Origin: Roseomonas sp.
GTDB lineage: Bacteria > Pseudomonadota > Alphaproteobacteria > Acetobacterales > Acetobacteraceae
Assembly: GCA_020250005.1 (NCBI GenBank)
Contig: JADCES010000101.1
Span: 1 to 60,123 of the forward strand
Length of the DNA: 60,123 nucleotides
Direction: 5' to 3'
A model generated the notes under the pieces. The model had not been told where the DNA came from and ran no database searches. It was given only the letters and a program-made list of their open reading frames with translations. The position numbers and the translations under genes are program-made. Below are positions 1 to 60,123 of the stretch, one piece after another (the first letter of the stretch is position 1; the number at the start of each line of letters is the position of its first letter).

Positions 1-2
1 CG

Positions 3-1304
3 GAGCAGCGCCAGTTTCTGCTGGACCGTGTGCGCGCGCGGCAATATGTGGCCAACCCCTTTGCGCTGCTTGGCATTTGCGATGATCCGGAACTGCACCA
101 GATCGCCGCCCGCGCTTATACGCTTGAAACCCTGCCGAGCCCCCCCGCTGTTCAGCCACCGCCGGCCGAACAGCGCCAACGCCTGCGCATCGGGTATTTT
201 TCGGCTGATTTTCGCAATCATGCCGTGATGCAATTGCTTGTCGGCGCGCTGGAATGTCATGACCGCGACGCTTTCGAAATCCATGCCTTTTCCTATGGTC
301 CGGAAGCTGAGGATGCAATGCGGGCGCGGCTTCGGGCCACCATGGATCATTTCCATGAATGTGCGCGGCTGTCTGATGGCGCTTTGACTGCCATGGCGCG
401 GCGGGCCGGGATTGATATCGCCGTTGATCTCAATGGCTATACGCAGGATGCGCGGCTTGCGCCCTTCGCCGCGCGCCTGGCGCCGGTGCAGGTCAGCTAT
501 CTTGGCTATCCCGGTACGGTGGGGGCAGCATTCCTGGACTATATTGTCGCCGATGCGACCGTGCTGCCCATGGATCAGCAGCGCTTCTATGATGAAAAGA
601 TCGTGCATCTGCCGGATAGTTATCAGGCCAATGATGACCGCCGGCTGATCGCGCCTGAGATGCCATCGCGCGCTGAGGCCGGGCTGCCGGCGGATGGCTT
701 TGTCTATTGCTGCTTCAACAATGCCTATAAGATCACGCCGGAAGTTTTTGCTTCCTGGATGCGCATTCTCAATGCCGTGCCGGGTTCTGTGCTATGGCTG
801 CTCGCGAATGAAGCGGAGGCCATGGATCGGCTGCGCGCGGTCGCAGCCGGGCAGGGGATTGATCCGGCGCGCCTGGTTTTTGCGCCCTATGCGCCATCGG
901 CAAAGCATCTGGCGCGGCATCGGCTTGCGGATCTTTTCCTCGATACGCTGTCCTATAATGCACATACCACGGCGAGTGATGCGCTTTGGGCCGGGCTGCC
1001 GGTGCTGACGCAAATGGGCCAGGCCTTTGCGGGGCGAGTCGCGGCAAGCCTGCTGAATGCCGTTGGCCTGCCCGAGATGATCACGCGCGATGCGGCAGCA
1101 TATGAAGCGCTCGGCATTGCGCTTGGCCGTGATCCTGCGCGCGCTGCAGCGCTGAAGGCGAAGCTAGCGGCCGCTATTCCAGCCGCGCCCTTGTTCAATA
1201 CGCCGCGCTTCACGCGCCACCTGGAAAGCGCCTATCGCATGATGTGGCAGCGCCATGCCGCCGGCCTGCCGCCCGAAGGTTTTGCCGTGCCGGCCGAGGA
1301 TTAG
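3..1304 (+). CDS. SPINDLY-type O-linked N-acetylglucosamine transferase, C-terminal part (5' truncated by window edge)
   Basis: Frame is open to the window edge; 'RIGYFSADFRNHAVMQLL...VDLNGYTQDAR...QVSYLGYPGTVGA..DYIVAD' is typical of glycosyltransferase family 41. Confidence 0.9.
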   Translation, partial: EQRQFLLDRVRARQYVANPFALLGICDDPELHQIAARAYTLETLPSPPAVQPPPAEQRQRLRIGYFSADFRNHAVMQLLVGALECHDRDAFEIHAFSYGPEAEDAMRARLRATMDHFHECARLSDGALTAMARRAGIDIAVDLNGYTQDARLAPFAARLAPVQVSYLGYPGTVGAAFLDYIVADATVLPMDQQRFYDEKIVHLPDSYQANDDRRLIAPEMPSRAEAGLPADGFVYCCFNNAYKITPEVFASWMRILNAVPGSVLWLLANEAEAMDRLRAVAAGQGIDPARLVFAPYAPSAKHLARHRLADLFLDTLSYNAHTTASDALWAGLPVLTQMGQAFAGRVAASLLNAVGLPEMITRDAAAYEALGIALGRDPARAAALKAKLAAAIPAAPLFNTPRFTRHLESAYRMMWQRHAAGLPPEGFAVPAED

Positions 1305-1313
1305 GCGCGCGCC

Positions 1314-1589
1314 ATGCCGGACTTCGCCGCGTTTTTCGCCTCCGGCCGTGTCGCCGACCTAATGATAGCGGTGCTGCTAATTGAGGCTTTGGCCTTGCTG
1401 GGCTTTTGGTGGCTGACGGGGCGCGGGCTGCGGCCGCAATCGGTGCTCGCCCTCGTGCTGCCGGGGGTGTTTTTCGCGTTGGCCTTGCGCGCGGCGTTGA
1501 CCGGCGCCTGGTGGGGCTTTGTTTCCCTTGCCATGACCGCCGCTTTTTTCGCCCACGCCTGGGATCTGTGGCGACGCTGGCGGGATTGA
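1314..1589 (+). CDS. Small hydrophobic protein (91 aa), probably about 3 TM segments
   Basis: ORF with hydrophobic blocks just downstream of the preceding gene. Confidence 0.6.
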   Translation: MPDFAAFFASGRVADLMIAVLLIEALALLGFWWLTGRGLRPQSVLALVLPGVFFALALRAALTGAWWGFVSLAMTAAFFAHAWDLWRRWRD

Positions 1590-1603
1590 TCATCGCTTGC
1601 GAC

Positions 1604-1621
1604 TGTCAATTTTGATTGACA
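1604..1621. promoter_or_regulatory. PpsR/CrtJ-type palindrome TGTCAATTTTGATTGACA (TGT-N12-ACA)
   Basis: Perfect match to the TGT-N12-ACA consensus, 50 nt upstream of the 1672 ATG. Confidence 0.85.
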
Positions 1622-1671
1622 CATGGGCGCGAAAAGGCGCAGCCTTCCCGTGAGCTCTGGAGGGGGCAGCC

Positions 1672-2064
1672 ATGAATGGCAATTCGCATCGCATCGCTTA
1701 TGAGGCGCTAAAGGCCAAGCTGGAAGCCGCTGAGGCGGAAGGGGATGCGGCGGTGCTGGACAGCGCCATCGCTGCCTTGGATGCCTTTATCGCGAATATG
1801 GTGACCGATCCGCGCCGGCTGCGCGCCATTGCGCTGGATAGCCCCGGGGCGGCGGCGGAAATTCAGGCGCGCGCGGCGGAGCTTTCCCTGCCGCGCCAGG
1901 TGCTCGACCCCAGCTTTGATCCAAGCTTTGCCCGGCTTTGGGTGGCGAGCCTGGATGATACCGCCATTGCCATGGTGCATCGCGTGATGGCGGAAGAATT
2001 ACGCCGGCGGGATGGTGACATCGCCGCGCCGCGCCGCATGGGGGCCATGGCTGGGGTGGGCTGA
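1672..2064 (+). CDS. Hypothetical protein (130 aa) behind a PpsR box
   Basis: ORF with SD ggaggggg before ATG; no family recognised. Confidence 0.75.
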   Translation: MNGNSHRIAYEALKAKLEAAEAEGDAAVLDSAIAALDAFIANMVTDPRRLRAIALDSPGAAAEIQARAAELSLPRQVLDPSFDPSFARLWVASLDDTAIAMVHRVMAEELRRRDGDIAAPRRMGAMAGVG

Positions 2065-2081
2065 AACCTGCCCCCTAAGCC

Positions 2082-3032
2082 TCAGCCAAAAATATCCGCC
2101 GGGCTTTCGCGCTTCAGGGCAGCGGCCAGATCGCGGCCAAGTTGTGGGCCGTGCTTCGCCGCAGCTTCCCCCATGTTGCGCTTCAGGAAACTGCCATCGG
2201 CGCGCGCTACCAGCCCATGCAGGCGAAGCCGCCCATCAGGCAGAAGCGTGGCATGCGCGCCAATCGGCGTGCGGCAGGACCCATCCAGCGCGCCGAGCAA
2301 GGCGCGTTCGGCGTCTGCCATCAGCCGGCTTGGCGCGTGTTCAATCCGCGCAAGAAGTTCCAGCGTGGCCGCATCATCCGCACGCGCGGTAATGCCGACA
2401 ATCCCTTGGCAGGCGGCGGGCAGCATGGCATCGGCTTCCAGCACCACTTGCGCGCGATCCGCCATGCCAAGGCGCTTCAAACCTGCAAGCGCCAATAGGG
2501 AACAGGTAAAATCCCCTGCCGCCACGCGCCCAAGCCGCGTTTGCACATTGCCGCGAATGATATCTACGCGGAGATCAGGCCGCCGATGCAGCAATTGCGC
2601 CTGCCGGCGCACGGAAGCCGTGCCGACCAGGGCACCCTGCGGCAGGGCAGAAAGCGGATCATCCGCCGTCGCCGCGCCACATCCCGCGCCCAGAATCAGC
2701 GCATCGCGCGGGTCTTCCCGTTCCAGCACGCAGGCCAGCACAATGCCCGGCGGCAATTCGGTTTCCAGATCCTTGAGGCTATGCACTGCGACATCAATGC
2801 GACGATCAGCCAGCGCTTCATGAATTTCCTTGGCAAAAAGCCCCTTGCCGCCAATATCGGCCAGGCGCTTATCCTGCACCTTGTCGCCCGATGTCGCGAT
2901 GATGTGTTCTTCCAGCGCGCCATCTTCCGCCAGCGCCGGTATGGCCGCGCGGGCCACGCTGGCAAAATGCCGCGCCTGCCAAAGTGCCAGCGGAGAACCG
3001 CGCGTGCCAATACGCATGGGCTGAGACGCCAT
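2082..3032 (-). CDS. hemC: Hydroxymethylbilane synthase (porphobilinogen deaminase)
   Basis: 'RIGTRGSPLALWQA', 'DIGGKGLFAKEIHEALADRRIDVAVHSLKDLETELPPG', 'ALDGSCRTPIGAHA'. Confidence 0.97.
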   Translation of the reverse strand: MASQPMRIGTRGSPLALWQARHFASVARAAIPALAEDGALEEHIIATSGDKVQDKRLADIGGKGLFAKEIHEALADRRIDVAVHSLKDLETELPPGIVLACVLEREDPRDALILGAGCGAATADDPLSALPQGALVGTASVRRQAQLLHRRPDLRVDIIRGNVQTRLGRVAAGDFTCSLLALAGLKRLGMADRAQVVLEADAMLPAACQGIVGITARADDAATLELLARIEHAPSRLMADAERALLGALDGSCRTPIGAHATLLPDGRLRLHGLVARADGSFLKRNMGEAAAKHGPQLGRDLAAALKRESPADIFG

Positions 3033-3058
3033 TCCTCAAAAACCTTGTTTCTCGTTCA

Positions 3059-3096
3059 GAGCATGTCCGCTTCGCTGTTGCTTACCGGACATGCTC
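3059..3096. repeat. 11-bp inverted repeat GAGCATGTCCG...CGGACATGCTC
   Basis: Perfect 11-bp arms around a 16-nt loop, between hemC and bchP. Confidence 0.7.
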
Positions 3097-3112
3097 CAAC
3101 CTTGGTTAGATC

Positions 3113-3156
3113 GCATTTTCCGAGTCGCCAAGTGATGCCACTTGGCTTGAAAATGC
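3113..3156 (-). repeat. REP-like double hairpin (GCATTTTC/GCCAAGTG family), copy 1
   Basis: Nested arms GCATTTTC...GAAAATGC and GCCAAGTG...CACTTGGC; same family as 48630-48737 and 54704-54747. Confidence 0.85.
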
Positions 3157-4344
3157 TCAGGCCCTTGCGAGGCCAAAGAGATGCGCCAAATCCTTGAAGA
3201 AAATCCGCACATGCGCAAGGGGATCGCGGCGGACCAATTCCTTGTTCATGTAGGATTCCCAGGTTAGGCGCTGCACATCCTTATCCGCGCAGATGGAGAC
3301 AAATTTCTCCCGCCTTTTATCGGATGAATACCAGAAATACTGCATGATGCCGAGCACCCAGAAAACGCGCCCATGTGCCTTCATGAAGCGCTTGCGCGCA
3401 CCGGCAAGTGCACGTGCATCGCCGGTCTTCAGGCATTCCTCAGCGGCATCAGCGGCCAGCCTGCCACCATACATGGCGTAATAAATCCCCTCACCGGAAG
3501 CAGGCGCCACCACGCCCGCGGCGTCCCCGGCCAGGATCACATCGCGGCCATTATCCCAGCGCTTCAGCGGCTTGAGCGGTATCGGCGCACCTTCGCGGCG
3601 AATGGTCTCGGCATCCGTCAGGCCGATATCGCGGCGGAGTTCAGCAACCGAACCGCGCAGCGAAAAGCCCTTTTGCATGGAACCGGTGCCGATACTAGTC
3701 GTGTCACCATGCGGGAAGATCCAGGCGTAGAAATCGGGCGAAAGCTTGCCCTGGTAATAGACATCGCAGCGCTTGGCATCGAAATCCGCGGACCCGCCAT
3801 TGGGCGGAGACCGTACGATTTCATGATAGGCGAAAACGCAGCGCACCTTATCGCCGCCCGGCACTTCCTGCTTCGCCACCTGGGACCGCGCGCCATCGGC
3901 GCCAATCACCAAGCGTGCGCGGGCAGCTACCGCTGCGCCATCCTTCGCTTCCCAATGGACAATCGCCGTACCATCGGCGTCGCGGGTGATTTTTTCATAA
4001 GTGCCGGTCTGGCGTTCTGCGCCTGCATGCGCGGCGCGTTCGCGTAGCCATTCGTCGAAATCCTCACGATCCACCATGCCGACATAGCCGCCATCAATCG
4101 GCATATCCACGGATTTTGCGCTGGGGGCGACCATGCGGGCGGAATTGATCTTGGCGACCAATAATTCATCCGGAATCGCGAAATCACGGATCAGACGCGG
4201 TGGAATCGCACCGCCACAGGGTTTGATGCGGCCCGCGCGATCCAGTAGCAGTACGGAACGGCCGCGGCGTGCCAGATCATCGGCGGCGGTGGCGCCGGAT
4301 GGCCCGCCGCCCACCACGATGACATCATATGTTTGCATGGCCAT
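3157..4344 (-). CDS. bchP: Geranylgeranyl diphosphate reductase
   Basis: FAD motif 'VIVVGGGPSGATAADDLARRG', 'KPCGGAIPPRL'; adjacent to pucC-like and bchG. Confidence 0.95.
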   Translation of the reverse strand: MAMQTYDVIVVGGGPSGATAADDLARRGRSVLLLDRAGRIKPCGGAIPPRLIRDFAIPDELLVAKINSARMVAPSAKSVDMPIDGGYVGMVDREDFDEWLRERAAHAGAERQTGTYEKITRDADGTAIVHWEAKDGAAVAARARLVIGADGARSQVAKQEVPGGDKVRCVFAYHEIVRSPPNGGSADFDAKRCDVYYQGKLSPDFYAWIFPHGDTTSIGTGSMQKGFSLRGSVAELRRDIGLTDAETIRREGAPIPLKPLKRWDNGRDVILAGDAAGVVAPASGEGIYYAMYGGRLAADAAEECLKTGDARALAGARKRFMKAHGRVFWVLGIMQYFWYSSDKRREKFVSICADKDVQRLTWESYMNKELVRRDPLAHVRIFFKDLAHLFGLARA

Positions 4345-4350
4345 TTCCCT

Positions 4351-5673
4351 CTACCTTGCCGGTACCATTGGGCCGAAGCCACCGGTCTTGCTGATTTTTG
4401 GGCGATTGATGCGCGCTGCCAGCATCGCCGCCGCGATGAACAGCGCCGCATCAAGAATGAAGACCGCCGCATAGGCCGCTTCAACATGGCCCAGCGCAAA
4501 CCGCGCCACATCCACCGCCGCCGCGCCCGCAAGCCCGCCAAGCCCAAAGGCCACCGCCTGCGCCGCGCCCCAAAGCCCCATGCGCGTGCCTTCGCGCGAT
4601 TCATGCCCGCGCGCGACCATTTGCATCATGGAAGCAATGGCGGCCGCTGCGAAAACACCATTCGCGACACCAAGCGCGAAGAAACTGGTCTTGAGCGGCC
4701 AAGCCGCGCCGAATTGCCCGGCGACGGAAAGGGAAAGCATCATTACCGCCGTGGCAAGACAGCCCGTAATGGTCCAGAAGCGGAGCGTGCCTGCCCAGCG
4801 CCCGCCGCGCACACTGCCAATCAGCGCAATGGCAATCATGCCAACCAGCACGCCCGCATGTTGCAGCGATGAAATGCGCGTCGTCTCACCCAGGCTGCGA
4901 TTGAAGACGGCGCCGGCGAAAGGCTCCAGGATCAAATCCTGCGCGCTATAGGCCAACATGGAAACGAAAATGAAAATCGTGAAGCGCCGCGCTTCGGGTT
5001 CCGCCCAAACTTCACGCAAAGCCTGCCGGAAGGGTGGCTTGGCGGCATCGCTCGCTTCCGGGCGCGCGGGGCGCGGGCCTTCCATGCCCCAAACGGCGAG
5101 GGTCGCCAGCGTGAAGGCAATGGCGGAAACGCCGGCGGCGACCGCAATCAGCCGCATGGGCGAATAGGGATCAAGCAGGCGCCCAGCAATCGCCGTGGTG
5201 ATCACAAAGCCCGCGATCATCATGATCCAGACAAGGGATGCCGCAGCAGCGCGCCGTGCTGGTGCGGTGCGTGCCGCGAGCAAGACCAGCAGCGATGTAC
5301 CGGCCGCGCCAACGCCAGCGCCAATCAGCAAAAACGCCAAAACTGCCAGCGCAATGCCGGCCCAAAGCGATTCCGCCATCAGTGCCGTGCCAGCGGCGGC
5401 CAAAACACCGCCAAGCGCCAGTACTGCCATGCCACCAATGATCCAGGGCGTGCGCCGCCCACCCATATCGGACCCATAACCCATGCGCGGGCGCAGCATT
5501 TGCAGCGCATAATGCAGTCCAACCAAAATCCCGGGCAGGGTCGCAGGCAAGGCGAGTTCCACCACCATGACGCGATTGAGGGCAGAGGTTGTCAGCACTA
5601 CAATCGCGCCAAGGGCGGTTTGCACCAAACCCAGACGGATAATACCAAGCCAGCCAAGCGGGGCGGGGTTCAT
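4351..5673 (-). CDS. BCH2/PucC-family MFS protein (orf428-like) between bchG and bchP
   Basis: 'LTTSALNRVMVVELALPATLPGILVGLHYALQMLRPRMGYGSDMGGRRTPWI'. Confidence 0.92.
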   Translation of the reverse strand: MNPAPLGWLGIIRLGLVQTALGAIVVLTTSALNRVMVVELALPATLPGILVGLHYALQMLRPRMGYGSDMGGRRTPWIIGGMAVLALGGVLAAAGTALMAESLWAGIALAVLAFLLIGAGVGAAGTSLLVLLAARTAPARRAAAASLVWIMMIAGFVITTAIAGRLLDPYSPMRLIAVAAGVSAIAFTLATLAVWGMEGPRPARPEASDAAKPPFRQALREVWAEPEARRFTIFIFVSMLAYSAQDLILEPFAGAVFNRSLGETTRISSLQHAGVLVGMIAIALIGSVRGGRWAGTLRFWTITGCLATAVMMLSLSVAGQFGAAWPLKTSFFALGVANGVFAAAAIASMMQMVARGHESREGTRMGLWGAAQAVAFGLGGLAGAAAVDVARFALGHVEAAYAAVFILDAALFIAAAMLAARINRPKISKTGGFGPMVPAR

Positions 5674-6590
5674 GCCGAGCCTCCTGTCAAAGCGGCCAAG
5701 GCAAAGGCGCTGATCAGCATGCCGATCACGTAAAGCAGAACGCCCGTGCCGTTATACCAGGGCGCAAGCGCGCGCGGATCGCGCAGCATGCGCCGCATCA
5801 GACCAAGCTGGATCAGCAGGGAAAGCGCCACCGCCGCCGCATGCCAGGGCACATCCCAGGCAATAAGGAGCGCCACCACAAATACCTGCGGCACCGCCAT
5901 GAAAACGCAGGCTACCAGACCAGCGCGTTCCGCGCCCAATTGTACGGGCAGAGACAACACGCCCATGCGGCGATCACCCTCGATTGCCTTGAAGTCATTC
6001 AGCGTCATGATGCCATGCGCGCCAAGGCCATAAAGCAGCGCCACCAGCAGCACGCGCCAATCTGGCGCCCCGCCAGACATGATCGCTGCCGCTGTGATCC
6101 AGGGCAGGGTTTCATAGGCCAAACCACAGGCCAGATTGCCCCACCAACCATTCGCCTTCAGCCGAAAGGGCGGCGCGCTATAGGCCCAGGCGAGCGCAAT
6201 GGCGATGATGGTGGCACCCATGCCCCAAGTGCCGAGCGGCAGCGCCGCCAATAGCGAAAGCCCAGTCCAGAACAGCGCAATATACAAACCCCAGCGACCA
6301 GGGATGCGTCCTGATGGAATCGGGCGATGCGGTTCATTGATCGCATCCACATGGCGATCATACCAATCATTTGCCGCCTGACTCATCGCGCAAACCAAGG
6401 GGCCGGCCAGCACCACGCCCAGCAATGCCAAGGGCCAATGTTCGGCAAAGCCGCCATGGGCGGAAGCAACACCGCAGCCAAAGGCCCACATGGGTGGGAA
6501 CCATGTGATGGGCTTCAATAATTCCAGAACCGCGGATGGCTTCAGCCGCGGAGTTGGGGCGGTCGCTGCTGTTGCAACGGGGCCCGCCAT
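5670..6590 (-). CDS. bchG: Bacteriochlorophyll synthase
   Basis: 'LKPITWFPPMWAFGCGV', 'NDWYDRHVDAINEPHRPIPSGRIPGRWGLYIA'; start MAGPV after the ppsR stop. Confidence 0.96.
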   Translation of the reverse strand: MAGPVATAATAPTPRLKPSAVLELLKPITWFPPMWAFGCGVASAHGGFAEHWPLALLGVVLAGPLVCAMSQAANDWYDRHVDAINEPHRPIPSGRIPGRWGLYIALFWTGLSLLAALPLGTWGMGATIIAIALAWAYSAPPFRLKANGWWGNLACGLAYETLPWITAAAIMSGGAPDWRVLLVALLYGLGAHGIMTLNDFKAIEGDRRMGVLSLPVQLGAERAGLVACVFMAVPQVFVVALLIAWDVPWHAAAVALSLLIQLGLMRRMLRDPRALAPWYNGTGVLLYVIGMLISAFALAALTGGSA

Positions 6591-6600
6591 CGCGCTGCCC

Positions 6601-8022
6601 CTATCCCTGCTCGCCGCTATCGGCGCCCAGATCACCAAGGCCGTAGCGGTGCAATTTTACATAGAGACTCTGCCGGCTCAGCCCGAGCATTTCCGCCGCC
6701 GAAGCGCGATTATCGCCGGAAAGCTGCAAGGCGGCTTCGATGCACAGGCGCTCAATCGCATCCGTCGCATCGCGCACCAGGTCTTTCAACGGTACGCGCC
6801 CGATCAATTCCGTGAGCTGTTCAACAGAACGCGTGGCATGCGCGCCCGTCTGGCGCGGTTCGGCCACACGCGCGCCGATATCGCGAATCGAAAAACCGAA
6901 AACCTCCTGCCCGCCATGCGTCACGGTGACGGCGGAGATTTCAACCTCAACCCGCGCACCCATCGCGCCGCGCAACGTGGTGGTGTAAAGCCTGACAGTG
7001 CCGCGATTGCGAAGGTTGGAGAGCAGGACTTCAATTTCGATGCCCTGGCCACCAAGCCAACGTTCCAGTGATTCGCCACGCGCCTGTTCTTCCGAACCAA
7101 GCTCCGCCAGATCAAGAAAGGCGCCATTGGCGGAAATCACCAGGCCATTCTGATCCGTCACCACAAAGGCATCAGGCAGGTTTTCCGCCACTTTCAGCAT
7201 TTGCGCCTTGGCGGGCGAAAGCCCGGCCGGCTGTTCGCCACCCGCGAGAGATAGCCGCACCAACAATACCGAAGCACCATCTTGCCGGAAGCTGGTGGCG
7301 GCAATGGTTACGTCGCGGCCGGAATCGGCAAGCTGTGCGCCTACTTCATCACCACGGCCTGCGATACGCACGGAAGCCAGCAGGGATTGCACCGCCTGTC
7401 GGCTTTCTGGCGCGAAGGCATCCATTAAAGGGCGGCCAATGACGCGGCGTGACTGGCGCCCGAAAAGCTGTTCCGCGGCCGGATTGGCTTCGGTCACGCG
7501 CCCGGTTGCGCCATCAATGATCAGGGTTGCATCGGCGGAAAGCTGAAACAACAGGCGATAGCGTGTTTCAGCCTGACGCAGCTTCGCGTAATCGCGTTCC
7601 ATGGATTGCTGGGTTTCCAGCAATCTTTGTTGCAGGCGCGATTGCGCACTCAGGTCACGGCCAAAGACAACGCGCCGATTGCCGCGCTGCAAGGGCACGG
7701 CGGCGAAAAGCAGCGGCACTGCCTCACCACCTTCAGCGACCTGATTGATGTTGCGCCATTTCGACTCGCTGGGTGCGCCGCTCAGCAGCGCTTCAACCTT
7801 GGGGCGGCTTTCCGTGGTGACGGTTTCCGCCCATGGGCGACCAAGCCATGCCTGATGCCCGCCCAGGGTTTTCGAAAGTTCCTGACTGCTGAAGGCAATA
7901 TCGCGAATGACGCCCTGTTCATCCACCACCAGCGCCATATCCGCCGCCGCCGAGACCAATGAGGCCGCGGCATCAGCATCCAAATCTCCGAGCGATTTGC
8001 GGGGGGCCAGAAAGGTTTTCAC
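6601..8022 (-). CDS. ppsR: PAS-domain transcriptional repressor PpsR/CrtJ with C-terminal Fis-type HTH
   Basis: PAS segments plus 'AALQLSGDNRASAAEMLGLSRQSLYVKLHRYGLGD'; PGC context. Confidence 0.95.
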   Translation of the reverse strand: MKTFLAPRKSLGDLDADAAASLVSAAADMALVVDEQGVIRDIAFSSQELSKTLGGHQAWLGRPWAETVTTESRPKVEALLSGAPSESKWRNINQVAEGGEAVPLLFAAVPLQRGNRRVVFGRDLSAQSRLQQRLLETQQSMERDYAKLRQAETRYRLLFQLSADATLIIDGATGRVTEANPAAEQLFGRQSRRVIGRPLMDAFAPESRQAVQSLLASVRIAGRGDEVGAQLADSGRDVTIAATSFRQDGASVLLVRLSLAGGEQPAGLSPAKAQMLKVAENLPDAFVVTDQNGLVISANGAFLDLAELGSEEQARGESLERWLGGQGIEIEVLLSNLRNRGTVRLYTTTLRGAMGARVEVEISAVTVTHGGQEVFGFSIRDIGARVAEPRQTGAHATRSVEQLTELIGRVPLKDLVRDATDAIERLCIEAALQLSGDNRASAAEMLGLSRQSLYVKLHRYGLGDLGADSGEQG

Positions 8023-8116
8023 GAGAAAGCAGGACCTTTTAACGCGCGGGCCGCCTTTTCGGGGCGCCCCGGGAGGAAATCAAGTGGCGAGGTGATGGGT
8101 CGCATGGCGGGGCGGC

Positions 8117-9067
8117 CTAACTCGGCAGCCCCTCACTTCCTCGTCCCTGTAAGGCAAGCAGGGCCTCTGCCTGCAGAATGGCTTCCTCTGCATCGCGCGC
8201 GGTGGCATCAGCGCCGAGTCGCTTGACCAGAAGCGGTTCCTTCAGAATCAACGCACCGCCTACCAGAATGCCGATATCCGCATTGCGTGAGGCACGGCGA
8301 ATATCGCGAATCAGCTCGGCCAGGCTTTCGATATGGGTTTCACCACTGATGGAAAAGCCGATCAGGCCGAAATGTTTTTCGGCGACCATGGCAATCAGCG
8401 CATCGCCATCGTCGCTGCCATCCGTCCAGGTTTCCCAGCCGGCACGGCGGAAGAATTGTTCCACCATCAGCAGACCAAAGCCATGTTGTTCGCCCGGCGC
8501 GGGGGCCAGCAGAATGCTGCGGCCTGGCCGATTGCCCATGCCAAGCGGGGCAAAACGCGGCTCCAACGCATGGCAGGCAGCATGCAGGCACCGCAGCCCG
8601 ATTGTCACTTCGGTGAAATCGGCGGTATCCTTTTCCCAAGCGACGCCAAGGATCCGCGCCGCCGGCGCCAGCAGGCCGAGATAGACCTGCGACAAGGGCA
8701 GCCCACGCGCGCAAAAGGCATCAATGAAGGTCAGCACATTTTCGGTATTGCCGAGCCTTGCAAGCGCCGTGAAGGCCTCCACATCACCTTCTGTTGGTGC
8801 TGCGAAATGCGGCGCCGGTGCTTCCTGCGTGGTGGTCCCAAGCGCACGCTGGGCCAATACGAGTCGAGGGATTACCTCTGTCTCGATCACCCGCTTCAGC
8901 GGCAAGGCACAGCCATGAGAATGGCCGTGCCATAGTGCTTCTGCGGGCCCATCCCTGCGGTCGGGGTCTGGGTCTGCCATGTCCACGCGGGAATATAGCG
9001 TGAAAGCGCCATCCGCTTCCACATATTCCGCTTGGGCCTGACGCTCCTCATCCGTGGTCGGCTTCAT
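8117..9067 (-). CDS. aerR: Cobalamin-binding regulator, AerR/PpaA type
   Basis: B12-binding-like 'ILLAPAPGEQHGFGLLMVEQFFRRAGW...LIGFSISGETHIESLAELI'; next to ppsR. Confidence 0.9.
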   Translation of the reverse strand: MKPTTDEERQAQAEYVEADGAFTLYSRVDMADPDPDRRDGPAEALWHGHSHGCALPLKRVIETEVIPRLVLAQRALGTTTQEAPAPHFAAPTEGDVEAFTALARLGNTENVLTFIDAFCARGLPLSQVYLGLLAPAARILGVAWEKDTADFTEVTIGLRCLHAACHALEPRFAPLGMGNRPGRSILLAPAPGEQHGFGLLMVEQFFRRAGWETWTDGSDDGDALIAMVAEKHFGLIGFSISGETHIESLAELIRDIRRASRNADIGILVGGALILKEPLLVKRLGADATARDAEEAILQAEALLALQGRGSEGLPS

Positions 9068-9112
9068 GGTTGACCCCCTTGTACGAGTAGCTTCGTCCTG
9101 AGGGGCGCTTAA

Positions 9113-9130
9113 TGTCAATCGAAAAATACG
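9113..9130. promoter_or_regulatory. PpsR-like half-degenerate box TGTCAATCGAAAAATACG
   Basis: TGT-N12-ACG, between divergent aerR and bchF. Confidence 0.55.
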
Positions 9131-9146
9131 TCAATCTTTCTTGACA
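9129..9146. promoter_or_regulatory. PpsR-like box CGTCAATCTTTCTTGACA
   Basis: CGT-N12-ACA with CAAT..TTGACA core, abutting the previous box. Confidence 0.7.
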
Positions 9147-9202
9147 CTCGGCGCCGGGCTCCGGTAGGTTTCCAGTCATCGAAGACTGGGAAGGGGGTCC
9201 AA

Positions 9203-9324
9203 ATGACCCTAAGCGTCAAGGCAAATCAAGGCAAACTGGCTGAAATGGGCCAGAGGCGAGCCTTGATGGGCGGCGCTGGAAGCCAGCCCATGCGAGTCGT
9301 TCCAGCCCCCGGAGGTGTCAAGTA

Positions 9325-9325
<1 letters not shown>
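9203..9325 (+). CDS. Putative 40-aa leader ORF MTLSVKANQGKLAEMGQRRALMGGAGSQPMRVVPAPGGVK
   Basis: SD AGGGGG just upstream; stop overlaps the bchF ATG as TAATG. Confidence 0.5.
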
Positions 9326-11216
<1,891 letters not shown>

Positions 11217-11218
11217 CC

Positions 11219-12725
11219 ATGCAGCTTGCTGTCTGGACCTATGAAGGGCCGCCGCATGTGGGGGCGATGCGCATCGCCACCGCCATGCAGGGCGTGCATT
11301 ACGTGCTGCATGCGCCGCAGGGCGATACCTATGCGGATTTGCTCTTCACCATGATCGAAAGGCGGGAAAAGCGCCCGCCGGTGACATGGACAACTTTCCA
11401 GGCGCGCGATTTGGGCGGCGATACGGCCGAGCTTTTCATGGAAGCGGCGCGCGATGCCTATGCGCGCTTCAAGCCGGAAGCGATGCTGGTGGGCGCTTCC
11501 TGCACGGCAGAGCTGATTCAGGATGATCCGGGCGGTTTGGCGAAAACACTTGGCCTGCCGGTGCCCGTGGTGCCGCTGGAATTGCCGGCCTATCAGCGCA
11601 AGGAAAATTGGGGCGCGGCGGAGACTTTCTATCGCCTGGTGCGTGCCTTTGCGGGGCCGGCACAACCCCGCGCGCCGCGCGATCCGGCCCGCGCGCCGCG
11701 CTGCAATATTCTGGGGCCAACGGCGCTTGGCTTCCGGCATCGCGATGATGTGGCGGAAATCACAAAGCTTCTGCACAGCATGGGCATTGAAGTGGTGGTC
11801 ACGGCGCCGATGGGCGCAACACCCGCTGATCTGACCCGCCTGCGTGAGGCTGATTTCAATGTCGTGCTCTATCCCGAAATTGCGCAAGTCGCAGCCGGGT
11901 ATTTGCAGCGCCATTTGGGCCAGCCCTTTACGCGCATCGTGCCGATTGGTGTGGGTGCGACGCGTGACTTCATGGCGGAAGTGGCGGCGCTTGCGGGCCT
12001 GAAGGCGCCTGAAGCCGATGGCGGCGCTGCGCTGCGTCTGCCCTGGTATGCGCGTTCGGTCGATTCGAATTACCTGACCGGCAAGCGGGTGTTCATCTTT
12101 GGCGATGCCACCCACGCCATGGCGGCGGCGCGTATTGCTCAGGAAGAATTGGGCTTCGCCGTTGTCGGCCTTGGCACCTATAGCCGCGAATTCGGCCGCG
12201 AAATTCGTGCTGCCGCCGAAAAATATGGCTGTGAGGCACTGATTTCCGATGATTATCTGGAAGTCGAAGAACGCATCGCCGCCCTGCAACCCGAATTGGT
12301 GCTGGGCACGCAGATGGAACGTCATATTGCGAAAAAGCTTGGCGTTCCATGTGCGGTGATCTCAGCCCCTGTGCATGTGCAGGATTTCCCTGCGCGTTAT
12401 GCGCCGCAGATGGGCTTTGAAGGCGCCAATGTGATCTTCGATACCTGGGTCCATCCGCTCATGATGGGGCTTGAGGAACATCTGCTTGGCATGTTCCGCG
12501 AAGATTTCGAATTCCGTGACGGCGTGGCCCCTTCCCATCTGGGCCATGGCCCGCAAGCGGAAACACATGCCGTGCCGGTTGCCGTTGGCCCCGCGAGTTG
12601 GGCGCATGAGGCCGAGGCGGAATTGCGCAAGATCCCCTTCTTCGTGCGCGGCAAGGCGCGCCGGAATACCGAACGATTCGCTGAAGAACGCGGCATTGCC
12701 GTGATCACCCTTGAGACGCTTTACG

Positions 12726-12751
<26 letters not shown>
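11219..12751 (+). CDS. bchB: Dark-operative protochlorophyllide reductase subunit B
   Basis: '[49 protein letters not shown]'. Confidence 0.97.
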
Positions 12752-17948
<5,197 letters not shown>

Positions 17949-17952
<4 letters not shown>

Positions 17953-19412
17953 GCGAGGTGAATGACCGCTTGGCACGGCTTTGGACAGGGATCAGCGTGA
18001 ATGTGCTGCCCTTCGCCGAAGCCAGCAGCGGTCCTTTGCCGATCAGGCGCTTGATGCGGCTTTCGCTGTTTCAGATTTCCTGCGGCATGACGGCGGTGCT
18101 GATGGTTGGCACGCTCAATCGTGTCATGATTGTGGAAATGGGTGTGGCGGCAAGCCTGGTTGCCATCATGGTGGCGCTGCCGCTGCTATTCGCACCCTTG
18201 CGCGCCTTGATTGGGTTTCGTTCGGACTCGCATCGTTCCGTGCTGGGCTGGCGACGCGTGCCTTATCTTTGGCTGGGCACGATTATCCAATTCGGCGGCT
18301 TGGCGATGATGCCCTTTGCGCTGATCATCCTTTCTGGCGACACCTGGGCACCGCCCTGGGTGGCGCAGCTTGCTGCGGGGCTTGCCTTCCTCATGGTGGG
18401 GGCGGGCATGCATACGGTGCAGACTGTCGGGCTTGCCTTGGCGACTGATATCGTGCCGCGAGAGGCGCAGCCGAATGTCGTTACTATTCTTTCGCTGATG
18501 CAATTGATCGGCATGGTGATTTCCGCAATTGCCTTTGGTGCCTTCCTTTCGGATTTTTCGCAGATCAAACTGATCCAGCTTGTGCAAGGCATGGCGGCGG
18601 CGACCCTTGTCATCAATCTGATCGCCGCCTGGAAACAGGAACCAAGACGGCCGGAACTGACGGTTGGTCGCGCTCCGGGTGATCCGGGTTTTCGTGAAAG
18701 TCTCAAGCTCTTGCGCAGGGCTGGGCCATGGGATCGGCGTTTGCTGGCGGCCGCATTGGGAACAGCCGCCTTTGGCATGCAGGATGTTTTGCTGGAACCC
18801 TATGGCGGGCAGATCCTTGCGCTCAGCGTGGGTGCGACAACTGGCTTGACGGCGCTTTTTGCGAGTGGCGCGGTCTTGGGCTTTTTGCGTGCCGCCCCGT
18901 TGCTTGCGCGGGGGATGCATGCACAACGCGTCGCCAGTGCCGGCGCTATCGTCGGTATCTCGGGCTTCGTAATGGTGATCTTTGCCGCACCGCTTGTATC
19001 CACGCTTGTCTTTGCTGCCGGAACTGCGGCGATCGGCTTCGGGGCCGGGCTCTTTGCCCATGCAACACTGACGGGCTGCATGCAGGCCGCACCGGAAGGC
19101 CAGATCGGTCTGACGCTTGGTGTTTGGGGCGCGGTGACAGCGACCGCCGGCGGTTTGGCTGTCGCGCTTGGCGGCGTCATTCGTGATGTCATTTCCTCTC
19201 TCGCGTCGGCCGGTGTCCTTGGTGCCGGGCTTGATGCGCCAAGCACCGGCTATGTCGGTGTTTATATCGTCGAAATCATGCTGCTGTTCATGATGCTTGC
19301 GGTCGTTGGCCCATTGCTGCGGGCCAATGATTCGGTTTCCTCAGGACCTCAACGTGATGCAGGCCGGCCGGTACTCGCCGGGCTGCAAAACCAACATGGA
19401 GCATTGCCATGA
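17949..19412 (+). CDS. lhaA: PucC/LhaA-family light-harvesting 1 assembly MFS protein
   Basis: 'LIGFRSDSHRSVLGWRRVPYLWLGTIIQFGGLAMMPFALI'; between bchM and puhA. Confidence 0.93.
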
Positions 19413-20191
19413 CCACACCCGCAACGCCGGTCTTTCTCGATGCGGCTGCACTTTCCCTCTACATCTTCTTCGCCTTCTTCGCGGGCCTGATCTATTATCT
19501 GACGCGAGAGAACAAGCGCGAAGGCTATCCGATGATCAACGAACTGCCGGATCGTCCGGCTTTCGCGACCATGCATGGCTTTCCGGAAACACCGCCGCCG
19601 AAGGTCTTTCGGTTGCATTATCCGGAAGGTGCCACTGTTGTGCAGGGCGTGCGGCCAGAACGCGATGTAAGCGCTCAATTAATCCCAGAAGCTCCCTATC
19701 CCGGTACGGCATTCGTGCCGACTGGGGATGCGATGAAGGATGGTGTCGGCCCCGCTTCCTATGCCGACAGGGCTGATGAACCTGATTTGGCGTTTGATGA
19801 TCATCAGCCGAAGATCGTGCCGCTGCGCGCTGCGCCGGGTTGGCATATCGCCCATGAAGATCCAGATCCGCGCGGTCAGCCTGTCATCACCTTGGATGGT
19901 GAAGTGGCTGCAACGACCGTTGATCTTTGGGTTGATCGTTCGGAGTATATCCTGCGCTATCTGGAAGCCGAGCTTTCCAACGGGCGACGCGTTTTGGTGC
20001 CGATGTTCCTTTGTACCTTCACCGATGATGGCACGGCGCGGATGATTTCCGTCACCGCTGCGCAATTCGCTGCAGCACCTGGCATTGCGAAGCCAGAGCA
20101 GATTACCTTGCTCGAAGAAGATCGCATTTCCGCCTATTTCGGCGGTGGTCACTTCTATGCCACGCCTGAACGCAGCGAGCCATGCCTGTGA
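19409..20191 (+). CDS. puhA: Photosynthetic reaction centre H subunit
   Basis: Single N-terminal TM then 'YYLTRENKREGYPM'; 'RRVLVPMFLCTF'. Confidence 0.96.
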   Translation: MTTPATPVFLDAAALSLYIFFAFFAGLIYYLTRENKREGYPMINELPDRPAFATMHGFPETPPPKVFRLHYPEGATVVQGVRPERDVSAQLIPEAPYPGTAFVPTGDAMKDGVGPASYADRADEPDLAFDDHQPKIVPLRAAPGWHIAHEDPDPRGQPVITLDGEVAATTVDLWVDRSEYILRYLEAELSNGRRVLVPMFLCTFTDDGTARMISVTAAQFAAAPGIAKPEQITLLEEDRISAYFGGGHFYATPERSEPCL

Positions 20192-20859
20192 CCAAGCCAG
20201 GCCCCGCACGCCTGACCGAACACGGGCTGGAACCAATACCGGGCCTTCCGGAGGCGCTTCCGGCAGGTGAGGTTTTGCTGTGGCAAGGGGCGCCGGCTTG
20301 GACCGAAATTGCCCAACGGGTCTTCCTGATCCGTTGGGTAATGGCTTACTTTCTGCTGCTTGCAAGCTGGGATTTGCTGAATGCAGCCCTGCAGGGCAAT
20401 TCAATGGTGACCGCCATTGGCTCGGCAGCGATCTTGATGCTGGTGGGCAGTGTCGCGATTGGCATTCTGGCGCTGCTTGCCAAAGTAACGGCCAAGACAA
20501 GTGTCTATTCGATCACCTCACGCCGCCTTGTGCTGCGCGTGGGCGTTGCCTTGCCCATCACCATCAATATCCCGTTTGCGGCAATCGCGGGCGCAAATTT
20601 GCGGAATCGCAAAGATGGCCATGGCGACATCGTGATGGAATTGCTCCCAAGCCATCGGATTTCTTGGATTGCCCTATGGCCCCATTGCGCCGGATGGAGT
20701 GTTGGCCGGCCAAGGCCAATGCTCCGCGGTGTGGCGAATGCGGCGGGGGTTGCCAGGATTTTGGGCGAAGCGGTTGCCAATACTGGCGGTGCGACCATCA
20801 GCCGTGGTCAGAATGCACCAGAAGCCGAAATGCCAGGCGGCGCGACGGCGATGGCATAG
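20182..20859 (+). CDS. puhB: Photosynthetic complex assembly protein PuhB
   Basis: 'EALPAGEVLLWQGAPAW', TM pair, 'YSITSRRLVLRVGVALPITINIPF'. Confidence 0.92.
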   Translation: MPVTKPGPARLTEHGLEPIPGLPEALPAGEVLLWQGAPAWTEIAQRVFLIRWVMAYFLLLASWDLLNAALQGNSMVTAIGSAAILMLVGSVAIGILALLAKVTAKTSVYSITSRRLVLRVGVALPITINIPFAAIAGANLRNRKDGHGDIVMELLPSHRISWIALWPHCAGWSVGRPRPMLRGVANAAGVARILGEAVANTGGATISRGQNAPEAEMPGGATAMA

Positions 20860-20866
20860 GGGAAGG

Positions 20867-21325
20867 ATGATGCAGGCCAAGGCCATAGGCGCACGCAAGG
20901 ACTATATGGGCTATGGGCTCGCGGTGGTGCTGGCCGGCGTTCTTGCATTGGTCCTGTTGAATCCGAGCGAAGGCCAGCAGGCCCGCTATCAGCCGCATGA
21001 GGCGATCTTCGCGCGCGAGATTCTTTTTAGCGACCGGATCGATGGCGGCATTTCGATCCGCGATGCGGCCACCGGCCAGTTGATTGGTGAAATTCAACCT
21101 GGTGAGGGTGGCTTTGTGCGCGGGGCGCTGCGCGGGTTCATACGCGAACGGCGCTTGGAAAATCCCGGTGCGGAAAGCCCCTTGCGGCTTGCGGCGCTGC
21201 AGGGCGGCGCGATCATTCTTGAAGACCCGGCAAGTGGTCGTTGGACGGATTTGCGCGCCTTTGGTGCGACAAATCTCCTGAGTTTTGCGGAAATATTGTT
21301 CAAAAAAAACGAGGAAGGCAAATGA
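20867..21325 (+). CDS. puhC: Photosynthetic complex assembly protein PuhC
   Basis: Position after puhB; single TM; 'FSDRIDGGISIRDAATGQLIGEIQPGEGGFVRGALRGFIRERR'; internal start in ORF 20669-21325. Confidence 0.9.
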   Translation: MMQAKAIGARKDYMGYGLAVVLAGVLALVLLNPSEGQQARYQPHEAIFAREILFSDRIDGGISIRDAATGQLIGEIQPGEGGFVRGALRGFIRERRLENPGAESPLRLAALQGGAIILEDPASGRWTDLRAFGATNLLSFAEILFKKNEEGK

Positions 21326-21627
21326 ACCAAGAAAGCAACAGCCGGCGGGGCCGGCGCTTTGATGTGCCGTGTACCGTCGAAATCGAACGCAGCTTCGATA
21401 GTTTCCATGCCTATGCCGTACCTGAAGACGTGGTGCTGCGTCCCGGTGATCAGGTGATTGTCCATGGCGCACCGGCTCAGGTGGCCTTTGGTGAGAAATA
21501 CAGCTTCGAAACCTCGGCCACCATCATCCGTGCGGGCTTTTTCCGCAGGCATTGGACGCAGTTTCGCTCTATTCTTGAATTGACCGAGCTATATCATGTG
21601 GGCTTTGAGCCGAAGGAGGCCGCATGA
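21322..21627 (+). CDS. PGC-associated hypothetical protein (101 aa) between puhC and acsF
   Basis: ATGA overlaps with puhC upstream and acsF downstream; start [17 protein letters not shown]. Confidence 0.85.
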
Positions 21628-22700
21628 ACGCCGTAACCCACTCCATGCGGGACAAGCTCTCGCGTGAGACGACCGAGCTTGCGCTGACCGAAACAGTCCT
21701 GTCGCCGCGCTTTTACACCACGGATTTCGCGGCAATGGACGCGATCGATGTGGAACCGGTGCGCGCCGAATGGGATCGGCTGATGGAAGAATTCCATCGT
21801 GACCCAAATAAGGGCCATTTCGTCCGTGATGAGCAATTCGATGCCTTCAAGCTCGATGATCTGCCAGAGGGTTTGCAGAAGGAATTGGTAGATTTTCTTG
21901 TCAGCAGCGTGACCGCCGAGTTTTCCGGCTGTGTGCTTTATGCCGAAATCAAGAAGCGCGTGACCAACCCGGATATGCGCGAATTGTTTTCTGTCATGGC
22001 ACGCGATGAAAGCCGCCATGCCGGCTTTATCAATGATGCGCTCAAGGATCTGGGGATTGGCGTTGATCTGGGCTTTCTGACACGCGCGAAGAAGTACCAT
22101 TACTTCCAGCCGAAATTCATCTTCTATGCCACTTATTTGAGCGAGAAGATCGGGTATGCCCGCTACATCACCATCTTTCGCCAATTCGAACGCCACCCGG
22201 AATTGCGCTTTCATCCAATTTTCCAGTGGTTCGAAAAATGGTGCAATGATGAATTCCGCCATGGCGAGGCCTTCGCGCTGCTGATGCGCGCCAATCCGAA
22301 GCTGCTTACCGGTGTGAATGCGCTTTGGTGCCGTTTCTTCCAGCTTGCGGTTTTCGCCACCATGTATGTGCGTGATCATGGCCGGCCGGAATTCCACAAG
22401 GCGCTTGGCATGACGCCCACCGAATATGATCGGCAGGTGTTCAAGATTACGGAGGAGATTTGCCGCCAGGTATTCCCCGTAACCTTGGATGTTGATGGGC
22501 CTGGCTTCATGGAAGACATGGATCGGCTATTGCAGATATCGGAGAAAATGAGCGATGCGCGCCGGCAGGGCGGCATTGGCGGCAGGTTGCGTGGGATTGG
22601 TCTCAGCATTTCTGCGGCGACCGTCTTTGCCAAGCTGTTTTTCCGCCGGCCCAAGAAGCATCCGTTGCCTGCCGAAATTCGCCTTTCGCCCGTTTGGTAG
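21624..22700 (+). CDS. acsF: Aerobic Mg-protoporphyrin IX monomethyl ester (oxidative) cyclase
   Basis: '[14 protein letters not shown]', '[19 protein letters not shown]' diiron motifs. Confidence 0.97.
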
Positions 22701-22709
22701 CAGCGCGCC

Positions 22710-23768
22710 ATGCCAGAAAGCATGACCGCCGCCCTGATCGCCATCTTCCTTTGGTGGCTGACGACGGGTGCCATTCTTTTTGCGGTCACGACACTCGCGG
22801 CGCGGCGCATGGCACTTGCTGCTGCCGCTGGTGTCTTGCTTATTGGCGGCCTCCTCACGCTGCATCTCACCGCTGAGGAGGTGAGCGCTGCTGGCGCCTA
22901 TCTTTCTTTCCTGGCGGCCTTGGCAATTTGGGGCGCGGTGGAGATCAGTTTTTTGGGGGGGCTGATCACGGGCCCCAATCGCAAGGCATTGTCATCTGAT
23001 CTTACTGGTCTGCAACGCTTCTGGTCCGCAACGCGCGTTGTACTTTGGCATGAGATATTCATTCTGGCGCTGGGCTTCCTGTTGATCATCGCTTTCGCGC
23101 AGGGTCCCAACCGCATCGGTCTGATGACTTATGGCATTCTGTGGCTCATGCGGCTTAGCGCAAAGCTTAACCTGTATCTGGGTGTGCGAAATACGGGCGA
23201 GACGATGCTGCCTGCGCATCTTCGCTACATGAGCAGCTATTTTGCCCATCGGCCGATGAATGCGCTGTTTCCCTTCTCAGTCACGCTCGGCACGCTCTTG
23301 AGCGCGTGGCTGTTTCACCAGGCCTTCGCGGATGGTGCGGATGCGCATCAAGCGGTCGGCTTCATGCTGATTGCGACCATCGCTTCGCTCGCGGTGATTG
23401 AGCATTGGTTTTTGATGTTGCCCTTACCCATTGAAACGCTATGGCGTTGGGGCCTGCGCGACAAGGACGCGCCAGCACAGACGGGTACATGGTCCACTGA
23501 CAGAAGTGGTCCGTTCGACACACGTCCCTTGAATGCGGTTTTGCTGCGCATCTCGGCCGGGGCTTTTGGTTCTGTCGAGAGCCTGAAGGGTTCGATACGG
23601 TCATCCGATGGTTGGCTTGCGCTGGATTTCGCGAATGGGGTCATGCACTTGCATCGCGAAACGACATCAGAAGCAAAGCGGACCGGTTTCATTGTGACTG
23701 GACGGCTATTGGATATGCACGGCATTCGCTCAGAGTTTGAGAATTATGCGCTGAGGTATGGCGCATGA
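22710..23768 (+). CDS. puhE: Photosynthetic complex assembly protein PuhE
   Basis: Multi-TM protein between acsF and hemA; 'AIWGAVEISFLGGLITGPNR'. Confidence 0.92.
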   Translation: MPESMTAALIAIFLWWLTTGAILFAVTTLAARRMALAAAAGVLLIGGLLTLHLTAEEVSAAGAYLSFLAALAIWGAVEISFLGGLITGPNRKALSSDLTGLQRFWSATRVVLWHEIFILALGFLLIIAFAQGPNRIGLMTYGILWLMRLSAKLNLYLGVRNTGETMLPAHLRYMSSYFAHRPMNALFPFSVTLGTLLSAWLFHQAFADGADAHQAVGFMLIATIASLAVIEHWFLMLPLPIETLWRWGLRDKDAPAQTGTWSTDRSGPFDTRPLNAVLLRISAGAFGSVESLKGSIRSSDGWLALDFANGVMHLHRETTSEAKRTGFIVTGRLLDMHGIRSEFENYALRYGA

Positions 23769-23881
23769 GGAAAATCACGACGAAAGGCATGGCGTGGGGC
23801 CTTTTTCCGGGCAGTCATACCGGAAGCGACCTGCGCACAATCGCAAGACCTGGAAAATTATTCTGGGCAAGGAGAATGTGA
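23765..23881 (+). CDS. Putative 38-aa small [41 protein letters not shown]
   Basis: ATGA overlap with the puhE stop; ends 1 nt before the hemA ATG; GAGGT upstream. Confidence 0.3.
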
Positions 23882-23882
23882 C

Positions 23883-25094
23883 ATGAATTATGAGGAATTT
23901 TTCCAGGGGCAGCTTGAGAGCCTTCGTCGTGAGGGCAGATACCGTGTCTTTGCCGATTTGGAACGCCGTCGTGGTGAATTTCCTCGCGCGACGCGCCATG
24001 ACAAGGGTGTGCGTGGTGAGGTGACGGTTTGGTGTTCCAATGACTATCTTGGCATGGGCCAGCATCCTGATGTGCTGGATGCCATGCATGAAGCGCTGGA
24101 TCGTTGCGGTGCAGGTGCTGGCGGTACGCGCAATATCTCAGGCACCAACCATGAACATGTGTTGCTGGAACGAGACCTGGCGGCGCTTCACGGGCGTGAA
24201 TCGGCCTTGCTGTTCAATTCCGGCTATATGTCCAATTGGGCGTCGCTTTCCACACTCGGATCGAAGCTGCCTGGATGCATCATCATTTCCGATGAGATGA
24301 ACCACGCGTCCATGATTGAAGGCATGCGCCACAGCAAGGCCAAGCGAGTTCTCTTCAAGCACAATGACGTCGCCGATTTGCAGCGTGTTTTGGCAGAGAT
24401 CCCGAAATCAGCGCCGAAACTGGTTGCTTTCGAAAGCGTCTATTCCATGGATGGCGATATCGCGCCCATCAGCGATATCTGTGATGTGGCCGATGCCCAT
24501 GGTGCCATGACCTATTGCGATGAAGTGCATGCGGTTGGGCTTTACGGCCAAACTGGTGGCGGCATAACAGAACGCGATGGCGTTGCGGATCGCGTGACGG
24601 TGATTGAAGGTACGCTTGCCAAGGCATTCGGTGTCATCGGTGGCTATATCGCCGGCAGTGCCGCCATGTGCGATTTTGTCCGTTCCTTCGCCTCCGGCTT
24701 CATTTTCTCAACAGCCTTGCCGCCGGCAATTGCGGCCGGTGCGCGCGCCGCGATACGGCATTTGCGCCAAAGCAATCTGGAACGGGAGCGCCTGCATGAA
24801 CGCGCGGCGACGCTTCGGCACAGGTTGAACGGGGTTGGTGTCCCGCATCTTGATAACCTTAGCCACATCGTCCCGGTTATGGTGGGCGATCCGACGCTCT
24901 GCAAAAAGCTCAGTGATACCTTGCTTGATGAGCACGGTATCTATGTGCAGCCTATCAATTATCCAACCGTACCGCGCGGCACGGAAAGGCTGCGCATTAC
25001 GCCATCGCCAGTCCATACCGATGCGGATATGGATCATTTGGTGGAATCACTGGAACGGGTTTGGGCGCAGTTTCGGTTGCGGCGGGCTGCGTGA
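23883..25094 (+). CDS. hemA: 5-aminolevulinate synthase
   Basis: '[56 protein letters not shown]'. Confidence 0.98.
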
Positions 25095-26239
25095 TGGATG
25101 GCGCGGTAGCGGGTTTCCGGCCGGCCAATAGGTCCGGGCAGGAAGCGCAACTCTCTCGCCGAACGGCGCAACGCCCGAGCGGAGAGAAAATCAGCAAAGC
25201 CGTCGCTTCGCCCATCCGCCCCGCCTATCCCTTCAGCGCGATTGTGGGCCAGGATGAGATGAAGCGGGCGCTGATGATTGCGGCCGTTGATCCAAGCATT
25301 GGTGGTGTGCTGGTGTTTGGGGATCGCGGTACTGGCAAATCCACAGCGGTGCGTTCTCTGGCCGCGCTATTGCCGGAAATGGCAGTGGTTGCTGGCTGTC
25401 CTTTCGCCTGCGATCCGGCGGCACCGCTTGCATCCTGTTCGCACTGCAGTGCCCTGCCAAAGGGCAGGAAACCGGAAAAGCGGATGGTTCCGGTGCCCGT
25501 GGTGGATTTGCCGCTTGGTACAACGGAAGATCGTCTGGCGGGTGCGCTTGATATCGAAAGGGCTTTGGCGCAGGGCGTGAAGGCTTTTGAGCCTGGTTTG
25601 CTTGCCTCAGCGCATCGCGGTTTCCTCTATATCGATGAGGTGAACCTGCTTGAGGATCATCTGGTCGATCTTCTGCTGGATGTCGCGGCATCGGGTGAGA
25701 ATGTCGTGGAACGGGAAGGCATCAGCCTGCGTCATCCGGCGCGCTTTGTGCTGATAGGAAGTGGTAACCCTGAAGAAGGGGAATTGCGCCCGCAATTGCT
25801 GGATCGCTTTGGGCTTTCGGTTGAAGTTTCAACACCAAAGGATCTCGCCAGCCGTGTTGAAGTTGTCTGCCGGCGTGATGCCTATGACCGGGATGCCCCT
25901 GGCTTCATGAAGCAATGGGCGAAGGAGGAGGCGCGCATGCGTGAGACAATCCTGGCCGGGCGCAAACGGTTGAGTTCAGTCACACTGCCCCTCGGCACGA
26001 TTGAACAGGCCGCCACGCTTTGCATGGCGCTCGGCACGGATGGCTTGCGTGGTGAATTGACCCTGGTGCGCGCAGCGCGCGCGCTGGCAGCGCTTGACGG
26101 CGATTTGGAAGTGAGAACGGTGCATCTGCGGAGCGTTGCGGCTTCCGCGCTGCGGCATCGGCTGCGGCGGAACCCCCTTGATGAAACCGTCGCGACAACG
26201 CGTGTCGAAAAGGCACTCGAAGACGTTTTCGGGGCATGA
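25094..26239 (+). CDS. bchI: Magnesium chelatase ATPase subunit I
   Basis: 'YPFSAIVGQDEMKRALMIAAVDPSIGGVLVFGDRGTGKSTAVRSLAALLP'; ATG overlaps the hemA stop. Confidence 0.97.
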   Translation: MDGAVAGFRPANRSGQEAQLSRRTAQRPSGEKISKAVASPIRPAYPFSAIVGQDEMKRALMIAAVDPSIGGVLVFGDRGTGKSTAVRSLAALLPEMAVVAGCPFACDPAAPLASCSHCSALPKGRKPEKRMVPVPVVDLPLGTTEDRLAGALDIERALAQGVKAFEPGLLASAHRGFLYIDEVNLLEDHLVDLLLDVAASGENVVEREGISLRHPARFVLIGSGNPEEGELRPQLLDRFGLSVEVSTPKDLASRVEVVCRRDAYDRDAPGFMKQWAKEEARMRETILAGRKRLSSVTLPLGTIEQAATLCMALGTDGLRGELTLVRAARALAALDGDLEVRTVHLRSVAASALRHRLRRNPLDETVATTRVEKALEDVFGA

Positions 26240-26264
26240 GGATGCAGCGCCGGAGCCCCATGGG

Positions 26265-28061
26265 ATGAGCGGTCTGGCCTCCAGAAGCGTCGATGCAAAA
26301 CGCAGCGAAGATGCGCGGATGGACAGTGCTGCGTCGCAGGTGGCGGCGCTGCTGGCAATTGATCCTGCGGGTCTTGCGGGCGCCGTGCTGCGCGGGCCTC
26401 CTGATCCAAAGCGGGATGAATGGCTTGAAGCCTTGCGCAAGCTTCTGCCGGCTGGTGTGCCCTGGCGGCGCGTGCCCTTGGGCATCGCCGATGGCCGCCT
26501 GCTGGGTGGGCTTGATCTCGCTGCAAGCCTGAGTGCCGGACGACCCATTGCGCAAGCTGGCCTGCTGGCTGAAGCGGATGGCGGCATGATCATTCTGCCC
26601 ATGGTTGAACGCGTGGAAAGCCAATTGATTGCGCGCATCGCCGCGGTGCTGGATAGCGGCGTATTGCGGATCGCGCGTGAGGGTATTTCCATGGCGCGCG
26701 GCACGCGCTTTGGTGTCATTGCCCTTGATGAGGGTGTGGGCGATGACGAGCAGGTGACCGAAGCACTTTCAGATCGCCTGGCTTTCCGGATCGAGTTTGA
26801 CCCGGCCGCCTTGCAGCGCGCAGCGCCTGTCATACCGACGCGTGTGGAGATTGAGGCAGCGCGGCGGCGCCTCACGCAGGTGAGGATACCGGCTGATCTG
26901 CCGCAAGCCTTTTGCGCGGCGGCCTTGGCGCTTGGCATCCCATCCTTGCGGGCGCCGGTTTTTGCGCTGCGTTGCGCACGTGCTGCCGCGGCCCTTGCGG
27001 GGCGCATGGAAGTAACGCACGAAGATGCTGCGCTTGCTGCGCAACTCATCCTGGCACGGCGCGCACGGCAAGTGCCTGAAGCACCCGCTGAAGAACCGGA
27101 ACAACCGCCCGAGCAACAGCAAGAATCTTCCAATGCTGAGACGCAACAGCGGGAAGAACAGCCATCTCTGGAAGACCTGGTGCTTGCGGCGGCGCAGGCG
27201 AGCCTTCCGGCGGGGTTGCTTGCGGGGCTTGGTGTTGCGGCAAGGCAAATGGCGCGGCAGGCGGCTGCTTCTGGCAGATCCGGCATGATGCGCCGTTCAG
27301 CGCAGCGTGGCCGGCCGATTGGCGCGCGCCCGGCGGCATGGCGTGCGGGGTTGCGTTTGGCCTTGGTGGAAACGCTGCGTGTTGCCGCGCCCTGGCAGGA
27401 ATATCGCCGGCGTGAAAAGCCGCATCACGCGGCGCTTGTGCATATCAGAAGGGAAGATGTGCGCATCCGCCGTTATAAGCAGAACAGCGAAACCACCACG
27501 ATATTTTTGGTGGATGCGTCAGGGTCTGCGGCCTTGCATCGGCTGGCGGAAGCCAAGGGCGCGGTGGAATTGCTGCTCGCGGATTGTTATGTGCGCCGTG
27601 ATCGCGTTGCGGTGATTGCCTTCCGTGGCCGTGGCGCTGAAGTATTGCTTGAACCGACACATTCCCTGGTGCGCGCCAAGCGCAGCCTGGCTGCCTTGCC
27701 AGGGGGCGGGGGCACACCGCTCGCCGCTGGGATCGTGGCTGGCTATGCAATGGCAGAAGCCAGCCGCAAGCGTGGGCAGACGCCGGTGATTGTTGCGCTG
27801 ACTGATGGTCGCGCCAATGTGACGCGTGATGGTTTGGGCGGGCGCGCCGTGGCGGAATCGGAAGCGCTGGAATCGGCCCGTTTGTTCAGGGCTTCTGGCA
27901 TTGCTGCGCTGCTGATTGATACGGCGCCACGGCCGCAGCCTTTTTCACGAGACCTCGCCTCTGCCATGGGCGCGCGCTATGTGCCGCTGCCTTTTGCCGA
28001 TGCGGCGCGCATGTCAGCCACCGTACGCCAAGCGGCGCGCGCGCCAGCCTCGGGCCCCTGA
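26265..28061 (+). CDS. bchD: Magnesium chelatase subunit D
   Basis: AAA-like N-terminus, acidic/Pro/Gln linker, VWA 'TTIFLVDASGSAALHRLAEAKGAVELLLADCYVRRDRVAVIAFRG'. Confidence 0.96.
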   Translation: MSGLASRSVDAKRSEDARMDSAASQVAALLAIDPAGLAGAVLRGPPDPKRDEWLEALRKLLPAGVPWRRVPLGIADGRLLGGLDLAASLSAGRPIAQAGLLAEADGGMIILPMVERVESQLIARIAAVLDSGVLRIAREGISMARGTRFGVIALDEGVGDDEQVTEALSDRLAFRIEFDPAALQRAAPVIPTRVEIEAARRRLTQVRIPADLPQAFCAAALALGIPSLRAPVFALRCARAAAALAGRMEVTHEDAALAAQLILARRARQVPEAPAEEPEQPPEQQQESSNAETQQREEQPSLEDLVLAAAQASLPAGLLAGLGVAARQMARQAAASGRSGMMRRSAQRGRPIGARPAAWRAGLRLALVETLRVAAPWQEYRRREKPHHAALVHIRREDVRIRRYKQNSETTTIFLVDASGSAALHRLAEAKGAVELLLADCYVRRDRVAVIAFRGRGAEVLLEPTHSLVRAKRSLAALPGGGGTPLAAGIVAGYAMAEASRKRGQTPVIVALTDGRANVTRDGLGGRAVAESEALESARLFRASGIAALLIDTAPRPQPFSRDLASAMGARYVPLPFADAARMSATVRQAARAPASGP

Positions 28062-28065
28062 TGCC

Positions 28066-28974
28066 ATGGCCGCTTCCGGAGAATTTCCGATCTGGGAAAA
28101 AGATGGCCGCGATTGGCCCAATCGCGATTCGAGCCAATTTATCGAAGCCGGCGGGCTTCATTGGCATATACAGCGCATGGGGCAGGGGCCTTGCCTGTTG
28201 TTGCTGCATGGTACGGCGGCGGCCACGCATAGTTGGCGCGATTTGGCGCCCATTCTCGCCCCCCATTTCACGCTGATTGCGCCTGATCTGCCGGGGCACG
28301 GCTTCACCTCCAGCCTGCCGCAGGCGCGGGTTTCACTTGCGGGTTTTTCGGAAGCCTTGGATGCATTGCTGAAGAAGCTGCAGCTTTCGCCCGATATGGT
28401 GCTGGGCCATTCGGCAGGTGCGGCAATTGCGCTCCGCATGGCGTTGAATGGTAGCATCGCGCCGCGCGCCATCTTCAGCCTGAATGGCGCCTTGCTGCCC
28501 TTGGGTGATGAGCATGCGGCTTTCTTCACCCGCGCTGCTCGGGTTATGGTGGGGCTGCCCTTTGTCTCCAAGCTTTGCGCCTGGCGTGCCTCAAAGCAGG
28601 AAGTGGCGGCCAAGCTCTTGCGCGATACGGGGTCCGATATCGGGCCGCGCGGCGTGCAATTGTATACGCGGCTCTTTGGTTATCCTGGCCATATTCGCGC
28701 CGCGCTCATGATGATGGCGCAATGGGAATTGCGCCCCTTGCTGCGTGATTTGCCGCGGCTCACGCCATCACTTGTGCTACTGGTGGGTAGCCGGGATCGC
28801 GCCGTGCCACCCATGCAGGCGCGGCGCATCCAGGCCATTCTTCCCTCTGCGCGCATCATCACCCTGGAAGGGCTGGGTCATTTGGCGCATGAGGAAGCGC
28901 CGCAACGTGTCGCGGATACGCTGTTGAAGGAATGGTCCTATCTTGAACAGCATGTGACCGGGGCGGCGGCATGA
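28066..28974 (+). CDS. bchO: Alpha/beta hydrolase, Mg chelatase accessory protein BchO
   Basis: 'LLLLHGTAAATHSWRDLAPILA', 'VLGHSAGAAIALRMAL'; downstream of bchD. Confidence 0.93.
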   Translation: MAASGEFPIWEKDGRDWPNRDSSQFIEAGGLHWHIQRMGQGPCLLLLHGTAAATHSWRDLAPILAPHFTLIAPDLPGHGFTSSLPQARVSLAGFSEALDALLKKLQLSPDMVLGHSAGAAIALRMALNGSIAPRAIFSLNGALLPLGDEHAAFFTRAARVMVGLPFVSKLCAWRASKQEVAAKLLRDTGSDIGPRGVQLYTRLFGYPGHIRAALMMMAQWELRPLLRDLPRLTPSLVLLVGSRDRAVPPMQARRIQAILPSARIITLEGLGHLAHEEAPQRVADTLLKEWSYLEQHVTGAAA

Positions 28975-30269
28975 CCTTCGATACCGTTCTTCCTCCATCC
29001 TATGCAAAACGCATCGAATTGAATGATGAGGTGCATGCGCGCCCGCCCGAAATCCTATTCTCCCCCTGCCGCGTATCGCAACTTGCGCTGCTGCCTGCCG
29101 CTGATGAGGCGCGGGATGCGCCCTGGGCCGCGCTTTGCGCATTGGCGCAGCGTTTTTCAGTGCCGCCCCCCGCGCCGGGCGCCAACCACTATAGCGCTGA
29201 TTTTGGGCCGTTTCGCCTGAAATGGGAAAGGCATGGTGAATTCAGCCGCTTCATGGTGGTGGTCGCTGGCGCCGAGCCCGAGCCTTTTTCGGCAGCGGCG
29301 ATTCACGCCCTTCCGGCGGATTGGCTCAAGGCCCTTCCTGGTCAGGTAATTGCGGCGGCCCATGTAACGTTGCTCGCGTCCAAGGATGTGCCACTTGCCA
29401 TCAGTGAAATCTCGCGGCGGTATTTTCGTGACCATATGTTGGTGGGTGGGCCGCTTGCCGGCGGCCAGGCCCATGCCTTCACGGATTTCCGCATCCAGGC
29501 CGATGGGTTCAGCCGCTTCCTGATTTATGATGGTGGCATGTCACCCTATCAGGCAGGGCGCCTCACGCAGCGCCTGCTTGAGATGGAAACCTATCGCATC
29601 ATGGCGTTATTGGCCTTGCCGATTGCGCAAGAAGTTGCACCGCAAATTGCTGCACAGGAACGCGAATTGGCGGAAATCAGCGCGGCCTTGGTGGAAGCGC
29701 AGGAAGCGGATGAACCGCTGCTGCTGCAACGCCTGACGCGCATGGCCGCCGAGGCGGAAAGCCGCGAATCGCGCCATCGCTTTCGCTTTTCTGCAGCGGC
29801 CGCCTATTATGATCTGGTGCGCAACCGCATTCAGGAATTGCGCGAATTGCGGATGGAAGGCATGCAGACCTTCGGTGAATTCACCGAACGGCGCCTGACG
29901 CCGGCCATGAATACTTGCCAAGCGGTCGCGGCACGGCAGGAAATGCTGTCCCAACGTGTCGCGCGCGCCACGCAGCTGCTTTCAACGCGTGTGGATATTA
30001 CGCGGGAAAGGCAGAACCAAGCCTTGCTTGCTTCCATGGAACGGCGTGCGCGCCAACAGGTCCGGCTGCAACAGGCGGTTGAAGGCTTTTCGGTTGCGGC
30101 CATCACCTATTACGTCGTTGGTTTGGTTGCCTATTTGGCCAAGGGGCTTGCCACATCGGGTGTGACGCTGAGAGAGGAAATCGTGACCAGTGTCGCCATT
30201 CCAATTGTTGCGCTTGGGGTCGCGCTTGGGGTGCGCCGTTTTCGGCGCCGGATGCGCAATCATGATTGA
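28971..30269 (+). CDS. DUF3422-family membrane-anchored protein
   Basis: 'RIELNDEVHARPPEIL', long helical region, C-terminal TM pair; 4-nt overlap with bchO. Confidence 0.85.
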   Translation: MTFDTVLPPSYAKRIELNDEVHARPPEILFSPCRVSQLALLPAADEARDAPWAALCALAQRFSVPPPAPGANHYSADFGPFRLKWERHGEFSRFMVVVAGAEPEPFSAAAIHALPADWLKALPGQVIAAAHVTLLASKDVPLAISEISRRYFRDHMLVGGPLAGGQAHAFTDFRIQADGFSRFLIYDGGMSPYQAGRLTQRLLEMETYRIMALLALPIAQEVAPQIAAQERELAEISAALVEAQEADEPLLLQRLTRMAAEAESRESRHRFRFSAAAAYYDLVRNRIQELRELRMEGMQTFGEFTERRLTPAMNTCQAVAARQEMLSQRVARATQLLSTRVDITRERQNQALLASMERRARQQVRLQQAVEGFSVAAITYYVVGLVAYLAKGLATSGVTLREEIVTSVAIPIVALGVALGVRRFRRRMRNHD

Positions 30270-30293
30270 ATTCAGAAAAACATGGGGGGGCGC

Positions 30294-31331
30294 ATGTCCG
30301 GTTTGATCGGCATTTCGGCCGAGGATCTGGTCGCCTGCAACAAATTGCTGGCAGGCGGTTCCAAAAGCTTTCGCGCTGCGTCCTTCCTGCTGCCGCGCCG
30401 CATCGCAGCCCCCGCCGCGGCACTTTACGCCTTTTGCCGTGTGGCCGACGACGCGATTGACATGAGCGATGATCCCGCTTCCTCGCTCAATCAATTGCAG
30501 CAACGCCTTGATGGCGCCTATGCCGGCCGGCCTTGGGATCATGTGGCGGATCGCGCTTTTGCAGCGGTGGTCGCGCAATATGGCGTACCGCGCGCGCTGC
30601 CGGCGGCATTGCTGGAAGGCTTCGCCTGGGATGCGGAAGGCCGCTTTTATGAGGATATCGGCGCGCTCGAATCCTATGCCGCGCGCGTTGCCGCCACCGT
30701 TGGCGCGATGATGACGCTGCTGATGGGCGTGCGTTCACCGGAAGCGATTGCGCGCGCCTGTGATCTTGGCCTTGCCATGCAATTGACCAATATCGCCCGT
30801 GATGTCGGCGAAGATGCCAAGGCCGGGCGCGTTTATTTGCCCCAATCATGGCTGGCTGAAGAAGGGCTTTCAGCGGAAGGCCTGATCGCCAATCCCGCCT
30901 TTTCGCCCGCGCTTGGTCGCGTGGTGGCGCGGTTGCTGGGTGCTGCGGAAGCGCATTATCGCCGCGCCTGGCCAGGCATAGCGCTGCTGCCCTGGGATTG
31001 CCGGCCTGGGATTGGCGCCGCGCGCTTGGTCTATGCCGAAATCGGACGCGAAGTTGAACGCCAAGGGCTTGATTCCGTCTCTCGCCGTGCGGTGGTGTCC
31101 GGCCGGCGCAAGGCTTGGCTATTGGCGCGTGCCGCCGGCGCGCTTGCCGCGCAACAGGATGGTGCTGATGAAGCGCCATCAGCCGCCACGCGCTTTCTGG
31201 TGGAAGCTGTGCGCACCGCGCCAGCACCGGAAGGGCCGCCGATTGGTGCGGGTTACGGCGAAAGGCTGGTTTGGGCGCTGGAATTGATGGATCGCGCCGA
31301 TCGTGAAACGCGATTTGCCGCGCGTGCGTGA
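30294..31331 (+). CDS. crtB: Phytoene synthase
   Basis: 'GGSKSFRAASFLLPRRIAAPAAALYAFCRVADDAID', 'AMQLTNIARDVGEDAKAGRVYLP'. Confidence 0.95.
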   Translation: MSGLIGISAEDLVACNKLLAGGSKSFRAASFLLPRRIAAPAAALYAFCRVADDAIDMSDDPASSLNQLQQRLDGAYAGRPWDHVADRAFAAVVAQYGVPRALPAALLEGFAWDAEGRFYEDIGALESYAARVAATVGAMMTLLMGVRSPEAIARACDLGLAMQLTNIARDVGEDAKAGRVYLPQSWLAEEGLSAEGLIANPAFSPALGRVVARLLGAAEAHYRRAWPGIALLPWDCRPGIGAARLVYAEIGREVERQGLDSVSRRAVVSGRRKAWLLARAAGALAAQQDGADEAPSAATRFLVEAVRTAPAPEGPPIGAGYGERLVWALELMDRADRETRFAARA

Positions 31332-31348
31332 AAAAGCCTTGACATAAG

Positions 31349-31366
31349 TGTCAAGAAAACTGGACA
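31349..31366. promoter_or_regulatory. PpsR-type box TGTCAAGAAAACTGGACA
   Basis: TGT-N12-ACA upstream of crtE. Confidence 0.75.
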
Positions 31367-31437
31367 ATCTGAAAAGTAGATAAAAACTTACACTGGGCTG
31401 CTGCGACATGCTCGCGCCGCCCCTTCGGAGGTCCCGC

Positions 31438-32304
31438 ATGGACGCCTTGGCCCGTATTGAGAGCAGCCTCGCAGACGCGGTGCTCTCCGCCGAGGCGAGC
31501 GGAGCCCCGCCCCGCCTTGCCGCCGCGATGCGCCACGCGGTTTTCCCGAAAGGGGCACGCATCCGCCCGCGCCTGACGCTTGCCGTGGCCGCTGCTTGCG
31601 GCGATGACCAGCCAAGGCTTGCCAGCGCCGCCGCCGCTGCGATTGAGCTGCTGCATTGCGCCAGCCTGGTGCATGATGATCTGCCCTGCTTTGACGATGC
31701 CGATATGCGGCGCGGCCGGCCTTCCGTGCATCGCGCCTTTGGCGAACCGTTGGCGGTTCTCGCCGGGGATGGGCTGATTGTGCTGGCCTTCCAGACCGTG
31801 GCGCGCGCCGGTTGCGGCGCGCCCGAACGCCTTGGCCCGGTGATCAATGCCATTGGCGATGGAGTGGGCGTGCCCTTCGGTATTGTCGCCGGTCAGGCGT
31901 GGGAATGTGAACCGCGCGCTGATCTTTCCGAATATCAGCGGCAAAAGACCGGGGCGCTTTTCGCAGCCGCCTCGGTGGCTGGCGCAGCCGCTTCGGGTGT
32001 GGCGGATGCGGAAGCCTGGCGCCTGCTTGGGGATCGGCTGGGTGAGGCCTTCCAGGTCGCTGATGATCTGCGCGATGCCGTGGAAGATGAAGCCAGCATC
32101 GGCAAGCCCGTGGGGCGCGATAAGGCTTTGGGCAGGCCATCCGCTGTGCTGCAATTGGGCCTGGATGGCGCGGTGGCGCGGCTGAAGACGCTGGCGAATG
32201 CAGCAGTCGAGGCGATTCCCGCCTGCCCCGGCCGCACCCTGCTGCGCGCGGCCATGCTTGAAGAGGTGGGCCGGCTTTTGCCGCGCAAGCTGGCCACGGC
32301 CTGA
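31438..32304 (+). CDS. crtE: Geranylgeranyl diphosphate synthase
   Basis: 'LVHDDLPCFDDADMRRGRPSVHRAFGE' (DDxxxxD), 'FQVADDLRDAVED'. Confidence 0.95.
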   Translation: MDALARIESSLADAVLSAEASGAPPRLAAAMRHAVFPKGARIRPRLTLAVAAACGDDQPRLASAAAAAIELLHCASLVHDDLPCFDDADMRRGRPSVHRAFGEPLAVLAGDGLIVLAFQTVARAGCGAPERLGPVINAIGDGVGVPFGIVAGQAWECEPRADLSEYQRQKTGALFAAASVAGAAASGVADAEAWRLLGDRLGEAFQVADDLRDAVEDEASIGKPVGRDKALGRPSAVLQLGLDGAVARLKTLANAAVEAIPACPGRTLLRAAMLEEVGRLLPRKLATA

Positions 32305-32307
32305 GCC

Positions 32308-33471
32308 ATGGCGCAGGCAATGCCACTGCCCCCGCAAAGGGCGGATGGGGATCAGGGGCCATCCTGGTCTGATCGTTTCAGCGCCTGGCGCGAATCGCTC
32401 ACCGCGCGCCCAAGCTTCCGCGCCTGGGCCGCGCGTTTTCCGCTGACCCGCCCGCTGGCACGTCGCCGCGCGCGGGAATTATTCGATCTCTGCGCTGGCT
32501 TTGTCTATTCGCAGGTGCTCGCCGCCTGTGTCCGGCTGAAATTGTTTGAGGCGCTGCACGAAGCCCCGGCGGAAGAACGCGCCTTGGCTGCGCGACTCGG
32601 GCTTCCGCCGGAAGCGATGAACCGGTTGCTGGTGGCCGCCGAGTCGCTCCGGCTGGTGCGCCGGCGGGCGGATGGCGCTTGGGCGCTGGGCGAATTGGGT
32701 GCCGCCATGATCGGCAATCCCGGCATTGCTGCCATGGTGGAACACCATGCCATGCTCTACGCCGATTTGGCGGATCCGGTGAAATTGCTTCGCCGCGAAA
32801 GGGGCGGCACCGCGCTCGCGCAGTATTGGGCCTATGCCGGCGCGGCGCAGCCTGGGGCGCTGCCGGGCGAGAAAGTGGCCGATTACACGGCGCTGATGGC
32901 GGCCAGCCAGCCCATGGTCGCGCAGGAAGTTCTGGCGGCCTACCGCTTTGGCCAGCATCGGCGGTTGATGGATGTGGGCGGCGGCAGCGGCGCCTTCCTG
33001 ACCGCGGTGGGCAAGGCCAATCATGGGCTGGATCTACTGTTGTTCGACCTGCCGGCGGTGGCCGAGCAGGGCCGCCAGCGCTTCGCCCGCGAAGGGCTTG
33101 CGGACCGCGCCATGGCGATGGGGGGCGATTTCACCACCGATTCGCTGCCACTCGGCGCCGATATCATCAGCCTGGTGCGCGTGCTGCATGATCATGATGA
33201 TGATGTGGTGCAGGCCCTGCTTGGGCGCGTGCGTGCGGCCCTGCCCAAGGGCGGGCGGGTGCTGATTGCTGAACCCATGGCCGGCACTGCGGGCGCCGAG
33301 CCAATGGGCGGCGCCTATTTCGGCTTTTACCTGCTGGCCATGGGCCGCGGCCGCCCGCGCCGGCCGGATGAACTGGCCGCGATGCTGACCGCTGCCGGTT
33401 TTGCTGCGCCAAAGCTTCTGCCGACCGACACCCCCTTGCTGACGCGTGTGATGCAGGCCGAGGCAAATTGA
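32308..33471 (+). CDS. crtF: Demethylspheroidene/hydroxyneurosporene O-methyltransferase
   Basis: 'LMDVGGGSGAFLTAVGKANHGLDLLLFDLPAVAEQGR'; context after crtE, before bchC. Confidence 0.93.
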   Translation: MAQAMPLPPQRADGDQGPSWSDRFSAWRESLTARPSFRAWAARFPLTRPLARRRARELFDLCAGFVYSQVLAACVRLKLFEALHEAPAEERALAARLGLPPEAMNRLLVAAESLRLVRRRADGAWALGELGAAMIGNPGIAAMVEHHAMLYADLADPVKLLRRERGGTALAQYWAYAGAAQPGALPGEKVADYTALMAASQPMVAQEVLAAYRFGQHRRLMDVGGGSGAFLTAVGKANHGLDLLLFDLPAVAEQGRQRFAREGLADRAMAMGGDFTTDSLPLGADIISLVRVLHDHDDDVVQALLGRVRAALPKGGRVLIAEPMAGTAGAEPMGGAYFGFYLLAMGRGRPRRPDELAAMLTAAGFAAPKLLPTDTPLLTRVMQAEAN

Positions 33472-33480
33472 CGCTTGTGC

Positions 33481-33498
33481 TGTCAATTTAACTTGACA
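33481..33498. promoter_or_regulatory. PpsR-type box TGTCAATTTAACTTGACA overlapping a TTGACA -35-like element
   Basis: Perfect TGT-N12-ACA upstream of bchC; TTGACA-N16-TAGAGT on the + strand. Confidence 0.88.
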
Positions 33499-33547
33499 GA
33501 AATTTAAGTCACATTAGAGTTACAAAACCCAATTGGGAGATCCCGGA

Positions 33548-34489
33548 GTGGAAACACTCGCCATCCTGCTGAGCGCCCCCGAACAGCTTTCGCTCTCGCG
33601 CCTGCAACTGACGCCACCCGGCGCAGAGGATGTTGTTGTGGACATTGATTGGAGCGGCATCAGTACCGGAACCGAACGTCTTCTCTGGTCCGGGCGCATG
33701 CCTTCTTTCCCCGGCATGGGCTACCCGCTAGTGCCTGGTTACGAATCGGTTGGGCGCGTGGTGCAAGCCGGCGCTGCGGCGGGCCGGCAGCCAGGTGAAG
33801 CGGTTTTCGTGCCGGGTGCGCGTTGCTTCGGCGATATTCGCGGATTGTTTGGTGGCGCTGCTGCGCGGCTTGTGGTTGCCGGTGCGCGTGTGACGCCGGT
33901 TGATCCCGCGCTTGGCGCTGATGCCGTGCTTTTGGCGCTGGCAGCAACGGCACATCACGCCATGGTGCTGCCGAACGCCGCCATTCCGGAATTGATCATT
34001 GGCCATGGTGTTTTGGGCCGCCTGCTGGCGCGCATCATCATCGCCGCCGGCCATCCCGCGCCCATGGTGTGGGAAAGTAATCCCGCGCGGCGTGATGGTG
34101 CCAATGGCTATTTGGTTGTTGATCCGGCGGAAGATATGCGGCGCGATTATCGCGCCATTTGCGATGTCAGCGGTGATGCTGCTTTGCTGGATACGCTGAT
34201 CGCGCGCCTTGCCCCTGGTGGCGTGGTGACGCTGGCTGGTTTTTACAGCGCGCCACTTTCCTTCACCTTCCCGCCGGCCTTCATGCGTGAAGCGCGAATC
34301 GCCATCGCCGCGGAATGGAAACAGCCCGATCTGGAAGCGGTGAACAAGCTGATCGCAGCGCGCCGGCTTGCCCTTTCCGGCTTGATTACGCATCGCGCCG
34401 CCGCAGATGCCGCGCCGGAAGCCTATCGTCAGGCTTTTGAAGATCCTGCCTGCCTCAAAATGGTTCTGGACTGGAGAAACAAACAATGA
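33548..34489 (+). CDS. bchC: 2-desacetyl-2-hydroxyethyl bacteriochlorophyllide a dehydrogenase
   Basis: 'WSGISTGTERLLWSGRMPSFPGMGYPLVPGYESVGRVVQAG'; probable GTG start. Confidence 0.96.
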   Translation: METLAILLSAPEQLSLSRLQLTPPGAEDVVVDIDWSGISTGTERLLWSGRMPSFPGMGYPLVPGYESVGRVVQAGAAAGRQPGEAVFVPGARCFGDIRGLFGGAAARLVVAGARVTPVDPALGADAVLLALAATAHHAMVLPNAAIPELIIGHGVLGRLLARIIIAAGHPAPMVWESNPARRDGANGYLVVDPAEDMRRDYRAICDVSGDAALLDTLIARLAPGGVVTLAGFYSAPLSFTFPPAFMREARIAIAAEWKQPDLEAVNKLIAARRLALSGLITHRAAADAAPEAYRQAFEDPACLKMVLDWRNKQ

Positions 34490-35502
34490 ATGCTGTCCCG
34501 GGGAAGCCAAGCGGTCCATCCATGAATGCGATGCACAACGCGCTACGCGCCGAAGCATCCACGCCGCCTGATGGGGTGCTCACATCACCCGCCGCCAAGA
34601 AAACCCAGATCATCGCGATCTATGGCAAGGGTGGCATCGGCAAATCCTTCACGCTGGCCAATCTGAGTTACATGATGGCGCAGCAAGGCAAGCGCGTTTT
34701 GCTGATTGGCTGTGACCCAAAAAGCGATACGACATCCCTGCTGTTTGGCGGGCGTTCCTGCCCGACCATTATTGAGACATCATCGAAGAAGAAGGCCGCC
34801 GGTGAGGCGGTTGCCATCGGCGATGTCTGCTTCAAGCGTGATGGTGTTTTCGCCATGGAATTGGGTGGCCCGGAAGTGGGCCGCGGCTGCGGTGGGCGCG
34901 GCATCATCCATGGCTTCGAATTGCTGGAAAAGCTTGGCTTTCATCAATGGGATTTTGATTACGTCCTGCTGGACTTCCTGGGCGATGTGGTTTGCGGCGG
35001 CTTCGGCCTGCCGATTGCGCGTGACATGTGCCAGAAGGTGATTGTGGTTGGGTCGAATGACCTGCAATCGCTCTATGTTGCGAACAATGTCTGCTCTGCG
35101 GTGGAATACTTCCGCAAGCTTGGCGGTAATGTCGGCGTGGCCGGCATGGTCATCAATAAGGATGATGGCACCGGCGAAGCCCATGCCTTTGCTGCCGAAG
35201 CTGGCATTCCCGTGCTGGCCGCCATTCCGGCGGATGAGGATATTCGCCGCAAATCCGCGAATTATGAAATCATCGGCAAGCCCGGCGGGCGTTGGGCTTC
35301 GGTGTTTGAACAGCTCGCGCTCCAGGTTGCCGAAGCGCCGCCGCTGCGCCCGAACCCGCTCAGCCAGGAAAACCTGCTTGGCCTGTTCAAGGGTGAAGCC
35401 GTGGGTCGTGGTGTGGTGCTGAACCCCGCCACCATGGAAGACATGTGCGCGGCGGAAGTGCTGAACAAGCCATCCCTTGAAGTGGTGTATGAGGGCGTCT
35501 GA
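34486..35502 (+). CDS. bchX: Chlorophyllide a reductase iron protein subunit X
   Basis: '[48 protein letters not shown]'. Confidence 0.98.
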   Translation: MNAVPGKPSGPSMNAMHNALRAEASTPPDGVLTSPAAKKTQIIAIYGKGGIGKSFTLANLSYMMAQQGKRVLLIGCDPKSDTTSLLFGGRSCPTIIETSSKKKAAGEAVAIGDVCFKRDGVFAMELGGPEVGRGCGGRGIIHGFELLEKLGFHQWDFDYVLLDFLGDVVCGGFGLPIARDMCQKVIVVGSNDLQSLYVANNVCSAVEYFRKLGGNVGVAGMVINKDDGTGEAHAFAAEAGIPVLAAIPADEDIRRKSANYEIIGKPGGRWASVFEQLALQVAEAPPLRPNPLSQENLLGLFKGEAVGRGVVLNPATMEDMCAAEVLNKPSLEVVYEGV

Positions 35503-35506
35503 GGGC

Positions 35507-37021
35507 ATGGACACACTCCCGCCCTTATCGCCGCCTGTCGCCACCGAAGGCGCTGCCTGCCATGGCGGGCGGGAAACGCTGGAAGCCGCCGCGCGTGCGG
35601 CGGGCAAGTCCGAAGTGATGGATAAGCTCGCCGCTGATTATCCGCGTGGGCCGCATGACCAGCCGCAATCCATGTGCCCGGCCTTTGGGTCGCTCCGCGT
35701 TGGTTTGCGTATGCGCCGTGTGGCGACGATCCTTTCCGGTAGCGCCTGTTGCGTCTATGGCCTGACTTTCACCAGCCATTTCTATGGCGCGCGCCGCACC
35801 GTGGGCTATGTGCCCTTCAATTCCGAAACGCTTGTTACTGGCAAGCTTTTCGAAGATATTCGCGACGCTGTCTATGATCTGGCGAAGCCAGAAGATTATG
35901 ACGCGGTCATCGTTACCAATCTCTGTGTGCCCACTGCTTCCGGCGTGCCGCTTGATCTGCTGCCGAAGCAGATCAATGGCGTACGCGTCATTGGCATAGA
36001 TGTACCAGGTTTTGGTGTGCCGACCCATGCAGAAGCCAAGGATGTGCTGGCGGGCGCCATGCTGCGCTACGCACGCAATGAGGCTGAGGCTGGTCCGGTA
36101 GCACGGCCACGCGATTACGCACTGGATCAACGCAGCATCGCGGTGATTGGCGAGTTATTCCCCGCCGATCCGCCAGGAATTGGTGCGTTGATCCAGCCCA
36201 TGGGGCTGACCTTGGCGCCGCAAACCCCGGCGCGTGAATGGCGTGATCTTTACGCGGCTTTGGATAGCGTGGCGGTGGCTGCGGTGCATCCTTTCTATAC
36301 CGCCAGCATTCGCGAATTCCGTGCTGCCGGTAGGCCGGTAGTAGGTTCCGCGCCCGTGGGTGTTGAAGGCACCGATGCCTGGCTTTCTGCCATTGGCGCC
36401 GCAGCGGGCGTGAAGCCCTCCGAAATTGAAGCCGCCAAGGCGCGTGCATTGCCTGCCATTCGTGGCGCGCTCGCCGGCAATCCGGTCAAGGCGCGCATTA
36501 CAGTCTCCGGCTATGAAGGCTCGGAATTGCTGGTGGCACGCCTGCTGATCGAAGCCGGCGCTGAAGTGCCCTATGTTGGCACTGCCGCGCCGCGCACGGA
36601 ATGGAGTGCGGCGGATCGCGAATGGCTCGAAGCGCATGGCTGCCATGTGCAGTATCGCGCCAGCCTGGAACAGGACATTGCCGCGATGAAGGAAGCGCGG
36701 CCTGATCTGGCGCTTGGCACAACACCCTTGGTGCAGAAGGCCAAGGAAATGGGCACGCCCGCGCTTTACTTCACCAATATGGTTTCCGCCCGACCGCTCT
36801 TTGGCCCTGCTGGTGCGGCTTCCATGGCCGGCATTGTCGCGGCGCAGACCAATGGGCGTGAACGTTTTTCGCGCATGGTGTCCTTCTTTGAAGGAGTCGG
36901 CACGCCGGATGGCGCCGGCTATGGCTTCCGCGACAAGCCAAGCGATCCCCCTGGCTTCCGCGAACGTCAGCGCAAGCTGCGCGCCGCCAAGGCCAAGGCC
37001 GAAGAAGCGGTGGGGAGCTGA
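35507..37021 (+). CDS. bchY: Chlorophyllide a reductase subunit Y
   Basis: '[64 protein letters not shown]'. Confidence 0.98.
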
Positions 37022-37023
37022 GC

Positions 37024-38460
37024 ATGCTCGTTCTCGATCATGATCGCGCCGGCGGCTACTGGGGGGCGATTTATGCTTTCTCAGCGGTGCGCGGCCTGCG
37101 TGTAGTGATTGATGGGCCGGTGGGCTGCGAAAACCTGCCGGTGACAGCGGTGCTGCATTACACGGATGCGCTGCCGCCGCATGAATTGCCAATTGTGGTG
37201 ACTGGTCTGGATGAGGACTCACTCTCCCAGAACGGCACCGAAGGTGCCCTCAAGCGTGCCGCGGCGACCCAGGATGCCGAATTGCCCGCCGTGGTAGTGA
37301 CGGGCTCCATCGCCGAGATGATTGGCGGTGGCGTGACACCGCAAGGCAGCAATCTTCAGCGCTTCATCTGCCGCACGATTGATGAGGATCAGTGGCAAGC
37401 CGCTGATCGCGCCATCATGTGGCTCTGGACCGAATTTGGCTCTCGCGGTCGCAAGCCGAAGCCCCGCACGCGCAAGGAAGGCGAAAAGCCGCGCGTGAAT
37501 ATCATTGGCCCCATCTACGGCACCTTCAACATGCCATCTGACCTGGCTGAAATTCGCCGGCTGGTCGAAGGCATTGGCTGTGAGATCAATCTGGTCTTCC
37601 CGCTGGGTAGCCATGTGGAAGATATCGCGAAGCTGCCTGATGCGGATGTGAATATCTGCATGTATCGCGAATTTGGCCGCAAGCTTTGTGAAGAACTGGA
37701 GCGGCCCTATCTGCAAGCCCCGATCGGGTTGTTCGCGACCACGAATTTTTTGCGCAAGCTTGGTGAATTGACCGGGCTTGATCCGGAACCCTTTATCGAA
37801 CGTGAAAAGCACACCACGGTGAAGCCGCTTTGGGATTTGTGGCGCAGCGTGACGCAGGATTTCTACGCCTCTGCTTCATTTGCGGTGGTTGCGACTGATA
37901 CTTACGCGCGCGGCCTGCAGCGTTTTCTACATGATGAAATGGGCATCCCCTGCGCCTTCGCCTTTTCGCGCAAGGCAGGGCAGAAGCCCGACAATGCAGC
38001 GGTGCGTGATGCGCTGCGCAAGACACCGCCCTTGGTGCTGTTCGGTTCCTATAATGAACGCATGTATGCGGCAGAAATCAAAAGCCGCGCCATGTATATC
38101 CCGGCAAGTTTCCCCGGCGCCATCATTCGCCGCGCTACCGGTACGCCCTTTATGGGCTACGCCGGTGCCACTTATATCATTCAGGAATATTGCAACGCGC
38201 TGTTTGACGCGCTGTTTCATATCCTGCCGCTTGGCACTGATCTTGATCGGGTTGAACCAACCCCGGTACGTGCGGCGGAACCCTGGGATGCGGCGGCGGT
38301 CGCGCTACTCGATGAACGGGTCGAGCAGGAGCCATTCCTGCTCCGCATTTCTGCGGCGAAACGGCTACGCGAACAGGTTGAACGCGCCGCGCGCGCAGCG
38401 GCTGAGCCGCGTGTGACGGCTGAGCGCGTACAACAGACTTTGGCGGAGGTGATGGCATGA
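37024..38460 (+). CDS. bchZ: Chlorophyllide a reductase subunit Z
   Basis: '[62 protein letters not shown]'. Confidence 0.98.
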
Positions 38461-38621
38461 CGCCCCTTCGCCATTCCGAATCTTGTCTGCGAACGGACCG
38501 CGGTCACCGCTGTCGGCACGTATCCGATGACAAGAAGGCTTGGGCGGAATTCCGCCTCTGCCGTCCCTGCCGCGCGGGTGGACGCGGTAATGGCCGTAAG
38601 GCCAAGTCGGAGGCTTACTAA
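38457..38621 (+). CDS. Putative 54-aa basic Cys4/His-rich protein between bchZ and puf[55 protein letters not shown]
   Basis: SD GGAGGT 6 nt upstream of ATG, inside bchZ; ATGA overlap with the bchZ stop; TAATG overlap with pufB; absent from the ORF track (<60 aa). Confidence 0.7.
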
Positions 38622-38797
38622 TGGCCGACACAAGAACGCGCCTGACGGAAGCTCAGGCGAAGGAAGTCCACAACTTGGTGGTCCAGGGATGGGCTTTCTC
38701 CGTTTTCGCTTCCATGGGCGCGCATATCCTCGTCTGGTTGTGGCGGCCGCTTGTCTATACCGGACAAGTGGTTCCGCCCGACTGGCGCTTCTTCTGA
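38621..38797 (+). CDS. pufB: Light-harvesting 1 beta polypeptide (58 aa)
   Basis: Hand translation [58 protein letters not shown]; BChl-ligating His in 'GAHILVWLWRP'; SD GGAGG; below ORF-track cutoff. Confidence 0.95.
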   Translation: MADTRTRLTEAQAKEVHNLVVQGWAFSVFASMGAHILVWLWRPLVYTGQVVPPDWRFF

Positions 38798-38850
38798 AGG
38801 ATGTTCCAGGCTGAGGGAAATTCCCAAGGCCTGGGCGCAAGGAAAGGAGA

Positions 38851-39039
38851 ATGTTCGATATGCATAAAATGTGGATGGTGATTGACGCTCGTCGTGTCGG
38901 GTTCCTCGGCGCGGCAGGTGTGGTGGCGATCGCAGCAGTGATTCACTTCGCTGTTCTGAGCTCGCCGCGCTACTGCGATCATCTCGGTTGGTGCGCAACA
39001 TCGCCGACCTTCACCCCTGGCCAAAAGCTGGGCGGTTGA
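38851..39039 (+). CDS. pufA: Light-harvesting 1 alpha polypeptide (start may be 38860, MHKMWMVID...)
   Basis: 'MHKMWMVIDARRVGFLGAAGVVAIAAVIHFAVLSS'; SD AAGGAG; follows pufB. Confidence 0.95.
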   Translation: MFDMHKMWMVIDARRVGFLGAAGVVAIAAVIHFAVLSSPRYCDHLGWCATSPTFTPGQKLGG

Positions 39040-39046
39040 GCACGAG

Positions 39047-39103
39047 GCGCGGCTTCGGCCGCGCTTCCGCGAATTGGGCGAGGCAGCCGAAACTGCCTCG
39101 CCC
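39047..39103 (+). other. Tandem intercistronic mRNA hairpins between pufA and pufL
   Basis: GCGCGGC-TTCG-GCCGCGC (39047-39064) and GGGCGAGGCAG-CCGAAA-CTGCCTCGCCC (39076-39103); no T-tract after the second. Confidence 0.85.
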
Positions 39104-39167
39104 GCACAGAACATCATGAGGGACCGCCAGGCGGGCAAAGCCCCCGTCGGGAGAGGAGCATCAAGCG

Positions 39168-39992
39168 ATGGCGATGTTAAGCTTTGAGCGGAAATACCGC
39201 GTCCGCGGCGGAACCCTGATAGGGGGCGACCTGTTCGATTTTTGGATAGGGCCTTTCTATGTCGGGTTCTTTGGCGTGACCACGGCGTTTTTCAGCTTTG
39301 TAGGAACCGCCCTGATCCTCTACGGCGCTGCGATTGGCGGGACCTGGAATCCCTGGCTGATCAATATCGCGCCGCCGGATCTGAAATACGGGCTGCGCCT
39401 GGCGCCAATGCGCGAAGGCGGGCTTTGGCAGATGATCACCATCTGCGCGATCGGCGCTTTTGTTTCCTGGGCTCTGCGCCAGGCGGAAATATCGCGCAAG
39501 CTTGGCATGGGCTATCACATTCCCATCGCTTATGGCGTCGCGGTTTTCGCCTATGTGACGCTGGTCGTGATCCGGCCGGTGCTGATGGGCGCCTGGGGAC
39601 ATGGCTTCCCCTACGGCATTTGGAGTCACCTCGATTGGGTGTCCAATGTCGGCTATCAATATCTGCACTTCCACTACAATCCGGCGCATATGATCGCGGT
39701 GACCTTCTTCTTCACCACGGTGCTGGCGCTGTCGTTGCACGGTGCATTGGTTCTCTCGGCGCTCAATCCGCCTGAAGGTGAACCGGTCAAGACCGCCGAG
39801 CATGAGAATACCTTCTTCCGTGACTTCATCGGTTATTCGATTGGCACGCTTGGTATTCACAGGCTTGGTCTTTTCCTTGCGCTGTCTGCCGGGATTTGGA
39901 GTGCGATCTGCATCGTGATCAGTGGTCCTTTCTGGACCCGCGGCTGGCCCGAATGGTGGGGCTGGTGGCTCAACCTGCCGATTTGGCGCTAG
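39168..39992 (+). CDS. pufL: Photosynthetic reaction centre L subunit
   Basis: '[37 protein letters not shown]', '[31 protein letters not shown]'. Confidence 0.99.
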
Positions 39993-40013
39993 GCGAGGGG
40001 AGGGAAAAATCCC

Positions 40014-40994
40014 ATGGCCGAATATCAGAATATCTTCACCCGGATACAGGTACGCGGACCGGCGCCGTATCCTGGTGTGCCTCTACCTGCGGATAATTCC
40101 CCGCGGGAAGGCACCCCAAGGGAAGTGCATCTCTTTGGTCGCCTTGGCGATGCGCAGATCGGGCCGATCTATCTTGGCTATCTTGGCATTCTCTCGTTGC
40201 TCTTTGGCTTCATCGCCTTTGAGATCATCGGGCTTGCCATGCTGGCTTCGGTGAATTGGAACCTGAGCGAATTCATCCGTCAGCTTTTCTGGCTGGCGCT
40301 GGAACCTCCGCCGCCGGAATATGGCTTGCGCATTCCGCCGCTGAACAAGGGCGGCTGGTGGATCGTGGCAGGCTTCTTCCTGACGCTTTCCATGCTGCTC
40401 TGGTGGGTGCGTACCTATCGTCGCGCACGTGCGCTTGGCATGGGCACGCATGTGGCTTGGGCCTTTGCTGGCGCCATCTGGCTTTACCTGGTGCTGGGCT
40501 TCTTCCGCCCGCTTGCCATGGGCAGCTGGAGTGAAGCGGTGCCCTTCGGCATCTTCCCGCATCTGGATTGGACGGCGGCATTTTCGATCCGCTACGGCAA
40601 TCTGTTCTATAATCCCTTCCACGCGCTTTCGATCGTCTTCCTCTATGGCTCGGTCCTGTTGTTTGCGATGCATGCTGCAACCATCCTGGCGCTTGGGCGT
40701 TATGGCGGCGAACGCGAAATCGAACAGACTTTGGATCGCGGCACGGCAGCGGAACGTGGTGGGTTGTTCTGGCGCTGGACCATGGGCTTCAACGCTACTT
40801 TCGAAAGCATCCACCGCTGGGCCTGGTGGTTTGCCTTTCTTTGCCCCGTCACGGGCGGGATAGGCATTCTGCTGACCGGCACAGTCGTGGATAATTGGTA
40901 TCTCTGGGCGGTGGATCGGCACTTTGCGCCGGCCTATACCATGCCTTGGACACCCGCTGTTGATCCCTCCATCGTACAAGGAGCGCCGCGATGA
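40014..40994 (+). CDS. pufM: Photosynthetic reaction centre M subunit
   Basis: '[22 protein letters not shown]', '[29 protein letters not shown]'. Confidence 0.99.
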
Positions 40995-42067
40995 GCAGGT
41001 TTTCACTCAGCATCGCTGCCTTTGTGGTGGCGCTGCTTTGCGGGGTGATCTTTGTCACCACCTTCGAACGCCCACCAGTGCTGTCAACGCAAGGCGGCTT
41101 CCGCGGCCTTTCGATGGGTGAGGTGGAAAACCCACGCACCCTGCCCGCGTTGCTTGCGGCCAATCAAGCACCTGAAGCATCCGAAGCCGCGGATACAACG
41201 GGCCCAAGGGCGCATGAGGTTTATGAAAATGTGCAGGTGCTGCGTGATTTGAGTGAGGCGCAGTTCAACCGCATCATGCTCGCCATGACGGAATGGATCG
41301 CGCCCAATCAGGGTTGCGCCTATTGCCACAATGTGGAGAACATGGCCTCTGACGAAGTCTATACCAAAGTTGTTGCGCGGCGTATGTTGCAGATGACGCA
41401 TAAGATCAATTCGGAATGGGCGACGCATGTCGGCCAGACCGGCGTCACCTGCTATACCTGCCATCGTGGCAATCCTGTGCCGGCCATGGTTTGGTCAACG
41501 GAACCGAATAGTCGCGCTGGCTTGCAGGCGCCACGCGGGCAGAATCATCCGGCGGTTTCCGTTGGGCTTTCCTCGCTGCCGTCTGATCCCTTCACGCCGT
41601 TCCTCCTGGGCGATAAGGAAATCCGCAATATCAGCACCACGTCGCTGCCGGGGCGGAATAGTCAAAACACCATGTCAACGGAATGGACTTATGCGCTGAT
41701 GATGCATATGTCCGGCGCGCTTGGTGTGAATTGTACCTATTGCCATAACAGCCGTTCCTTCGCGGAATGGGCGCAAAGCCCGCCGGCGCGGACGACTGCC
41801 TGGCACGGCATCCGTATGGTGCGGGATATCAACATGTCCTACATCGAACCGCTGAAGCCGCTTTGGGCGCAGAACCCCAATGGCCCTGCGGAAGGCCCGC
41901 ATGGCCCACGGCTTGGCGCCTTGGGTGATCCGCTGAAGGTGAATTGTTCCACCTGTCACCAGGGACTCAACCGCCCCCTGAATGGCGCACCCATGCTGCG
42001 TGACTTCCCCGAATTGAAGCAGGTCAATCAAGGCCCGCTGCGTTCGGCTGATGCTGCGCCGCGATGA
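40991..42067 (+). CDS. pufC: Reaction-centre tetrahaem cytochrome c subunit
   Basis: Four CxxCH motifs: CAYCH, CYTCH, CTYCH, CSTCH; N-terminal membrane anchor. Confidence 0.98.
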
Positions 42068-42074
42068 TGGATTG

Positions 42075-42150
42075 GGGCGGGTAGCCTGAACCCGCCCATG
42101 ATTTTCTTATCTTCGGAACCTCCGCGCCTTGCGCGGAGGTTTTCCTTTTC
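42075..42150 (+). terminator. puf operon terminator: tandem stem-loops
   Basis: GGGCGGG-N9-CCCGCCC (42075-42097), then AACCTCCGCGC-CTT-GCGCGGAGGTT (42117-42141) followed by a T/C-rich tract. Confidence 0.85.
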
Positions 42151-42201
42151 CAGCGCCGCAGAATGGTGTTTCATGCCGAATAAGATGAAGGCCAAAAAAG
42201 C

Positions 42202-43713
42202 ATGATGAACACAGTTGAAGATAGGCGCCCGCATGCGATTGTGATCGGTTCCGGTTTTGGTGGTTTGGCCGCGGCGGTGCGTTTGGGGGCACGCGGCTGG
42301 CGTGTAACGATTCTTGAAAAGCTCGATGCGCCTGGCGGGCGCGCTTATGTCTTCCGGCAGGATGGTTTCACTTTTGATGCCGGCCCAACCATCATCACCG
42401 CGCCCTATCTGCTGGAAGAGCTTTGGTCACTTGCCGGCCGTAAGCTTGCGCAGGATATTGATCTGCGCGCGATGGACCCTTTCTATCTGATCCGCTTTGA
42501 TGATGGCGAAGTGATGCGCTGTTCCGCTGATCTTGATGTCACGCGTGCTGAGGTCGCGCGAATTGCACCGCAGGACAGCGCCGGCTTTGAACGTTTCATT
42601 CTGGAAAGTGAGCGTATTTTTCGGGTGGCCTTCGCCGAACTGGCCGATAAGCCCTTTCATAGCCTGGCAAGCCTGATCAGTGCCGCGCCGGATTTGATCC
42701 GGCTGAAGGGGTATCGCACCGTCTATAGTCGCGTTTGTGATTACTTCACCAGCGACAAGCTCCGCGTTGCCTTCAGCTTCCACCCGCTGCTGATTGGTGG
42801 GAATCCCATGACCACCACCGCCTATTACTGCCTGATCGCGCATCTTGAACGCCTGCATGGCGTGCATTACGCCATGGGCGGCATGGGTGCGCTGGTGCAG
42901 GGCATTCTTGATCTTGCCACAAGGCTGGGCGGAAGCATTCGCTATAACGCCGAGGTGAAGCGCATCACTACCGAAGGTCGTCGCGCTACAGGCGTTGAAC
43001 TGGCCGATGGTGAAAGGCTTGCAGCCGATATCGTGGTTTCCAACGCCGATGTTGCCTGGACCTACAGCAAGCTTTTGCAGGATTATCCGCGTCGGCGCTG
43101 GACGGATCGCAAGATCGCGCGCGCGCGCTATTCCATGAGTCTTTTCGTCTGGTACTTCGGTACCAAGCGCCGGTATGATGATGTCTATCATCACACCATG
43201 GTGCTTGGCCCACGCTACCAGGAATTGCTGCACGATATTTTCACGCGGAAGCACTTGGCGGAAGATTTCAGCCTTTATCTGCATCGCCCGACAGCAACGG
43301 ATTCGTCGCTGGCTCCGCCGGGCTGCGATTCCTTCTATGTGCTAGCCCCGGTGCCGCATTTGGGCAGCAAGGTGGATTGGGCTAATCATGCAGAGCCCTA
43401 TCGTAAAGCGATCGAAAAGCGCCTTGAGGAAACCGTACTGCCAGGGCTTGGTGAGGCGCTCGTCACATCGCGCATGATCACGCCGCAGGATTTTCAGGAT
43501 CGGCTGCTGTCGGTGAATGGCGCTGCCTTTGCGCTGGAACCGCAGCTTTTCCAAAGCGCCTGGTTCCGCCCCCATAACGTCAGTGAAGAAGTGAAGGGGC
43601 TTTATCTGGTGGGGGCCGGCACACATCCGGGCGCTGGCGTGCCGGGCGTGATTTCATCTGCCAAGGTACTCGATCAGCTTGTGCCGCATGGTGCTTCGCT
43701 CACGTTCAATTAA
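42202..43713 (+). CDS. crtI: Phytoene desaturase CrtI
   Basis: 'AIVIGSGFGGLAAAVRLGARGWRVTILEKLDAPGGRAYVFRQDGFTFDAGPTIITAP', 'GTHPGAGVPGVISSAKV'. Confidence 0.96.
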   Translation: MMNTVEDRRPHAIVIGSGFGGLAAAVRLGARGWRVTILEKLDAPGGRAYVFRQDGFTFDAGPTIITAPYLLEELWSLAGRKLAQDIDLRAMDPFYLIRFDDGEVMRCSADLDVTRAEVARIAPQDSAGFERFILESERIFRVAFAELADKPFHSLASLISAAPDLIRLKGYRTVYSRVCDYFTSDKLRVAFSFHPLLIGGNPMTTTAYYCLIAHLERLHGVHYAMGGMGALVQGILDLATRLGGSIRYNAEVKRITTEGRRATGVELADGERLAADIVVSNADVAWTYSKLLQDYPRRRWTDRKIARARYSMSLFVWYFGTKRRYDDVYHHTMVLGPRYQELLHDIFTRKHLAEDFSLYLHRPTATDSSLAPPGCDSFYVLAPVPHLGSKVDWANHAEPYRKAIEKRLEETVLPGLGEALVTSRMITPQDFQDRLLSVNGAAFALEPQLFQSAWFRPHNVSEEVKGLYLVGAGTHPGAGVPGVISSAKVLDQLVPHGASLTFN

Positions 43714-45239
43714 GCACGCATCGCACCAATTCGAATAGCACCGCGCGTGCCGGCCCAATCTTCCAAAAGCCGCGCCGCAGCGATACGGCCAGACATTGCC
43801 GCCATGGGAATGCCAGGGCCCGGATGCACGGAACCACCTGCAAGATACAAGCCTTGCAGGCGCGTTATCGCACCGGGGCGCGCGAAGGTGCCGGTTGTGC
43901 CATGGCTCGCGCGGCCATAAAGCGCACCACCGGAGCCTGGGAAAAGCCGCGCGAAACCCTCCGGCGTTGTGGCAACCTCAGCGCCCGCATCACGCGCAAT
44001 CTCCAACCCGCACGCCTTGAGCAGGCCAAAGCCGCGTTCACCCAATTCCACGATTTCTGCAGGAGAATAGCTGCGCCGGTCACCATCAGGTGGCGCATTG
44101 ATCAAAACAAGCATCCTTTCCGGCGTGCCCTCGGCCGGTCCTGGCCCGGCTTCGCGATCCTGTGCGCAGATATAGACAGTAGGTGCCGCGGTGATGTCAC
44201 GCCGGCGGAAAATGGCGTCGAATTCTGCCGCGTAATCCTCGGCGAAGAACACATTGTGATGCACCAGTGGAAACCCAGAAGTTGGCGCCTTCACGCACCA
44301 GGTCACGGCCGAAAGGGAACGCGCGGCGCGCGGCGTATCCTCTGCCGCGCTGCGTGGTGCCTGCCCCAATAGGCCTTGCGCCAGCGCGGCCACATCGCCG
44401 TTGAACACCACCGCATCAGCGGTGATTTCCTCACCATTTGCCAAGCGCACACCGCAAACCCTACCGTTGCGGGTGAGTATTTCCGCGACCTCTGCGCCAA
44501 AGCGAAACTTGGCGCCCTTTACTTCGGCCAGACGCTGGATCGCATCCGCCACGCGCCGCATGCCGCCCTTCACAAACCACACGCCATCCTGTTCCACATG
44601 CGCGACCAGCATCAGCGTGGCCGGCGCCAACCAGGGGGAGCATCCGCAATAGGTTGCATACCGCCCGAATAGCTGGCGCAAGCGCGGGTCGCGAAAATGC
44701 TCACCCAAGGCATCCCACAGCGTCTTCATCGGCGCGGTACGAATCAACGCCGCTATATTCGTAATGCCCACGCGCTTGACCAGATCAAGCGGAGATGGCC
44801 GTTCGGCGGCAATGAAGGAACCACGGAGTGTGCGGAAGATATCTGCGCTGCGTGCGCAAAAAGCGCGATAGCCGCGCGCCTCTGCCGCGCCGGCAAATTC
44901 GCCGATGGCATCGGCGGAACGCGCGATATCTGCGAATAAATCTAGCCTGCCGCCGGCGCGCCAGGCATGCCGCGCCAGGATATCTGCTTTCTGCAAGGGC
45001 AAAGCGGCTTCCAGGGAAGCGCCGGCATCCGCAAACAGCCCCTCAAAAATCCAGCGCATGGTGAAGACCGTGGGGCCACCATCAATCGGGCTGCCATCCA
45101 CCAGCACCTCACGCATCTTGCCACCGGGGGCGCTGGCGCGTTCCAAGACCGTCACCACCGCACCACGCCGCGCAAGGTCAGCGGCGGCCGACAAGCCGCC
45201 CATGCCGGCGCCAATCACAACAACGCGTGGGGCCGCCAT
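43710..45239 (-). CDS. crtD: 1-hydroxycarotenoid 3,4-desaturase (methoxyneurosporene dehydrogenase)
   Basis: 'VVVIGAGMGGLSAAADLARRGAVVTVLERASAPGGKMREVLVDGSPIDGGPTVFTMRWIF', 'GSVHPGPGIPMAAMSGRIAA'. Confidence 0.94.
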   Translation of the reverse strand: MAAPRVVVIGAGMGGLSAAADLARRGAVVTVLERASAPGGKMREVLVDGSPIDGGPTVFTMRWIFEGLFADAGASLEAALPLQKADILARHAWRAGGRLDLFADIARSADAIGEFAGAAEARGYRAFCARSADIFRTLRGSFIAAERPSPLDLVKRVGITNIAALIRTAPMKTLWDALGEHFRDPRLRQLFGRYATYCGCSPWLAPATLMLVAHVEQDGVWFVKGGMRRVADAIQRLAEVKGAKFRFGAEVAEILTRNGRVCGVRLANGEEITADAVVFNGDVAALAQGLLGQAPRSAAEDTPRAARSLSAVTWCVKAPTSGFPLVHHNVFFAEDYAAEFDAIFRRRDITAAPTVYICAQDREAGPGPAEGTPERMLVLINAPPDGDRRSYSPAEIVELGERGFGLLKACGLEIARDAGAEVATTPEGFARLFPGSGGALYGRASHGTTGTFARPGAITRLQGLYLAGGSVHPGPGIPMAAMSGRIAAARLLEDWAGTRGAIRIGAMRA

Positions 45240-45240
45240 G

Positions 45241-45984
45241 CTAGGTTGCAGCACTCAAACGTCTGCCGCGCCCGGCGAATTGCCGGTCCACAACGCGGCG
45301 GTGCCAGATGATCAGCGAAACCCCCACCACCAGCGGCACCGCCCACATGAAGGGATTGAGCGCCAATTCAGGGAAAATCCTGACAGAACCGAAAGCCATG
45401 AAGGCGGTGTAGACCGAGATACCCGCGCCCACCAAAGCCTTGATATGTTCCTTGATCCAGGAACCCGGCCCCGGTTCGCGTGCCATCAGAAACCAGAGAT
45501 TCGTGGCCGCAGTCGCCAGCCCTACCATGCAAATGCCAATCATCAGCGGCTGGCCGATCATCCAACCCTGCCAGGCGCAATTCAAGGACGCGGGAATCAG
45601 CGCATATTGCAGAAACAGATTGGTTCTGGTGCGATTCAATTCATGCCGGCGCTTGTTGCGAATGGAAAGCCAGCCATACCAGGCAAGGTTCACCGTCAGC
45701 AGCCCGGTCATCAACATCATCCAGCCAAAAATGCCGCGGATGAAGGCCTCATCAAAGCGGCCTTCCAGATGCGGGTGGGTTTCAATGGGCGCTGCCAGGG
45801 TCAGCAGACTCATCATCATCGCCAGGCAGCCGGTAATCAGCAGCGCGAAGGTGAAGACCTTGCCCCAGCGGGCGTGATTGGCGCCGCCCTTCCGTCCGAT
45901 CACGGGCACCCAGAAAGCAATGGCGCCAATGCTGCCCGTCACGATATGGGCGGCGACCAGCGCATGAAACAGGAAAAGGACCAT
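45241..45984 (-). CDS. Multi-TM protein (247 aa; DUF2306-like by eye) upstream of crtD
   Basis: Several hydrophobic helices; 'AHIVTGSIGAIAFWVPVIGRKGGANHARWGKVFTFALLITGC'. Confidence 0.75.
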   Translation of the reverse strand: MVLFLFHALVAAHIVTGSIGAIAFWVPVIGRKGGANHARWGKVFTFALLITGCLAMMMSLLTLAAPIETHPHLEGRFDEAFIRGIFGWMMLMTGLLTVNLAWYGWLSIRNKRRHELNRTRTNLFLQYALIPASLNCAWQGWMIGQPLMIGICMVGLATAATNLWFLMAREPGPGSWIKEHIKALVGAGISVYTAFMAFGSVRIFPELALNPFMWAVPLVVGVSLIIWHRRVVDRQFAGRGRRLSAAT

Positions 45985-46006
45985 CCGAGCCTCCCCGGCT
46001 TTAGAG

Positions 46007-46024
46007 TGACAATCGCACTTGACA
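46007..46024. promoter_or_regulatory. PpsR-like box TGACAATCGCACTTGACA
   Basis: TGA-N12-ACA with CAAT..TTGACA core in the divergent 45984/46122 intergenic region. Confidence 0.6.
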
Positions 46025-46121
46025 TATACTAATGTAAAGCATGGAAATCAGCCATGGCAGGTCAAGGATCGCTTCGCCCCTTTGCCCGCCCTTGCCTGGG
46101 CGTAAGGCCGGGTAGGGCGCT

Positions 46122-47507
46122 ATGAATCACATGCCCGCCTTCCGTGCCTTTGCCCCGCCGCGGTCGGAACCTCTGCCCGCGCTGATTGCACTCATGCGCT
46201 GCATGATCAGGGGCGATGGCGATCTGCTCTCGCTTTTGCCGGCCGAGGCTTATCGCATGCCGATTGGCCCGCTTGGCTATTCGCGCCGGTCCACCATTAT
46301 CGTCAATCGCCCCGATCTGGTGCGCGAAGTGCTGACAGATCCCAAGGGCATTCTGCCCAAAAGCGATCTGATGGTGCATGCGCTGGACCCGCTGATTGGC
46401 GATTCGATCTTTGTCTCCTCCGGCGCTACCTGGCGGCGCCAAAGGGCCATGATTGACCCGGCCTTGACGATGATGCGCGTCAACCGTGCCTTTCCCGCCA
46501 TGGAAGCCGGCGCGGCAGCGGCGGAAGCCACACTTACCGATCATGCTGCGCGCGATACGCGCTTTTCACTCGACCTGATGATGAGCCACATGACGGCGGA
46601 CATCATCTGCCGCACCGTGTTTTCCACCGGTCTTGAAACACGTGTCGCGCATGAGGTCTTTGATGCCTTCACGGAATTCGAACATAGCGTGGCGCAGGTG
46701 GAAATCCGCCGGATGATTTTTGATCGCGCCTGGAAGCGTATTCCGCAAAAGGAAAGCGTATTGAATGCCTGCCGCCTCATTCGCGGCTACCTCGGCGAAT
46801 TGCTCGATACGCATCTGGGTGATGGCGCCAGCAGTTTTGATGATATCGCCAGCGCCATCATCGCCGCGCATGATGTGGAAGGCAAAGCCTTCACGCGGGA
46901 GGAGCTGATTGATCAGCTCGGCGTGCTGTTCCTGGCGGGGCATGAGACCAGCGCCAGCGCCTTGACCTGGGTTTTCTATCTGCTCGCGACGCAACCCGCT
47001 TTGGTCGCGCGGTTGCGGGCCGAGGTTGATGAAATTGTCGGTCCAGGCCCCATCCTGTTCGAACATACGCGTAAACTTCCATTCATTCGCAATGTGTTTC
47101 GTGAAACGCTGCGGCTTTATCCGCCGATCACTTTCCTGCCGCGCGTGGCCAATGAGGCAACACGCATCGGCGATTACCCGGTGAAAAAGGGCGCGCTGAT
47201 CATGGTGGCACCCTGGGTGCTGCATCGGCATCACGCCTATTGGCGTGATCCGCATCTATTCGACCCTGATCGCTTCCTGCCCGAACGCGAAGCAGAAATG
47301 ACTGCTGGCGCCTATATCCCCTTTGGCATTGGCCCGCGGGTTTGTGCGGGTGCGGCGTTTGCGCAGGTGGAAGCGGTGCTGCTGATCGCGCGGCTGTTTC
47401 GCCAATTTGATTTCCACATCGAAGCGCCTGGTGATGTGCGCCCCGCCGCGCGGCTCACCACGCGCCCGGCGCGGCAGGTGATGTGTCGCGTCACCCGCGT
47501 TGCATGA
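46122..47507 (+). CDS. Cytochrome P450
   Basis: I-helix 'LAGHETSASALT', ExxR 'FRETLRLYPP', 'FDPDRFLPERE', haem loop 'FGIGPRVCAGAAFA'. Confidence 0.97.
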   Translation: MNHMPAFRAFAPPRSEPLPALIALMRCMIRGDGDLLSLLPAEAYRMPIGPLGYSRRSTIIVNRPDLVREVLTDPKGILPKSDLMVHALDPLIGDSIFVSSGATWRRQRAMIDPALTMMRVNRAFPAMEAGAAAAEATLTDHAARDTRFSLDLMMSHMTADIICRTVFSTGLETRVAHEVFDAFTEFEHSVAQVEIRRMIFDRAWKRIPQKESVLNACRLIRGYLGELLDTHLGDGASSFDDIASAIIAAHDVEGKAFTREELIDQLGVLFLAGHETSASALTWVFYLLATQPALVARLRAEVDEIVGPGPILFEHTRKLPFIRNVFRETLRLYPPITFLPRVANEATRIGDYPVKKGALIMVAPWVLHRHHAYWRDPHLFDPDRFLPEREAEMTAGAYIPFGIGPRVCAGAAFAQVEAVLLIARLFRQFDFHIEAPGDVRPAARLTTRPARQVMCRVTRVA

Positions 47508-48628
47508 CAGGCAATCTGCTGCTGACCCTTGGCCGCCTGCCCAAGGCGCTGGATGTGGCGCGCGGCTTTGCCGATCTTGGTTGGCGTGTGGTGGTGGCGG
47601 AGCCTTTCAAGCGCCATCTGGCGGGCGCTTCCCGCGCCGTGGCGCAAAGCCATCGCGTGACGGCACCGGCGGAAGACAAGCAGGCCTATTTGGCTGACCT
47701 GAGGCGCATCATCGCGGATGAGAAGATTGATCTTGTCCTGCCGGTTTCGGAAGAAACCATGCATGTCGCCTTCCTGCGTGAAAGCCTTCCCACCACCACG
47801 CGGCTTTTCACCATGCCGCCTGAAATCCTGCTTCGTCTGCACAGTAAGCATGGCTTCGCGCAGCAGGCCGCCGCTTGGGGCCTTGCGGTGCCGGAAACCT
47901 ATGCGCTGGGCGATCCGGCGGCCGAGGCTTTGGCGCAATCTGGCCCGGTGGTGATCAAGCCAGTGCATTCCTGTTCCGGTCGCGGCGTGCGGCTTCTGCC
48001 TGCTGGCGCTGCCCTACCCGCGCCGGAGCCCACCATTCCCGCCATTGTGCAGCGCTGCGTGATCGGCGCGGAATATAGTTCCTGCTCCATCGCGCATGAT
48101 GGTCGCGTCGCCTCCACCGTCATCTATCGCGCGGCGCAGAAATCAGGCTCGGTCGCGGTGGCGTTTGAACGGGTGGAACATCCAGCGATTGCCGATTGGA
48201 TCACGCGCTTCATCGCCGCGGCAAATTGGACCGGCTTTATCGCCTTCGACATCATGGTGGATGAAACCGGCCAGCCCTGGGGCATTGAATGCAATCCGCG
48301 TACGACAAGCGGCCTGCATTTCTGGCAACGCGCCGATATCGCGCGCGCCGTACTGGAACCGGGTTTCATCCCGCGCTACCGGCCTGAGGCACGCTTGCAG
48401 CAATTCTATTCGGCGTTGACAGAAACACAGATGTCGCTATTCCGGCGTGGCCCGTTTCGCGAGAATGTGCGCCAACTTTTCTCGACACGCGATGTCAGCT
48501 GGGACAGGCGGGACCCCATGCCGTTCCTCACCATGACTGCGACTTCATGGCCCATCATCCGCACGGCCATGGCGCGCGGTGCGACCTTTGGTGAGGTCGC
48601 AACGCTTGATGTTGGTTGGTATGATTAG
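47504..48628 (+). CDS. ATP-grasp domain ligase-like protein
   Basis: 'VVIKPVHSCSGRGVRLLP', 'TGFIAFDIMVDETGQPWGIECNPRTTSGLH'; ATGA overlap with the P450. Confidence 0.88.
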   Translation: MTGNLLLTLGRLPKALDVARGFADLGWRVVVAEPFKRHLAGASRAVAQSHRVTAPAEDKQAYLADLRRIIADEKIDLVLPVSEETMHVAFLRESLPTTTRLFTMPPEILLRLHSKHGFAQQAAAWGLAVPETYALGDPAAEALAQSGPVVIKPVHSCSGRGVRLLPAGAALPAPEPTIPAIVQRCVIGAEYSSCSIAHDGRVASTVIYRAAQKSGSVAVAFERVEHPAIADWITRFIAAANWTGFIAFDIMVDETGQPWGIECNPRTTSGLHFWQRADIARAVLEPGFIPRYRPEARLQQFYSALTETQMSLFRRGPFRENVRQLFSTRDVSWDRRDPMPFLTMTATSWPIIRTAMARGATFGEVATLDVGWYD

Positions 48629-48629
48629 A

Positions 48630-48737
48630 GCATTTTCAAGCCAAGTGTCTTCACTTGGCGGCTCGGAAAATGCGATCAAACAAGCATTTTCAAGCCAAGT
48701 GTCTTCACTTGGCGGCTCGGAAAATGCGATCAAACAA
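48630..48737 (+). repeat. REP-like double hairpin, two perfect 54-bp tandem copies (48630-48683, 48684-48737)
   Basis: GCATTTTCAAGCCAAGTGTCTTCACTTGGCGGCTCGGAAAATGCGATCAAACAA x2. Confidence 0.95.
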
Positions 48738-48742
48738 ACACT

Positions 48743-49693
48743 CTAGCTGCGAGCGCGGGGCACCCTGAAGGGCAGCATCAACGCCTGCACCGCCAGATTA
48801 TCAAAACGGTTCAAGGCCAGGCTTTCATGCACCGCAATGGCATTCTGCCCCAGTAGCCGCGTGCGAATTTCGGAGCGCGTATAAAAGGGGGCATCCACCA
48901 GCGCGCGCACCAGCTCTGCCTTGCCATCCTCAGACCGTGTCGGGCGCGCCACACGCCAAAGCCCGGGCGGCATCATGGCTGGCGCGGGGATAGGCATATC
49001 GGCAACTTCCCCCGCGCGGTTCACATGCAGCGCCAGGGATTGCGCTGTTCCATCGCGCCGCAAGGCATTATACAAAATCGCAGTCGCTTCCGGCATCGGC
49101 GCGCGGCACCAATCCCAGAACAGGAAATCCTCTTCCAGCGGTGCGATACCTGTATTGGTGTCAAAATACGAAAAGCCGGACCAGCGCAGCGCAGGATTGT
49201 CGAAAGCAACTTCCACGCGCGAACGCGGCGCGATTGGCTGCCAATGATGCCGCCCCGCGCCATCCAAGCGGAACGCCCGATGCGACAGCGCTTCGGGATA
49301 AAGCGTCACACGCCCGCGCAACTTGCCAGGAACAGGGGCGGTTACCTCGGCAAGATCAACCACCAGCTTATTGCCATCCCAGCGCATGGCACTCGGCCCG
49401 ATTTGCAGAAAATCCGCCCCGCGCCTGAGGGCGCCCCGCGGGCGATCCGTCATCGCCCAGCGCGCTGGCTTGCCGTAAAGCGCCACATGCATGCAGCAAT
49501 GGTTCAGCGGATCGCCGCCGCCACCGCGCCGCGCAAAGGCATACCAGGGGGAGAATACCGTGCCCAGAAAGGCGATGATGGTAATGCCATGCGCGCCATC
49601 ATCGGAAAGCGCATCCAGATACCACCAGCGATAACCGCGATTTGCCACGGGCAGGGTGAAATCCAACCCGGTAGCGTTCAAATCTTCATTCAT
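48743..49693 (-). CDS. crtC: Carotenoid 1,2-hydratase (hydroxyneurosporene synthase)
   Basis: 'GYRWWYLDALSDDGAHGITIIAFLGTVFSPWYAFARRGGGGDPLNHCCMHVALYG'. Confidence 0.96.
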   Translation of the reverse strand: MNEDLNATGLDFTLPVANRGYRWWYLDALSDDGAHGITIIAFLGTVFSPWYAFARRGGGGDPLNHCCMHVALYGKPARWAMTDRPRGALRRGADFLQIGPSAMRWDGNKLVVDLAEVTAPVPGKLRGRVTLYPEALSHRAFRLDGAGRHHWQPIAPRSRVEVAFDNPALRWSGFSYFDTNTGIAPLEEDFLFWDWCRAPMPEATAILYNALRRDGTAQSLALHVNRAGEVADMPIPAPAMMPPGLWRVARPTRSEDGKAELVRALVDAPFYTRSEIRTRLLGQNAIAVHESLALNRFDNLAVQALMLPFRVPRARS

Positions 49694-49748
49694 CGTAAAA
49701 GCCGCCATGTCACGCGGCCATTTCCGCCCGCATCGCCTTGCGGGTCAA

Positions 49749-49772
49749 GCCGGGCGGCGCGCACCGCCCGGC
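49749..49772 (-). terminator. Possible terminator hairpin after fbaB
   Basis: GCCGGGCGG-N6-CCGCCCGGC; weak T-tract on the minus strand. Confidence 0.5.
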
Positions 49773-49781
49773 GGGAAGGCC

Positions 49782-50702
49782 TCAGGCCTTGCCCTTATAG
49801 ACCTCGATCATCTGGCCGAGCAGCTTCAGCGCCTCATCCTTCGGGCGCTGGAAGGCGTTGCGACCAACGATGGAGCCATTGCCGCCGCCAGCATGAATGG
49901 CGCGCGCTTCAGCCAGCAACGCATCCGTGCCCTTCGCCTCACCGCCCGAGAACACCACCAGGCGCCGACCATTGAAGCAGGCCTGCACCACATGGCTGAT
50001 GCGCTTGGCCAGATCGCTGCCGTCAATCTTACGCTCGATATAGACCTTCTTCGCCGCATCCAGGCTCAGCACATCCGTGGGCGGCTTCACCTTGATGATA
50101 TGCGCGCCCATCAGCGCGGCCATATGGGCGGCATAGGCGCAAATGTCGAAGGCGGTTTCGCCATTCTTGTCCAGCATCGGCCCGCGCGGATAGGACCACA
50201 CAACCACGGCAAGCCCGGCGGCCTTGGCTTCTTCCGCCAATTCGCGGAGTTCTTCCATCATCTCAAACTGGTATTCGGACGAAGGATAGATGGTGAAGCC
50301 AATCGCCGAACACCCAAGGCGGAGCGCATCGGCAACACTGCCGGTCACGGCCTGATCCTTGGTGGTGGAAAGGCTATTGGATGAATTGACCTTGAGGATG
50401 GTCGGGATGGCACCCGCGAAAGTCGCCGCACCCGCTTCAATCATGCCAAGCGGCGCGGCATAGGCATTCAGGCCCGCTTCAATCGCCAATTCGAAATGAT
50501 AATGCGGATCGTAAGCTGCGGGATTCGGTGCGAAGGACCGCGCCGGGCCGTGTTCAAAACCCTGATCCACCGGCAGGATCACCATGCGCCCCGTGCCGCC
50601 CAGCTTCCCTTCCATCAGGATGCGGGCGAGATTCGCCTTGGTGCCGGGTGTGTCGCTTTCATACCAGGAGAGGATTTCCTTCACGCGGCGCGTCAGCTTC
50701 AT
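49782..50702 (-). CDS. fbaB: Class I fructose-bisphosphate aldolase (DhnA/FbaB family)
   Basis: 'MVILPVDQGFEHGPARSFAPNPAAYDPHYHFELAIEAGLNAYAAPLG', 'RRLVVFSGGEAKG'. Confidence 0.94.
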   Translation of the reverse strand: MKLTRRVKEILSWYESDTPGTKANLARILMEGKLGGTGRMVILPVDQGFEHGPARSFAPNPAAYDPHYHFELAIEAGLNAYAAPLGMIEAGAATFAGAIPTILKVNSSNSLSTTKDQAVTGSVADALRLGCSAIGFTIYPSSEYQFEMMEELRELAEEAKAAGLAVVVWSYPRGPMLDKNGETAFDICAYAAHMAALMGAHIIKVKPPTDVLSLDAAKKVYIERKIDGSDLAKRISHVVQACFNGRRLVVFSGGEAKGTDALLAEARAIHAGGGNGSIVGRNAFQRPKDEALKLLGQMIEVYKGKA

Positions 50703-50774
50703 CTTGGGTTCCTTTTCATTGCTCTAAGGGCGGGTGCGGCGATAGCGCAGCCGGCATTGCCTGTCACGGGTGCG

Positions 50775-51224
50775 CTATGTCGGCTTATCCTGTGGCGGTA
50801 CTGTGGCGAAAAGCGCCGCCAGACGCCGCTGATCATCCCGCCGGCGCGGATCAAGCGCGCCCAGATCCAGCGCTTCCGGTCTGGTGCCCAGAACCTCCGC
50901 CCCAGCTTCGGCGGCAGCCCCCAGCACGCTGGCCGCTGATGGGTGCCCCAGATCGAAAATCACCAGCTTGAAGCCAGCGCGCAAGGCGGCCAGCGCGGCC
51001 CCAGGGGCGGCGGCGCAATCCAGTGCGGCGGTGAAGGGCGCGCCGGGATGCTCGGCCGCCGCTTGGTCCAGCACTGCCTTGAACCACCCCGGCCCGGCAT
51101 TGAGCGCGGCCCCGGGCGCCGAGACCAGCAGCACCGGCCGCCCATCCGCAACCCGCAATGCCCATGCGGCGTGTCCGCGCCCATGCACCACCACCGCCGG
51201 CTGCTTCAGAAACGCCTTTACCAT
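50775..51224 (-). CDS. Hypothetical protein (149 aa)
   Basis: Plausible internal start MVKAFLKQPAVVVHGRGHAAWALRV within ORF 50775-51485; upstream of fbaB. Confidence 0.65.
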   Translation of the reverse strand: MVKAFLKQPAVVVHGRGHAAWALRVADGRPVLLVSAPGAALNAGPGWFKAVLDQAAAEHPGAPFTAALDCAAAPGAALAALRAGFKLVIFDLGHPSAASVLGAAAEAGAEVLGTRPEALDLGALDPRRRDDQRRLAALFATVPPQDKPT

Positions 51225-51306
51225 TGACCCAGAGGCCTTTGCATGCCAAGCATTTCGCCTATCACTTAGCCGCAAGGGCCTCTGGCGCCAAGGCATCTGG
51301 AAAAGC

Positions 51307-51513
51307 ATGAGCGAGCAGCAAGCTGACACAATGGGGGCGGCGATGGTCCGGCTGGAAGCAGCCTTGGATCGCTTGAGCCGCGCCGTGGAAGCCCGCCGCG
51401 CTGCCAGCCCGCCCAGTGAAGGCGATATGGTGCCGAAAGCGGCCGTGGCTGCGCTCGCCACTCGGCTCGATGCCACCATTGCCAAGCTACGCAGCCTTGA
51501 GGATCAGGGCTGA
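51307..51513 (+). CDS. Small coiled-coil-like protein (68 aa) upstream of zapA
   Basis: MSEQQADTMGAAMVRLEAALDRLSRAVEARR...; 1-nt overlap with zapA. Confidence 0.7.
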   Translation: MSEQQADTMGAAMVRLEAALDRLSRAVEARRAASPPSEGDMVPKAAVAALATRLDATIAKLRSLEDQG

Positions 51514-51848
51514 TGGCGCAGGTCACCGTCCGTGTCGGCGGCTATGCCCATCCGGTGGCCTGCCAGGATGGCCAGGAAAAGCACCTGACGAATATGGCAG
51601 CCGAGGTGGATAAGCGCATCTCCGCGCTCAAGGCCATGGGCATCCAATTCGGCGAAACCCGCATGCTGTTGCTGGCTGCCCTGCAATTGGCCGATGAGGC
51701 GATGGACCTGAAGGCTGAAAATGATGCGCTGAAGGCCGGCGGCGCCGTTGCTGCCGAAGGGCCCGTGGCTGACCCGGAACTTGCCGATGGGCTGATGCGG
51801 CTCGCGGAAAAGCTTGAGGCCATTGCCGCGCGGCTTGAGGAAGCCTAA
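51513..51848 (+). CDS. zapA: Cell division protein ZapA
   Basis: 'VTVRVGGYAHPVACQDGQEKHLTNMAAEVDKRI'. Confidence 0.92.
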   Translation: MAQVTVRVGGYAHPVACQDGQEKHLTNMAAEVDKRISALKAMGIQFGETRMLLLAALQLADEAMDLKAENDALKAGGAVAAEGPVADPELADGLMRLAEKLEAIAARLEEA

Positions 51849-51849
51849 C

Positions 51850-52000
51850 TAGTCTCTGCGGGGCTGCCAGGTGCGCCAGGCAATTCATCCCCGGGGCCAA
51901 TGCACATCCTCCGGGAGCTGGCTCTGTCCGGGCCGTGGTTCGGGTATCTGGCGCCCACCTGCTGACGCAGGCCTTGGGAGGATGATAGGCCAGCGGCCAT
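51850..52000 (+). ncRNA. ssrS: Candidate 6S RNA
   Basis: Classic zapA-6S-fthC (ygfA) synteny; terminal complementarity (GCCAGGTGCGCCAG near the 5' end vs CTGGCGCCCACCTGC near the 3' end). Confidence 0.8.
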
Positions 52001-52037
52001 GGTGGCTCCGCACTCCTTTCACCAGCAGGAACCCCGC

Positions 52038-52631
52038 GTGACCGAGGCCCCAGCCGCTGCATCGGATATTGATTTGCAGGCAGCGAAGGCAGCGGCGCGC
52101 AAGCTGGCGCGCGCCAGGCGGGCCGGGCTTACCAATGCCGCAGCGCCGGCGCGGCTGGCGGAAGCCATGCTGGCCGGCTTCGCCCCACCGCCGGGCGCCA
52201 TCATCGCCGGCTATTGGCCCATGGGCGATGAGATGGACCCGCGCCCCCTGATGTTGGCCTTGGCCGCACGCGGTCATCGCTTGGCCCTGCCGGTCACGCC
52301 GCTGCGCGGCCAGCCGCTGGCCTTTCGCGCCTGGACGCCCGGTGTGGCGCTGCGCCCTGGCCCGATGGGCACCTCGGAACCTGTTGCCGGGGATGAACTA
52401 CGCCCTGATGTGCTGCTCGTGCCGCTTTTGGCCTTTGACCGCGCCGGGCGAAGGCTCGGCTATGGCGGGGGGTATTATGACCGGACGCTCGCCGCGCTGC
52501 CGGGTGCAAAAGCCATCGGCATAGCCTATGCGGGGCAGGAAATGCCCGAAGTGCCGGCGGGGCCGCAGGATTTCCGCCTGCCCCTGATCGCCACCGAAGC
52601 GGGTGTCATTGTTTGTGGAGACCCTGTGTGA
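52038..52631 (+). CDS. fthC: 5-formyltetrahydrofolate cyclo-ligase
   Basis: 'LLVPLLAFDRAGRRLGYGGGYYDRTLAAL'; start (GTG 52038 or ATG 51999) uncertain. Confidence 0.93.
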   Translation: MTEAPAAASDIDLQAAKAAARKLARARRAGLTNAAAPARLAEAMLAGFAPPPGAIIAGYWPMGDEMDPRPLMLALAARGHRLALPVTPLRGQPLAFRAWTPGVALRPGPMGTSEPVAGDELRPDVLLVPLLAFDRAGRRLGYGGGYYDRTLAALPGAKAIGIAYAGQEMPEVPAGPQDFRLPLIATEAGVIVCGDPV

Positions 52632-53449
52632 GGCTGCTTTTCCTTGGCGATATTGTCGGCCGCGCCGGGCGTGATGCGGTAATAACCGCGCTGCCTGGGC
52701 TGCGCGAAAAACTCCGGCTCGATCTTGTGGTGGTGAATGCGGAAAACGCCTCCCACGGGTTTGGCTTGGCGCCCGAGATGGCGCGTGCGCTGTTCATCGC
52801 GGGCGCGGATGTGCTGACGCTTGGCAATCACGCCTGGGATCGCAAGGAAATCATCCCCTATATCGAAGGCGAACCCCGACTGATCCGCCCGCTGAATTAC
52901 CCGCCCGGCACGCCCGGCAAGGGCGCGGTGGTGGCGGTACTGGCCGATGGCCGGCGGGCTTTAGTATTGCAGGCCATGGGGCGCTTGTTCATGGAACCTT
53001 TGGATGATCCCTTCCGCGCCATTCAGGCGGAATTGGCGCAGCACAGCCTTGGCCCGCAGGGCACGGTGCAGGCCATCATCATCGATTTCCATGCCGAAGC
53101 TTCATCGGAAAAACAGGCCATGGGCCATAGCTTCGATGGCCGCGTGAGCCTAGTGATCGGCACCCATACCCATGTTCCGACTGCTGATCATCGCATCCTG
53201 CCCGGTGGCACGGCGTTTCAGACCGATGCCGGCATGTGCGGCGATTATGATAGCGTGATCGGCATGCAAAAGGCCGGCGCTTCCATCCGCTTCTGGCGCA
53301 AGGTACCGGCGGAACGCCTCGCACCAGCGGAAGCGGAAGCGACGATTTGCGGGCTGTTTGTTGAAACCGATGACGCAACCGGTCTTGCGCGCCGGGTTGC
53401 GCCCTTGCGCATTGGCGGTGGGTTGGAGCCGGTTATGCCGCTGCGTTGA
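52628..53449 (+). CDS. ymdB: YmdB-family metallophosphoesterase
   Basis: 'RLLFLGDIVGRAGRDAV', 'VVNAENASHGFGL', 'TLGNHAWDRKEI', 'IGTHTHVPTADHRILPGGTAFQTDAGMCGDYDSVIGM'. Confidence 0.95.
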   Translation: MRLLFLGDIVGRAGRDAVITALPGLREKLRLDLVVVNAENASHGFGLAPEMARALFIAGADVLTLGNHAWDRKEIIPYIEGEPRLIRPLNYPPGTPGKGAVVAVLADGRRALVLQAMGRLFMEPLDDPFRAIQAELAQHSLGPQGTVQAIIIDFHAEASSEKQAMGHSFDGRVSLVIGTHTHVPTADHRILPGGTAFQTDAGMCGDYDSVIGMQKAGASIRFWRKVPAERLAPAEAEATICGLFVETDDATGLARRVAPLRIGGGLEPVMPLR

Positions 53450-53523
53450 ACAGCTTGGCGCCCCCCTGCTGGACGGATATAAGCCGCGCAAGTTTCCCCC
53501 TTACCTGAATGAGAGTTGCGGCA

Positions 53524-54246
53524 ATGGCCGGTCATTCCCACGCGAAAAACGTCATGCACCGTAAGGCTGCCCAGGGTGCGAAAAAGGCGCAGGCCTTTGG
53601 CAAGCTTATTCGCGAAATCACCGTCTCTGCCAAGATTGGCCTCCCCGACCCTGCCGCCAATCCCCGGTTGCGTGCTGCCGTCAAGGCCGCGCTGACCGCG
53701 AATATGACGCGCGATACGATTGACCGTGCCATCAAGCGCGCTTCCACCGCCGGTCAGGGCGAAGATTATGAGGAAGTGCGCTATGAAGGCTATGGCCCGC
53801 ATGGCATCGCGATCATCGCCGAGGCGCTGACGGATAACCGTAACCGCACCGGTGGTGATTTGCGGTCCATGTTCGCCAAGAATGGCGGCGCGCTCGGGGA
53901 GACAAATTCGGTAGCCTTCCAATTCGAAAGGAAGGGCGTGCTGCGCTACAAGCCCGAAATCGCCTCAGCCGATGCCATGCTGGAAGCCGCGATTGAAGCC
54001 GGCGCCGAGGATGTGGAAAGCACCGAAGACGGGCATGAGATCTCCACCAGCGTGGAAGACTTCGCCGCGGTGCGTGATGCTTTGGAAGTGCGCTTCGGCA
54101 CGGCGGAAGCGGCCAGGCTTGAATGGTGGTCCACCAATGACATCAAGCTGGATGAGGAACGCGCCAAGGATGTGGTGAAGCTGCTTGATATTCTGGATGA
54201 TCACGATGACATCCAGAATATCTACGCCAATCTTGAGGTCGAATAG
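53524..54246 (+). CDS. yebC: YebC/PmpR-family regulatory protein
   Basis: '[32 protein letters not shown]', '[23 protein letters not shown]'. Confidence 0.97.
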
Positions 54247-54257
54247 GCGCCATCAGC

Positions 54258-54686
54258 ATGGTGGAAAATCGCCTCCGCACCAGCTTCGCCAAGCAAGGGC
54301 TGATGCGGCTGTTTGGCGCGGAGATGACGCGCATCGCGCCCGGTCAGGTGGAAATCTCGTTGAGGCCCAAGCCGGAGCTTTCGCAACAGCATGGCTTTGT
54401 GCATGGCGGTGCGCTCACGGCTATTGCCGATAGTGCCGCGGGCTATGCCGCGCTCAGTCTCATGCCCGCCAATCGCGGTGTGTTGACCACCGAAATGAAA
54501 ATCAATTTCCTGGCGCCGGCTGTCGGTGATCACATCATCGCGCGCGGCAAGGTGCTGAAGGCCGGGCGAACGCTTAGTTTGGTGCAGACAGAAATCTTTG
54601 CGGTGAACGCCGATCAGGAAAGGCTGATCGCCTTCCTGACCGCGACCTTCATGAGTATTGAAAACCGCGATGGGATTGAGGACTGA
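54258..54686 (+). CDS. PaaI-family hotdog thioesterase
   Basis: 'QQHGFVHGGALTAIADSAAGYAALS'. Confidence 0.85.
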   Translation: MVENRLRTSFAKQGLMRLFGAEMTRIAPGQVEISLRPKPELSQQHGFVHGGALTAIADSAAGYAALSLMPANRGVLTTEMKINFLAPAVGDHIIARGKVLKAGRTLSLVQTEIFAVNADQERLIAFLTATFMSIENRDGIED

Positions 54687-54703
54687 ACACGCTTTGTTCG
54701 ATC

Positions 54704-54747
54704 GCATTTTCCGAATCGCCAAGTGATTCCACTTGGCTTGAAAATGC
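54704..54747 (-). repeat. REP-like double hairpin, copy abutting the prpE stop
   Basis: GCATTTTCCGAATCGCCAAGTGATTCCACTTGGCTTGAAAATGC (plus strand). Confidence 0.9.
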
Positions 54748-56643
54748 TTACCTCATCGCGCCTTTCAGCACGACCGTGATCTCATCCAAGATCGCCGGAT
54801 CATCAATGGTGGGCGGTACGGTATAGGGCTCGGCATCGGCGATCTTGCGCATGGTGGCGCGCAGGATCTTCCCGCTGCGGGTTTTGGGCAGCCGTGCCAC
54901 CACCTTCGCATCCTTGAAGGCAGCAACAGGGCCGATCTTCTCGCGCACCAGCCCCACCAATTCGCGCGCCAGCGCATCTTCTGGCTTGTTCACGCCAGAT
55001 TTCACCACCACCAGCCCGAGCGGCACTTGCCCCTTCAGCGTATCGCGCACGCCAACCACGGCGCATTCGGCGATATCGGGATGTGCGGCCAGCACTTCTT
55101 CCATTGCGCCCGTCGAAAGCCGGTGCCCCGCGACATTGATAATATCATCGGTTCGGCTCATCACCGAAACATAGCCTTCCGCGTCAATCATCCCGGCATC
55201 GGCGGTGCTGTAATGGCCGGCAAAATGCGACAGATAGGCTTCCTTGAAGCGCTCATCGGCATTGTAGAGCGTGGGCAGCGCTGAAGGCGGCAAGGGCAGC
55301 TTCATCGCAAGGCTGCCGATCTGCCCGCGCGGCACGGGCTGCCCGGCCTCATCCAGCACCACCACATCATAGCCAGGTGCGGGCTTGCCGCCGGAACCGG
55401 CGCGGGTCGGGAAAAGCCCCAAGCCCCGGAAATTGCCGGTGATGGTCCAGCCGGTTTCCGTCTGCCACCAGTGATCCACCACGGGTTTTTGCAACAGCCG
55501 TTCTGACCAAATGATGGTGTCGGGGTCACAGCGCTCGCCCGCCAGATAAAGCGCCTCCAGCTTCGACAGATCGTATTTCTTCAGGAACACGCCTTCCGGG
55601 TCTTCCTTCTTGATGGCACGAATGGCGGTGGGGGCGGTGAACAGCAGCTTCACACCATGATCCGCGCATACGCGCCAGAAGGTGCCGGGATCAGGCGTGC
55701 CAACCGGCTTGCCTTCAAACAGCACCGTGGTGCAGCCGGCCAGCAGCGGCGCGTAGACAATGTAGGAATGCCCGACCACCCAGCCGACATCGGAAGCCGC
55801 CCAATACACATCGCCGGGCTTCATCCCATAAACCAATTCCATGGAATGATGCAGCGCCACCGCATGCCCGCCATTGTCGCGCAAAATCCCCTTGGGCTGG
55901 CCCGTGGTGCCTGAGGTATACAGGATATAAAGCGGATCAGTGGCGGCAACGGAAACGCAAGGATGCGGCGCGGCGGCGGCTTCGGCCACCAGCAAATCCT
56001 CATCACGCCCCGGCGTCAGATCGCAAGGCGCTTGCGGGCGTTGCAAGATCAGCACGGATGATGGCTTATGCGGGGAAAGCGCAATCGCCTCATCCAATAG
56101 CGGCTTGTATTTCACGACGCGCCCAGGTTCCAGGCCGCAGGATGCGCTGATGATCGCCTTGGGCTTGGCATCCGCAATGCGGGAAGCCAATTCGGCGGCG
56201 GCAAAACCGCCGAACACCACGGAATGCACAGCGCCAAGCCGCGCGGTGGCCAGCATGGCAATCGCCGCTTCCGGCACCATGGGCATATAGATTACCACGC
56301 GGTCGCCCTTGGTAATGCCGCGCGCGGCGAGGGCGCCGGCCAGCTTTGCCACGCGGTTTTGCAATTCGGCATAGGTGATGCGCTGAATTTGCCCGGTCAT
56401 CGGGCTGTCATAGATGATCCCATCCTGCTGCCCACGCCCGGCAGCGACATGGCGATCCACGGCATTATGGCAGGTATTCAAGGCCGCATCGGGAAACCAG
56501 CGGCCATAGACGCCCATCGAGGCATCGAAAATCCGCTGTGGCGCGCGGTCCCAATCAATGCCCCGCGCGGCTTCCGCCCAATAGGCTTCCGGGTCGCGCT
56601 TCCAGCGCGCATGGGTCGCGTCATATTGCGAAGCCTCGGACAT
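54748..56643 (-). CDS. prpE: Propionyl-CoA synthetase / acetyl-CoA synthetase-like
   Basis: 'DPLYILYTSGTTGQPKGILRDNGGHAVAL', 'RTDDIINVAGHRLSTGAMEEVLAAHPDIAECAVVGV'. Confidence 0.93.
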   Translation of the reverse strand: MSEASQYDATHARWKRDPEAYWAEAARGIDWDRAPQRIFDASMGVYGRWFPDAALNTCHNAVDRHVAAGRGQQDGIIYDSPMTGQIQRITYAELQNRVAKLAGALAARGITKGDRVVIYMPMVPEAAIAMLATARLGAVHSVVFGGFAAAELASRIADAKPKAIISASCGLEPGRVVKYKPLLDEAIALSPHKPSSVLILQRPQAPCDLTPGRDEDLLVAEAAAAPHPCVSVAATDPLYILYTSGTTGQPKGILRDNGGHAVALHHSMELVYGMKPGDVYWAASDVGWVVGHSYIVYAPLLAGCTTVLFEGKPVGTPDPGTFWRVCADHGVKLLFTAPTAIRAIKKEDPEGVFLKKYDLSKLEALYLAGERCDPDTIIWSERLLQKPVVDHWWQTETGWTITGNFRGLGLFPTRAGSGGKPAPGYDVVVLDEAGQPVPRGQIGSLAMKLPLPPSALPTLYNADERFKEAYLSHFAGHYSTADAGMIDAEGYVSVMSRTDDIINVAGHRLSTGAMEEVLAAHPDIAECAVVGVRDTLKGQVPLGLVVVKSGVNKPEDALARELVGLVREKIGPVAAFKDAKVVARLPKTRSGKILRATMRKIADAEPYTVPPTIDDPAILDEITVVLKGAMR

Positions 56644-56855
56644 GGTTTCCCCCTTTTGCGACAGCGCCGAACTGGGCTTAGCGTGCCGCCTTGGCGGGGC
56701 GCAGCGCAAGCCCCGCTCCCATAATCGCGCGGCGCGGCGCCTGGTTTTGCGCTGGCGCAAGCCACCCGCCGAGATTTCTGGAAACCTGCCGCCAAATCAT
56801 GCGAGGCTGAGTCCATGCCCCTGCCACGCCCCACCCCAAGCCAGCACGCCCGCAC

Positions 56856-57563
56856 ATGAGCGGCCTCCTCCGCCGCGCCCTGGGCGCACTCGGCAATGGG
56901 CTGAAGCCTGGCTTGCGCGAATTCCTCCGCGCCCGGGCGCATTTCCACGCGGCCCTTCCCGCCGGCCCGCTGATTGCCCAGCGCTATGTGGTGTTTGACC
57001 TGGAATCGACCGGGCTTGATGTCAGCGGCGGCGATTGCGTGATTTCCATCGGCGCCGTCCGGCTGCGCGATGGCGAAGCGCGTGAGAGCTTCACGACGCT
57101 GGTCAATCCCGCCCGCAGCATCCCGCCCGGGTCCATCCGCTATCACGGCATTACCGACGCCATGGTGGCCGATGCGCCATCCGCCGCCGAAGCCCTCAAG
57201 CGCTTTCAGGCATTCATCGGCGATGATGTGCTGGTCGCGCATAATGCTGCCTTCGACCGAGCCCTTATTTTCGCTGAGGAATTTCGCGGCGCGCCCGCCA
57301 TCGGCAATCCCTTCCTGTGCAGTGTCGCGACCTCTCGCTGGCTGGATCCTGAGGAAGCGGATCATTCGCTCGATGGGCTCTGCGGCCGGGCAGGGATTGT
57401 GATTGCCGGGCGGCACCAGGCGCTTGGCGATGCGGAAGCGACAGCCGCGCTTTGGGTCAGCCTGATCGCGCGGGCCGCGGCGCGCGGCGTGGATGATCTG
57501 GCCGAATTGGCCCGGCGCAGCCGCATGACCGCCGCCATGGCCGCGACGGCAGAGCATTTCTAA
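56856..57563 (+). CDS. DnaQ-like 3'-5' exonuclease
   Basis: 'YVVFDLESTGLDVSGGDCVISIGAVRL', 'LVAHNAAFDRALI', 'HQALGDAEATAALW'. Confidence 0.9.
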   Translation: MSGLLRRALGALGNGLKPGLREFLRARAHFHAALPAGPLIAQRYVVFDLESTGLDVSGGDCVISIGAVRLRDGEARESFTTLVNPARSIPPGSIRYHGITDAMVADAPSAAEALKRFQAFIGDDVLVAHNAAFDRALIFAEEFRGAPAIGNPFLCSVATSRWLDPEEADHSLDGLCGRAGIVIAGRHQALGDAEATAALWVSLIARAAARGVDDLAELARRSRMTAAMAATAEHF

Positions 57564-57572
57564 GCGGGCCGC

Positions 57573-59015
57573 TTACCAGACCTCGCCCGTAAAGCCCGCA
57601 AAGCTGGAGCGGGAGAAACTCCGCACCGCCTTCAAAGCTTCCCGCAATGCCTGCCGCGCTTCCTTGGGCATGGCCGCCGTATCCACCAGATTGCCGGGGC
57701 GGCGGCCGGCGGCGTGATCGGCCAATTGCTGGCGCAAGACAACATCCAGCAGCAGGGCAAAGGCGGCTTGCAAGTCGCCCGCTTCCCGCGCTGCGATGCT
57801 GCCCCGCGCGGCCAAAGCCGCAATGCGCTGAGATGTCCCCGTTTCGGTAATACCATCACGCAAAGCCAAAAGCCGAGTTGCGGCGACCAGCGGCATCAGC
57901 CCATGCAGCTTCAAATCCGTTCGGCTGCCGGGGCCGGGCTCATCATCGGCAAAGCCGCCAAAAAGCGTGAGCCCCACCTGCAGGCTGCTATTCTGCGCGG
58001 CCATGGCCGCCAGCCAGGCCGGGCGGGACGCCAATAGCGCGGCCAGGTGTTGGCGGAGCGCCGCCGCCGCAGCCCCATCCCCCTGCGCCGGGCGGAAATC
58101 AAACACGATATCGCCGAACAGCAGGGCCGCACCGGTGCGGCGATTGGACCAGATGCCCATCTGATCGCGCCATTGCCGCGCGGTTTTCCGCCACAGCGGA
58201 TTGCGCGCCATGATCCCACCGGGACATAGCGGAAACCCCGCCTGATCCAGGCGCTGGTTGAAATCCTCAGTAAAGGGGCGGAACCAGGCATCCACGGTCC
58301 CGTGGTCCTGATCCGGGTAATCCTGCAGCATCAGGCCATTATCCTGATCAGGCGTCAGCAGGCTTTCGCCCCGCCCCAGGCTGCCCATGACCAGCAGCGT
58401 GAAGGGCACCGGCGCCGCGCCGTGATCGGCGAGGGTTTCCGCCAGAATGCGCCGATGCAGATCAAGGTTGATGCCATTCACCAGGCGCACCACGGCCTCT
58501 GCGCTCAGCCCTTCCGAGAGCAGCGCGCGCGCAATACCGGCCTGGGCGGCTTTAATGGCGGCGACATCGCCCGACAGCGCCTCAAGATGCGTCAGCAGCG
58601 CGCCGGAGACAGCCGCGAGGGCCTCGGCCCGATGCAGCATGCCAAGGCAGCGCCCCGCCGCATCCAGCACCGGCAAATGCCGGAGCCCATGCTGGCGAAG
58701 CAGGGCAATGGCGCGCCAAAGGCCCTCATCCGGGGCGCAGGCGATCAGCGGCGCGGTCATGGCGGCGGCGAGTGGTGCTTCCGGCCCAAGGCGGAAGATT
58801 ACGCGGCGGGCGATATCCTGTTCGGTCAGAATGCCAATGGCGCAGCCGGCGTCATCCTGCGCCAGGATGGCGGAAGCCCGCGCGGTAACCATGGCGGAGA
58901 TGGCTTGGCCCAAGGGGGTTTCGGCCGGTAGCGCGGGTGGTGCCGCACCCATGGCAGCACTTGCCGGGCCGGTCAGGACGGCGATGGGGGCGTGGCCGGT
59001 TGGGGGCGCTGGCAT
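57573..59015 (-). CDS. CBS-domain / DUF294 putative nucleotidyltransferase
   Basis: CBS-like repeats then 'VMGSLGRGESLLTPDQDNGLMLQDY' nucleotidyltransferase motif. Confidence 0.88.
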   Translation of the reverse strand: MPAPPTGHAPIAVLTGPASAAMGAAPPALPAETPLGQAISAMVTARASAILAQDDAGCAIGILTEQDIARRVIFRLGPEAPLAAAMTAPLIACAPDEGLWRAIALLRQHGLRHLPVLDAAGRCLGMLHRAEALAAVSGALLTHLEALSGDVAAIKAAQAGIARALLSEGLSAEAVVRLVNGINLDLHRRILAETLADHGAAPVPFTLLVMGSLGRGESLLTPDQDNGLMLQDYPDQDHGTVDAWFRPFTEDFNQRLDQAGFPLCPGGIMARNPLWRKTARQWRDQMGIWSNRRTGAALLFGDIVFDFRPAQGDGAAAAALRQHLAALLASRPAWLAAMAAQNSSLQVGLTLFGGFADDEPGPGSRTDLKLHGLMPLVAATRLLALRDGITETGTSQRIAALAARGSIAAREAGDLQAAFALLLDVVLRQQLADHAAGRRPGNLVDTAAMPKEARQALREALKAVRSFSRSSFAGFTGEVW

Positions 59016-59051
59016 GCCTTAGTCTATGCCAAAACGGGCCAGCCAAGGCAT

Positions 59052-59085
59052 GAAAAAAAGCGGCGCCATATCCCAGCGCCGCTTT
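59052..59085 (-). terminator. Rho-independent terminator for the MHS transporter gene
   Basis: Minus strand: AAAGCGGCGC-N9-GCGCCGCTTT followed by a T-tract. Confidence 0.85.
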
Positions 59086-59130
59086 CGTCACATCAGCAGG
59101 GCAGGGCGGCAGCGCCGCCCCGACCAATGC

Positions 59131-60123
59131 CTAATTGTCGTCTTCCGCGTAAATGTCGCGGTCCTTGGTTTCCGGCACGAAGAAGGTGCCGATGACCACC
59201 GTCATCAAGGCGATCACGATCGGGTACCAAAGCCCGTAATAGACATCCCCCGTCTGCGCGATCATGGCGAAGCTGGTGGCCGGCAGCAGCCCGCCGAACC
59301 AGCCATTGCCGATGTGATAGGGCAGCGACATGGAGGTATAGCGGATGCGCGTCGGGAATAGCTCCACCAGCGCCGCCGCGATCGGCCCATAGACCATGGT
59401 GACATAGATCACGAGCAGCGTGAGCACCCCAATCAACACCGCCGGCTGTTCCCGGAAAATGTCGAAAGGCGAGGACATTTTCACGACCGAAGGGTTGGAC
59501 GCCGCCGGATAGCCCGCCGCCGTCAGCGCCGCCGCCAAATCCCGCGCGAAGGTCGGGGTATTGGCCATGATCGGCTGCTGGCCCTGGATATGCACAGTGG
59601 CAACCGTGCCGGCCGGGGCAGCCTCAACCGAGTAATTCACCGAAGCGCGCGCCAGTGCCGCCTTCGCAATGTCGCAAGGCGCGGTGAAGCGCGCCGTGCC
59701 GGTTGGGTTGAACTGGAAGGAACAAGCCGCCGTATCGGTCACTACCCGCACCGCAATAGTCTGGTGCGCCTTATGCAGATCAGGATTGGCTTCCGCGCTC
59801 AGCAGCTTGAACAGCGGGAAATAGGTCAGCGCCGCGATCAGGCAGCCGCCCAGGATGATCGGCTTGCGGCCAATCCTGTCAGACAGCCAGCCGAACAACA
59901 CGAAGCCGCCAGAACCCAGCACCAGCGACCAGGCAACGAGCATATTCGTGGTGAAGCTATCCACCTTGAGCACCTGGCCCAGGAAGAACAGCGCATAGAA
60001 TTGACCCGTATACCAAACCACCGCCTGACCCGCGACCAGGCCGAGCAGCGCGAACAACGCCACCTTCGCGTTCTTCCATTGGAAGAAGGCTTCCGAAATC
60101 GGCGCCTTGGAATGCTTGCCTTC
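59131..60123 (-). CDS. MHS-family MFS transporter (N-terminus beyond window)
   Basis: 'LFGWLSDRIGRKPIILGGCL', 'ALVELFPTRIRYTSMSLPYHIGNGWFGG'; frame open to window edge. Confidence 0.9.
   Translation of the reverse strand, partial: EGKHSKAPISEAFFQWKNAKVALFALLGLVAGQAVVWYTGQFYALFFLGQVLKVDSFTTNMLVAWSLVLGSGGFVLFGWLSDRIGRKPIILGGCLIAALTYFPLFKLLSAEANPDLHKAHQTIAVRVVTDTAACSFQFNPTGTARFTAPCDIAKAALARASVNYSVEAAPAGTVATVHIQGQQPIMANTPTFARDLAAALTAAGYPAASNPSVVKMSSPFDIFREQPAVLIGVLTLLVIYVTMVYGPIAAALVELFPTRIRYTSMSLPYHIGNGWFGGLLPATSFAMIAQTGDVYYGLWYPIVIALMTVVIGTFFVPETKDRDIYAEDDN

Follow-up and report, generated by a model that had tools for sequence, protein, structure and literature searches.

Which function can be attributed to a cytochrome P450 gene and an ATP-grasp ligase gene that are situated among the carotenoid genes of a photosynthesis gene cluster? 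This question is raised by the DNA analysed in the current work (hereafter the window, being the whole 60,123 nt stretch of Roseomonas sp. contig JADCES010000101.1), which constitutes the photosynthesis gene cluster of a Roseomonas-type bacterium and contains bch, puh, puf and crt genes as well as acsF and ppsR. The presence of crtB, crtE, crtF, crtI, crtD and crtC defines a spirilloxanthin-series setting, in which crtD scores above its cut-off, crtI above its family cut-off, and crtB, crtE and crtC below their equivalog cut-offs, while crtF was called from O-methyltransferase domains and position.

Organization of the locus

The interval between crtD and crtC holds three genes, i.e. a membrane protein gene on the reverse strand followed by the divergently oriented P450 and ATP-grasp genes (Table 1). 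A preliminary description of this DNA had recognized a two-gene module lying between crtD/crtI and crtC. The interval is right and the P450/ATP-grasp pair is real, but crtD is not its direct neighbour, as the membrane protein gene intervenes, and this third member had been overlooked. The 4-nt ATGA overlap that had been described for the pair is exact (47504-47507, spanning the stop codon of the P450 and the start codon of the ATP-grasp gene). Of 50 homologous loci, 46 retain an overlap of the two frames and the other four have gaps of 4-28 nt.

Table 1 Positions of the module genes and of associated features in the window
Feature	Position	Strand	Details
ppsR	6601-8022		
crtI-family phytoene desaturase	42202-43713	+	TIGR02734, 623 bits
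crtD, 1-hydroxycarotenoid 3,4-desaturase	43710-45254	-	NF045637, 696 bits (cut-off 580)
Membrane protein	45241-45984	-	247 aa, seven long predicted helices; divergent from P450
Divergent promoter element	46007-46038		TGACAAT-N5-TTGACA-N8-TGTAAA; conserved; overlapping -35-like hexamers
Cytochrome P450	46122-47507	+	461 aa; Pfam PF00067, 3.6e-75; haem/oxygen-binding motifs intact
ATP-grasp ligase	47504-48628	+	374 aa, ATG at 47504; alternative in-frame GTG start at 47483
crtC-like carotenoid 1,2-hydratase	48743-49708	-	NF045922, 294 bits (below cut-off of 400)

Conservation and distribution of the module

Whole-genome and contig searches yielded 55 ATP-grasp-bearing pieces of DNA, several of which represent the same genomes in two collections and are therefore not all independent. 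The order crtI/crtD/membrane gene/P450/ATP-grasp recurs in the homologous loci with the occasional loss of one crt neighbour, and is kept over four Acetobacterales genera; a further instance of it, at 50-58% identity, comes from L119, a photosynthesis cluster belonging to a different alphaproteobacterial family. Cultured carriers include Falsiroseomonas tokyonensis K-20 and Paeniroseomonas aquatica CECT 7131. Flanks of 3 kb or more in both directions are available for 37 ATP-grasp-bearing pieces; all 37 loci carry the P450 gene, the membrane gene and at least one crt gene within 3 kb. The orthologues thus do not lie mostly outside pigment clusters, which the preliminary description had named as a refuting outcome. 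In four of these 37 loci (L039, L042, L069 and L076), crt genes adjoin the module while the piece shows neither bch nor puf genes, a pattern indicative of carotenoid rather than of bacteriochlorophyll. A separate observation concerns L069, a metagenome-assembled genome labelled Sphingomonadales, in which a lycopene beta-cyclase gene, crtY (4986-6182), adjoins the module and provides a hint of cyclic carotenoids as well.

In a sample of 200 Acetobacterales genomes, 43 of which possess reaction-centre genes above cut-off, an ATP-grasp orthologue was detected in 23 of these 43 and in 0 of the 157 others. Orthologues of the P450 and of the membrane protein are each present in 24 of the 200 genomes, including both in all 23 ATP-grasp carriers; the 24th genome (G179) also possesses reaction-centre genes, and of the three module genes it lacks only that for the ATP-grasp protein; none of the three genes occurs in the 157 genomes without reaction-centre genes. 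The association between the module and phototrophy is therefore strong across the sampled order, with counts that do not represent independent events because the 23 carriers are clustered in four genera. For all three genes, the dN/dS values obtained versus close relatives (0.02-0.08) indicate purifying selection, and no close homologue was found in the plasmid collection. That the module is real, conserved and tied to carotenoid genes is well supported, and the earlier view of the pair as a unit in the carotenoid arm, as opposed to a chance insertion, is sustained by the 37 loci and by the distribution of 23 of 43 versus 0 of 157 genomes.

The cytochrome P450 and its clade

The P450 had been described as carrying a full set of motifs, and both its coordinates and its motifs proved accurate: the protein scores above the gathering score of PF00067 and possesses the I-helix AGxxT, the ExxR and the haem-Cys loop of the cytochrome P450 superfamily, its AGHET, ExxR (ETLR) and FGxGxRxCxG motifs being retained in 20 diverse homologues. 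A membrane anchor is not apparent, and no ferredoxin or reductase is encoded within the module. The best PDB sequence match is CYP97A3; this match is unspecific, as the unlinked alphaproteobacterial P450s L170 and L002 score similarly, and the window P450 shows no specific relation to CYP97 over other P450s. Kinship with CYP97 was consequently rejected as evidence for a carotenoid substrate, because two control P450s located outside carotenoid clusters have the same best match.

The carotenoid hydroxylases CYP97A3/LUT5, of plants, and CYP175A1 are comparable as P450s that act on carotenoids; their substrates, however, are cyclic. CrtA, the spheroidene monooxygenase with which purple bacteria oxidise acyclic carotenoids in an oxygen-dependent reaction, offers a parallel with respect to substrate type, and two members of the window P450 clade adjoin crtA, whereas the protein itself belongs to a family other than PF00067.

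In a tree of 25 P450s, whose rooting is based on only seven outside P450s, a branch with 100/100 support groups all carotenoid-linked P450s together. The outermost members of this clade are crtA-linked and lack the membrane and ATP-grasp genes, the next ones are accompanied by the membrane gene only, and the most nested subclade (100/97) is the only one with an ATP-grasp gene. In L168 and L169, the same-clade P450 follows crtA (CrtA scores of 295 and 308 bits, respectively, for a cut-off of 300), and inspection of the genomes of the crtA-linked members established that the ATP-grasp and membrane genes are both absent. The start of the L146 P450 gene overlaps with the stop of crtC, and this locus has no ATP-grasp gene. 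This branching order suggests that the P450 was acquired first, followed by the membrane protein and lastly by the ligase. As the P450 occurs without the ATP-grasp protein, either adjoining crtA or with the membrane protein only, oxidation by the P450 would be independent of the ligase.

The ATP-grasp protein

The predicted model of the ATP-grasp protein (pLDDT 93) retrieved 521 PDB matches at E<=0.001, the top ones being ATP-grasp enzymes, and this fold, together with conserved motifs (of which the ECNPR motif and lysines K115 and K152 are invariant), places the protein in the ATP-grasp superfamily, in agreement with its score against Pfam PF02655 (26.8 bits, cut-off 23.2). An L-amino acid ligase is its best fold match; PylC also ranks high, and the TM-scores, PurK-type enzymes included, are 0.55-0.62. 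In predicted fold and conserved motifs the protein thus resembles the carboxylate-amine ligases BL00235 (L-amino acid ligase), PylC and PRK06849; it differs from these in that the TM-scores reach only the values given, in that its score against NCBIfam PRK06849 (NF005315; 249.6 bits) is below the cut-off of 406 and leaves it outside that family, and in that no carotenoid role is known for them. PurK and biotin carboxylase are close fold matches too, and the fact that ATP-grasp folds also catalyse other chemistry counts against the function proposed below.

The window family has a conserved C-terminal region that is absent from distant relatives. Outside the module setting, such relatives adjoin Rieske oxygenases (L117 and L120), which again represents the pairing of an oxygenase with an ATP-grasp protein. 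A similar-looking operon with a PRK06849-like ATP-grasp gene was observed in two unrelated genomes (L120, 3990-10263; L121, 3981-9224); it contains a FabH-like gene and a metallo-beta-lactamase-fold gene, joined in L120 by the Rieske oxygenase gene, and is a possible small-molecule cluster.

The membrane protein

The model of the third member (pLDDT 89.5) consists of seven long helices, for which no fold match among the solved structures of the PDB was obtained at E<=0.001. The window protein scores 8.5 bits against DUF2306 (PF10067), for which the gathering score is 31.6, and weak matches to this family are found in 21 of 24 homologues (best 3.5e-5); the protein may thus be described as distantly DUF2306-like. 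Its distant relatives are encoded in non-photosynthetic surroundings, and one 42% relative is positioned directly after pufC in L187 (8758-9504), a phototroph from a different family, without an adjoining P450.

The divergent promoter

The PpsR-like box previously noted upstream of the P450 is present and conserved in homologous loci, but it deviates by one base from the consensus: TGACAATCGCACTTGACA (46007-46024) contains TGA instead of TGT (A for T at position 3) of TGT-N12-ACA. Other parts of the window contain exact boxes to which it is similar, for example TGTCAATTTAACTTGACA, which lies upstream of bchC. Of 19 divergent promoters, 14 contain the pattern TGW-N12-ACA, for which shuffled sequences gave a mean of 0.5 and a maximum of 3; 16 contain TTGACA-N(7-9)-TGT(A/C)AA with one mismatch allowed, for which the shuffles gave a mean of 0.02 and a maximum of 1. 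The shuffles overstate the independence of these counts because the 19 loci are related. The bases of the box could alternatively constitute overlapping divergent -35 elements. The promoter is thus conserved, but its box departs from the consensus, and PpsR control of the module may be regarded as plausible.

Proposed function and alternative explanations

The module may represent a carotenoid end-group tailoring system by which aerobic phototrophs have extended their spirilloxanthin-type pathway. The P450 would hydroxylate an acyclic C40 carotenoid supplied by CrtI/CrtC/CrtD and may further oxidise an end methyl or chain carbon to a carboxylic acid, following which the ATP-grasp enzyme, presumably made by translational coupling with the P450, would activate the carboxylate as an acyl-phosphate and join it to an amine (an amino acid or similar). 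The membrane protein, which accompanies the ATP-grasp protein in every case, probably retains the lipophilic substrate or makes it accessible, or may serve in electron transfer or export. An acid-forming P450 succeeded by a capping ATP-grasp ligase would be the simplest reading of the module, and we give an even chance to the proposition that an acyclic carotenoid is oxidised by the P450, which may take it as far as an acid, and that the ATP-grasp enzyme couples this acid to an amine. Carotenoid oxidation and ligation had been proposed in the preliminary description: the linkage to carotenoid genes was borne out, while oxidation and ATP-dependent ligation, just as the carotenoid substrate, the formation of acid and amide, the redox partner and the role of the membrane protein, are elements that we infer.

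A terminal carboxyl group on a linear C40 carotenoid has a precedent in gemmatoxanthin (a -16-oic acid) of the phototroph Gemmatimonas phototrophica, whose photosynthesis cluster is of proteobacterial origin, and such a carotenoid can serve in a photosynthetic complex (PMC8342508). The gene responsible for this oxidation is unidentified, CruH-like proteins having been proposed; in contrast to the module, no P450 is named and no conjugate is reported there (PMC8342508).

An alternative is that the P450 acts like CrtA, its reaction on an acyclic carotenoid being confined to hydroxylation or ketolation without formation of an acid, with the ATP-grasp protein performing another ATP-dependent step in the same pigment pathway. 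The crtA-linked outermost members of the P450 clade, in genomes without ATP-grasp and membrane genes, imply that the ancestral job of the P450 needed no ligase; however, the prevalent overlap of the two frames (46 of 50 loci), and the fact that among close homologues the ATP-grasp gene was never found without the P450 gene, suggest sequential steps, and we regard this alternative as somewhat unlikely. It is unlikely that the module converts a different isoprenoid or an acyl precursor into a light-regulated small molecule other than a pigment and that it has no more than its regulation in common with the carotenoid genes: this would be in line with distant ATP-grasp relatives, recognized by the same NCBIfam model, which outside carotenoid loci adjoin genes for Rieske oxygenases and FabH-like proteins, but the module tracks crt genes even without nearby bch or puf genes, and related P450s adjoin crtA or overlap crtC.

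Modification of bacteriochlorophyll or its isoprenoid tail by the P450 or the ligase would agree with the confinement of the module to phototrophs in the sampled order and with the P450 of L167, which adjoins bchI; yet it is crt genes that adjoin the module throughout, the pieces of four carrier loci show neither bch nor puf, and this explanation appears highly improbable. That the genes are chance neighbours without joint function is scarcely credible in view of the order conserved in 37 loci, the low dN/dS and the shared presence and absence, and no support for it was found in the data on locus conservation, dN/dS or presence/absence.

The module is a variant of known oxygenase-plus-ligase tailoring, and an ATP-grasp ligase in carotenoid biosynthesis would, to our knowledge, be the first such use. 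A literature search retrieved neither a published account of the module, or of P450/ATP-grasp genes in photosynthesis clusters, nor a carotenoid amide from these bacteria. With an acid-forming P450 and a capping ligase, the module predicts a new pigment structure in aerobic phototrophs, a group that includes Roseomonas from Microcystis colonies, and supplies candidate genes for linear carotenoid oxidation, which is an open question for gemmatoxanthin. The broader proposal that phototrophic Roseomonadaceae make an undescribed carotenoid class, i.e. an acyclic C40 acid formed by the P450 and amide-capped by the ATP-grasp enzyme with the aid of a membrane partner without a known fold, is a tentative one that we would sooner doubt than accept.

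Additional features of the cluster

Besides the module-linked crtD, a second, divergent crtD adjoins crtC in L045, L046, L047, L048, L049 and L050. A module-specific second crtD was considered and rejected, as it is the module-linked gene that scores above the CrtD cut-off, the divergent copy being the one next to crtC. A gene encoding a DUF3422 protein is located within the photosynthesis cluster of the window (28971-30269) and also in those of relatives (L071, L074 and L119). Between the ATP-grasp gene and crtC, the window contains a perfect 54-bp tandem duplication with a hairpin (48629-48736), the 37-bp core of which is present in 14 genome copies (<=3 mismatches), some of them paired, in a REP-like manner, with a further copy in the window at 3112-3148.
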